Part shown: positions 1 through 45,028 of the stretch, in pieces
Layout: every line of letters starts with the position of its first letter
How positions within the stretch are numbered: position 1 is the stretch's first letter
Source of the DNA: Thermoleophilia bacterium
GTDB lineage: Bacteria > Actinomycetota > Thermoleophilia > Miltoncostaeales > Miltoncostaeaceae
DNA length: 45,028 nt
Assembly: GCA_025455865.1 (NCBI GenBank)
Contig: JALOLS010000037.1
Location: 5,941-50,968, forward strand
Direction of reading: 5' to 3'
Translations under genes and position numbers: made by a program
Notes under the pieces: model-generated
Seen by the model: the letters and a program-made list of their open reading frames with translations, nothing else
Told to the model about the DNA's origin: nothing
The model's database searches: none

Positions 1-365
1 CCTGGGTCGAGGAGGTCCGCGCGCTCACCGGCGGGCGGGGCGTCGACGTGGTGGTCGACTCGGTCGGCTCGACCTGGGCCGAGTCCATCGCCTGCGCGGC
101 GCCGGGCGGGCGGGTGGTGGTGTTCGGGGGCACCGGCGGGGCGAAGGTGCAGCTGATGGTGCGCCCGGTGACCCTCGGCCAGGTGTCGCTGCTCGGCACC
201 ACCATGGGCAGCGCGCGCGACTTCGCCGGCCTGCTCGCCGCCGTCGGGTCGGGCGAGTGGGCCCCGGTGCTCGACAGCACGCGCCCGCTGGCCGATGCCC
301 GGGAGGCGCACGCGCGCGTGGAGGCGGGCCTACACTTCGGCAAGCTCGTCCTCGAGATCGCCTGA
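1..365 (+). CDS. Medium-chain (zinc-type) alcohol dehydrogenase/quinone oxidoreductase, C-terminal part
   Basis: The gene is cut by the left edge; the frame is open from base 3 and ends in TGA at 363-365. The visible 120 residues carry the second half of a Rossmann domain (GRGVDVVVDSVG, then PGGRVVVFGGTGG) followed by the usual MDR tail, in which a conserved 'plaDareAhar.e.g.h.GKlVL' segment closes the catalytic domain. This is the C-terminal third of an NAD(P)H-dependent medium-chain reductase, family name zinc-binding dehydrogenase. The catalytic N-terminus, and so whether it binds zinc, is outside the window. The substrate cannot be told. Confidence 0.85.
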   Translation, partial: WVEEVRALTGGRGVDVVVDSVGSTWAESIACAAPGGRVVVFGGTGGAKVQLMVRPVTLGQVSLLGTTMGSARDFAGLLAAVGSGEWAPVLDSTRPLADAREAHARVEAGLHFGKLVLEIA

Positions 366-386
366 TCAACCGACCCGGGACCACCC

Positions 387-842
387 TTGGCCAGCGACAG
401 CCCGCTCCACACCCCTGAGCAGATCGCCCAGCACGAGGCCCGCGAGGCCTGGCGGGCCAAGCTCAGGCCGATCTGCATGGCGATCGGCGGGGTCGGCGGC
501 GTGCTGTCGGTCCTGGCCGCCATGCAGGCGCTCGAGGTCTCGGAGTGGGGCGGGGTGTTCAACCTGATCGACGGGCGCACCGGCACCGGGGTCGGCATCA
601 CCGCGCTGGTGATGGCCCTCATCTCGCTCGGCGGCGCGCTGGTCATCCCCCGCTCGGCCGCCCTGGCCAGCGCGATGATGTACGTCGGGGGCTGCGGCGG
701 CTTCCTGGCCATCGGCGGCACCTGGCTCATCCCCGGGCTGCTCACCCTGGTCGCGGCCAACCTGGCCCTGTGGGCCATCCCCGACCCGCTCTGGAGCGAG
801 CCGGCGCCCAGGCAGCGGCGCAAGCGTCCCGCCGCGGCGTGA
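387..842 (+). CDS. Small membrane protein of unknown function
   Basis: 151 residues from a TTG start at 387; no ATG or GTG lies earlier in frame after the preceding stop. The N-terminus is charged and helical (about 30 residues). Three to four hydrophobic stretches follow, at roughly 28-48, 68-88, 92-110 and 112-128, and a basic tail (RQRRKRP) ends the protein. I recognise no family. Its stop overlaps the GTG of the next gene (GTGA, 839-842), so the two are probably translated together. The TTG start is the least certain point. Confidence 0.65.
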   Translation: MASDSPLHTPEQIAQHEAREAWRAKLRPICMAIGGVGGVLSVLAAMQALEVSEWGGVFNLIDGRTGTGVGITALVMALISLGGALVIPRSAALASAMMYVGGCGGFLAIGGTWLIPGLLTLVAANLALWAIPDPLWSEPAPRQRRKRPAAA

Positions 843-1873
843 GGCTGGACCTGCTGCGGGCGCTCGCCGAGGCGCCCGGCCCCCCCGGCCGCGAGGACCG
901 GGTGGCCGACATCGTCGAGCCCGAGCTCCGGGCGACCTGCGACCGGGTGGACCGCGACCCGCTCGGCAGCCTCGTGGGGGTCCGCCCGGGGCCCGCCGGC
1001 GCCCCGCGCCTGCTCCTGGCCGCCCACATGGACGAGATCGGGCTCATGGTCACCCAGGTCGACGACCGCGGGTTCGTCCGGGTCATCCCGCTCGGGGGCT
1101 GGGACCCGCGCACCCTGGTCGCCCAGCGGGTCACCGTGCACGGCCGGCGCGACCTGCTCGGCGTGGTGGGCACCGTGGCGGTCCACCTGCTGGACGAGGA
1201 GGCCCGCGCGCGGCCGCTGCGGATCGAGGACATGGCCGTGGACGTGGGCCTGCCCGCGGAGGAGGCCCGCGAGCTCATCCGCCCCGGCGACGTCGTGAGC
1301 CGGGTGCGGGAGGTGGCCGAGATGGGCCACCTGCTCACCGGCAAGAGCCTCGACGACCGGGTGGGGGTCTTCGTGATGCTGGAGGCCCTGCGGGCCGCCG
1401 GCCCCGCCCGGGTGGAGGTCCACGCCGCGGCCACCGTGCAGGAGGAGGTGGGCCTGCGCGGCGCGCGGGTGGTCGCCGGCCGGGTGCGCCCGCACGTGGG
1501 CCTCGGGATCGAGACCAACCCGGTCGACGACGGCCCCGGCGCGCCGGCCTCCGGCCCCACCACCCGCATCGGCGAGGGGGCGGCCATCCGGGTCGCCGAC
1601 GCCTCGGCCATCGCCGACGAGCGGGTCGTCGGGCTGCTGGTGCGCCTGGCCGGCGAGCGCGGCATCCCGGTGCAGTTCCACGTCTCGGCCCGCGGGGGCA
1701 CCGACACCCGCGAGCTCCAGCTGGCCGGCGACGGCGCGGCGGCCGCCTGCGTCTCGGTGCCGACCCGCTACCTGCACTCCTCGGTCGAGGCCTGCCACCC
1801 CGACGACGTGCGTGCGTGCATCGCGCTGGTCGCCGCCTTCATCGAGCACGCCCACGAGGTCGTCCCGGGCTGA
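839..1873 (+). CDS. M42 family metallopeptidase (glutamyl aminopeptidase/endoglucanase-type)
   Basis: 344 residues, normal for M42 di-metal aminopeptidases, which trim N-terminal residues from peptides as large cytosolic complexes. Family landmarks are present in order: AHMDEIG near residue 63 (metal His63 and Asp65), KSLDDR near 175 (bridging Asp), VQEEVGLRGA near 200 (catalytic Glu pair), a GIETNP stretch in the place of the usual 'GLDVTPA', and RYLHSSVE near the C-terminus (last metal His). The frame is open far upstream, but GTG at 839 is chosen because it overlaps the stop of the previous gene by 4 bp and the protein then begins LDLLRALAEAPGPPGREDRV, the typical M42 N-terminus. Confidence 0.9.
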   Translation: MRLDLLRALAEAPGPPGREDRVADIVEPELRATCDRVDRDPLGSLVGVRPGPAGAPRLLLAAHMDEIGLMVTQVDDRGFVRVIPLGGWDPRTLVAQRVTVHGRRDLLGVVGTVAVHLLDEEARARPLRIEDMAVDVGLPAEEARELIRPGDVVSRVREVAEMGHLLTGKSLDDRVGVFVMLEALRAAGPARVEVHAAATVQEEVGLRGARVVAGRVRPHVGLGIETNPVDDGPGAPASGPTTRIGEGAAIRVADASAIADERVVGLLVRLAGERGIPVQFHVSARGGTDTRELQLAGDGAAAACVSVPTRYLHSSVEACHPDDVRACIALVAAFIEHAHEVVPG

Positions 1874-1895
1874 CCCCGGGGCCGGGGGGCGCGCC

Positions 1896-2759
1896 TCAGG
1901 CCACGATCACGCCCACGGCCACCGCGCCGGCCATGAGCGCCACCACCCCGGCGATGACGGCGGGGGCGAGCCGGCCGTAGGCCAGGTGGCCCTTGCCGAA
2001 GCCCGAGAGCACCAGCGCGCAGGCGGCGCCGCCGACCAGCCCGCCGAGGTGGCCGCCGATCGAGATGCCCGGGATCAGGAACGTGATGGCGAGGTTCAGG
2101 AGCAGGAACATCCCGACCCCCGACCCGAGCAGCGCGATCCCCTGCTGGCGCTCCAGCACCAGGAGCGCGCCCATGAGCCCGAACACCCCGCCCGAGGCGC
2201 CCACGGTCAGCGCGGTCGGCGAGAGCAGCAGCGCCCCGGCCGATCCCCACAGGATCGAGGTGAGGTAGATGGCGAGCATCCGGGTGGTGCCCGCGTAGCG
2301 CTCGAGCGCCCCGCCGAGCCACCAGAGCGCGAACATGTTGAAGGCCAGGTGGAACAGCCCGGCGTGGATGAACCCGGCGGTGAGCATGCGGTACCACTCG
2401 CCGTCCGCCACCGCGGGACCGAACACCCCGCCCTCGGCGGCCACGCTCGACCCCCCGAGGCCCCCGCGCACGCTGACCCCCTGGATCAGCTCCACCCCGA
2501 ACACCAGGACGTTCACCGCGAGGATGGCCATGGTGGCCGGGGCGGCGTCGCGCGAGGCGGCGATCCGGCCCGGCCGCACCACCCGGGTCACCCCGGTCCG
2601 CCCGCCCGCGCAGTCCGGGCAGCGGATGCCGACCGCGGCGGTGCTCATGCACTCGGTGCAGATCGGCTTGCCGCAGTTGGAGCACGACAGGAGCGTCTCG
2701 CGGTCCGGATGCCGGTAGCAGTGGACGGCGTCGGCGGTCCGGGCGGGCTCGGTGCTCAC
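1896..2759 (-). CDS. Rhomboid family intramembrane serine protease with N-terminal zinc finger
   Basis: 287 residues. Residues 14-50 form a B-box-like zinc-binding module (CYRHPDRETLLSC, CGKPICTEC, CPDC). The rest is a rhomboid fold of six to seven membrane helices: the WYRMLTAGFIHAGLFHLAFNMFALW segment carries the HxxxxHxxxN signature of the family, GASGGVFG the catalytic serine, and GGHLGGLVGG the catalytic histidine. The protein cleaves substrates within the membrane; its substrates are unknown. The GTG start is supported by a TACCAT box 7 bp upstream, so the mRNA is probably leaderless. The zinc-finger/rhomboid fusion is known from other actinobacteria. Confidence 0.93.
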   Translation of the reverse strand: MSTEPARTADAVHCYRHPDRETLLSCSNCGKPICTECMSTAAVGIRCPDCAGGRTGVTRVVRPGRIAASRDAAPATMAILAVNVLVFGVELIQGVSVRGGLGGSSVAAEGGVFGPAVADGEWYRMLTAGFIHAGLFHLAFNMFALWWLGGALERYAGTTRMLAIYLTSILWGSAGALLLSPTALTVGASGGVFGLMGALLVLERQQGIALLGSGVGMFLLLNLAITFLIPGISIGGHLGGLVGGAACALVLSGFGKGHLAYGRLAPAVIAGVVALMAGAVAVGVIVA

Positions 2760-2766
2760 CGGGCCG

Positions 2767-2772
2767 ATGGTA
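2767..2772 (-). promoter_or_regulatory. -10 box (TACCAT) of a probable leaderless promoter for the rhomboid gene
   Basis: On the minus strand TACCAT is followed by exactly 7 bases and then the GTG start at 2759. Transcription would begin at or next to the start codon. Several other genes in the window show the same spacing. No clear -35 was seen. Confidence 0.5.
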
Positions 2773-2805
2773 CCGCCGGCCCACCGCGGCGCCCCCCGGA
2801 GCGGG

Positions 2806-3171
2806 CTACGCGACCGGGCGGCGCCGGCGACGGCGGGCCATCGCGAACATCGCGATGGCGCCGACCGCGAGCACGGCGATGGCGGTGCGGGTGGGGCTCA
2901 CCCACCAGCAGACCCCCAGGGTCAGGGCGGTGGCGACCACGGTCGCGATCCGGGCCCGCCGGCGCGGGTCCCGCGGCCGGGGCTCGCGGGCGGCGGCGGC
3001 GGCCGCGTAGCGCTCCACCGCGGCGGCCTCGTCGATCGTCCGCGGCGCGAAGGCGGCCGGCGGCCGGGCCAGGTCGGCCCAGCCCTCGCGCTGGGCGACC
3101 CCGGCCACCAGCATGAGCTCGCGGTCGGAGACCTGGGGCGCGGCGGTGGGCCGGACGGGGAGGCGGATCAC
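2806..3171 (-). CDS. Small membrane protein of unknown function
   Basis: 121 residues from GTG at 3171. The N-terminal 50 residues look soluble (SDRELMLVAGVAQREGW, then a Pro/Ala segment). Two close hydrophobic stretches follow near residues 80-97 and 98-112, and a run of arginines ends the protein, which suggests a cytoplasmic tail. It lies 46 bp upstream of the rhomboid gene on the same strand. No family recognised. The frame is open far upstream only because it runs antisense to glutamate synthase. The start is uncertain; a downstream ATG at the MLVAG position is possible. Confidence 0.5.
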   Translation of the reverse strand: MIRLPVRPTAAPQVSDRELMLVAGVAQREGWADLARPPAAFAPRTIDEAAAVERYAAAAAAREPRPRDPRRRARIATVVATALTLGVCWWVSPTRTAIAVLAVGAIAMFAMARRRRRRPVA

Positions 3172-3239
3172 ACCCGGGGTCTCGACATCGCCGCCCCGGA
3201 CTTGAGCCCGGCGCGCTTTTCGCGCGCGGCGGCGCCCGA

Positions 3240-3245
3240 TAGCGT
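3240..3245 (+). promoter_or_regulatory. -10 box (TAGCGT) of a probable leaderless promoter
   Basis: TAGCGT, 7 bases, then the ATG at 3253 of the small secreted protein. There is no Shine-Dalgarno in the space between, which fits a leaderless transcript. Confidence 0.5.
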
Positions 3246-3252
3246 CGGCGCC

Positions 3253-3588
3253 ATGCGCCGAGCCCTGATCCTCCTCACCCTCGCGGGCGCGACCGCCCTC
3301 ACCCCCGCCGTGGCCGCCGCCCGCGAGCGCGTCCCCGAGTGGCGCTCCTGCGGCAGCGCGGCGGTCGCCGACCCCGCCGGCCTCCCCAAGCAGATCGCCT
3401 GGTCGGCCCGGGGCATCACCTGCCCCCGCGCGCGCACGCTGATCCTGACCGCGCGCCGCACGATCGGCGCGAGCGACCGCCGCACGGCCCGCGTGGGCCC
3501 GTTCGTCTGCGTGATCGCCCGGGGCGAGGCGCGCTCGCGCTTCACCTGCCGCTCCGACGGGCTCGGGGCGCGCGGCACCGTGGGGTAG
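3253..3588 (+). CDS. Small secreted four-cysteine protein of unknown function
   Basis: 111 residues. The N-terminus is a clear Sec signal peptide (MRRALILLTLAGATALTPAVAAA, cleavage after an AxA site near residue 22-24). The mature part of about 88 residues has four cysteines (SCGS, ITCPRA, FVCV, FTCRS), enough for two disulfides, and is rich in Arg and Ala. The spacing recalls the short exported proteins common in soil actinobacteria, but I cannot name a family. The ATG at 3253 is supported by a leaderless -10 box 7 bp upstream. Confidence 0.7.
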   Translation: MRRALILLTLAGATALTPAVAAARERVPEWRSCGSAAVADPAGLPKQIAWSARGITCPRARTLILTARRTIGASDRRTARVGPFVCVIARGEARSRFTCRSDGLGARGTVG

Positions 3589-3620
3589 GCCCCGCGGGGG
3601 CCCCGGCGGCGGCCGTCCGA

Positions 3621-3649
3621 TTGACGACCGCCCCGGCGACGGCTTCAAT
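3621..3649 (+). promoter_or_regulatory. Probable sigma-70 type promoter for glutamate synthase
   Basis: TTGACG at 3621-3626 and TTCAAT at 3644-3649 are separated by 17 bp. The -35 matches the consensus at 5 of 6 positions and the -10 at 4 of 6. The local AT content is higher than the surroundings. Transcription would start about 90 bp before the gltB ATG, so unlike many neighbours this gene would have a real leader. Confidence 0.5.
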
Positions 3650-3744
3650 TGCGCTGCGCCCCGCGCGGACGTCGCGCGATGGTGCCCGCAACCCCTCGTC
3701 CCCGCGCCCCGACGGCGCCGGGCCACACGCGACAGAGGCCATAC

Positions 3745-8391
<4,647 letters not shown>

Positions 8392-8399
8392 GCGGCGCC

Positions 8400-8432
8400 C
8401 CCCGCCCGCGCCGACCTCGGGCGCGGGCGGGG
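8400..8432 (+). terminator. GC-rich hairpin after gltB
   Basis: Perfect 13-bp inverted repeat (8400-8412 with 8420-8432) around a 7-base loop, 8 bp after the gltB stop. There is no T-run, as is common in high-GC genomes. It probably ends or protects the gltB transcript. Confidence 0.6.
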
Positions 8433-8433
8433 G

Positions 8434-8439
8434 TAGGCT
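8434..8439 (+). promoter_or_regulatory. Possible -10 box (TAGGCT) for the FHA gene
   Basis: TAGGCT lies 33 bp before the GTG start, directly after the gltB hairpin, and would give a leader of about 26 bases that contains the GGGGAG ribosome binding site. No convincing -35. Confidence 0.3.
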
Positions 8440-8472
8440 CCCGGGCGTCCTGTCGGTCTGCCGATCCGGGGA

Positions 8473-9762
8473 GTGGCCGTGGCGGTCGAGGTGGTCGAGA
8501 TCGTCGAGGGCGACGGCGCGGGCCGGCGCTTCGCGATGGACCAGGAGGCGCTCATCGGCCGGACGGCCGAGAGCGACGTGCGCCTGGACGACCCACGGGT
8601 CTCGCGCCGCCACGCGGTCCTGCGGGTGGCCGACGGCCGGCTGACGGTCGAGGACCTCGGCTCGACCGGCGGGACCCGCCTGAACGGCGCACCCATCGCC
8701 GGCCCGACCCCCCTGACCGTGGGCGACCGCGTCGGGGTGGGCGGCACCGAGCTGGAGGTGCTGTGGGCGCCCGAGGCGGCGACCCTCGCCGGCGAGGTGC
8801 CGCCCGAGCCGGCGCGGACGATGGCCGGGGAGGCCCCGGCGCCCCCACCGGCCCCGGCCCCCCCACCGGCCCCGGCGCCCCCACCGGCCCCGGCGCCCGC
8901 CCCCGCCGGCGCGCCGGCCCCCCCGGGCGGATCGCGGGCGCTCTGGATCGTCGCGAGCCTGCTCGGGGTGCTCGGCGCGGCGGGCGGGCTGGCCGCGGTG
9001 TTCCTGGACTTCGTGCTGGAGACCAGCCTGTGGGCGGCCGACGAGGCCGACATCCGCGCCCAGGCCATCATGGTGCCGGGCATCGCGCTCGCCTTCGCGC
9101 TCGGTCTGCTGGTCGCGGTGCTCACCGACGCCCCCGTGCGCCTGCGCGACGTGGAGGCCGGGGTGCTCGCCCTGGCCGGGGCGGCCATCGCCGGGCCCGC
9201 GATCGTCGTGGTCGTGGGCGAGTTCGACGACCTGAAGATCGCCGTGTGGGTGCTCCTGGGCTCCGCCGCCCTGGCCGCCGCCGGCGGCGTGATGGGCCTG
9301 GTCGCCGCCGGCCGCGAGCGCGCGCCCGCCCGCCGCCCGGTGGTGCGGATGCTGCCCGGCCTCGCCGTGGCCGACGGCGCGGCCATCCTGGCCGCGATCG
9401 CGGGGGTGCTCGACGTGGCCCGCGTCGACATCGTGGACCAGACCTACGCGGGGCTCACCGGCGACCTGCCGGTCGGCCGGGCGCTCCTCGGCCTGGGGGT
9501 GCTCTGCGCGCTCGCGACGATGACCACGCTCATCCTGGTCGTGGTGCGGGCCCGCCCGGGGCCGGGCATCGTCCCCGCGCTGGTGCTCGCGGGCGCGCTC
9601 CTCGGCACCGCGCTCGGGATCGTGACGCTGCTGTCCTCCGCGGAGATCGACCTGCTGGCCGGCCCGGTGCTCGGGCTGATCGGCGGCGCCCTCGCCGCGG
9701 CCGGCGTGCTGGCGGCGGCCCTCGGGCTGGCGCTCCGGCCCGAGACGGCCCGCCCGGGGTGA
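8473..9762 (+). CDS. FHA-domain multi-pass membrane protein
   Basis: 429 residues from a GTG preceded by CGGGGA. Residues 1-95 are a forkhead-associated domain, a phosphothreonine reader: IGRTAESDVRLDD, VSRRHAVLR, DLGSTGGTRLNG are the standard binding-loop motifs. Residues about 120-150 are a Pro/Ala linker built from an 18-bp DNA repeat. The remainder (about 155-425) has seven or eight hydrophobic segments. The architecture places a cytoplasmic phosphopeptide sensor on a membrane domain, suggesting a link to a Ser/Thr kinase that is not in this window. The membrane part is not recognised. Confidence 0.85.
   Translation: MAVAVEVVEIVEGDGAGRRFAMDQEALIGRTAESDVRLDDPRVSRRHAVLRVADGRLTVEDLGSTGGTRLNGAPIAGPTPLTVGDRVGVGGTELEVLWAPEAATLAGEVPPEPARTMAGEAPAPPPAPAPPPAPAPPPAPAPAPAGAPAPPGGSRALWIVASLLGVLGAAGGLAAVFLDFVLETSLWAADEADIRAQAIMVPGIALAFALGLLVAVLTDAPVRLRDVEAGVLALAGAAIAGPAIVVVVGEFDDLKIAVWVLLGSAALAAAGGVMGLVAAGRERAPARRPVVRMLPGLAVADGAAILAAIAGVLDVARVDIVDQTYAGLTGDLPVGRALLGLGVLCALATMTTLILVVVRARPGPGIVPALVLAGALLGTALGIVTLLSSAEIDLLAGPVLGLIGGALAAAGVLAAALGLALRPETARPG
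8842..8887 (+). repeat. 18-bp tandem repeat encoding the Pro/Ala linker
   Basis: The 10-mer CCCCCACCGG recurs at 8842, 8860 and 8878, a strict 18-bp period, and encodes three PAPPPA units in the FHA protein linker. The period is a multiple of three, so copy-number change would alter linker length without breaking the frame. Confidence 0.8.
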
Positions 9763-9803
9763 CCGCACGACCATGCCGCGGGTGGACCGGCGGCGGCATC
9801 CGC

Positions 9804-9809
9804 TAGCGT
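9804..9809 (+). promoter_or_regulatory. -10 box (TAGCGT) before the OpuC operon
   Basis: TAGCGT ends 9 bp before the ATG at 9819. It is the same hexamer as the one before the gene at 3253. The transcript would be leaderless or nearly so. Confidence 0.4.
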
Positions 9810-9818
9810 GACCGGACC

Positions 9819-10997
9819 ATGGCGGCCCTCGACCCAGCGCCCCCGGGGCGCGGGCCCGCCGAGGTCGCCGCCGGCGTCCTCGAGCTCAGCGACCTGACCA
9901 AGCGCTTCTCCGCGCACGGCCGCGCCGCCGTCGACGGCATCTCGCTGACGGTCCCCGCCGGCGAGGTCTGCGTGCTGATCGGCCCCTCCGGGTGCGGCAA
10001 GACGACGGCCATGCGGATGATCAACCGGCTCATCGAGCCGACCTCCGGCGACATCCGCCTCGACGGCCGCAGCGTCCGGGACTTCTCGCCGCATCAGCTC
10101 CGCCGGCGGATCGGGTACGTGATCCAGCAGGTCGGGCTCATGCCCCACCTCACCGTCGCGGCGAACGTGGCCACCGTGCCCAGGCTCCTGGGCTGGGACC
10201 GCGAGCGCACCCGGGCGCGCACCCGCGAGCTGCTCGACCTGATCGGGCTCGACCCGGACGAGTACGGGCCGCGCTACCCGGCGGAGCTCTCCGGCGGGCA
10301 GCAGCAGCGGGTGGGCCTCGCCCGCGCCCTGGCCGGCGACCCCCCGCTCATGCTCATGGACGAGCCGTTCTCGGCCGTCGACCCGATCACCCGGGAGCGC
10401 CTGCAGAACGACTTCCTGCGCCTGCACCGGGCGGTGCCCAAGACCGTGGTGTTCGTGAGCCACGACATCGACGAGGCGGTCAAGATGGGCGACCGCGTCG
10501 CGGTCATGCGCGAGGGGCGGATCGTGCAGTACGCCCCGCCGGCCGAGCTCCTGGCGCGGCCGGCCGACGACTTCGTGGCCGACTTCGTGGGGGCCGACCG
10601 GGCCCTCAAGTCGCTCTCGCTCACCCGCCTGGAGGACCTCGACCTGCTCCCCGCGCCACTCGTGCGGGCCGGGGATGAGGTGGCCGCGGTGCGCGCCCGC
10701 CTCGAGTCCGGCGAGCTCGAGCCGCTCGGCGGGACCGTGCTCGTCGTCGACCCGGGCGGCCGGCCGGCGGCCTGGATCCCGGTGGCGCGGCTGGAGGGCC
10801 AGGTGCGGGTGCCCGCCGACGCGGGACAGGCCGACCCGGTGCTCGACCGCATCACCACCCTGCGCGACGCCCTCTCGGCCATCCTCGAGAGCGGGGCCGC
10901 CTACGGCACGGTGGTCGACGGCGAGGGGCGCGTGACCGGGCTGGTCGGGCTGGACGAGATCGGCCGGGCCATCCGGCGGCCGGCCGAGGTCGCCTGA
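9819..10997 (+). CDS. opuCA: Glycine betaine/carnitine/choline ABC transporter, ATP-binding protein
   Basis: 392 residues. It drives import of quaternary-ammonium osmolytes. The ATPase domain has Walker A GPSGCGKTT at 55-63, Q-loop QQVGLMPHLTV, signature LSGGQQQR, Walker B LMLMDEPF and H-loop SHD. A second half of about 130 residues resembles the paired CBS domains of OpuCA/ProV, which sense ionic strength or c-di-AMP in studied relatives. It is the first of four genes: the next starts 1 bp after its stop and the others overlap by 4 bp. The symbol rests on gene order and the partner binding protein; ProV-type naming would fit as well. Substrate range is not visible in the sequence. Confidence 0.9.
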   Translation: MAALDPAPPGRGPAEVAAGVLELSDLTKRFSAHGRAAVDGISLTVPAGEVCVLIGPSGCGKTTAMRMINRLIEPTSGDIRLDGRSVRDFSPHQLRRRIGYVIQQVGLMPHLTVAANVATVPRLLGWDRERTRARTRELLDLIGLDPDEYGPRYPAELSGGQQQRVGLARALAGDPPLMLMDEPFSAVDPITRERLQNDFLRLHRAVPKTVVFVSHDIDEAVKMGDRVAVMREGRIVQYAPPAELLARPADDFVADFVGADRALKSLSLTRLEDLDLLPAPLVRAGDEVAAVRARLESGELEPLGGTVLVVDPGGRPAAWIPVARLEGQVRVPADAGQADPVLDRITTLRDALSAILESGAAYGTVVDGEGRVTGLVGLDEIGRAIRRPAEVA

Positions 10998-10998
10998 G

Positions 10999-11667
10999 AT
11001 GGCCCGGGGCAACGAGATCGACTGGGACTGGCTGCAGCGCAACCAGGACGACATCCAGACCTACACCCTGCAGCACCTGCGGATCGTCGCGATCGCGGTC
11101 GGCGTGGCGGTGGTCATCGCCATCCCGATCGCCGTCGCGGTCCGCCGCAGCCGGGTCGCCTACGCCGGCGCCCTGGTCACCTCCGACCTGCTCTACACGA
11201 TCCCGAGCCTGGCGCTCTTCGCGATCCTCGTGCCCGTGCTCGGCATCGGCGACATGCCGGTGCTCATCGGGCTGGTGGCCTACTCGATGCTGGTGCTCAT
11301 CCGCAACACCGTGGTCGGCCTGCGCTCGGTCCCCCGCGCCGTGCACGAGGCCGCCACCGGGATGGGGCTCACCCGCCGGCAGGTGCTCTTCAAGGTGGAG
11401 CTCCCGCTCGCCCTGCCCTCGATCGTCGCCGGGATGCGGGTGGCGGCGGTGAGCGCGGTGGGCATCGCCACCATCGGGGTCTTCGTGGGGGCGGGCGGCC
11501 TCGGCGAGCTCATCTACAACGACGGAATCAACCGCTCGAGCCCGTTCCTCACCGCGGTGCTCGCCGGCGCGGTCATCGCCTTCGTGATGGCGCTCCTGAT
11601 CGACCTGCTGCTGCTCGGGCTGGAGCGCCTGCTCAAGCCCTGGGCCCGGGCCGGGCGGCGCGCGTGA
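10999..11667 (+). CDS. opuCB: OpuC-type ABC transporter permease (first)
   Basis: 222 residues with about six membrane helices. The cytoplasmic EAA loop that docks on the ATPase is clear: EAATGMGLTRRQVLFKVELP. The segment LLYTIPSLALFAILVPVLGIG is typical of the betaine/choline permeases. ATG lies one base after the opuCA stop; the gene's stop overlaps the next start (GTGA). It should pair with the second permease to form the membrane channel. Confidence 0.9.
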   Translation: MARGNEIDWDWLQRNQDDIQTYTLQHLRIVAIAVGVAVVIAIPIAVAVRRSRVAYAGALVTSDLLYTIPSLALFAILVPVLGIGDMPVLIGLVAYSMLVLIRNTVVGLRSVPRAVHEAATGMGLTRRQVLFKVELPLALPSIVAGMRVAAVSAVGIATIGVFVGAGGLGELIYNDGINRSSPFLTAVLAGAVIAFVMALLIDLLLLGLERLLKPWARAGRRA

Positions 11668-12347
11668 GCCTGCTCCAGGAGACCTGGCAGGCCTACACCG
11701 ACCCCCTGAACGACGGGTGGGGCCGCACGGTGGAGCACATCCGCCTGTCGCTCACCGCGCTGGCGCTGGCCACGGTGGCCGGGGTGGTGCTCGGCATCAC
11801 CGCGGCCAAGGTGGGCCGCGGGGCCGCGGTGGTGGTCGTGACGATCGGCAACCTGGGCCGGATGGTGCCGACCCTGGCGATCATCGGGATCATCGTCGTG
11901 TTCTTCCCGCTGGGGTTCTGGCCGGCGGCCATCGGCCTGTTCCTGCTCGGGATCCCGCCCATCCTGGTGAACGCGTACACCGGCATCCGCGACGTGGACC
12001 CCGGCGCGCGCGAGGCTTCCCGCGGCATGGGACTCTCGCGCCGACAGGTGCTCACCCGGGTGGAGCTCCCGCTCGCCCTCCCCCTCATCGTCGCCGGCGT
12101 GCGCACGTCGGCGGTGGAGATCGTGGCCACGGCCACGCTGGCCGGGCTGGTGGGCGCCGGAGGCCTCGGCGTCCTCGTGCTGGCCGGCCTCGGCAACAAC
12201 CAGACCGAGGTGATCCTCGCCGGGGCGATCCCGGTGGCGATCCTCGCGGTGCTGGCCGAGCTCGTCTTCGCGGGCGCCGAGCGCCTCGCGACCCCAAGGG
12301 GCCTGCGCATCACGCGCGGCCTCGCGACCCAGAGAGGAACCGCATGA
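11664..12347 (+). CDS. opuCD: OpuC-type ABC transporter permease (second)
   Basis: 227 residues, paralogous to the preceding permease. It has the EAA loop EASRGMGLSRRQVLTRVELP and the same run of helices, with MVPTLAIIGIIVVFFPLGFWPAAIGL in the position of the 'ytIPSla' segment. GTG at 11664 overlaps the previous stop by 4 bp and its own stop overlaps the binding-protein ATG by 4 bp, so the subunits are translationally coupled. Confidence 0.9.
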   Translation: MSLLQETWQAYTDPLNDGWGRTVEHIRLSLTALALATVAGVVLGITAAKVGRGAAVVVVTIGNLGRMVPTLAIIGIIVVFFPLGFWPAAIGLFLLGIPPILVNAYTGIRDVDPGAREASRGMGLSRRQVLTRVELPLALPLIVAGVRTSAVEIVATATLAGLVGAGGLGVLVLAGLGNNQTEVILAGAIPVAILAVLAELVFAGAERLATPRGLRITRGLATQRGTA

Positions 12348-13255
12348 CCTTCCGCCTTCGGGCCATCGTCGCCGGCTCCGCCGGTGCCGTGCTGATGCTT
12401 GGAACCGTCGCCATCGGAAACGCGGCGACCGCCGACGTGACGATCGCCGACAAGGGCTTCACCGAGAGCCAGATCGTCACCCAGCTCTACGCGCAGGCCC
12501 TCGAGGCCCGCGGCTTCGACGTGACCGTGCGCAGCCTCGGCACCTCGCAGATCGCCGACCAGGCCGTCCGCCGCGGCGACATCGACGTGTACCCCGAGTA
12601 CACCGGCACCGCGTTCCTGACCATCCTCAAGCGCTCGGCCCTGCGCAACCCGAACGCCGTCTACCCGGCGGTGAGGCGGGGCTACGCCGCGCGCGGCCTG
12701 ACGGTGCTGAACCAGTCCCCGTACAACAACGACAACCGTGTGGCCTGCACCCGCGCGGCGGTGAACCGCTACAAACTCACCACGCTCTCCAGCCTGGGCC
12801 GTGCCTCGCGCAACATCACCTACTCGGCCAACCCGGAGCACCTGACCCGCGCCGACGGCCTGCCGGTGCTGCAGCGCTCCTACGGCGTCAACTTCAAGGA
12901 CGTCATCCAGGTCGCCATCAACCAGCGCTACAAGCCGATCGAGGACGGCCAGGCGCAGTGCGTCTACGCCTTCGGCACCGACCCGCAGATCGCGAAGCTG
13001 CGCCTGGTGGTCCTGCGCGACGACAAGCGGATCTTCCAGGGCACCCCGTTCCAGAACGTGCCGGTGGTCAACACCCGCTGGCTGAACTCCCTGGGCGGTG
13101 ACCGCGCCGAGTTCATCACCACCATGAACCGGGTGAGCCGCCTCCTCGACTCGACCACCATGAGCCGGCTGAACGCCGAGGTGGACCTCAACAACGAGGA
13201 CGCCGAGGACGTGGCCCGGGAGTTCCTGCAGCAGCGGGGCCTGGTCCGGAGGTAG
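12344..13255 (+). CDS. opuCC: Glycine betaine/choline-type substrate-binding protein
   Basis: 303 residues. A Sec signal peptide (MTFRLRAIVAGSAGAVLMLGTVAIGNAA) is followed by the OpuCC/OsmF-type core: DKGFTESQIVTQLYAQALEARG and DIDVYPEYTGTAF are signature segments for binding quaternary amines. There is no lipobox cysteine, so unlike many Gram-positive relatives this protein may be released or held by other means. Last gene of the four-gene transporter operon; AGAGAGGA upstream serves as ribosome binding site. Its stop lies only 5 bp from the convergent macrodomain gene. Confidence 0.92.
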   Translation: MTFRLRAIVAGSAGAVLMLGTVAIGNAATADVTIADKGFTESQIVTQLYAQALEARGFDVTVRSLGTSQIADQAVRRGDIDVYPEYTGTAFLTILKRSALRNPNAVYPAVRRGYAARGLTVLNQSPYNNDNRVACTRAAVNRYKLTTLSSLGRASRNITYSANPEHLTRADGLPVLQRSYGVNFKDVIQVAINQRYKPIEDGQAQCVYAFGTDPQIAKLRLVVLRDDKRIFQGTPFQNVPVVNTRWLNSLGGDRAEFITTMNRVSRLLDSTTMSRLNAEVDLNNEDAEDVAREFLQQRGLVRR

Positions 13256-13260
13256 CGCCC

Positions 13261-13794
13261 CTACCACGCCATCGCGAGGGCCTGGGCGAACGCGTCCAGG
13301 TCCTCGCGGGCCCACAGCACGAAGCGGACCTCCTCCACGCCGGCCGGCCCGGCCGCCTCGCTCGCGGCGGCGATGGCGATGGGCGCGGCCCGCTCGACCG
13401 GGAAGCCGAAGATCCCGGTGGAGATCGCCGGCAGCGCGACGCTGCGGCACCCGAGCTCGCCGGCCAGGCCCACGGCGGCGCGGTGGCAGGACGCCAGGAG
13501 GTCCGGCTCCCCCGCCCCGCCGCCGAGCCACACCGGCCCGACCGCGTGGATGACGTGCCGGGCGGCCAGGTCGCCGGCCCCGGTGGCGCAGGCGCCGCCG
13601 GTCGGGCAGCCGCCGATCCGCACCGTCTGGGCGGTGATCCCGGGCCCGCCGGCCCGGCGGATGGCCCCGTCGACCCCGCCCCCGGGCGCCAGGTCGCGGT
13701 TGGCGGCGTTCACGATGGCGTCGGCCGCCTGGGCGGTGATGTCGCCCTGGACGAGGGACACCGCCACGCCGGTGCCGGGATGCACCCGCTCCAT
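13261..13794 (-). CDS. Macrodomain protein (ADP-ribose/O-acetyl-ADP-ribose hydrolase type)
   Basis: 177 residues, a single macrodomain. Conserved pieces: LVQGDITAQAADAIVNAANRDL (adenine and ribose contacts), GGGVDGAIRRAGGP (diphosphate loop), HVIHAVGP, and ALPAISTGIFGFP (second phosphate loop). Relatives such as YmdB remove acetyl or ADP-ribose groups; the NAAN and GGGVDGAI residues they use are present. ATG at 13794 follows a TAGCCT box by 6 bp. It converges with the OpuC operon and diverges from ahcY. Confidence 0.92.
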   Translation of the reverse strand: MERVHPGTGVAVSLVQGDITAQAADAIVNAANRDLAPGGGVDGAIRRAGGPGITAQTVRIGGCPTGGACATGAGDLAARHVIHAVGPVWLGGGAGEPDLLASCHRAAVGLAGELGCRSVALPAISTGIFGFPVERAAPIAIAAASEAAGPAGVEEVRFVLWAREDLDAFAQALAMAW

Positions 13795-13800
13795 GCGTGG

Positions 13801-13806
13801 AGGCTA
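13801..13806 (-). promoter_or_regulatory. -10 box (TAGCCT) of a probable leaderless promoter for the macrodomain gene
   Basis: On the minus strand TAGCCT is followed by 6 bases and the ATG at 13794. It forms one side of the divergent region shared with ahcY. Confidence 0.45.
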
Positions 13807-13860
13807 GTGGGGCGACCGCGACCCGGGGGGATGAGCCGCCGCCGCCCCCGGGGGCTGGTC

Positions 13861-13917
13861 TACACTCGCGCGTGACCGGGCCGCCGCCGCCGGGCGGTGG
13901 CCTGTGCCCGCCGCCCG
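13861..13917 (+). promoter_or_regulatory. -10 box and leader hairpin of ahcY
   Basis: TACACT (13861-13866) is the best -10 candidate. It would give a leader of about 80 bases that contains a 10-bp stem (13891-13900 with 13908-13917, one G-T wobble) around a 7-base loop, 38 bp before the ATG. I could not match this leader to the SAH riboswitch consensus, so a regulatory role for the hairpin is only a possibility. Confidence 0.35.
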
Positions 13918-13955
13918 TTCCACCCGGGCCCCCCTGAAGCGACGACGGAGACCGC

Positions 13956-15413
<1,458 letters not shown>

Positions 15414-15426
15414 CGCCGGCGGTTCC

Positions 15427-15466
15427 CGCGGGCCGGCTCACCCCAGGCCGGGGGAGCCGGCCCGCG
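15427..15466. terminator. Hairpin between convergent ahcY and the small Cys/His gene
   Basis: Perfect 13-bp inverted repeat, 15427-15439 with 15454-15466, loop of 14 bases. It begins 13 bp after the ahcY stop, and its right arm lies inside the last codons of the convergent gene, whose stop codon sits at the loop edge. It could serve both transcripts. No T-run. Confidence 0.5.
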
Positions 15467-15653
15467 AGCGGGCCTGCGCCGCCCGGATCACCACCCTCAG
15501 GTGCCGGGCGCAGAGCTCGCTGCCGGCCACCGGCGCGTGCCGGCAGCGGCGGCCGTGGGTGGCGATGGCCCGGCAGCGGGCGATGACGCTCTCCCGGGGG
15601 GCGGCCAGCATCGGGGGCCGACCCGCCGGAGGTTCCGTTCGTGACTCGCGCAT
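15438..15653 (-). CDS. Small Cys/His (zinc finger-like) protein
   Basis: 71 residues from an ATG with a strong ribosome binding site (GGGAGGTG) upstream. Its core reads CRAIATHGRRCRHAPVAGSELCARH: three Cys and one or two His with the spacing 'C...t..G..C...a..GS..C..H', a pattern seen in many small actinobacterial and phage proteins and likely to bind one zinc. The rest is basic, suggesting nucleic-acid contact. Function unknown. An in-frame ATG 10 codons upstream is possible but has no ribosome binding site. Confidence 0.55.
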   Translation of the reverse strand: MRESRTEPPAGRPPMLAAPRESVIARCRAIATHGRRCRHAPVAGSELCARHLRVVIRAAQARSRAGSPGLG

Positions 15654-15774
15654 CCCGACACCTCCCTGGTCGGGATCCAGCATGCCCCGCGTCCGCCGCG
15701 GTGCATCTGGCCGCCGGGCGGAGGTTGCGCGGCGCCTCGCTGTCCCTGGGGCCAGCCCGGCGCGGGCGCACGCG

Positions 15775-16499
15775 TCATCGGGAGCTGCGGTCCCGGAGCA
15801 CCTCGACGCGGATCTCCTCCCGGATCGTGCAGGTGCCGGTGGCGAGCTCACACGGCAGCGAGCGGTCCAGCGTGACGGTGGTGGTCTTCCCGGGCTTCGG
15901 CATCCTCCCGGCCGCGAAGGGCACTCGGAACGTCGTGTCCACCCCGTCCTGGCGGTCGAGCACCTCGCAGCGCCGAGAGAAGCCGGGACGGGCAGCCCGA
16001 CGATCAGGAGCCGGTCGGGGACGGGTGAGACGACCTCCGCGTCGGTGCCGGTCGTCCAGGTGAGCCGCACGCTCGGGGTCGCCGACCGCCGGCGGCCGCA
16101 GTCGTCGGCCTCCCGGGGCGGGGCGGGCGGCGGTGAGGTGCAGGGCGCCTGGATCACGTCCCAGGTGCGGTTGACGTTCACGTTGGCCCGGTCCCCCCGC
16201 GCCTGCACGAGCAGGCAGGGGCGGCTCAGCCGGCTGCGCACCACGTTGGCGGTGCCGTCGGCGGAGCGCATGCCGACCACCACCACCTGCCGCCCGGACG
16301 CCTTCCGGTAGCTCCCGCACACGTCGCCCGCGCTGCCGCGCCGGGCATCCCAGGTGGTGGTGCGGGTCAGGGTGACGTCGACGGTGATCTCGAACGGCTT
16401 CGGGAGCCCCCGGGGGACGCGGGGGAGCGTCGGCGCGGCGACGGCGGCGCCCGCCACGACCGGCGTCAGGGGAAGGGCGAGGGCGACGGGGCGGATCAT
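15775..16499 (-). pseudogene. Secreted protein gene of unknown function with one frameshift
   Basis: Starting at ATG 16499 (CAGGAG upstream) the first frame gives a signal peptide (MIRPVALALPLTPVVAGAAVA) and about 165 residues of clean coding sequence up to DRLLIVGLPV. Near 15985-15992 the coding signal moves to another frame (FSRRCEVLDRQDG...) that continues to TGA at 15775. Adding one G to the run there would join the parts into a protein of about 240 residues with cysteines spaced for several disulfides. Either the gene is inactivated or a base is missing in the assembly. Both halves keep G/C third positions, so any inactivation is recent. No family recognised. Confidence 0.6.
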
Positions 16500-16566
16500 G
16501 GGGGCTCCTGGCGCATGGGTGGGGCGCCGATGCCACCCCCCCGCCTTCCAGAACCTCCAAACCGCA

Positions 16567-16588
16567 GGCGCCTGGATCCTCAGGCGCC
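16567..16588 (-). terminator. Hairpin at the end of the ABC-F gene
   Basis: Perfect 8-bp stem (16567-16574 with 16581-16588) around a 6-base loop. The ABC-F stop codon lies at the edge of the loop. Plausible terminator or mRNA end structure on the minus strand. Confidence 0.4.
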
Positions 16589-18457
16589 CAGCGCCTCCGA
16601 GCGGGTCTCCCACTCGTGCATGAGCCAGGCGAGCTCCTGCTGGAGGGCCTGGTGCCGCGCCCCGCGCTCGGACACGCGCTCCCGGTCGGCCAGGACCTCG
16701 GGGTCGGCGAGCTCCGCCTCGACGGTCACGAGCTCGGCCTCGACGGCGGCGATCTGCCCCTCCAGGCGGGTGACCTCGCGCTGCAGCCGGCCGGGTGAGG
16801 GCGCGCGGGCCGGCGCCGGCGCGCGCGCGGGGGCCTTGGCCGCCTTCCGCCCGGCCGGGGGGGCGGCAGGCGCCGACGCCGCCTCGCGCACGGCCACCAG
16901 GTCCGAGTAGCCGCCGGCCCGGAGCACCGCGCGCCCGTCCTCGATGGCCAGGGTGTGCGTGGCCACCACGTCGATCAGCGCCCGGTCGTGGGAGACCAGG
17001 ATCACCGTCCCGTCGTAGGCCTCCAGGGCGTCCTCGAGCGCCTCGCGGCTCTCCACGTCCAGGTGGTTGGTCGGCTCGTCCAGCACCAGCAGGTTCCCGC
17101 CCTCGGCGATGAGCCGCACCAGCGACAGGCGCCGGCGCTCCCCGCCGGACAGCCCCTCCACCGGGCGCTCGGCCTGCGCGCCGGGGAACAGGAAGCGCCC
17201 GAGCAGGGTGCGGACCTGCGTCTGGGTGAGCCCGGTCCCGCGCTGGACGGTCTCGATCGGGGTGCGCCGGTCGTCCAGCTCGTGGGCGTGCTGGCTGAAG
17301 TAGGCGAGCTGCACCCGGTGGCCCAGGCTCGTCCGGCCCCGGGCCGGGCTGCGGCGGCCGATCAGCGTCTCGACCATGGTGGTCTTGCCGGCCCCGTTCG
17401 GCCCGACCACGGCCACCCGCCAGCCGCGCTCCACCGCGAAGCCCGCCCCCTGCACGAGCAGCCGGTCGCCGGCCATCACATCGAGGCCGTCGGCCTCGAC
17501 CACCAGGCGTCCGGGGCGCTCGCTCTTGGGGAAGCCGAACGCGAGGCTCCGCTGCCGCGTGGGCGCCTCGACCCGCTCGATGCGGTCGATCTGCCGCTGC
17601 CGGGACTTGGCCTGGCGGCTGCGGGTGCCGGCCCGGAAGCGGGTCACGAAGCGCTCCAGGCGCGCGATCTCCTCGGCCTGACGCTCGGCGAGCTCGGCCT
17701 GCCGGGCCAGGGCCTGCGCCTTCTCGCGCCGGAAGGCGGAGTACCCCATCGGCCACACGCGGGCCCGGCCGGCCTCGATCTCCAGCACCCCGGTGCAGAC
17801 CGACTCGAGGAACCAGCGGTCGTGGGAGACCAGCACCACCGCCGCCGCGAGGTCCTGGAGGGCCTTCTCGAGCCACTCCATCGCCGTGAGGTCCAGGTGG
17901 TTGGTGGGCTCGTCCAGCAGGAGCACGCCCGGGCGGCTGACCAGCGCGCGGGCGAGCGAGGCGCGGGTGAGCTCACCGCCGGAGAAGCTCCCGAGCGGCC
18001 GGGCGAGCTCGCCCTCACCGATCCCGAGGCCCCGGAGCACCCGCTCCATCCAGCTCCGCCACGCGTACCCGCCGAGGCGCTCGAACTCCTCGCCCGCCCG
18101 GGCGTACTCGGCCAGGATCGCCTCGCCGTGGTCGCCGGCGGCCATCCGGGCCTCCAGGTCGGCCACCCGGCGCTCGGCCGCCTGCACGTCGGCGAGCCCC
18201 TCGCCCACGTACTCGCCCACGGTCATGTCCCGGCCGAGGGGCGGGCGCTGGTCGTGCAGCGCCACCCGCTCGCCGCGCACCAGGCTCACGCTCCCGGCGT
18301 CGGGCTCCATCTGCCCGGCCAGGATGCGCAGGAGCGTGGTCTTGCCGGCGCCGTTCCGGCCCACCACGGCCAGGCGGTCCCCCGGCCCCACCCGGAAGCC
18401 GAGGCCCTCGAACAGCGTCTCGGCGCCGAACGCCTTTGAGAGCCCCGTCACCTGCAC
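16580..18457 (-). CDS. ABC-F family ATP-binding protein
   Basis: 625 residues: two fused ABC ATPase domains without membrane segments, as in ABC-F factors that act at the ribosome exit site (translation rescue or antibiotic resistance). Domain 1: Walker A GRNGAGKTT at 33-41, signature FSGGELTRASLA, Walker B VLLLDEPTNHLD. Domain 2: GPNGAGKTT, LSGGERRRLSL, LLVLDEPTNHLD. The linker between them (about 235-300) is long, charged and helical and carries the RSRQAKSRQRQIDRIERVE motif of the family. The C-terminal 110 residues have an Ala/Pro linker and a coiled coil (LQREVTRLEGQIAAVEAELV), as in Uup/YdiF-like members. GTG 18457 follows TAACCT by 8 bp. Which ABC-F subgroup it belongs to is not resolved. 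Confidence 0.93.
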   Translation of the reverse strand: MQVTGLSKAFGAETLFEGLGFRVGPGDRLAVVGRNGAGKTTLLRILAGQMEPDAGSVSLVRGERVALHDQRPPLGRDMTVGEYVGEGLADVQAAERRVADLEARMAAGDHGEAILAEYARAGEEFERLGGYAWRSWMERVLRGLGIGEGELARPLGSFSGGELTRASLARALVSRPGVLLLDEPTNHLDLTAMEWLEKALQDLAAAVVLVSHDRWFLESVCTGVLEIEAGRARVWPMGYSAFRREKAQALARQAELAERQAEEIARLERFVTRFRAGTRSRQAKSRQRQIDRIERVEAPTRQRSLAFGFPKSERPGRLVVEADGLDVMAGDRLLVQGAGFAVERGWRVAVVGPNGAGKTTMVETLIGRRSPARGRTSLGHRVQLAYFSQHAHELDDRRTPIETVQRGTGLTQTQVRTLLGRFLFPGAQAERPVEGLSGGERRRLSLVRLIAEGGNLLVLDEPTNHLDVESREALEDALEAYDGTVILVSHDRALIDVVATHTLAIEDGRAVLRAGGYSDLVAVREAASAPAAPPAGRKAAKAPARAPAPARAPSPGRLQREVTRLEGQIAAVEAELVTVEAELADPEVLADRERVSERGARHQALQQELAWLMHEWETRSEALGA

Positions 18458-18463
18458 GCGGCG

Positions 18464-18471
18464 TAAGGTTA
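18464..18471. promoter_or_regulatory. Opposed overlapping -10 boxes in a 20-bp divergent promoter
   Basis: The sequence TAAGGTTA reads as TAAGGT on the plus strand (8 bp before the RNase D ATG at 18478) and TAACCT on the minus strand (8 bp before the ABC-F GTG at 18457). Only 20 bp separate the two start codons, so both genes would be leaderless and RNA polymerase could serve only one at a time. Confidence 0.6.
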
Positions 18472-18477
18472 CCGCGC

Positions 18478-19656
18478 ATGCCCGCCGCCTCCCCGTCCCT
18501 CACCACGCCGGCCCAGGTGGACGCCCTCGCGGCCCGGGCCCGCGAGGCCGGGCGGCTCGCCATGGACCTCGAGTTCATGTGGGAGCGGACCTACGCGCCC
18601 ATCCCCTGCCTGGCCCAGGTCGCGGTCGGGCCGGAGGTCGCCCTGGTCGACCCGGTGGCCGGCGCGCCGCTCGACGCCCTGGCCGAGCTGGTGGCCGATC
18701 CCGCGGTCGAGGTCGTCATGCACGCCCCGAGCGCCGACCTCACGCTGCTCGCGCTCGCGTTCGGCACCCGGCCGGCCAACCTCTTCGACACCCAGACCGC
18801 GGCGGGCTTCGTCGGGCTGGGCGCCGGCCAGAGCCTGGCCACGCTGCTCGACCGCGTGCTCAAGGTGCGGCTGGCCAAGACCGAGGGCTACACCGACTGG
18901 GCCCGCCGCCCCCTGAGCGCCGCCCAGCTCGACTACGCGGCCGCCGACGTGAGCCATCTGCTGCGCCTCGCCGACACGCTGATCGAGCGGGCCAGCACGC
19001 GGGGGCGGCTGGAGTGGGTGGCCGAGGAGCACGAGCGCCGCTTCGGGCCCGGCGCGCGGCTCGCGCCCGAGCCGGGCGAGTCCTGGCGCCGGGTCAAGGG
19101 GCAGGGGCGCCTGTCGCCCGCCGACCGGGCCGTGCTCGCCCGCGCGGCGGCCTGGCGCGAGCGCGAGGCCCGCCGGCGCGACCGGCCGACCCAGTGGGTG
19201 GTGCCCGACCGCACGCTCGTCGAGGTGGCCAGGCGGCGCCCGGCGACGGTCCAGGCCCTGCTGGCCGAGCGGGGCATCCCGGAGCGGATGCGCGCCGAGG
19301 ACCTCCAGGGCCTGCTCGCCGCGGTCCGCGACGGGGCCGGCGACCCGCCCATCGCCATGCCCCCGCCGCCCCCGCCGGCGGTCCAGGCGCGCATGGAGGT
19401 GCTCGGGCCGCTCGGGCAGGTGCTCGTGGCCGCCCGCGCCGGCGCGATCGACCTGGCCCCCAGCCTGGTCGCCACCCGGGACGAGGTGGAGGGGTACCTG
19501 GCGGCGGCCATCGACGGCGGGGCCCCGGACCATCCGCTGGGGCGCGGCTGGCGGCACGCGCTGGTCGGCGAGGCCCTGGTCGCCCTGGCCGAGGGGCGCC
19601 TGTCGCTCGCCCCCACGCCGAGCGCCCCCTTCCTGGCCGAGATCCCGATCGGCTGA
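18478..19656 (+). CDS. rnd: Ribonuclease D-like 3'-5' exonuclease
   Basis: 392 residues. The N-terminal 190 residues are a DEDDy exonuclease: MDLEFMWERTY (Asp30 and Glu32), the HAPSADLTLL segment, DTQTAAGFVGLGAGQSLATLL, and YAAADVSHLLRL with the catalytic Tyr and Asp. HRDC-type helical repeats follow (LARAAAWREREARRRDRPTQWVVPDRTLVEVARRRP). RNase D trims the 3' ends of stable RNA such as tRNA precursors. Start ATG 18478 is fixed by the -10 box 8 bp upstream and the lack of a ribosome binding site. An earlier in-frame start would run into the divergent ABC-F gene. Confidence 0.92.
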   Translation: MPAASPSLTTPAQVDALAARAREAGRLAMDLEFMWERTYAPIPCLAQVAVGPEVALVDPVAGAPLDALAELVADPAVEVVMHAPSADLTLLALAFGTRPANLFDTQTAAGFVGLGAGQSLATLLDRVLKVRLAKTEGYTDWARRPLSAAQLDYAAADVSHLLRLADTLIERASTRGRLEWVAEEHERRFGPGARLAPEPGESWRRVKGQGRLSPADRAVLARAAAWREREARRRDRPTQWVVPDRTLVEVARRRPATVQALLAERGIPERMRAEDLQGLLAAVRDGAGDPPIAMPPPPPPAVQARMEVLGPLGQVLVAARAGAIDLAPSLVATRDEVEGYLAAAIDGGAPDHPLGRGWRHALVGEALVALAEGRLSLAPTPSAPFLAEIPIG

Positions 19657-19674
19657 CCCACCGCGGCGACCGGT

Positions 19675-19690
19675 GTGGTGCGGGCACCAC
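19675..19690. terminator. Weak hairpin after rnd
   Basis: Seven complementary bases (19675-19681 with 19684-19690) closely spaced, 18 bp after the rnd stop. It may be a terminator; evidence is only the inverted repeat. Confidence 0.25.
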
Positions 19691-19780
19691 CGGCGCCGGG
19701 GGGGAGCGACCATCGGCCGGGGCGGGGCCCCGGGTGAGGATGGTGATGCACCGCCCACCCGACCCGGACTGGAGCACCCG

Positions 19781-20281
19781 ATGACCTCCTCCCGCCCCGC
19801 CGCCCGCCGCGCGCTCCGCGCCGCCCTCATCGCCCCGGTCCTCGCCGCCGGCCTGGCCGGCGCCCCCGCCCTGGCCGCCGAGGTCACCGTGCCGGTGGCC
19901 GCCTTCGACATGCCCGCCCTCCACACCGCGATCCCGCCGGCGGCCCAGTGCCCGGCGAGCGCCCCCTATCTGACCCACGACGCATACACCGCCGGCGTGC
20001 CGCGCGGCGTCGAGGTGCGCACCACCGCCCCGGCCCCGGCCAGCCCCGGGAACGTGCACGCCAACATGTGGACCGCCTACCACCTGCAGGACCCCACCCC
20101 GGGGAACGAGCTGCGGTTCTTCTCCGGCGGGCTCACCCGCACCGGCGACGGCTTCCGCGAGATCACCAACTGGAACCTGCACACGGTGCGCGTCGAGGTC
20201 GTGCTGCACTGCAGCCCGGACCCGGCCGACGGCTACTTCCTCAACCGGATGATCCCGCGCGGGGCCAGCTACCCGTCCTGA
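19781..20281 (+). CDS. Secreted protein of unknown function
   Basis: 166 residues. A twin-arginine-free Sec signal peptide (RRALRAALIAPVLAAGLAGAPALAA) is followed by a mature protein of about 133 residues with two cysteines (AQCPAS, LHCSPD) that may pair. The mature part is rich in aromatic and Thr/Pro residues and looks like a compact extracellular beta domain. ATG 19781 has GGAG 7 bp upstream. No family recognised. Confidence 0.65.
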   Translation: MTSSRPAARRALRAALIAPVLAAGLAGAPALAAEVTVPVAAFDMPALHTAIPPAAQCPASAPYLTHDAYTAGVPRGVEVRTTAPAPASPGNVHANMWTAYHLQDPTPGNELRFFSGGLTRTGDGFREITNWNLHTVRVEVVLHCSPDPADGYFLNRMIPRGASYPS

Positions 20282-20334
20282 GCCGGGCCGGGCGCACGCG
20301 GGCCGCCGCGCTTGCCGACGCCGCGGGGCTGCGT

Positions 20335-20340
20335 ATCATG
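20335..20340 (+). promoter_or_regulatory. Possible -10 box (TATCAT)
   Basis: TATCAT lies 35 bp before the ATG at 20376. It would give a short leader containing the GGGAGG ribosome binding site. Confidence 0.35.
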
Positions 20341-20375
20341 CCGCGCCATCACCCACGCCGGACGGGAGGTGGCAG

Positions 20376-21203
20376 ATGAGCGAGCCGCTGGCCCACGACC
20401 TCGACCCCGCCCTCTCGGTGCTCGGGGGCGCCCCCGTCGCCTGGACGGGGCGGCCGGAGGTGACGCGCGACGGCCTGGCCTGGCTGGTCGCGCTCCCCGG
20501 GCCGCCCCGGCGGGCGTTGCTCGCCGACCACTGGCCGGAGCGCCTCCGGGTGCAGCTGTCCGCCGCGTGCGTGGAGCCCTCCTGGGGGGCGGGCTCGGCG
20601 CGCGAGCCCCACGCGCTCGCCGCGGCCGAGAGCATCCTGCTCGGCTGGTGGTGCCAGGCCGAGACCGTGCTGGTGGACCGCGCCCTGCTGGAGGGCGCCT
20701 GGGCCGGGGCGGCGGAGCGGATGGAGACCGACCCGGACCTGATCGACGCCGAGCTCCCGCCCGCGATCTGCTTCGTGCCGGCCGAGGAGACCGACTCGGG
20801 CTACGTGGCCGCCCCGGCGGCGCTGCCCGCCGGCCCGCCCCACCGCCTGATGACCGTGCTCGTGGTCCGCGACCGGCCCAGCCTCACCGCGTGGGAGGCC
20901 GAGGTGGCCGGGCTGTTCGACCAGCCCCCGCCGGCCTGGCCCGGCCGGCGCAGCCCGCGCGCCTGGGCCGCGGCGCTGTGGCTGCGGGCCGAGGGGCGCC
21001 TGGCCCGATCGGCCGGGCCCGTCCACGGGTGGGACGGCGCGGCCTGGCGCCCGGACGACGGGGACGAGGAGCTCCGGCCCGCCGGTCAGGCGGCCAGCGC
21101 GACCCGCCTGGCCCTCGCCCTGCTCGGGACCCTGGCCGACGCGCCCTCGCGGCTGCGCCCGGTCGAGGTGGCCGACGGCACCCGGGCCCGGCTGGCCGCC
21201 TGA
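20376..21203 (+). CDS. Hypothetical cytosolic protein
   Basis: 275 residues, no signal peptide and no membrane segment. The sequence is Ala/Pro/Trp-rich with an acidic middle (METDPDLIDAELPP). I see no catalytic motif or repeat. ATG 20376 is preceded by GGGAGGTGG at a good distance, which makes it a real gene with some confidence. It is transcribed toward the small minus-strand Cys/His gene and shares a terminator with it. Confidence 0.65.
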   Translation: MSEPLAHDLDPALSVLGGAPVAWTGRPEVTRDGLAWLVALPGPPRRALLADHWPERLRVQLSAACVEPSWGAGSAREPHALAAAESILLGWWCQAETVLVDRALLEGAWAGAAERMETDPDLIDAELPPAICFVPAEETDSGYVAAPAALPAGPPHRLMTVLVVRDRPSLTAWEAEVAGLFDQPPPAWPGRRSPRAWAAALWLRAEGRLARSAGPVHGWDGAAWRPDDGDEELRPAGQAASATRLALALLGTLADAPSRLRPVEVADGTRARLAA

Positions 21204-21210
21204 AAAACCG

Positions 21211-21234
21211 CCACGGCCCCGTGAGGGGCCGTGG
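21211..21234. terminator. Bidirectional intrinsic terminator
   Basis: Perfect 10-bp stem (21211-21220 with 21225-21234) and a GTGA loop. The plus strand has AAAAA just before it, so the minus-strand transcript has a run of five U just after the hairpin: a proper intrinsic terminator for the small gene at 21292-21471 and probably usable by the plus-strand gene as well. Confidence 0.8.
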
Positions 21235-21291
21235 TCTACGCTCAGGCTCGTGCGGGACGCACCGACCAGCCGCCGGCGCGCCCGTCCTCGG

Positions 21292-21471
21292 TCAGGCCGC
21301 CAGGGAGACCGGGTCGCGCTCCTGGTGGCCGGCGCAGGCACCAGCGACGTGCACGCAACCGGGCACGGTGCAGGTCTCGCCGATGCGGGGGTCGAGGCGG
21401 TCCAGCAGGGCCTCGATGCGGGCCAGCTCGATCTCGGTGAGGGGGGCGTGGGCGGTGGGGACGCTCGTCAT
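21292..21471 (-). CDS. 59-residue Cys/His protein
   Basis: The chosen ATG (21471) has GAGGAG 7 bp upstream; a longer form from ATG 21519 lacks one. After a helical first half (LTEIELARIEALLDRLDPRIGE) comes CTVPGCVHVAGACAGH, three Cys and two His within 16 residues, a likely zinc knuckle. A hairpin with U-run lies just after the gene. It lies 81 bp downstream of the (p)ppGpp hydrolase-like gene on the same strand. Unknown function; a small nucleic-acid or protein adaptor is a guess. Confidence 0.55.
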   Translation of the reverse strand: MTSVPTAHAPLTEIELARIEALLDRLDPRIGETCTVPGCVHVAGACAGHQERDPVSLAA

Positions 21472-21552
21472 CTCGGACTCCTCGGAAGCGGTCGTTCGCT
21501 CTCTGTGGAGGGCATCCAAGTCAGCGTGGGTGGCGATCCGGTGTCCGCTCCG

Positions 21553-22266
21553 TTATGGCTCGGTGAAGGTGCCGGCCGCCACCAGCGGGGCCAGGTCGGC
21601 CATGGCGGTGACCAGCGCCACCCGCGCCACCGAGGGGGCCTCGGCCGCCAGCGGGAGCACCTGCCAGCGGGTCCGCTCCAGGTACGCCCCGGCCCAGAGC
21701 CGGTGGCGGTTGCCCGTGCGCATGACCAGCGCCTGGATGGAGCGCAGGTTGTCGACCCGGTCGGCCAGCTTGAGCACCTGCGCCCCCGGCGGGGCCGAGC
21801 GGCGCAGCCGCTCGTAGTAGGCCCGCACCTCGCCCTGACGGCCGCCCGGCGGGGCGGTGAGCCAGTCGACGAGGGCGGCCACCTCGTCGCCGAAGGCGTC
21901 GCGGACCTCGGCCACCGTGGTGTCGGTGTCCTCGACCACGTCGTGCAGCAGGGCGGCCTGGAGCGCCGGCGGGGGATCCTCGCCCCAGCGCACCAGCTCG
22001 ATCGCCACGCGGACCGGGTGGACCCAGTAGGGGGTCGCGCTGCCACGGCGGTGCTGCTCGCCGTGGCGCTCCCGGGCGAACTCCAGCGCCCGCAGGAGGC
22101 CGGGCCGCTCGCCCTCGGGCCGCCGGGCCACCAGATCCACCCAGGCGCGCTCCACGGTCGGCGGCTCGTCGAACGCGGTCGGCCAGCGCGAGGGCGTGGG
22201 CGAGACCGGGGCGAGCACGTCGCCCGACTCGGCGACGGACGGCGGTCGGAGGGAGCCCGGGGACAT
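21553..22266 (-). CDS. HD-domain (p)ppGpp hydrolase-like protein (SpoT/MESH1 type)
   Basis: 237 residues. The HD domain contains PYWVHPVRVA (His83), LLHDVVEDTDTT (His108-Asp109 plus the Glu-Asp pair at 112-113) and LKLADRVDNLRSI, the full metal set of RelA/SpoT-type alarmone hydrolases. No synthetase, TGS or ACT domain follows, so this is a stand-alone hydrolase like MESH1 or a relative. About 60 N-terminal residues before the domain are low-complexity. ATG 22266 is chosen because TACCCT lies 7 bp upstream, giving a leaderless start. It diverges from the Ppx/GppA gene, and the two start codons share the tetramer CATG. Confidence 0.85.
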   Translation of the reverse strand: MSPGSLRPPSVAESGDVLAPVSPTPSRWPTAFDEPPTVERAWVDLVARRPEGERPGLLRALEFARERHGEQHRRGSATPYWVHPVRVAIELVRWGEDPPPALQAALLHDVVEDTDTTVAEVRDAFGDEVAALVDWLTAPPGGRQGEVRAYYERLRRSAPPGAQVLKLADRVDNLRSIQALVMRTGNRHRLWAGAYLERTRWQVLPLAAEAPSVARVALVTAMADLAPLVAAGTFTEP

Positions 22267-23818
22267 GGGCACTAGGGTATCGCGGCCGTTCACCGGCCTC
22301 GCCGACGCCCGGCGGCTGGCCGTGGTGGACCTGGGGTCCAACACCTTCCGCCTGGTGGTCTTCCAGTACCACCCCGGGGAGGGGCCCTTCCGCCTCACCG
22401 ACGAGATCCGCGAGCCGGTGCGGCTGACCGCCGGCGAGGCATCCTCCGGGCGGCTGTCCGACGCGGCGATCGGGCGGGCCTGGCGCACCGCGCGCCTGTT
22501 CGCCGCCTACTGCCGCGAGGCCCGCATCGACGAGGTCATCGCCCTCGCCACCTCCGCGGTGCGCGAGGCGGGCAACCGCGGCGAGGCCCTCGCCGCGCTC
22601 TCCGGGCCCGACGGCCTCCCGGTGCGGGTCATCTCCGGCGAGGAGGAGGCCCGCTACGCCTACCTCGGCGCCGTCAACTCGACGACCCTGGCCGACGGGC
22701 TGACCATGGAGATCGGCGGGGGCTCGGTCCAGGTGGGCCAGGTCCGCGGGCGCGAGCTGGTGCGCTCGGCCTCCGAGGCGCTCGGGGCGGTCCGCATGAC
22801 CGAGGCGTACCTGCCCGGCGCGCGCACGACCCGCCCCCAGGTCAAGGCGCTGCGACGGCACGTGGCCGAGCGCCTCGGCCGCCACGACTGGATCGGCGGC
22901 GCCGGCCGCCTGGTGGGGATGGGCGGCAGCGTCCGGACGCTGGCGGCGATGGTCCAGAAGGCCGTCGGCTACCCGCTCGGCGAGGTGCACGGCTTCATGC
23001 TCACGCGCGAGGCGGTGAGCGAGGCCGTCGAGCGCATGATCCCGGTGCCGGTGGCCGAGCGGAACCGCATCCCCGGGCTCAAGACCGACCGCGCGGACAT
23101 CATGCTCGCCGCCGCGGTGGTGATCGGCGGGGTCATGGACGCCGCCGGGGTGGACCGGCTGGAGGTCTGCGCCCAGGGCCTGCGCTGGGGGGCCTTCTAC
23201 GAGCGGTTCATCGCGGGCGCCGACCCGCCCCTGCTCGCCGACGTGCGCCGCGACCACGTGCTGAACACCGCCCGCATCTACGGACACGACCCGACCCACT
23301 GCGACCAGGTGGCGCGGCTGGCCCTGCAGATGTTCGACGGACTGGCCGCCCTCGGGCTGCACGGCGCCGACCCGCGCGAGCGGGAGTGGCTGTGGGCGGC
23401 GGCGATGCTCCACGACGTCGGGGTGCTGGTGGACTACAACGACCACCACAAGCACTCCCACTACCTGGTCCTGAACGCCGGCCTCCCCGGCTTCCGCCAC
23501 CGCGAGCTGGCCATGATCGCCATGCTGGTCCGCGCCCACCGCAAGGCCATCGCCGGCCCGGGCGACCTCGCCCCGCTGCTCAAGCCGGGGGACGATGAGC
23601 GGCTGCTGCGCCTGGCCGCCTGCCTGCGCACCGCCGAGCAGCTCGAGCGCGGCCGCGCCGAGCTGGTGCGCGGCGTCGAGTGCGCCGCGGCCAACGGGCG
23701 GGTGGAGCTCAAGGTCACCGTCGAGGGCGATCCCGGGGTCGCCCTGTGGTCGGCCGAGCAGGAGCGTGAGGTCTTCCAGCGCGCCTTCGGCCGCGACCTG
23801 GCGGTGAGCGCCCGATGA
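22265..23818 (+). CDS. Ppx/GppA family exopolyphosphatase / pppGpp phosphohydrolase
   Basis: 517 residues, the length of two-domain family members. The ASKHA phosphatase part has VVDLGSNTFRLVVF (first phosphate loop), ALATSAVREAGN, ISGEEEARYAY (catalytic Glu), MEIGGGSVQVG and GMGGSVRTLA (second loops). The C-terminal half is an HD-like domain (AAMLHDVGVLVDYNDHHKHSHYLVLN). It removes terminal phosphate from polyphosphate and, in GppA-type members, from pppGpp; sequence alone does not separate these. ATG 22265 has GGAGGG upstream at about 10 bp. The next gene overlaps its stop by 4 bp. Confidence 0.9.
   Translation: MGTRVSRPFTGLADARRLAVVDLGSNTFRLVVFQYHPGEGPFRLTDEIREPVRLTAGEASSGRLSDAAIGRAWRTARLFAAYCREARIDEVIALATSAVREAGNRGEALAALSGPDGLPVRVISGEEEARYAYLGAVNSTTLADGLTMEIGGGSVQVGQVRGRELVRSASEALGAVRMTEAYLPGARTTRPQVKALRRHVAERLGRHDWIGGAGRLVGMGGSVRTLAAMVQKAVGYPLGEVHGFMLTREAVSEAVERMIPVPVAERNRIPGLKTDRADIMLAAAVVIGGVMDAAGVDRLEVCAQGLRWGAFYERFIAGADPPLLADVRRDHVLNTARIYGHDPTHCDQVARLALQMFDGLAALGLHGADPREREWLWAAAMLHDVGVLVDYNDHHKHSHYLVLNAGLPGFRHRELAMIAMLVRAHRKAIAGPGDLAPLLKPGDDERLLRLAACLRTAEQLERGRAELVRGVECAAANGRVELKVTVEGDPGVALWSAEQEREVFQRAFGRDLAVSAR
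22274..22279 (-). promoter_or_regulatory. -10 box (TACCCT) of the (p)ppGpp hydrolase-like gene
   Basis: On the minus strand TACCCT is followed by 7 bases and the ATG at 22266. The box lies inside the first codons of the divergent Ppx/GppA gene. Confidence 0.5.
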
Positions 23819-24123
23819 GCCTCCCCTCCCCCGACGAGCTCATCCAGGGCCTCGCGCCGGTCGTGGTCGGCGCGGTCGAGGCGGCCCGCGCGGCCCGCCA
23901 CGCGCACGAGCTCGAGCTGATCGGCGCCGACCTCGTGCCGGCGCTCATGGTCGCCACGGTCCCGGTGGGCGTGGTCGAGGCGGCGGTCGCGCTGGCCGAG
24001 GCCCAGCCGGGGTCGCGGGCGCTCCTGGCCGCCGCGGCGGTCGCGGCGCCGCCGCCGCTCGCACGGCTGGCCTGCGCCGCGGCGCGCCGCCGGGCCGAGG
24101 CCGGCGAGCCGCTCACGCCGCGT
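23815..24123 (+). pseudogene. Front part of a hypothetical gene, frame lost at a G6 run
   Basis: ATG 23815 overlaps the Ppx/GppA stop by 4 bp and opens about 103 residues of Ala/Val-rich helical sequence (SPDELIQGLAPVVVGAV... ending EAGEPLTPR). The same frame stays open to 25233, but after about 24121 its third positions stop being G/C and the protein turns to Gly/Arg-rich shadow sequence, while clear coding signal appears in the next frame. With one G fewer in 24124-24129 this piece would fuse to the following 24122-25177 frame; with one G more it would end at a TGA just before a GTG. So either one broken gene or two coupled genes. Confidence 0.45.
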
Positions 24124-25177
24124 GGGGGGCCTGAGCGTGGCCGAGGCCTGGCGCTACCAGGCCCACCACGGTCACGAGGCGGTCATCTGCGCGTGCGCGC
24201 GGCCCGGCCGCCCGGACCGCCAGGTGATCGCCGCCATGACCGAGCCCGCCGGGGGCGGGGGGCGCGCGCTGGGCGGCGTGGTCATGGGCGAGCCCGAGCC
24301 CCCGGGCGATGCCGGGGCCGGGCTCACCCCGATCGCCCCCCGGGAGGCCGCCCATCTGGTCAGCGAGGCCCTGCGGGGCAACCTGGCCGCCGGGTTCGGC
24401 CCCGAGGCCGACGCCTACGCGCGCCTGCCGCTCCTGGTGCGTGCGCTCGGGATCCCCGAGGGCGAGGAGCTGCTCGCCGACGTCATGGCGCTGCCCCCGG
24501 TGGACATCGACGCCCTCGACCCGGACGCCGAGGACGGCGGGGGCCGGGACGCCGCGCTCGAGGCCGAGGCCGACGCCCTGGCGGCCGACCTGGAGACCTG
24601 GCTCGGCGCGGCGCCGGTGGAGGACGACCTGGTGGCCCTCGCGGCCTGGATGGGCGAGGCGATGTTCCAGGCCCGGGCGGCCGTGGGCGCGCCCCCCGGC
24701 GACTGGGACCCGGACGCGGTCGAGGACTTCCTGCTCGGCACCGCCCCGCGGCGCCTGCTCATCGACCCGCCCGACGTCCCCCTGGTGCCCGAGGCCGTCG
24801 CGGTGGTGCTCGAGTGGCTCGCCACCACCGGCCGCGCCGACGCCGCGCTCGCCGCCGAGTCGGCCCGCCGGGCCCGGGAGGTCGGGCCCCGCTTCGCCGA
24901 GGCCGCGACCGACCCGGCGAGCCGCGGCCCGGCCGCGCGCCTCATGGAGATGATGCTGGCCGACGGGGTCGACCCCAACGACCCGGCCGCGGTGCAGGCG
25001 TGGGTCGAGGCGTGGAACGCCCTCCCCGAGGCGGAGCGCCGGCGGCGGCTGCCGCTGGACGGCCGGCCGCCGAGCCACGAGGCCGGCGCCGCCCGCGCGA
25101 GGGGGGCGGTGTCCCGGGAGCGGGCCCGCAAGCGCCGTGGCGCCCGCGAGGCCCGCCGCCGCAACCGCGGCCGGTAG
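24122..25177 (+). CDS. Hypothetical Ala/Asp-rich protein (SEC-C-less, unknown), possibly fused to the preceding frame
   Basis: Up to 351 residues from GTG 24122 (GTG 24137 is an alternative). The start has no ribosome binding site, which supports the view that translation really begins at 23815 and the frame was broken by a homopolymer change. The protein is acidic in the middle (DPDAEDGGGRDAALEAEADAL), mostly helical, and ends in a very basic tail (RERARKRRGAREARRRNRGR) likely to bind nucleic acid. HGHEAVICACARPGRPD near the start contains two Cys and two His. I recognise no family. Confidence 0.55.
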   Translation: MGGLSVAEAWRYQAHHGHEAVICACARPGRPDRQVIAAMTEPAGGGGRALGGVVMGEPEPPGDAGAGLTPIAPREAAHLVSEALRGNLAAGFGPEADAYARLPLLVRALGIPEGEELLADVMALPPVDIDALDPDAEDGGGRDAALEAEADALAADLETWLGAAPVEDDLVALAAWMGEAMFQARAAVGAPPGDWDPDAVEDFLLGTAPRRLLIDPPDVPLVPEAVAVVLEWLATTGRADAALAAESARRAREVGPRFAEAATDPASRGPAARLMEMMLADGVDPNDPAAVQAWVEAWNALPEAERRRRLPLDGRPPSHEAGAARARGAVSRERARKRRGAREARRRNRGR

Positions 25178-25195
25178 GCCGCGCCCCCCACGAAC

Positions 25196-25317
25196 GGGAC
25201 ACGGCCTCCCGGACCGACTCGGCCGCGCCCTGATCAGCGGGACACGGCCTCCCGGACCGACTCGGCCGCGCCCTGATCAGCGGGACACGGCCTCCCGGAC
25301 CGACTCGGCCGCGCCCT
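25196..25317. repeat. 43-bp tandem repeat, 2.8 copies
   Basis: Units start at 25196, 25239 and 25282 with no visible mismatch; the third lacks the last 7 bases. Each unit begins GGGACACGGCC, includes an inverted CGGCC/GGCCG pair separated by 14 bases, and ends with the palindrome TGATCA plus GC. It fills the gap between the convergent genes and touches the stop codon of the gene at 25316-25993. Confidence 0.95.
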
Positions 25318-25993
25318 ACAGGTCGAGGACGGTCTCCCCACCCGGGTAGCAGAAGCTCGCGGCGGGCGAGTAGAAGCCCCAGACGACCTGGAGGGGGTCG
25401 GCGGGCCGCAGGGCGTAGACCGGGTGGGACGGCTCGAGGAACTCGAGCGACAGGATCTCGAACGGGTCGGCGAGCTGGGCGACGTACGGGTAGATGCCGT
25501 CGATGAGCTTCCCGCCGATGTCGGTGATGTAGGAGAGCTGGCCGCGGGCCACGCCGGCGCTCCCCGACCCCACCCGGGCGGTCGTGCGGATGACCGGCGT
25601 CCCGTCCGACTCGGTCGTCGCCACCAGGCGGTCGCCGTCGATCTCGATGGTCGTGCGCCCCGGGGTCGCGGGCACGCCGCGCGCGGAGACGTAGTCGATC
25701 ATGCCCGGGCTCGAGTTGAAGTAGTCCGTCCACCACCGCGACGGGGTGGCCCCGTCGGGGGCGAACCGGTCGAGGTCGGGGCCGATGTAGGTCAGCGAGT
25801 ACTGCCCGAAGCCGGAGGTCTGGTCCTCGGAGTCGACCACGTACTGGTTCATGAACGCGGCCTGGTTCTCGGCCGCCCTGAGGCGGGGGTCGAGCCGCGC
25901 GGCGATCGCGCCGGGGTCGGCCGGGATCCAGCCGAAGTAGAGCATCCTGCTGTTGACGACCATCTGCGGGGGCACGAGATCGGCCACGGGCAT
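25316..25993 (-). CDS. Acetoacetate decarboxylase-like protein
   Basis: 225 residues, soluble. The pattern MVVNSRMLYFGWIPADPGAIAARLDPRL, then QYVVDSEDQTSGFGQYSLTYIG, and later TTIEIDGDRLVATTESDGTP and ADPLQVVWGFYSPA resembles the acetoacetate decarboxylase fold family. I cannot place the catalytic lysine with certainty (GGKLIDGIYPY is a candidate), so the reaction is open. ATG 25993 has GGAGAGGAG directly upstream. The gene is divergent from a LacI regulator with an operator between them, so it is the likely target. Confidence 0.55.
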   Translation of the reverse strand: MPVADLVPPQMVVNSRMLYFGWIPADPGAIAARLDPRLRAAENQAAFMNQYVVDSEDQTSGFGQYSLTYIGPDLDRFAPDGATPSRWWTDYFNSSPGMIDYVSARGVPATPGRTTIEIDGDRLVATTESDGTPVIRTTARVGSGSAGVARGQLSYITDIGGKLIDGIYPYVAQLADPFEILSLEFLEPSHPVYALRPADPLQVVWGFYSPAASFCYPGGETVLDL

Positions 25994-26023
25994 CTCCTCT
26001 CCGGGACTGGGCGGGTGCCGTCA

Positions 26024-26039
26024 TGCTAAACGTTTCACA
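26024..26039. promoter_or_regulatory. LacI-family operator
   Basis: Imperfect palindrome with the perfect core AAACGTTT (26028-26035) flanked by TG/CA half-site ends. A central CG in an A/T-rich palindrome is the hallmark of LacI-family operators. It abuts the regulator's ATG (26039) and lies 31 bp before the divergent start, so binding could block both genes. Confidence 0.75.
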
Positions 26040-27019
26040 TGACGTCCCGCAAGCAGCCCGACGCCCGGCCCGGCCCCGGGCGCGGCCCCACCGCCCGCGA
26101 CGTCGCCCAGGCGGCCGGCGTGTCGGTGGCCGTCGTCTCGTATGCGTTCAACCGGCCGGACCGGGTCGCGACGGCCACCCGCGAGCGGGTCCTCGCCACC
26201 GCCGCCGCGATGGGCTACCGCGGGCCGGACCCCGCCGCGCGGGCGCTCCGCCTCGGCCGGCGCGGGGCGGTGGCGCTCCGCGGCCCGGGGTCCATCGAGG
26301 CCCTCCTCGCCGACCCCGCGGCGGCCCTGGTGGCCCGGGGCCTCGCCGGCGCCTGCGACCGGGCCGGGGTCGCGCTCACGCTCACCGCCCACCCCGGCCC
26401 GGCCGTGGACGGGACCGTGCTCTTCCGCGCCGGCGAGGCGCCCGGCGCCGGGGCGCTGGTGGTGGTGGACCCCGCCGCCCCCTCCCTCGCCGGCTCCGAG
26501 GTCCGGGCCGACGTCGCCGCCGGGGCGGCCGCGGCCGCCCGCCACCTGCGCGACCTGGGCCACCGCGACCTGGCGGTCCTGACCTGGGCGCAGGCGGGCG
26601 CCCGGCTCGAGGGCGCCCGGGCCGGCTGGGCCGGAGCGGGCCCGCTGCACGTGGTGATGGCGCCGGGGGCGCGGCATCCGCACGGGGTGCTCGCGGCCGG
26701 GGCGGCCCTCGGGCGCCGGCCCCGTCCCACCGCGGTCCTGGCGCTCACCGACGGCCTCGCGCTGGGGGCGCTGGAGGCGGCCGAGCGGGCCGGCCTCGGG
26801 GTGCCGGGCGATCTGTCGGTGGCCGGCGTGGACGACCTGCCGGGCGCGGACGCCGCCGGGCTCACCACGGTGTTCGTGCCCTACCGCCCCATGGGCGAGC
26901 TCGCCGGCGGCATCCTGGCCGCGCTGGTCGAGGGCCAGGAGCCCCCGCCCGCACCGGCGCTCCCGACCGGGCTGGTCATCCGCCGCACGACCGGGCCCCC
27001 TACCCCCCCGCGGCCTTGA
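26039..27019 (+). CDS. LacI family transcriptional regulator
   Basis: 326 residues. Helix-turn-helix near residues 18-40 (TARDVAQAAGVSVAVVSYAFNRPDRVATATRERV) with the usual hinge helix (ATAAAMGYRGPDPAARALR). The sugar-binding-like core follows, shorter than usual in its first subdomain; it keeps ATAVLALTDGLALGALEAAERAGLGVPGDLSVAGVDDL and an equivalent of the C-terminal MGELA segment. The effector is not predictable. It most likely represses itself and the divergent decarboxylase-like gene. Its 3' end overlaps the convergent SUI1 gene by 20 bp. Confidence 0.9.
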   Translation: MTSRKQPDARPGPGRGPTARDVAQAAGVSVAVVSYAFNRPDRVATATRERVLATAAAMGYRGPDPAARALRLGRRGAVALRGPGSIEALLADPAAALVARGLAGACDRAGVALTLTAHPGPAVDGTVLFRAGEAPGAGALVVVDPAAPSLAGSEVRADVAAGAAAAARHLRDLGHRDLAVLTWAQAGARLEGARAGWAGAGPLHVVMAPGARHPHGVLAAGAALGRRPRPTAVLALTDGLALGALEAAERAGLGVPGDLSVAGVDDLPGADAAGLTTVFVPYRPMGELAGGILAALVEGQEPPPAPALPTGLVIRRTTGPPTPPRP

Positions 27020-27347
27020 CCCGGTAGCGGCCCTGCAGGTGGGCGATCACCCGCTCGCGGTGGTCGCCCTGGACCTCGACGACCCCGTCCTTGACCGCGC
27101 CACCGGAGCCGCAGACCCGCTTGAGCTCCTTCCCGACCGCATCCAGGTCCGCCGCGGGGATCCCGGTGACCAGGGTGACCGTCCTGCCCTTGCGGCCGGC
27201 CTTGGTGCGGCTCACCCGGACCACCCCGTCCTGCGGGACCCCGGCGGGCCCCGCCGGCGCCGGCGCCGGCCGCGGGGAGCCGATCCGGCCCGCGCCGGTC
27301 GAGTAGACGGGTTGGCCGTCTGGCGTGGTTTTCCTGATGCGGGCCAT
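27000..27347 (-). CDS. SUI1/YciH family translation factor-like protein
   Basis: 115 residues. The C-terminal 75 residues form an eIF1/SUI1 fold: VVRVSRTKAGRKGRTVTLVTGIP, DLDAVGKELKRVCGSGGAVKDGVVEVQGDHRERVIAHL. These are the family's signature segments for 30S binding. The first 40 residues are a flexible Pro/Ala region. Bacterial YciH proteins are thought to influence start-codon selection, which is of note in a genome with many leaderless starts. ATG 27347; divergent from cysH and overlapping lacI at its 3' end. Confidence 0.9.
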   Translation of the reverse strand: MARIRKTTPDGQPVYSTGAGRIGSPRPAPAPAGPAGVPQDGVVRVSRTKAGRKGRTVTLVTGIPAADLDAVGKELKRVCGSGGAVKDGVVEVQGDHRERVIAHLQGRYRVKAAGG

Positions 27348-27358
27348 CGACGATGCCT

Positions 27359-27368
27359 ATGGTAGCCT
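27359..27368. promoter_or_regulatory. Opposed overlapping -10 boxes between SUI1 and cysH
   Basis: ATGGTAGCCT contains TAGCCT on the plus strand (7 bp before the cysH GTG at 27376) and TACCAT on the minus strand (11 bp before the SUI1 ATG). The two boxes share the central TA. The start codons are only 28 bp apart. Confidence 0.5.
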
Positions 27369-27375
27369 GCGCACC

Positions 27376-28074
27376 GTGCGTGCCCTGCCGATGAGCCCGG
27401 CCGAGGTCGATGCCCTCGCCGAGGAGTTCGAGCCGCGCCCGGCCGAGGATGTGCTCGCCTGGGCGGTCGACCGCTTCGCCGGCCGCATCGTGCTGACCTG
27501 CTCGTGGCAGCAGCAGAGCTCGGTCCTCCTGGACATGTGCTCGCGCCTCGGGGCCGACATCCGCGTCGTGGAGCTCGACACCGGGCTGCTCTTCCCGGAG
27601 ACCTACGCCACCCGCGACGCGCTGATCGCCCGCTACGGGGTCACGGTGGAGCGGGTGGACCCCCTGCGCACGGTGGCCGAGCAGGCCGAGGACGAGGGCC
27701 CGGAGCTCTGGGCCCGCGAGCCCGACCGCTGCTGCGGGCTGCGCAAGGTGGAGCCGCTCGAGCGCGCCCTGACCGGGATGGACGCATGGGTGACCGGCAT
27801 CCGGCGGGCCCAGTCGCCCACCCGGGCCGGGGCCCGCAAGGTGCAGCTCGACGCACGCCGCGGCGTGGTCAAGATCCAGCCCCTGGTGGACTGGGACGAC
27901 GAGCGGGTGAAGGGCTACCTGTTCGCGCACGACGTGCCCTACAACCCGCTCCACGACCAGGGGTACCCCTCCATCGGCTGCGTCCCGTGCACGCGGCGGG
28001 TGGCCGAGGGCGAGGACGCCCGGGCGGGGCGCTGGGCGGGCACGGGCAAGACCGAGTGCGGCCTGCACCTCTAG
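27376..28074 (+). CDS. cysH: Phosphoadenylyl/adenylyl-sulfate reductase, iron-sulfur type
   Basis: 232 residues from GTG. It reduces activated sulfate to sulfite in assimilation. SWQQQSSVLLDM (PP-loop), ELDTGLLFPETY, CCGLRKVEPL (Cys119-Cys120) and CVPC (Cys202, Cys205) give the four ligands of a 4Fe-4S cluster, and the C-terminal ECGLH carries the catalytic cysteine. The cluster motif marks the type that usually uses APS, though some such enzymes accept PAPS. GTG 27376 is chosen because TAGCCT sits 7 bp upstream; the earlier in-frame start overlaps the divergent SUI1 gene. First gene of cysH-cysC-PHP. Confidence 0.95.
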   Translation: MRALPMSPAEVDALAEEFEPRPAEDVLAWAVDRFAGRIVLTCSWQQQSSVLLDMCSRLGADIRVVELDTGLLFPETYATRDALIARYGVTVERVDPLRTVAEQAEDEGPELWAREPDRCCGLRKVEPLERALTGMDAWVTGIRRAQSPTRAGARKVQLDARRGVVKIQPLVDWDDERVKGYLFAHDVPYNPLHDQGYPSIGCVPCTRRVAEGEDARAGRWAGTGKTECGLHL

Positions 28075-28112
28075 CGCAGCGCCGCCGACCGACCGACCGA
28101 GGAGGATCCCGC

Positions 28113-28670
28113 GTGAGCGATCGCGGTGGCTTCACCCTGTGGTTCACCGGGCTCTCGGGCGCCGGCAAGACCACCATCTCGCACATCGTCGGCCCCGAGC
28201 TCGAGCGCCGGGGGCTGGTCGTGGACTACCTGGACGGCGACGTGGTGCGCACGCACCTGTCCAAGGGCCTCGGGTTCTCCAAGGAGGACCGCGACACCAA
28301 CATCGAGCGCATCGGCTGGGTGGCGAGCCGCCTGACCCGTGCCGGGGCCGCCGTGCTGGTGTCGGCCATCTCCCCCTACTCGGAGACCCGGGCGCACGTG
28401 CGCGGGATGGTCGAGGAGCACGGGGCGTTCGTCGAGACCTACGTGCAGGCCTCCGTCGAGGAGTGCGCCCGCCGCGACGTGAAGGGCCTCTACGCCAAGG
28501 CGTTCGCCGGCGAGATCAAGGGCTTCACCGGGGTCGACGACCCGTATGAGGCCCCCGAGCAGGCCGAGGTCGTGCTGGAGACCGAGGGCCAGACGCCCGA
28601 GGAGAGCGCGGCGCAGGTCCTGGCCGAGCTCGAGGCCCGGGGGCTCGTGCCCGCCGCGGTCGCGTCGTAA
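28113..28670 (+). CDS. cysC: Adenylylsulfate kinase
   Basis: 185 residues. It phosphorylates APS to PAPS. P-loop GLSGAGKTT at 13-21, YLDGDVVRTHLSKGLGFSKEDRDTNIERIG (APS-binding and lid region), SAISPYSETRAHVR, FVETYVQASVEECARRDVKGLYAKA. GTG 28113 has GGAGGA 7 bp upstream; a GACC repeat lies just before. Its TAA stop overlaps the apparent first codon of the PHP gene. The coexistence of CysC with an APS-type CysH suggests that PAPS is also made here for other uses, or that CysH takes PAPS. Confidence 0.95.
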   Translation: MSDRGGFTLWFTGLSGAGKTTISHIVGPELERRGLVVDYLDGDVVRTHLSKGLGFSKEDRDTNIERIGWVASRLTRAGAAVLVSAISPYSETRAHVRGMVEEHGAFVETYVQASVEECARRDVKGLYAKAFAGEIKGFTGVDDPYEAPEQAEVVLETEGQTPEESAAQVLAELEARGLVPAAVAS

Positions 28671-29491
28671 GGGCCGACCTCCACAGTCACACCGACCGCT
28701 CGGACGGGGCGCTCCCCCCGTCCGGGCTGGTCGAGCTGGCGGCGTCCTGCGGCGTCACGGTGCTCGCGGTGACCGACCACGACACCCTGGCCGGCAACCG
28801 GGAGGCCGGGGCCCGCGGCGCCGAGCTCGGGGTGCGGGTGATCCCCGGCATCGAGCTCTCGGTCAAGCGCCCCCGCGGGTCCATGCACCTGCTGGGCTAC
28901 TTCACCGAGCCCGAGCCCGAGCCGCTGGCGGGCCGCATCGCCGAGTTCCACAAGCGCCGCCGCACCCGCGCCCGCGACATGGTCGAGCGCCTGGCCGAGC
29001 TCGGGGCCACGGTGGACTGGGACGACGTGCTGGCCCGCGCGGGCGGGCCGGTGGGCCGGCCCCACGTGGCCGAGGCGCTCGTGGCCGCCGGCCACGTGGC
29101 CGACCGGCAGGAGGCCTTCGACCGGTACCTCGCCGACGGGCGCCCGGCCTACGTCGGCGCCGAGGGCCTCACGCCCGAGGAGGCCGTCGAGCTCGTGCGG
29201 GCCTCGGGGGGCGCGCCGGTGCTCGCCCACCCGGCCAGCCTGGGCCTGGTCTGGCGGGAGCTCGACCCGTTCGTCGGCCGGCTGGCCCGGGCCGGCCTGG
29301 CCGGGATCGAGGTCCACCGGCCCGAGCACTCCGGCGAGCAGCGCGCCCGCTACGGGGAGCTCGCCCGGCGCTGGCGGCTGGTGCCCTCCGGGGGGTCGGA
29401 CTTCCACCGGCCGGAGAGCCCGCTCAGGCCCGGCGACACCGGCGAGCCGCCCCTGCCGCCCGACACGGTGGACCGGCTGCTGGAGCGGTGA
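28667..29491 (+). CDS. PHP-domain phosphoesterase (COG0613 type), start codon non-canonical
   Basis: About 274 residues if begun at 28667. Metal-binding motifs: ADLHSHTDRSDG, VTDHDTLAGN, PGIELSV, the HLLGYF segment, PVLAHPAS and SGGSDFHRPE, complete for a trinuclear PHP site. The first motif starts 6 bp after 28667, yet no ATG, GTG, TTG or CTG exists in frame between the upstream stop (28547-28549) and the motif. The only fitting position is GTA at 28667, which overlaps the cysC stop as GTAA, where GTGA would be a classic coupled start. A GTG at 28760 would remove the first motif. Some COG0613 enzymes hydrolyse 3',5'-nucleoside bisphosphates, so a PAP phosphatase role beside cysH/cysC is plausible. 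Confidence 0.75.
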   Translation, partial: VRADLHSHTDRSDGALPPSGLVELAASCGVTVLAVTDHDTLAGNREAGARGAELGVRVIPGIELSVKRPRGSMHLLGYFTEPEPEPLAGRIAEFHKRRRTRARDMVERLAELGATVDWDDVLARAGGPVGRPHVAEALVAAGHVADRQEAFDRYLADGRPAYVGAEGLTPEEAVELVRASGGAPVLAHPASLGLVWRELDPFVGRLARAGLAGIEVHRPEHSGEQRARYGELARRWRLVPSGGSDFHRPESPLRPGDTGEPPLPPDTVDRLLER

Positions 29492-29496
29492 TGGGC

Positions 29497-29502
29497 TACC
29501 GT
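29497..29502 (+). promoter_or_regulatory. -10 box (TACCGT) of a probable leaderless promoter for pepF
   Basis: TACCGT, 8 bases, then ATG 29511. It begins 5 bp after the stop of the PHP gene, so pepF can be transcribed on its own. Confidence 0.45.
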
Positions 29503-29510
29503 GGCCGGTC

Positions 29511-31304
29511 ATGACGACCGCCACCGAACCCGCTCCCCGCGCCGAGGGCGTGCGCTGGGACCTCTCCCCCCTGGTGGCCTCCGCCGCGGAGGCCCGCACC
29601 CGCCTGGACGCCGCCCTCGAGCGCTGCCGGGCATTCGAGTCCCGCCACCGCGGGGCCTTCGACGGCATGGACGGGCCGGGCCTGGCCGAGGCCCTGGCCG
29701 AGCTCGCCGCCCTGGAGAACGAGCTCTCGCGCATCCACTCCTACGCGGCGCTGCGGGAGTCGACCGACGTCGAGGACACCGAGAACCGCGACCTGATGTC
29801 GGTGGTCGAGCGCGGCATGGTCGAGGCCGGGAACGCCCTGCGCTTCTTCGAGCTGGACTGGATCGCCCTCCCGGAGGCGCGCGCGGCCGAGCTCGCCGCC
29901 GCCCCCGAGGTGGCGGCCGACCGCCACTACCTGCTGGCGGCCCGCCGCTTCGCCCCGCACACGCTCGCCGAGCCCGAGGAGCGCATGCTCGCCGAGCGCG
30001 GCCCGGTGGTGCGGGCCTGGCAGAGCCTCTTCGGCCAGGTCACCTCCACCCTGGAGGCGCCGTTCGACGCCGGTGAGGGCGAGGAGCCCCACACCATCGA
30101 CCGGCTGCTGGCCCACGTGCGCAACCCCGATCGCGACGTGCGCCTGCGCGCGCTGGACACCCTCTACGGCGCCCTCGACCCGCACGCCGGGGTGCTCGCC
30201 CACTGCTACGACACGCTGGTCGCCGACCGCCTGGCCATGGACGGCCTGCGCAGCTACCCGGGCCCCATGGAGCTCACCCACCTGCGCAACGAGGTCCCCG
30301 GTGAGGCGGTCGAGCGCATGATGGACGCGGTGGAGGGCCACTACGGCCTGGCCCAGCGCTGGTTCGGGGTCAAGGCGCGCATCCTCGGGCTGGAGCGGCT
30401 GCATCTGGCCGACCAGTACGCCCCGGTCGGCGCCGAGGCGCGCACGGTGCGCTTCGGCGAGGCGCGGGCGATCATCGACGCCTCGTTCCGGTCCTTCTCG
30501 CCCCGGGTCGCCGACCTGTGCGACGGGTTCTTCAGCGGCCGGCGGATCGACGCCGAGCCCCGGTCGGGCAAGCGCGGCGGCGCGTTCTGCTCCTCGGTGG
30601 CCCAGGACGCCCAGCCGTATGTGCTGATGAACTTCACCGACCGCATGGACGACGTCATGACCCTGGCCCACGAGCTCGGCCACGGCATGCACTTCGCGCT
30701 CTCGGCGGGCGCGCAGACGGCGCTCTCGTTCCACACCGGGCTCGCCCTGGCCGAGGTGCCCTCGACCTTCGCCGAGCTCATGGCCTTCGACCACCTCATG
30801 GCCACCGAGGAGGACCCCTCCACCATCACCGCGCTGGTCTGCGAGCGGGTCGAGGGATCCTTCGCGACGGTCTTCCGCCAGACCGTGCTCGCCCGCTACG
30901 AGCAGCGCGCCTACCGGATGCGCTCCGAGGGCACCGCGCTCACCCGTGACCGCCTGGGCGAGGCATGGCTCGAGGCCAACGCGCGCTACTACGGCGACAG
31001 CCTGGAGATCCCGGACGGGTACCGGCTCGGCTGGAGCTACATCCCCCACTTCATCTCGACCCGCTTCTACACCTACGCGTACGTGTTCGCGCACCTGACC
31101 ACGCTCGCGCTCTACGCCCGGTTCCGGGAGGAGGGCGAGGACTTCGTGCCGCGCTACCTCGAGTTCCTGGCCGCGGGGGGCTCGGCCGCGCCGGCGGACC
31201 TCCTGCGCCCGCTCGGGGTGGACCTGGACGACCCGGCGGTGTGGGAGCCCGGATTCCGTGAGATGGAGCGCATGGTCGCCCGGGCGGAGGAGCTCACCGC
31301 CTGA
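29511..31304 (+). CDS. pepF: Oligoendopeptidase F (M3 metallopeptidase)
   Basis: 597 residues, full length for M3B. A cytosolic zinc enzyme that degrades peptides of roughly 7-17 residues. Zinc motif HELGH at 387-391 within MDDVMTLAHELGHGMH, third ligand Glu in LALAEVPSTFAELMAFDHL, and the C-terminal substrate-binding segment SYIPHFISTRFYTYAYVFAHL with the Tyr/His residues of the family. The N-terminal half is the helical cap. ATG supported by the upstream leaderless box. Complete. Confidence 0.97.
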   Translation: MTTATEPAPRAEGVRWDLSPLVASAAEARTRLDAALERCRAFESRHRGAFDGMDGPGLAEALAELAALENELSRIHSYAALRESTDVEDTENRDLMSVVERGMVEAGNALRFFELDWIALPEARAAELAAAPEVAADRHYLLAARRFAPHTLAEPEERMLAERGPVVRAWQSLFGQVTSTLEAPFDAGEGEEPHTIDRLLAHVRNPDRDVRLRALDTLYGALDPHAGVLAHCYDTLVADRLAMDGLRSYPGPMELTHLRNEVPGEAVERMMDAVEGHYGLAQRWFGVKARILGLERLHLADQYAPVGAEARTVRFGEARAIIDASFRSFSPRVADLCDGFFSGRRIDAEPRSGKRGGAFCSSVAQDAQPYVLMNFTDRMDDVMTLAHELGHGMHFALSAGAQTALSFHTGLALAEVPSTFAELMAFDHLMATEEDPSTITALVCERVEGSFATVFRQTVLARYEQRAYRMRSEGTALTRDRLGEAWLEANARYYGDSLEIPDGYRLGWSYIPHFISTRFYTYAYVFAHLTTLALYARFREEGEDFVPRYLEFLAAGGSAAPADLLRPLGVDLDDPAVWEPGFREMERMVARAEELTA

Positions 31305-31317
31305 CGGCGGAGAACGA

Positions 31318-31345
31318 CGAGGGGCCGCCCGTGGGCGGCCCCTCG
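31318..31345. terminator. Strong hairpin between convergent pepF and the zinc-knuckle gene
   Basis: 13-bp perfect inverted repeat (31318-31330 with 31333-31345), 14 bp after the pepF stop. It lies 27 bp after the stop of the opposite gene, so both transcripts can use it. Confidence 0.7.
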
Positions 31346-31371
31346 CAGGTCCCGTGCCCCGCAGGCGGGCG

Positions 31372-31734
31372 CTACTTCTTCTTGCTGGCCTTCTTCGACG
31401 CCTTGAGGGGGTTCAGCGCCTTCACGACCTGCTCCGGCAGCTCGGTGGAGTGGTAGACCGGCCGGCCGCACTCGGGGCCGTGGCGCAGCGGCCGCGCGTG
31501 GCAGGTGGTGGGCGGCTCGCTCCAGAGCACCGTGGTGCGGTGCCCGCGCTCACACAGGTACAGGCGGGCCTGCTTCGGGCCGGCCTCGGCGGCCGGGGCG
31601 GGGGCCTCATCCTCGGCCTCGGGGGCCTCCGGCTCGGCGACGGCGGTCGCGGTGGCGACGGCGCCCTCGGCCTCGGCGGCCTCGTCCTCCACGGCCTCGG
31701 GGGCCTCGGTGGCCTCCGTCGTCTCGTCGCTCAT
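31372..31734 (-). CDS. Acidic zinc-knuckle protein with lysine tail
   Basis: 120 residues from ATG 31734, with GGAGAGGA upstream. Residues 1-55 are almost entirely Ala, Glu, Thr and Pro, strongly acidic and probably disordered. Residues 60-100 hold CERGHRTTVLW, then TTCHARPLRHGPECGRPVYH: up to four Cys and several His suited to one zinc. The CxxGH segment recalls the first knuckle of RbpA, the actinobacterial RNA-polymerase-binding protein, but the second half differs. The tail is KASKKASKKK. Acidic head plus basic tail suggests a partner in a nucleic-acid complex. Function unknown. Confidence 0.65.
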   Translation of the reverse strand: MSDETTEATEAPEAVEDEAAEAEGAVATATAVAEPEAPEAEDEAPAPAAEAGPKQARLYLCERGHRTTVLWSEPPTTCHARPLRHGPECGRPVYHSTELPEQVVKALNPLKASKKASKKK

Positions 31735-31848
31735 GCGTCGTTCCTCTCCGTCTGACACTGCTCCGGCGCGGGAGGATAGCGCCGCCGGGCGGGCGGGGCG
31801 AGCCGCAGGGCGCGGTCGGGCCGGTCCGGCAGGCCGGGTCCCGCCGAT

Positions 31849-31854
31849 TACCCT
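31849..31854 (+). promoter_or_regulatory. -10 box (TACCCT) of a probable leaderless promoter
   Basis: TACCCT, 7 bases, then the GTG at 31862 of the methyltransferase. This decides the start, because the frame is open for more than 300 bp upstream. Confidence 0.5.
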
Positions 31855-31861
31855 CCTCGGC

Positions 31862-32545
31862 GTGCCGGAGGGGTTCGACGTGGTGGAGGACGAGGTCCGC
31901 GCGGGCGGGGTGACGCTCACGGTCGCCCACCCCCGCTCGGCCGAGGACCTCATCGACGAGGCCGACTACGCCCGGGACGAGCGCCTGCCCTACTGGGCGG
32001 ACCTCTGGCCGAGCGGGCGGGCGCTGGCCGACGAGGTGGCCCGACGGCCCCTGAGGGGCCTGCGGGTGGTCGAGCTCGGCTGCGGGGTGGGCCTGGCGTC
32101 GCTGGTCGCCGCCGCCCACGGCGCCCACGTGCTGGCCACCGACTGGTACGAGGACGCCCTGGCGTTCGTGCGCCTGAACGCGGACCGCGCGCGGCCGGCC
32201 GGCCGGGTCGAGACGATGGTCGTGGACTGGTTCGCGCCCCCGCCGGCGCTGCTCGAGCGCGCGCCCTTCGACCTGGTCATGGCCGCCGACGTGCTGTACG
32301 AGGAGCGCAACGGCCCGGCCCTGCTGGACCTCCTCCCGCGCCTGTGCGACGAGCGCACCGAGGTGGTGATCGCCGACCCCCGCCGCCCCCATGCCGCCGC
32401 GCTGATCGCGCCGGCGACCGCGGCGGGCTGGGGCCACACCCGCGACGAGGTCCCGGTGGCCGGCCGCGCCGACGAGTCCGGGTGGGTGATCCACCTGCAC
32501 CGCCTGCGACCGCCCCGAAAAGCACGAACGGCCCCGGGAGGCTAG
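31862..32545 (+). CDS. Class I SAM-dependent methyltransferase (METTL21/Methyltransf_16-like)
   Basis: 227 residues. LPYWADLWPSGRALADEV followed by the SAM-binding loop VVELGCGVGLASLVAA, then TDWYEDALAFVRLNADR (motif II), VVDWFAPP, and the post-motif DLVMAADVLYEERNG. The W-PSG segment before the SAM loop and the AADVLYE segment are typical of the protein-lysine methyltransferase-like family that includes METTL20/21 and bacterial homologues. The target is unknown. GTG 31862 is chosen by the TACCCT box 7 bp before it. Confidence 0.85.
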   Translation: MPEGFDVVEDEVRAGGVTLTVAHPRSAEDLIDEADYARDERLPYWADLWPSGRALADEVARRPLRGLRVVELGCGVGLASLVAAAHGAHVLATDWYEDALAFVRLNADRARPAGRVETMVVDWFAPPPALLERAPFDLVMAADVLYEERNGPALLDLLPRLCDERTEVVIADPRRPHAAALIAPATAAGWGHTRDEVPVAGRADESGWVIHLHRLRPPRKARTAPGG

Positions 32546-32548
32546 AAT
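32543..32548 (+). promoter_or_regulatory. -10 box (TAGAAT) of tRNA-Asn
   Basis: TAGAAT lies 12 bp before the tRNA 5' end, overlapping the last codon of the methyltransferase gene. The -35 region is not clear. Confidence 0.5.
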
Positions 32549-32560
32549 CCGGAGCCGCGG

Positions 32561-32632
32561 TCCTCGGTAGCTCAATGGTAGAGCATCCGGCTGTTAACCG
32601 GAGGGTTGTAGGTTCGAGTCCTACCCGAGGAG
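32561..32632 (+). tRNA. tRNA-Asn (anticodon GTT)
   Basis: A 72-base cloverleaf folds by hand: 7-bp acceptor stem (TCCTCGG with CCGAGGA), D stem GCTC/GAGC, 5-bp anticodon stem TCCGG/CCGGA around loop CTGTTAA with GTT at 32593-32595, 5-bp T stem GTAGG/CCTAC around TTCGAGT, discriminator G. The 3' CCA is not encoded. Confidence 0.97.
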
Positions 32633-32638
32633 CTGAAC

Positions 32639-32663
32639 GAAAGCCCCGCTCAGCGGGGCTTTC
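32639..32663 (+). terminator. Intrinsic terminator of tRNA-Asn
   Basis: 11-bp perfect stem (32639-32649 with 32653-32663) with a 3-base loop, A-rich on the left and T-rich at its right end, 6 bp after the tRNA. Confidence 0.85.
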
Positions 32664-33105
32664 CTGCTCCCGGAGGCGACCCGCCGGGCCGGTGCCGTCG
32701 ATGCGGATGTGCGCAGGGCGGTGGCGGCGGGCGAGCGGGCCGTCGCCATCACCGGGTCCGGGGTGGACGATCTGGTCCGCGGCGCCCGCGCCTCGCTCGC
32801 ACGGGCCCTCGTCTTCGCCGGCGACCTCCCGCGGGCCCGCGAGCTGGCGATGCGCGCCATCGGGCACCCCGGTTGGCCCGAGCGCCGGCCCGGGTGTCTC
32901 ACCGCCCACTCGGTCCTGGCGCTGGTCGCCGTCGAGGAGCGCCATCCGGTCGTGGCCTCTGTCCATGCCGAGGAGGCGAACGCGATCGCCGCGGCGATCG
33001 GAGGCCGCCGGAGCCGGCTCGGGGAGGCGGCGTCGCTCGCGGCGGGGTGCGTGCTCGCGGCCGGGGGACGGCTTGCCGATGCCGAGCGCGAACTGTCACC
33101 GCGGA
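32664..33105 (+). pseudogene. Fragment of a LuxR-family regulator (TPR-like region)
   Basis: An open frame of about 147 residues without a proper start reads DDLVRGARASLARALVFAGD, LPRARELAMRAIGHP, HSVLALVAVEERHPVVASVHAEEANAI, RLGEAASLAAGCVLAAGGRLADAEREL. These are the helical repeats found in the middle of large ATP-dependent LuxR/MalT-type regulators. Neither the ATPase domain before it nor the DNA-binding domain after it is present, and the coding signal fades after about 33105. It starts directly at the end of the tRNA-Asn terminator, so it is a remnant left by a deletion or insertion event. Confidence 0.65.
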
Positions 33106-33204
33106 GCCCGGCTGGTCGGGGGCCCAGGCCGCATCGCCGCCCGCACCGGGTCGCGGGCCTCGGGGTCCCGCCGCACGGCCGCCTCCCGCCGGTCCCGCGA
33201 CGCC

Positions 33205-33236
33205 GTGTAACGCCGCCACCGGCCGGCGGGACCGCC
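33205..33236 (+). promoter_or_regulatory. Bipartite promoter-like element, copy 1 (antiporter)
   Basis: GTGTAACGCC (33205-33214), 13 bp, GGGACCGCC (33228-33236). The same two blocks with the same spacing precede the Rieske operon on the other strand (40573-40604). TGTAAC to GGGACC is 16 bp apart, like -35/-10 of ECF sigma promoters. GGGACC ends 7 bp before the ATG at 33241, the spacing of a leaderless -10. Confidence 0.55.
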
Positions 33237-33240
33237 GGGC

Positions 33241-34461
33241 ATGGACCTCGACTTCTCAAGCCTCGCCCTGGTCACGGCGGCGGGCTTCCTCGCGCCCTTC
33301 TGCCTCGGGTTCGTCCCCGCGCTGCGGGTGCCGGCCATCGTGCTGGAGATCCTGCTCGGCATCCTGATCGGGCCGGACGTGCTCGGGTGGGCCGAGGTCG
33401 ATGCGGCGGTCGAGGTGATGAGCCTCGTCGGCCTGAGCTTCCTGCTGTTCCTGGCCGGCCTGGAGGTCGATGCACGGCAGCTCCGCGGCGCCCCGGCCCG
33501 GCGGGCCGGGGCGGCCTTCGCCGTCTCGATCGGCCTGGCGCTGCTGAGCGGCCTCGCCCTGGCCGGCGCCGGGCTGACGGGGGCGCCGCTGCTCGTGGCG
33601 GTCATCCTGATGGCCACCGGGCTGGGGGTCGTGGTGCCCGTGCTCAAGGACGCCGGGGCGGGCGGCGGGGCGTTCGGGCGCCTGGTCCTCGCCGGTGGGG
33701 CCCTCGCCGAGCTCATCCCGATCCTGCTCCTGACCCTCCTGTTCTCGGGCGAGTCGGCGTCGGCCGGCGGGACCGCGCTGCTCCTGGCCGGCCTCGTCGC
33801 CGTCGTCGCGGCCGCCGGCCTCGCCGTGGCGGGCGCCGGGCGCCTGCCCCGGGTCGGGGCGGTGCTGGAGCGCCTGCAGGACACCACCGCGCAGATCCGG
33901 GTGCGGGGCGCCCTGGTCCTCATCGTCGGCTTCGTCGCCCTCGCCGGCGGCCTCGGGCTGGAGGCCATCCTGGGGGCGTTCCTCGCCGGCGCGCTGCTCA
34001 GCCTGGTCGACCACGACCGGCGCATGACCCATCCGCGGCTGCGGGAGAAGCTCGAGGCGGCCGGCTACGGGGTCGTCATCCCGGTCTTCTTCGTGGCCAG
34101 CGGGATGCGCTTCGACCTGGACGCCCTGCTGGCGTCCCCGTCGGCGCTCGCCATGGTCCCGGTGTTCGCGGGCGCCATGCTCCTGGTGCACGGCCTGCCC
34201 GCCCTGCTCTACCGCCCCCTGGTGGGCGCCCGGCGCGCGGCCGCCGCGGGGCTCCTGCAGGCCACGACCTCGGTCGGGTTCGTGGTCGCCGCGACCGAGA
34301 TCGGGATGCAGACCGGCATGGTCGGGCCCGGCACGGGCGCGGCGCTCGTCTCCGCCGCGCTGGTGTCGGTGCTCATCTTCCCCGCCGCCGCGCTGGCCCT
34401 GCTGGGCCCCGCCGCGGCGACGCCGGCCGCCCGGCCCGCCCGATCGGCGCGGCCGGCGTAA
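33241..34461 (+). CDS. CPA2-type cation:proton antiporter
   Basis: 406 residues, about twelve membrane helices, of the Na+/H+ or K+/H+ exchanger family (KefB/NapA-like). Segments VPAIVLEILLGILIGPDVLGW, LSFLLFLAGLEVD (the substrate-binding acidic pair region), LVLAGGALAELIPILLL, and GLGLEAILGAFLAGALLS are characteristic. There is no C-terminal TrkA-N/RCK domain, so gating by NAD or glutathione as in Kef is unlikely. The ATG has no good ribosome binding site but sits 7 bp after a GGGACC block, so it may be leaderless. Ion specificity is unknown. Confidence 0.88.
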   Translation: MDLDFSSLALVTAAGFLAPFCLGFVPALRVPAIVLEILLGILIGPDVLGWAEVDAAVEVMSLVGLSFLLFLAGLEVDARQLRGAPARRAGAAFAVSIGLALLSGLALAGAGLTGAPLLVAVILMATGLGVVVPVLKDAGAGGGAFGRLVLAGGALAELIPILLLTLLFSGESASAGGTALLLAGLVAVVAAAGLAVAGAGRLPRVGAVLERLQDTTAQIRVRGALVLIVGFVALAGGLGLEAILGAFLAGALLSLVDHDRRMTHPRLREKLEAAGYGVVIPVFFVASGMRFDLDALLASPSALAMVPVFAGAMLLVHGLPALLYRPLVGARRAAAAGLLQATTSVGFVVAATEIGMQTGMVGPGTGAALVSAALVSVLIFPAAALALLGPAAATPAARPARSARPA

Positions 34462-34483
34462 CGCCCGGGACCCCGCGGGGACG
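34457..34483 (+). promoter_or_regulatory. Possible degenerate copy of the bipartite element (CxxC-repeat gene)
   Basis: CGTAACGCC at 34457 and GGGACG at 34478-34483 are 15 bp apart measured from CGTAAC. This resembles the elements at 33205 and 40573, with one base less spacing and the TGT changed to CGT. It would give a leader of about 40 bases for the gene at 34533. Weaker evidence than the other two. Confidence 0.3.
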
Positions 34484-34532
34484 GAAGGGGTGAACGCGCG
34501 CGCACCGGCGCGCCGACCCCAAGGAGCAGACG

Positions 34533-34901
34533 ATGCCTTCGCTCACCCCCTCGCCGGCCGCCGAGGCGGCCCTCTCGGCGGCGCGCATCCGCGACATGGC
34601 CAGTGCGATGCTCGCCTACCAGTGCGACACCTGCCGCGGCGAGTTCGACGAGTCCACCGTCGAGGCCGTCCTCAAGCGCGCCGCGGCCAACACCCACGGC
34701 GAGGCCATCACCCCGGAGCTCGAGGCGGCGGTGCGGGCGGCCCGGCTGCGCGAGGAGGCGACCGCGCTGCTCGTCTACCACTGCACCACCTGCCGCGGCG
34801 AGTTCGACGAGGCGACCGTCGCGGCGGTGCTCAAGCGCGCCGCGGCCAACACCCACGGCGAGGCCATCACCCCGGAGCTCGAGGCCGCCCTCGCCGCCTG
34901 A
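34533..34901 (+). CDS. Protein of two 53-residue CxxC repeats, unknown function
   Basis: 122 residues, strong ribosome binding site (AAGGAG, 7 bp before ATG). Residues about 18-68 and 71-121 are tandem copies: ARIRDMASAMLAYQC... and ARLREEATALLVYHC..., each with C-x2-C-RGEFDE, a helix ending VLKRAAANTHGEAI and TPELEAA. Over their second halves the DNA of the copies is identical for more than 50 bp (159-bp offset), so the duplication is recent or kept alike. Each copy has two Cys and a conserved His; the two copies together could bind one or two metals, or act as redox thiols. It lies directly upstream of the ECF sigma gene. No family recognised. Confidence 0.8.
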   Translation: MPSLTPSPAAEAALSAARIRDMASAMLAYQCDTCRGEFDESTVEAVLKRAAANTHGEAITPELEAAVRAARLREEATALLVYHCTTCRGEFDEATVAAVLKRAAANTHGEAITPELEAALAA

Positions 34902-34961
34902 GCCGAGCCCGCCCCGGCCGGCCCCCGGGTACCGCCGGTCGACCCCGGGAGCGCCCGGCGT

Positions 34962-34967
34962 TAGGGT
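34962..34967 (+). promoter_or_regulatory. Possible -10 box (TAGGGT) for the ECF sigma gene
   Basis: TAGGGT lies 38 bp before the sigma ATG and would give a leader of about 30 bases with the AGGGGGAG ribosome binding site. This looks like a housekeeping-type box, not the bipartite element seen at its neighbours. Confidence 0.35.
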
Positions 34968-35005
34968 GCCCCCGGGCGACCGGCGACAGGGGGAGAGCCG
35001 GCGGC

Positions 35006-35644
35006 ATGGTGGGGGATCCCGGCGAGTCGAGGATCATCGAGGCGCTGCGGCAGGGCGACGAGCACGCGTTCGCCGCGATCGTCGACCGCCATCACGGGAC
35101 CATGCTCCGCCTGGCCCGGATCCACACCGGCTCCCAGGCCGTCGCGGAGGAGGTCGTCCAGGAGGCCTGGCTCGGGGTCATCCGCGGCATCGACCGGTTC
35201 GAGGGGCGCTCGTCGCTGCGCACCTGGATACTGCGGATCACGGTGAACACGGCCAAGACCCGCGCCGTGCGCGAACGGCGGACGATTCCGTTCTCGGCCT
35301 GGTGGGACCCGCACGACGATCGCGGGGAGCCGGCGGTGGACGCCGAGCGCTTCCTGCCCGCCGACCACGACCGGTGGCCGGGCCACTGGGCGGTCCCGCC
35401 CAGGGCCTGGGCCCAGCCGCCCGAGGGCGCCCTGATGGCGGCGGAGGTGCGCGACCTGATCGGACGCGCCATCGACGCGCTCCCGCCCGCCCAGCGCGAG
35501 GTCATCACCCTGCGCGACGTGGACGGCGTCCCGGCCGAGGATGTCTGCGCCGCCCTCGGCGTGAGCGAGGGCAACCAGCGGGTGCTGCTGCACCGCGCCC
35601 GCTCCCGGGTGCGGCGCGAGCTCGAGCGGTACCTGGACGGCTGA
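35006..35644 (+). CDS. ECF-type RNA polymerase sigma factor
   Basis: 212 residues. Sigma region 2 spans about 14-80 (DEHAFAAIVDRHHGTMLRLARIHTGSQAVAEEVVQEAWLGVIRGIDRFEGRSSLRTWILRI) and region 4 about 150-205 (IDALPPAQREVITLRDVDGVPAEDVCAALGVSEGNQRVLLHRARSRVR). The linker is long and Trp/Pro-rich. ATG 35006 has AGGGGGAG upstream. One base separates its stop from the next ATG, which encodes a zinc anti-sigma factor, so the pair is a classic signal-responsive unit. Confidence 0.95.
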   Translation: MVGDPGESRIIEALRQGDEHAFAAIVDRHHGTMLRLARIHTGSQAVAEEVVQEAWLGVIRGIDRFEGRSSLRTWILRITVNTAKTRAVRERRTIPFSAWWDPHDDRGEPAVDAERFLPADHDRWPGHWAVPPRAWAQPPEGALMAAEVRDLIGRAIDALPPAQREVITLRDVDGVPAEDVCAALGVSEGNQRVLLHRARSRVRRELERYLDG

Positions 35645-35645
35645 G

Positions 35646-35894
35646 ATGAGCCCGCCCGCCGACGACCTGCCCTGCATCGAGCTCGTCGAGATGGTGACCG
35701 ACTACCTCGAGGGCGCGCTGACCCCCGAGGCCCGCGGGCGCCTGGAGGCCCATCTGGAGATCTGCGGGGGCTGCGAGGCCTACGTGGAGCAGATCCGCGC
35801 GACGATCGCCGCCGCCGGCCGGACCGGCGAGGGATCCCCGCCGCCGGAGGTCCGAGCGTGGCTTCTGGAGCGGTTCCGGGAGGGCCGGGACTGA
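35646..35894 (+). CDS. Zinc-binding anti-sigma factor (zf-HC2/ZAS), soluble
   Basis: 82 residues. LEMVTDYLEGALTP-type helix (here VEMVTDYLEGALTPEARGRLEAHLEICGGCEAYVEQI) with the ZAS motif His-x3-Cys-x2-Cys at about 36-43. This domain clamps ECF sigma factors and in studied relatives lets go on thiol oxidation. There is no membrane segment, so it acts in the cytoplasm. Translationally linked to the sigma gene. Confidence 0.92.
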   Translation: MSPPADDLPCIELVEMVTDYLEGALTPEARGRLEAHLEICGGCEAYVEQIRATIAAAGRTGEGSPPPEVRAWLLERFREGRD

Positions 35895-35900
35895 CCGCCG

Positions 35901-35917
35901 CCGGCCCCCCCGGCCGG
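35901..35917. terminator. Short hairpin between convergent anti-sigma and Rieske-ThDP genes
   Basis: CCGGCC and GGCCGG (35901-35906 and 35912-35917) around five C. The only space between the two convergent genes; weak, without a T-run. Confidence 0.35.
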
Positions 35918-35918
35918 A

Positions 35919-37883
35919 TCACACCGGGCCCGCGGAACTCCTGACCTGCACGAGCGCCGGACGGTCGCCCACCGCGAACGCCTGCGCCAGGACCTCCTCC
36001 AGCCGGCCCGCATCCTCGACGCGGAAGCCGGCCGCCCCGCAGCTCTCGGCGTAGCCGGCGAAATCGGGGTTCACCAGCCCGGTCTGCCACACCGGCCGCA
36101 CGGCGGCCACCTGCTCGCGGCTGATCTTGGCCAGCTCGCCGTTGTCGAGCACGACATGCACGATCGGCATCCGGTGCCGCACCGCGGTGGTGAGCTCGGC
36201 CAGGTACTGACCGAGGCCCCCGTCCCCCGAGATCGACACCACCCGGCGCGCCCCCCGGGTGGCCGCCCATGCCCCGAGCGCCGCCGGCAGCGCGAAGCCG
36301 ATGGAGCCCAGGTAGCCGCTCATCAGGACGTCCTGGCCGCCGCGGCAGGTGAAGTAGTGGCCGAAGGCGTAGGTGTTGTTGCCGACGTCCACGCAGATGA
36401 CCGCGTCCTCGGGCACGAGCCGCGACAGGACGGTGAAGACCGCCGCCGGGTGCAGGGCGCCGCGGCCGTCGGTGAGCGCGGCCCGCCGCCCGACCTCGCG
36501 CTCCCACCGGGCGCGGCGCCGGGCGATCTCCTGGCGCAGCGCGGGCCGCTCGGCCGCCGGGAGCCCGTCGCGCATCAGGGCGACGGTCCGCGCGATCTCC
36601 CCCCACAGGGGGACGTCGACCGGGTGGAACTTGCCGAGGGTCATCGGGTCGAGGTCGACCTGCACCGTCGGCACCCACGTCGCGATGCCGGTGTGGTTCG
36701 AGAACGAGGCGCCGAGCACCAGCAGCGCGTCGGCGCGGGCCATCAGGGCGCTGCCGACCGGCGTGCCCGACCGGCCGATGACGCCGCCGGCCAGCGGGTG
36801 GTCCTCGGGGACCAGCCCCTTGGCCTTGAAGGTGGTGACCACCGGCGCGTCCAGGTGCTCGGCGAGCCCCAGCACCGCCGCCCGGTGCTCGCGGGCGCCG
36901 TTGCCGGCCACGATCAGCGGGCGCGCGGCCGCGCCCAGGAGCCGGATGGCGCGCTCCAGGTCCGCCTGCGGCGGTGCGATGTCGCGGGCCGCGATCCGTC
37001 CGGCGCGCGGCCGCGCCGGGGGATCCTCCAGCCCCGGCAGCTCCTGGACCTCGTCGGGGAGCACGAGGTGGGCCACCCCGCGGCGGACCATCGCGTGCTT
37101 CATCGCGAGCGCCGCCAGCTCGGTCGCGTTCTCGCGCCGGAGGACGGTCTGGCTCCACGCGGCCACCGCCGAGAACGCCTCGGCCAGCGGCACCTCCTGG
37201 AAGGCGCCCGGCCCGAGGACCTGGGTCTGCACCTGGCCGGTGAGGGCCAGCACCGGCGCGCGGTCGACATTGGCGTCCCACATCCCGGTGAGCAGGTTGG
37301 TCGCGCCGGGCCCGGCGATCGTGAGGCACGCCGCCGGACGGCCGGTGAGCTTGCCGTAGGCGCTCGCCGCGAAGGCCGCGGCCCCCTCGTGGCGGATGCC
37401 GACGTATGAGATCCGGCCGTCCTCCTCGGCCCGGCGGAGCGCATCCGCCATGCCGAGGTTGGAGTGGCCGACCATGCCGAAGACCGAGTCCAGGCCCCAC
37501 TCGCACAGGGTGTCGACCACCTGGTCCATGAGGGTCACCCGCCGCTCGGCGCGCGGCACCCGGACCCAGAGGCCGTCGGGGCGCTCCTCCACCCCGTAGG
37601 CGGTGGCGCAGTCGCGGAAGCCGGGCGGCGGGGCGCCGGTGACCGGGTCGTACTCATACCCGTGCCAGGGGCAGACGACGAAGCCCCCCTCCACCTGCCC
37701 GTCGCCCAGGGGACCGCCCTGGTGGGGGCAGCGGTTGTCCAGGGCGCCCCAGCCCCCGGCGCTGCGGGTCAGGCAGACCGCGCGCCCGCCGGCGACCACC
37801 GTGGTCACCTGGCCGGGCTCGAGGTCGCCGGCGTCCACGCGCACCCATTCCCATTCGGTCGCGTGTGCATCGGTGGTCGTCAC
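35919..37883 (-). CDS. Rieske domain fused to ThDP-dependent oxidase/decarboxylase
   Basis: 654 residues. Residues 10-110 are a Rieske 2Fe-2S domain: NRCPHQGGPLGDG with Cys52 and His54, VVCPWHGYEYD with Cys71 and His74. From about 117 a complete pyruvate oxidase/acetolactate synthase-like protein follows: MDQVVDTLCEWG, GIRHEGAAAFAASAYGKLTG (catalytic Glu), GPGATNLLTGMWDANVDRAPVLALTGQV, the central domain (PLIVAGNGAREH, VVTTFKAKGLVPEDHPL), and the ThDP site SISGDGGLGQYLAELTTAVRHRMPIVHVVLDN. Decarboxylation of a 2-oxo acid with electrons passed to the Rieske centre is a reasonable guess. GTG 37883 overlaps the preceding stop by 4 bp; last gene of a three-gene operon. Confidence 0.88.
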   Translation of the reverse strand: MTTTDAHATEWEWVRVDAGDLEPGQVTTVVAGGRAVCLTRSAGGWGALDNRCPHQGGPLGDGQVEGGFVVCPWHGYEYDPVTGAPPPGFRDCATAYGVEERPDGLWVRVPRAERRVTLMDQVVDTLCEWGLDSVFGMVGHSNLGMADALRRAEEDGRISYVGIRHEGAAAFAASAYGKLTGRPAACLTIAGPGATNLLTGMWDANVDRAPVLALTGQVQTQVLGPGAFQEVPLAEAFSAVAAWSQTVLRRENATELAALAMKHAMVRRGVAHLVLPDEVQELPGLEDPPARPRAGRIAARDIAPPQADLERAIRLLGAAARPLIVAGNGAREHRAAVLGLAEHLDAPVVTTFKAKGLVPEDHPLAGGVIGRSGTPVGSALMARADALLVLGASFSNHTGIATWVPTVQVDLDPMTLGKFHPVDVPLWGEIARTVALMRDGLPAAERPALRQEIARRRARWEREVGRRAALTDGRGALHPAAVFTVLSRLVPEDAVICVDVGNNTYAFGHYFTCRGGQDVLMSGYLGSIGFALPAALGAWAATRGARRVVSISGDGGLGQYLAELTTAVRHRMPIVHVVLDNGELAKISREQVAAVRPVWQTGLVNPDFAGYAESCGAAGFRVEDAGRLEEVLAQAFAVGDRPALVQVRSSAGPV

Positions 37884-38914
37884 TCGGTCTCCTCCGGTCG
37901 GTCTGCCAGCCGCGCGAGCGCCGCGCGGAAGAAGTCCAGCGCCCGGCCGCGCTGGTCCGGCGCGGCCCTCAGCGCGGCCAGGGTGAGCTCCGCCCCGCGG
38001 AAGCCGCGGGCGGCGAACTGCGGGTCGTCCGGGACCTCGCCCCAGGGGGCCACGTACAGGTACGGCTCCGGGTGGACCTCGTCCCCCGGTGAGGCGCCGA
38101 CCGACGCGCGCGCGCCCGCCATCTGGTCGCCCAGCTCGACGGCCAGGTCGAAATGCTCGGGCCAGAGCTGGACGCGGGTCGCCCCGCCGTCGGGCGCCCC
38201 GGCCCGGAGCTCCTCCAGCACCGAGCAGGCGAAGCCGAACCACCCGCCCAGCCAGTCGGCGGCCGCCGGGTCGACGGCGAGCGGGGCCCCGAGGTCACCC
38301 GGCGGGGGCGCGCCGGCCTGGTCCTGGACGGCGAGGCCGGGCTCGACGCCGGCCGCCGCGGCCGCGGCCGCCAGGGTCGTGATGTCGTGGGCCCGGGCGC
38401 GGCCGGCCCGCTGCACCACCAGGCGCGCCCCGACGACGCGCACCTGCACGTCGTCGCCGAAGAAGGGCGTCCCGAAGCCGCCGAGGGTCCAGCGCAGCCC
38501 GATCCGGCCGGTCTCTGCCCACCGGGCGGGCGAGACGACCGTGACGGCCAGGCGGTGCAGGGCGAGGCGGGTCGCCGCCAGGCCTGGCGGGGGCGGGGTC
38601 AGGCGCGGCCAGGCCGCAAGCCACCGGGGCGCGCACCAGGCCGCAAGCGCCGGGTCGTCCCGGGCGAGCGCCGCCCAGGTGGGACCGGGGCCGGGCACCG
38701 GGGAGACCGGCGCGGCCGCGCCCTCGGGGTCGACGGGGTCGTCCGCCGCCCAGGGGCCGGCCGGCACGGCCGGCGGCGAGGGCTCGAGCACCCGCGCCGC
38801 GACGCCGCCCAGACGGGCCTCCGCCTCGGCGCGCGGGTTCCGCGCCGACTCACGATCCGGGGCGCTCATCGGGGACACGACGTCCGGGCGGGGCCCGCCG
38901 GGCGCGGCCGGCAT
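37880..38914 (-). CDS. Hypothetical protein of the twin-Rieske operon
   Basis: 344 residues from ATG 38914, which shares its A with the TGA stop of the Rieske-FMN gene (TGATG). The first 75 residues are Pro/Ala-rich. The core has conserved-looking segments RIGLRWTLGGFGTPFFGDDVQVRV, DWLGGWFGFACSVLEEL, VQLWPEHFDLAVELGDQ and HPEPYLYVAPWGEVP; the Trp, His and acidic residues in the last two suggest a ligand or metal pocket. No signal peptide, no membrane segment. I cannot name a family. Its tight coupling on both sides says it works with the two Rieske enzymes. Confidence 0.75.
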   Translation of the reverse strand: MPAAPGGPRPDVVSPMSAPDRESARNPRAEAEARLGGVAARVLEPSPPAVPAGPWAADDPVDPEGAAAPVSPVPGPGPTWAALARDDPALAAWCAPRWLAAWPRLTPPPPGLAATRLALHRLAVTVVSPARWAETGRIGLRWTLGGFGTPFFGDDVQVRVVGARLVVQRAGRARAHDITTLAAAAAAAGVEPGLAVQDQAGAPPPGDLGAPLAVDPAAADWLGGWFGFACSVLEELRAGAPDGGATRVQLWPEHFDLAVELGDQMAGARASVGASPGDEVHPEPYLYVAPWGEVPDDPQFAARGFRGAELTLAALRAAPDQRGRALDFFRAALARLADRPEETE

Positions 38915-40539
38915 CAGAGCGCCCACGCGATGCCGGTGGCGTCGGCCAGGTCGCGGCTGGTGGTGACCAGGTCGTCCCGGCCCAGGTCACCCAGCCGGCG
39001 CCGGCCGCAGATGCGCGCGTAGTCGACCATCATCGCGGTGGCCGAGGTCAGGTACCGCTCCACGCGGCGGGCGGACTCGCCGACCTCGAGACGATCGCGC
39101 AGGCCCGGATCCTGAGTGGCGATCCCCACCGGGCAGCGCCCCCGGTGGCAGGCCCGGTACTGCTGGCACCCCGCCGCCATGAGCGCCCCGGTCGCCAGGG
39201 CGACGGCGTCGGCGCCGAGCGCGAGGGCCTTGGCCATCTCATCCGGCGTCCGGAAGCCGCCGGTCACCACGATCTGCACGTCCTCCACGCCCTGGGCCTC
39301 GAGCCAGCGGCGGGCGCGCACGAGCGCGAGCGCCGACGGCAGCCCCACGTGGTCCTTCACGTGCAGGGGGGCCGCCCCGGTGCCGCCGCCGAGCCCGTCG
39401 ATGGTCACCCAGTCCGCCCCGGCGCCGACCGCCACCTCGAGGTCGGCCTCGACATCGCCGGCCGCGAACTTGATGCCGACGGGTGCGCCGGGCACGAGCT
39501 CACGGATCTCCCGCACGCACCGCGCGAGGTCGGCAGGCCCCTCGATGCCGGTCAGCCGCGCCGGGGAGTGGACGTCCATCCCCGGGGCGACGCCGCGCAC
39601 GGCCGCGATCTCGGCGGTCACCTTGTCGCCGAGCAGGGTGCCCCCGAGGCCCGGCTTGGCCCCCTGGCCGATCTTGATCTCCACCGCGTGCGCCCGGCGC
39701 GCGTTCTCGGGCGTCCAGCCGAAGCGGCCCGAGGCGAGCTCCAGGATGTGGCGCGCGGCGTTCGCGCGCTCGCGGGGGTGGGGGCCTCCCTCCCCGCTCC
39801 CGATCGCGGTCCCGGCCGCCGAGGCGCCGCGGGCCAGCGCCTCCTTCGCCTCCGGGCTCAGCGCCCCGTAGGACATGTGGCTGACGAGCAGGGGGATCGC
39901 CAGGCGGAGCGGACGGGCGGCGCGCGAGCCGAGGACGACCCGCGTGTCCACCTCCTCCTCCCCGAGCAGCGGGAGCCGCGCGAGCTGGGCCGGGCGGAAG
40001 AGCAGGTCGTGCAGCCCCGGGGCGGCGGCGGGGGTGCCGGGGGGCTCCCGGAGCGCCGAGCCCATCGCCCCGATCTCGGGGGCGCCGCCGGCGGCCAGGT
40101 GGTGCACCAGGTGCATCCCGCGGTCCCGGGCGCCGCGGCGGATCCACGGGCCCAGGTAGACGTCCGGACGCGGCGGCGCCGGGGGGACCTGGGCGGCGTC
40201 GACCTCCACGCGGCCGTCGCGGACGCGGACGGGGTAGACCGGCACCCGGTCGGCCGGGTCGTAGGGCGAGATGCCCGTCTCCAGGTCGAAGTCCCACCCG
40301 TGGAGGGGGCAGATCGCCCGCCCGCCCTCCACCCGGCCGTCGCCGAGCTGCCCCCCGCGATGCGGGCAGGCGTTCCCGATGGCGTGGACCCGGTCCCCGT
40401 CGCGCATCAGCGCCACCTCGGCGCCGTTCACCGTCCGCACCAGCCCGGCCCGGGGCGCGATCTCCTCCATGCGGCACACCTCGGTCCACCCGGCGGCCTG
40501 GTCCCGGGCGGGCCGCCCCGCCTCGCCGGTCATCGCCAT
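38914..40539 (-). CDS. Rieske domain fused to FMN-binding glutamate synthase-like domain
   Basis: 541 residues. Rieske domain at 18-115: ACPHRGGQLGDG (Cys58, His60) and AICPLHGWDFD (Cys77, His80). From about 165 the FMN barrel of glutamate synthase: LLVSHMSYGALSPEAKEALARG, GSGEGG, EIKIGQGAKPGLGGTLLGDKV, TIDGLGGGTGAAP, VVTGGFRTPDEMAKALALGADAVALATG, and the 3Fe-4S motif C-x5-C-x4-C (CQQYRACHRGRCPVGIATQ). It has no glutaminase domain and no beta-helix, so ammonia or another amine would have to come from elsewhere if it makes an amino acid. First gene of the operon; AGGGGG precedes ATG 40539, with ATG 40533 possible. Confidence 0.9.
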   Translation of the reverse strand: MAMTGEAGRPARDQAAGWTEVCRMEEIAPRAGLVRTVNGAEVALMRDGDRVHAIGNACPHRGGQLGDGRVEGGRAICPLHGWDFDLETGISPYDPADRVPVYPVRVRDGRVEVDAAQVPPAPPRPDVYLGPWIRRGARDRGMHLVHHLAAGGAPEIGAMGSALREPPGTPAAAPGLHDLLFRPAQLARLPLLGEEEVDTRVVLGSRAARPLRLAIPLLVSHMSYGALSPEAKEALARGASAAGTAIGSGEGGPHPRERANAARHILELASGRFGWTPENARRAHAVEIKIGQGAKPGLGGTLLGDKVTAEIAAVRGVAPGMDVHSPARLTGIEGPADLARCVREIRELVPGAPVGIKFAAGDVEADLEVAVGAGADWVTIDGLGGGTGAAPLHVKDHVGLPSALALVRARRWLEAQGVEDVQIVVTGGFRTPDEMAKALALGADAVALATGALMAAGCQQYRACHRGRCPVGIATQDPGLRDRLEVGESARRVERYLTSATAMMVDYARICGRRRLGDLGRDDLVTTSRDLADATGIAWAL

Positions 40540-40572
40540 CCTCGGTCCCCCTGCTCGCCGCCGGTCCGGGTG

Positions 40573-40604
40573 GGCGGTCCCGGATGACCCACCCGGCGTT
40601 ACAC
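40573..40604 (-). promoter_or_regulatory. Bipartite promoter-like element, copy 2 (twin-Rieske operon)
   Basis: On the minus strand: GTGTAACGCC (40604-40595), 13 bp, GGGACCGCC (40581-40573). Blocks and spacing equal those before the antiporter at 33205-33236, 19 of 19 block positions. Transcription would start about 30 bases before ATG 40539. Confidence 0.55.
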
Positions 40605-40744
40605 GCCCCTCCCCCGGCGGCCGCGGCGGGACGAGGCGGACGGGTGCGGCCCGGGTGCCCGGCGCGCCGGCCCGCCGTCGCCCCGCCCTCCGCGCCGCCC
40701 CGGGTGCCATGCTCCCGCGGATCGGACTCCGAGGGGGCGGCGGG

Positions 40745-42859
40745 ATGCATCGAGAGGTCGCGGCGGGTCGCCGGGAGCGGCCCGGCTGGTTCCGGGCGGT
40801 CGCGCGGGCGGTGGTCATCTGGATCATCAACGCGTTCGCGCTGTGGCTCTCGGCGCAGATCCTCCCCGGCATCGACCTGGAGAGCGGCGGGGCCCTCGGC
40901 GGGGCGCTCGTCATCGCCCTGGTCAACGCGCTGCTCTGGCCGGTGCTCGCCCGGCTGGTGCTGCCCATCAGCGCGCTCACGCTGGGCCTGGCGAGCCTGG
41001 TGCTCTCGGGCTTCACCATCTGGGTGGCGGGCCAGATCATCCCGGAGTTCCGGGTGGAGAGCATCTGGTGGGGCCTCGCCCTGGCCTTCGTGATGACCGT
41101 GGTGAACGTGGTCATCACCAGCGTGCTCGGGATCGACGACGACGACGCCTACTGGCGCAACGTGGTCCGGCGGACCGCCCGCCGGCGCGACGCGGTCGCC
41201 CCCACCGACGTGCCCGGGGTGCTCTTCCTGGAGATCGACGGGCTGGCGTATGAGGTGCTGCGCCGGGCGCTGCGCAACGGGCACACGCCGACCATGGCGC
41301 GCTGGATCGCCGAGCAGGACCACCACCTCATTCGCTGGGAGTGCGACTGGTCGAGCCAGACCGGGGCGAGCCAGGCCGGCCTGCTGCACGGGACCAACGA
41401 GGACATGCCCGCCTTCCGCTGGTACGAGAAGGAGCGCCAGGCCACCGTGACCTCCAACCGGCCGCAGGACACCGCGCTCATCCAGAGGCGGATCTCCTCG
41501 GGCCGGGGGCTGCTGTTCGCCGACGGCGTGAGCCGGGCCAACATGTTCTCGGGCGACGCCCCCCATGCCCTGCTCACGCTCTCCATGGTCCTGCAGCGGG
41601 GGCGCGGCAAGGTCGGGCACGACTACTTCGCGTACTTCTCGAACCCCTACAACATGATCCGAACCATCGTCCTGACCGTGGAGGACGTGGCCCGGGAGTG
41701 GTGGCAGGCGCTCGGCAACCGCCGGCGGGGGGTCATCCCCCGGGTGCACCGCGGCGGCCTGTACCCGCTCATGCGGGCCTGGACGACGGTGATCCAGCGG
41801 GACCTGGCCGTGCAGAGCCTGCTCTATGACATCTTCGCCGGACGGCCGGTCGGCTACTCGACGTTCGTCGGCTACGACGAGATCGCCCACCACTCGGGCA
41901 TCGAGCGGCCCGAGACGCTCCGGGCGCTGGGCCAGCTCGACCGGCAGTTCGCGCGGCTGGAACGCGCCGCGAAGGACGCGCCTCGCCCCTACCGCTTCGT
42001 GGTGCTGTCCGACCACGGGCAGACCGACGGCCTGTGCTTCCGGCAGTCCTACGGCGAGACCCTGGAGCAGCTCGTGCGCCGGCTGAGCGCAGGGGGCGCG
42101 AGCGTGGACGGGCTCACCGCCGGCGACGAGGGCTGGGGCCTGCTCTCGGCCTCGGTCACCGAGGCCGCCTCCGGGGACGGCATCGGCGCGAAGACCCTCG
42201 ACCGGGTCACCCGGGGCCGCCGCCAGGACGGCGCCGTCGACCTCGGGCCCCAGGCGGAGGAGCGGCGCCGCGACGGCGAGGAGGCGGCGGGCGACGACGA
42301 GGACGACATCCTGGTCATGGCCTCGGGCTGCCTGGGGCTCGTCTACCTCACCCGGGAGCCCGGCCGGGTGAGCCTGGAGCGCCTGCAGGAGATCCACCCC
42401 GGGCTGGTCGAGGGCCTTCGCACCCACCCGGGCATCGGCTTCCTGCTGGTGCGCTCGGAGGCGGAGGGGTCGCTGGTGCTCGGTCCCCGCGGCCGGGTGC
42501 ACGTGGCGAGCGGGCAGGTGGACGGCGAGGACCCCCTTGCGCCCTACGGCGAGAACGCGCTGCGCCATGTGCGGCGCACCGACGGCTTCCCCCACGTGGC
42601 CGACCTGATGATCAACGCCGCGTATGACCCGGAGCTCGGCATGGTCCCGGCGTTCGAGGAGTTCGTGGGCTCACACGGCGGGATGGGCGGGAGCCAGTCC
42701 TTCCCGTTCGCCCTGGTCCCGCCGGACCTGACCGCGCCCGCCGAGCCGGTGATCGGCGCCGAGCACATGCACCGGGTCATGCGCGGATGGCTCGCCTCGG
42801 TCGGCCAGGAGGCCTACCGGGACGACGACGCCGCGGTGGGCGCCCGCACGGGGGCCTGA
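40745..42859 (+). CDS. 4TM (phage-holin-like) domain fused to alkaline phosphatase-superfamily phosphodiesterase
   Basis: 704 residues. Residues 15-130 contain four membrane helices of the DUF360/Mycobact_4TM type (IINAFALWLSAQILPGIDLES, ALVNALLWPVLARLVLP, LVLSGFTIWVAGQIIPEF, VVNVVITSVLGID). The rest is a type I phosphodiesterase-like domain: FLEIDGLAYEVLRRAL (metal Asp), QTGASQAGLLHG (nucleophile Thr/Ser), GYDEIAHHSG, VVLSDHGQTDG and GSHGGMGGS (metal Asp/His residues). It is most likely a membrane-anchored hydrolase of phosphate esters; substrate unknown. ATG 40745 has AGGGGG upstream; an ATG 15 codons earlier is possible. Similar fusions occur in other actinobacteria. Confidence 0.85.
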   Translation: MHREVAAGRRERPGWFRAVARAVVIWIINAFALWLSAQILPGIDLESGGALGGALVIALVNALLWPVLARLVLPISALTLGLASLVLSGFTIWVAGQIIPEFRVESIWWGLALAFVMTVVNVVITSVLGIDDDDAYWRNVVRRTARRRDAVAPTDVPGVLFLEIDGLAYEVLRRALRNGHTPTMARWIAEQDHHLIRWECDWSSQTGASQAGLLHGTNEDMPAFRWYEKERQATVTSNRPQDTALIQRRISSGRGLLFADGVSRANMFSGDAPHALLTLSMVLQRGRGKVGHDYFAYFSNPYNMIRTIVLTVEDVAREWWQALGNRRRGVIPRVHRGGLYPLMRAWTTVIQRDLAVQSLLYDIFAGRPVGYSTFVGYDEIAHHSGIERPETLRALGQLDRQFARLERAAKDAPRPYRFVVLSDHGQTDGLCFRQSYGETLEQLVRRLSAGGASVDGLTAGDEGWGLLSASVTEAASGDGIGAKTLDRVTRGRRQDGAVDLGPQAEERRRDGEEAAGDDEDDILVMASGCLGLVYLTREPGRVSLERLQEIHPGLVEGLRTHPGIGFLLVRSEAEGSLVLGPRGRVHVASGQVDGEDPLAPYGENALRHVRRTDGFPHVADLMINAAYDPELGMVPAFEEFVGSHGGMGGSQSFPFALVPPDLTAPAEPVIGAEHMHRVMRGWLASVGQEAYRDDDAAVGARTGA

Positions 42860-42910
42860 GCCGGGGCGGCGTCGCGCCGCGGGCCGGTGCGGTGCCGTGG
42901 GGCCCGCCGG

Positions 42911-43315
42911 TCAGGGCCGGGCGCGCCGCATGTGCCGGATGGCCTCGGGCGGCACGGCGAGCAGCACCGCGGCCACCAGCATGGCGACGACCGCGAGCTT
43001 CGGGAGCACGAGGCCCAGCAGGATCGCGACCGCGTAGGAGCCGAGGCTCGGGGTGACCGCCGCGCTCATGGCCTGGACGCGCTCCTCGTCGATGCCGGTG
43101 TCGACCAGGCCCTCGGCCCGCGCATACCGCCAGAGCGCGGCGAGCGGCAGGCTGATCGTCAGCAGCACCAGGCCGCAGAAGACCACCGCCACCCGCTCGG
43201 CGCCCTCGCGCGCCTCCAGGTTCTCGGCGATGAGGGTCGTCGCGAAGGGCAGGAACGACACGACCAGGAGCAGCGCCAGGTTGATGCGCTGGAGCACCTG
43301 GTCGGTGTGGGGCAT
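42911..43315 (-). CDS. TMEM175/DUF1211-like membrane protein, C-terminal part only
   Basis: 134 residues in this frame. QVLQRINLALLLVVSFLPFATTLIAEN matches the third helix of bacterial TMEM175 potassium channels; three more hydrophobic stretches follow (VAVVFCGLVLLTISLPLAALW, SYAVAILLGLVLPK, AMLVAAVLLAVPPE). The N-terminal two helices with the FSDG filter motif are absent; the sequence just upstream (RLKHTAITDL) is family-like but soon loses coding character. So this is a truncated gene, or the N-terminus was lost with the decayed region upstream. Function doubtful. Confidence 0.55.
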   Translation of the reverse strand: MPHTDQVLQRINLALLLVVSFLPFATTLIAENLEAREGAERVAVVFCGLVLLTISLPLAALWRYARAEGLVDTGIDEERVQAMSAAVTPSLGSYAVAILLGLVLPKLAVVAMLVAAVLLAVPPEAIRHMRRARP

Positions 43316-43499
43316 GAGGTCGGTGATCGCCGTGTGCTTGAGCCGGGCGGCGCCGGGCCGGGGCGAACGACGCGCTCCCCGGGTGGACGCGGGCCGACGA
43401 CGGGCACGACCGCTCCGTGCGCCGCGGTGCAGGCGACGGGGGCGGGTCGACCTCGTGGACGGGCCCCCGGCCGCTCAGGCCGGCCGGGCGGGGGCGCGG

Positions 43500-44065
43500 C
43501 GCTCGCGCATGACCCCCGGGTGACCGCGTTCCGCATGAACGCCCAGACCGGGCCGCGGGACAGGAGGTACCGCGCGAAGAGCATGGTCGCGTCGAGCCCG
43601 AGCGCGCCGAAGAGGGCCTTCGGAGGCGGCCAGGTGGAGTGGGCCGGCGAGCGAGGTGGCCTGAAGGGCGACCGTGCCGAGAGCGGTCGACGAGCGCCAC
43701 CGGGACCGCGAGGATCCCGAGCAGGCGCACCGGGCGTGGGCCGGCCGCAGCGCACGCAGCAGGCTCCGGCGGACCAGACCACGGAGCCCAGGCCCACCGT
43801 GAGCAGCCGCCGGCGCCCGTTCCGGGACTGCTCGGCCGCGTCGGCGATCGTCCGCGCTCCTCGTTCAGGGAGCGGTCCGGGCCCGGCCGGGTCCTCGCGC
43901 CCGGCCGCGAACCCCGGGCCGGCGGCGGCGAACACCGACCGCAAGGGCCAGGGTCCAGAAGAACACGCGGTCGGCCGGCCCGCCCCCGAGCACCCCGCCG
44001 GCCGCCCGTACGTCACGCGCCACCGCCTGGACGTCGATCTCGATCACCACGTGATCGCCGCGCAT
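43500..44065 (-). pseudogene. Decayed membrane-protein gene with several frameshifts
   Basis: No intact gene lies between 43316 and 44136. On the minus strand coding-like pieces hop between frames: MRGDHVVIEIDVQAVARDV...FFWTLALA from 44065, then SVFAAAGPGFAAGREDP...RRRLLTVGLGSVVWSAGA, then PVRLLGILAVPVALVDRS, then ALGLDATMLFARYLLSRGPVWAFMRNAV. Each piece has G/C third positions and the last three contain hydrophobic segments. At least two frame changes are needed to join them. A dead membrane-protein gene is the simplest reading; the family is not recognisable. Confidence 0.45.
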
Positions 44066-44136
44066 CCCCGCAGGCGCGCCAGGCCGGCGCGGAGTCGCTC
44101 ACGCAGGAGACGCGTCGCGGCGCGGCCCCGGGCGGC

Positions 44137-45028
44137 TCACCCGGGGGCGGTCGGGGCGCCGGCGGCGAGGGCCGCCTGGGCCTCGGCCACCTTCTGGCGG
44201 CGGGCGACGGTGAGCTCGCCGATCACGATCTGGATGATCGCGGTGAGCGGCACCGCCACCAGCGCACCGAGGATGCCCAGGAGCGCTCCGAAGACCGTCA
44301 CCCCGAGGATGACGAAGAAGGCGGAGATGTTGGTCGCCTTCCCCTGGATGGTCGGGGTGACCAGGTTGTTCTCGACCTGCTGATAGACGAGAACCACCAC
44401 CAGCATGACCACCGCCTGCCAGAGCCCCTCCTCGGCGAGCAGGACCGCGGAGGTGATGATGGCCGCGATCGTCGCCCCGATGTTGGGGATCATGTCGAGC
44501 ACCCCGGCCACGATCCCGAGCGCCAGGGCGAAGCTCGATCCGAGCAGGAACGCGGTGAGCCCCTGCACGGTGCCGGCGATCGTCGCGACGATGAGCACCC
44601 CGATCGCCCAGCGGGACACCGTGGTCGTGATGCGCTCATACGTGCTGAGCCAGCGGTCGCGGTCGCCCGGCATCAGCACGCTGCCGAGCGCCTGCTTCAG
44701 GTTCCCCACGTCGGTCAGGAAGAAGAGCGCGAGGAAGGTGATCGTGAAGACGGCGATGGCGGCCGAGAACGCCTCGCCCGCGAGCCCGATGACCTCCGAG
44801 ACGGCGTCCGGGATCTGGGCCGCCAGGTTCTGCGCGCCCTCCTGCACGTCGAGCGCCGCGCCGGAGTCGCCGACCCCCGCGAAGACGTCCGAGTCGCGCA
44901 GGCCTTCGACGATGTCGGGCGCGGACTGCAGCAGATCGCGGATGGCGCCCACGAACGGCACCAGGAGCAGCAGTGCGAGCAGCGTGGCCGCGAGGACGGT
45001 CCCGATGACCACGATCGTCGCCGCCTTC
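44137..45028 (-). CDS. AI-2E family (PerM-like) transporter, C-terminal part
   Basis: The frame continues past the right edge, so the N-terminus is missing; 297 residues are visible. Membrane helices alternate with a cytoplasmic/periplasmic segment (SAPDIVEGLRDSDVFAGVGDSG... about 100 residues). Family hallmarks are FALALGIVAGVLDMIPNIGATIAAII, YQQVENNLVTPTIQGKATNISAF and GILGALVAVPLTAIIQIVI. Members export small molecules or act as Na+/H+ antiporters; the name AI-2E rests on one characterised relative and does not establish the substrate. The protein ends in an Ala-rich charged tail. Confidence 0.92.
   Translation of the reverse strand, partial: KAATIVVIGTVLAATLLALLLLVPFVGAIRDLLQSAPDIVEGLRDSDVFAGVGDSGAALDVQEGAQNLAAQIPDAVSEVIGLAGEAFSAAIAVFTITFLALFFLTDVGNLKQALGSVLMPGDRDRWLSTYERITTTVSRWAIGVLIVATIAGTVQGLTAFLLGSSFALALGIVAGVLDMIPNIGATIAAIITSAVLLAEEGLWQAVVMLVVVLVYQQVENNLVTPTIQGKATNISAFFVILGVTVFGALLGILGALVAVPLTAIIQIVIGELTVARRQKVAEAQAALAAGAPTAPG

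Follow-up and report, generated by a model that had tools for sequence, protein, structure and literature searches.

The locus lies within a 45,028-nucleotide stretch of DNA from a Thermoleophilia bacterium (the window), in which three overlapping genes on the minus strand encode a Rieske-FMN protein, a middle protein and a Rieske-ThDP protein. The genes, their domains and their neighbours are as follows:

38914..40539, minus strand: Rieske-FMN/[3Fe-4S] glutamate-synthase-like gene, 541 aa (Pfam: Rieske PF00355, 8e-17, residues 18-102; Glu_synthase PF01645, 2e-101, residues 204-508)
40195..40491, minus strand: Rieske [2Fe-2S] domain of the FMN protein, residues 17-115 (C58, H60, C77, H80)
39016..39930, minus strand: FMN/[3Fe-4S] synthase domain, residues 204-508
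37880..38914, minus strand: middle gene, 344 aa from the ATG at 38914, judged by sequence a divergent DUF5996-superfamily protein
35919..37883, minus strand: Rieske-ThDP 2-oxo-acid oxidase-like gene, 654 aa (Pfam: Rieske PF00355, 1e-13; three TPP_enzyme domains, PF02776, PF00205 and PF02775, 1e-32 to 1e-33)
37554..37835, minus strand: Rieske [2Fe-2S] domain of the ThDP protein (C52, H54, C71, H74)
35943..37535, minus strand: ThDP enzyme core, residues 117-647 (Glu166, F228-Q229, D554, K586, E590-Q591)
35646..35894, plus strand: zf-HC2 zinc anti-sigma-like gene (PF13490, 1.3e-9), convergent with the ThDP gene
35006..35644, plus strand: ECF sigma factor gene adjoining the anti-sigma gene (Sigma70_r2 3e-16, r4_2 1.2e-15)
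33241..34461, plus strand: cation:proton antiporter gene, Na_H_Exchanger, KefB/CPA2-like (PF00999, 8.5e-47)

The gene junctions, gctcTGATGccg and accgaGTGAcg, can be read directly in the sequence as TGATG and GTGA overlaps, and both the tight coupling of the genes and the domain make-up of the two fusions agree with what had originally been predicted. For the middle gene, an alternative in-frame GTG start at 38926 would give a product of 348 aa. The two Rieske domains carry the ligand motifs CPH..CPLH and CPH..CPWH, with the CxH..CxxH ligands present and Pfam scores above cut-off, and equivalents of the ThDP protein ligands C52, H54, C71 and H74 were found in all 30 Rieske-ThDP sequences examined. 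The AlphaFold model of the FMN protein consists of two folded parts separated by a low-confidence linker (residues 122-138), which fits a tethered-carrier arrangement.

In the FMN protein, the [3Fe-4S] cysteines C458, C464 and C469 are invariant in an alignment with 22 relatives, as are K295 and R315. The latter two align with K972 and R992 of Synechocystis Fd-GltS, which, together with Q978, we take to be the 2-oxoglutarate-binding residues; the position of Gln978 is occupied in this family by T, L, V or H instead. Against the glutamate synthase family model the protein scores 191 bits, compared with a cut-off of 1047. Pfam detected no glutaminase or GXGXG domain in the protein, and none was recognised among its immediate neighbours, some of which were Pfam-scanned. 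Because the protein carries no glutaminase domain and the host encodes a canonical GltB elsewhere in the same window, its assignment as a conventional glutamate synthase was rejected. Likewise, its identification as an N-methylglutamate synthase was rejected, since a branch with support 97 sets the Rieske, rubredoxin and TM FMN sequences apart, outside the MgsC clade, and since MgsA/B-like genes, seen on inspection to adjoin two other loci (L086 and L087), are absent from the window.

The catalytic Glu166 and the GDG-motif Asp554 of the ThDP protein are present and invariant among the aligned relatives. The closest solved chain is E. coli PoxB (E 2e-68), with the middle domain aligned throughout, and the position of LpPOX Phe479 is occupied by Lys in 17 of 19 sequences. 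The protein falls below the NCBIfam equivalog cut-offs of both PRK08611 (385 vs 742 bits) and PRK09124 (307 vs 792 bits). No relative was found in viral_contigs, and a virus- or phage-borne origin of the gene was rejected.

The middle protein gave no Pfam match, the DUF5996 (PF19459) gathering score of 25 bits not being reached. Profile-profile comparison of its family with DUF5996 using hhalign returned a probability of 97.6% (E 3.7e-12, 221 columns), the homologue in the equivalent operon of genome G176 matches DUF5996 at 5.6e-22, and L120 serves as a bridging sequence. Judged by these comparisons, the protein is a divergent member of the DUF5996 superfamily. Its AlphaFold model has a pLDDT of 87.8; the model found no fold match in the PDB at E<=0.001, and a sequence search of solved structures yielded no convincing relative.

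The two fusions occur together beyond chance. Rieske-ThDP was present in 4/4 Rieske-FMN genomes of the class sample against 11/299 overall, and in 5/7 against 10/396 in the phylum sample; leaving out the window's own genome, the counts were 3/3 (p = 2.7e-5) and 4/6 (p = 1.9e-6), respectively. Homologues of both fusions were found in other families, in other phyla and in a second domain of life, and were frequently adjacent: the FMN and ThDP genes lie side by side in different families (G013, G176, G538, G566, Microthrixaceae L036 and Pirellulales L040) and are linked on haloarchaeal plasmids. At 26 ThDP loci collected independently of the FMN gene, with neighbours counted within 7 kb, the FMN gene was found six times and the middle-gene family eight times, so for pairs of genes adjacency is not the rarity that would have counted against a joint system. 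Apart from the window, only G176 and G566 showed the full three-gene set. Each enzyme also occurs alone. Rieske-ThDP was found without Rieske-FMN in 7/11 genomes of the class sample and 5/10 of the phylum sample, several of them near-complete, and Rieske-FMN without Rieske-ThDP in G402 and G301. In Chlorobi, Clostridia and Methanobrevibacter, rubredoxin-FMN is found unaccompanied by a fused ThDP enzyme.

The carrier domains of the two enzymes change in step across lineages. Rubredoxin-ThDP and rubredoxin-FMN genes stand in tandem in G632 and G639, while in the Planctomycetes G663 and G672 both proteins bear near-identical N-terminal membrane helices, the FMN protein having no Rieske domain; the other genomes have Rieske on both proteins, with one mixed case, G674, combining Rieske-ThDP with rubredoxin-FMN. 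In the ThDP tree the haloarchaeal copies fall with G176, in the FMN tree with G176/G301, and the window and Microthrixaceae copies group together in both; this concordance fits joint inheritance and transfer of the pair. The FMN and ThDP proteins have Rieske domains of separate clades, and for those of the window-type FMN protein and the ThDP protein an AU test (p 0.51) neither favours nor rejects a common origin by duplication.

Several genes recur around these loci. The zf-HC2 anti-sigma/ECF sigma pair was seen again at L084, L124, L125 and L165, and an antiporter lies within 7 kb of 7/26 independent ThDP loci, against 0.8 expected. A peroxiredoxin was seen at L119, rubrerythrin adjoins rubredoxin-FMN at L042, L055 and L058, and CDGSH/Fer4_19 partners were also found. 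The ECF sigma/zinc anti-sigma pair probably sets expression of the module, and it is from such neighbouring genes that a link to stress is suggested.

In combination, the conservation of the FMN/ThDP pair across bacteria and archaea, with carriers swapped in step, points to an undescribed redox partnership. The reading we favour, at a probability of roughly 0.5, is a conserved stress-linked redox module in which the Rieske-ThDP protein is the hub and is joined, facultatively, by the FMN enzyme on the same one-electron carrier. The ThDP enzyme would oxidatively decarboxylate a 2-oxo acid, most likely pyruvate or a near analogue, and by analogy with its pyruvate-oxidase relatives probably binds FAD as well. 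Single electrons would then leave through its tethered Rieske cluster. Since the FMN enzyme has a tethered one-electron domain of the same class, the two may share a common carrier or docking partner; where both enzymes are present, the ThDP enzyme could hand electrons on to the FMN enzyme, which would use them to reduce a substrate of the imine or oxo-acid type. The DUF5996-like middle protein is a putative accessory. A more far-reaching form of the proposal, to which we give clearly less than even odds, is a modular, previously undescribed redox partnership: two unrelated flavo/ThDP enzymes would co-evolve by carrying the same one-electron domain, itself exchangeable (Rieske for aerobes, rubredoxin for probable anaerobes, a shared membrane anchor for Planctomycetes, optionally CDGSH/Fer4_19), and would couple 2-oxo-acid oxidation directly to FMN/[3Fe-4S] reduction, dispensing with NAD(P)H and soluble ferredoxin.

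The conserved ECF-sigma and antiporter neighbours and the rubredoxin and membrane-anchor versions had no part in the original prediction. On one point it went further, proposing a dedicated pathway: decarboxylation of a 2-oxo acid by the ThDP enzyme would send electrons by way of both Rieske centres into the FMN enzyme, which would reductively aminate the product. The tandem overlapping genes, the co-occurrence statistics, the carriers changing in step and the joint transfer to haloarchaea would all be expected of such an obligate linear route, and the conserved pair itself stands. However, more than half of the sampled Rieske-ThDP genomes do without the FMN enzyme, which is thus not the sole acceptor; each enzyme frequently occurs without the other even in near-complete genomes, the FMN protein has no glutaminase or ammonia-channelling domain, and its Planctomycetes version lacks Rieske. 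An obligate pathway is therefore not supported, and we consider it unlikely. At the other extreme, two unrelated metabolic genes might be neighbours by coincidence, as the three genes together in few genomes and one alone in many could suggest; co-occurrence at p about 1e-5 or lower, adjacency in several families and also in another domain of life, and the matching carrier swaps speak against this, and the statistics and repeated adjacency led us to reject a chance neighbourhood, to which we attach hardly any probability.

Two further explanations are in our view improbable, to the same degree. One casts the FMN enzyme as a source of glutamate, serving as an osmolyte when the cell is stressed by salt or pH: 2-oxoglutarate and free ammonium would be the substrates, 2-oxo-acid oxidation would provide the electrons, and the antiporter would adjust K+/pH. 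The invariant K295 and R315, the recurrent antiporter and the presence of the pair on haloarchaeal plasmids would suit this role, but the replacement of the third residue, the lack of a recognised glutaminase partner near the pair and the canonical GltB of the host do not. Alternatively, the Rieske and rubredoxin domains could be redox or oxygen sensors that switch the enzymes on and off rather than electron carriers, a role for which the zinc anti-sigma/ECF pair and the peroxiredoxin, rubrerythrin and CDGSH/Fer4_19 partners, suggestive of oxidative stress, can be cited. Electron transfer is nevertheless the simpler role, because both parent enzyme families require a one-electron outlet or inlet.

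Searches of the open-access literature in which Rieske was paired with an enzyme (glutamate synthase, pyruvate oxidase or acetolactate synthase) or with CDGSH or rubredoxin, and searches for DUF5996, turned up no account of such a system, although this silence is weak evidence of absence. The locus and its relatives show that, in several lineages, one-electron carriers of matching kind have been built into two enzyme families that NAD(P)H, ferredoxin or quinone usually serve; if electrons do pass between the two enzymes, 2-oxo-acid oxidation would be linked to reductive chemistry by a nicotinamide-free route. The locus also offers the DUF5996 superfamily its first functional context, and gives context to the many database entries named only 'glutamate synthase-related protein' or 'thiamine pyrophosphate-binding protein'.

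Compared with known systems, the middle protein differs from DUF5996 (PF19459) in an extra N-terminal region. The ThDP protein shares with pyruvate oxidases (E. coli PoxB, Lactobacillus SpxB/POX, PRK08611) the ThDP N/M/C domains, the catalytic Glu, the GDG motif and the F-Q pair, and has an equivalent of LpPOX Glu483; it differs in its N-terminal Rieske domain and in an alignment that ends short of the PoxB C-terminal tail. With the glutamate synthase large subunit (GltB/Fd-GltS) the FMN protein has in common the FMN barrel, the [3Fe-4S] cysteines and the Lys972/Arg992-equivalent residues, whereas it has gained a Rieske domain, lacks the glutaminase and GXGXG domains and does not conserve the Gln978 position. 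MgsC (N-methylglutamate synthase)-like proteins, at 40-47% identity, branch beside the Rieske/rubredoxin-FMN clade. In the rubredoxin-fused FMN proteins of Chlorobi, Clostridia and Methanobrevibacter, rubredoxin replaces Rieske and, G632 and G639 excepted, there is mostly no fused ThDP partner, but the FMN domain (about 42-52% identity) and the presence of an N-terminal one-electron Fe-S domain are the same.

The three genes lie on the minus strand of the window in the layout put forward in the original prediction, as shown by translation and domain content, and the TGATG and GTGA overlaps between them are seen in the sequence:

38914-40539, minus strand, Rieske-FMN protein, 541 aa, a Rieske domain at the N-terminus followed by a glutamate-synthase FMN domain
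37880-38914, minus strand, middle protein, 344 aa counted from the ATG
35919-37883, minus strand, Rieske-ThDP protein, 654 aa, with an N-terminal Rieske domain and all three ThDP-enzyme domains

Where the middle gene truly begins is uncertain, as several homologues start nearer residue 20 of the window protein. Both Rieske domains retain CxH..CxxH, the ThDP enzyme its catalytic Glu and GDG motif, and the FMN domain its three [3Fe-4S] cysteines at the spacing of solved glutamate synthases. At 3745-8391 the window also encodes a GltB-like glutamate synthase of canonical, full-length form (1548 aa), and the Rieske-FMN protein is thus not the host's only glutamate synthase-type protein. In the 97-aa protein encoded at 34608-34901 a short CxxC unit (YQCDTCRGEFDESTVEAVLKRAAANTHGEAITPELEAA) is repeated, two similar copies making up the chain; it matched no Pfam family above cut-off.

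Rieske-ThDP was found in 11 of the 299 genomes of the class sample and full-length Rieske-FMN in four, all of which also have Rieske-ThDP; broken or split Rieske-FMN copies (genomes G020 and G062) were excluded from this count. The phylum sample of 396 genomes contains 10 with Rieske-ThDP, seven with Rieske-FMN and five with both, the Rieske part of the FMN protein of G566 having been identified separately. With the window's own genome removed, the hypergeometric p values are 2.7e-5 (class) and 1.9e-6 (phylum), to be read as guides rather than exact values since the two samples share relatives of the window and the genomes are related, not independent. The two genes adjoin each other in G013 (divergent), G176, G538 and G566 and at loci L036 and L040, and share haloarchaeal plasmids in Salinirubellus, Halorarius and Halorubrum. 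In the ThDP tree the haloarchaeal copies group with G176, and in the FMN tree with G176/G301, the pattern expected of joint transfer. The window, G566 and G176 have the complete set of three, the middle protein of G176 being a true DUF5996 protein.

Among the 84,980 species genomes searched, close relatives of the FMN protein (59-68% identity) come from Microthrixaceae and further Actinomycetota, and remoter relatives from Chlorobi, Clostridia, Acidobacteria, Planctomycetes and Methanobrevibacter. The N-terminus varies by group, being a Rieske domain in actinobacteria and haloarchaea, a membrane helix in Planctomycetes, and one or two rubredoxin domains in the others; going by lineage, the rubredoxin carriers would occur in anaerobes. 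In an FMN-domain tree built by a quick method with no bootstrap, all these forms fall on one side of a branch (support 97) beside proteins like MgsC, an N-methylglutamate synthase subunit, with a single Rieske-FMN group (support 88, not starred) containing two clear subclades.

In several lineages the ThDP protein carries a matching N-terminus. In genomes G632 and G639 a tandem of rubredoxin-ThDP and then rubredoxin-FMN adjoins a separate Fer4_19-CDGSH gene; loci L208 and L209, so arranged, are the rubredoxin counterpart of the window's pair. In Planctomycetes (G663, G672) nearly the same membrane helix opens both proteins, e.g. MTPLTNAVLGLLFLSVGLVATVLMFYLRG and MDPLFNTILGVVFLGLGVAATVIMYRLRG, and such a common helix is seen at loci L190, L191, L040 and L056. 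Carrier types are mixed within one genome, G674. This exchange in step, with few independent instances so far, is the strongest indication that both enzymes have a common electron partner or pass electrons to one another. The original observation is right and reaches further than the window alone shows, the pairing extending across families, haloarchaeal plasmids and rubredoxin and membrane-helix versions.

The middle protein has no direct Pfam match; profile comparison matches its family to DUF5996. Its AlphaFold model is confident (pLDDT 87.8) and gave no significant match against the PDB. Invariant (W255, F259, D260, G277, G281, D282) and near-invariant (E257, H258, R273) residues suggest a binding or active site. 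The family occurs in 33 of the 299 genomes, commonly without the FMN and ThDP genes. Of 26 independent ThDP loci, 8 have a member within 7 kb, and at L037 one sits beside the FMN gene. True DUF5996 genes are present in relatives (L174-L183, L184, L186), and the copy in the window's own genome (C120) is split across two frames, perhaps by a frameshift.

Neighbours within 7 kb were surveyed at these 26 loci, found via the ThDP protein alone. Antiporters occur at 7, where the frequency in the own genome predicts 0.8 (Poisson p 2e-5). Some of the surveyed neighbours went into the antiporter model, which makes the count somewhat favourable, though the matches are strong; several contigs are short, which biases counts downward. 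Pairs of ECF sigma and zinc anti-sigma factors occur at four loci, and at least one of FMN gene, middle gene, antiporter and sigma pair at 16 of 26. DHFR/RibD-like genes recur in unrelated organisms, each adjoining an FMN or a ThDP gene (L036:9982-10629, L136:14373-14858, L138:16646-17128, L215:6547-7017, DHFR or RibD_C), a peroxiredoxin is found at L119, and rubrerythrin neighbours rubredoxin-FMN at L042, L055 and L058. Judged from context, these neighbours together suggest redox or electrophile stress. On haloarchaeal plasmids L135-L138 and L140 the module genes lie among DsrE, TauE, rhodanese, mercuric-reductase-like, NAD(P)H-hydrate epimerase and DUF3179 genes.

The dedicated pathway originally proposed, in which electrons pass obligately from the ThDP enzyme through the Rieske centres to the FMN enzyme, draws on the pairing and the matched carriers, and to that extent the pathway reading is supported. 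However, the FMN partner is absent from more than half of the sampled Rieske-ThDP genomes, which makes the obligate chain unlikely and points to the ThDP enzyme as hub and the FMN enzyme as facultative. We therefore give a probability of about 0.5 to a stress-linked module of this kind with a carrier in common. The ThDP enzyme would oxidize a 2-oxo acid, probably with FAD, electrons would exit through its Rieske domain to a carrier that may also serve the FMN enzyme, and the module would be under stress control. In the AlphaFold model the linker joining the Rieske domain to the FMN part has low confidence; this agrees with a tethered mobile carrier but is no proof of one.

No prior description of a paired Rieske-FMN/Rieske-ThDP system was found in the open-access literature searched. 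The 30 Rieske-ThDP loci found are bacterial or lie on plasmids of haloarchaea and mycobacteria, and the four Rieske ligands are present in every one. In four actinobacterial proteins of 807-882 aa (L122, L126, L170, L171; genomes G109, G133, G383, G393) Fer4_19 and CDGSH domains precede the Rieske in a single chain, an extreme iron-sulphur fusion. A rubredoxin-ThDP protein of 584 aa (L150:744-2495, G443) is 40% identical to the window protein's ThDP part, and no FMN partner was found in G443 at the threshold used. Across 19 aligned Rieske-ThDP proteins mean column identity is 67%, and the position that we take to match Phe479 of Lactobacillus POX is Lys in 17; by this alignment, the substrate pocket is different from that of known pyruvate oxidases.
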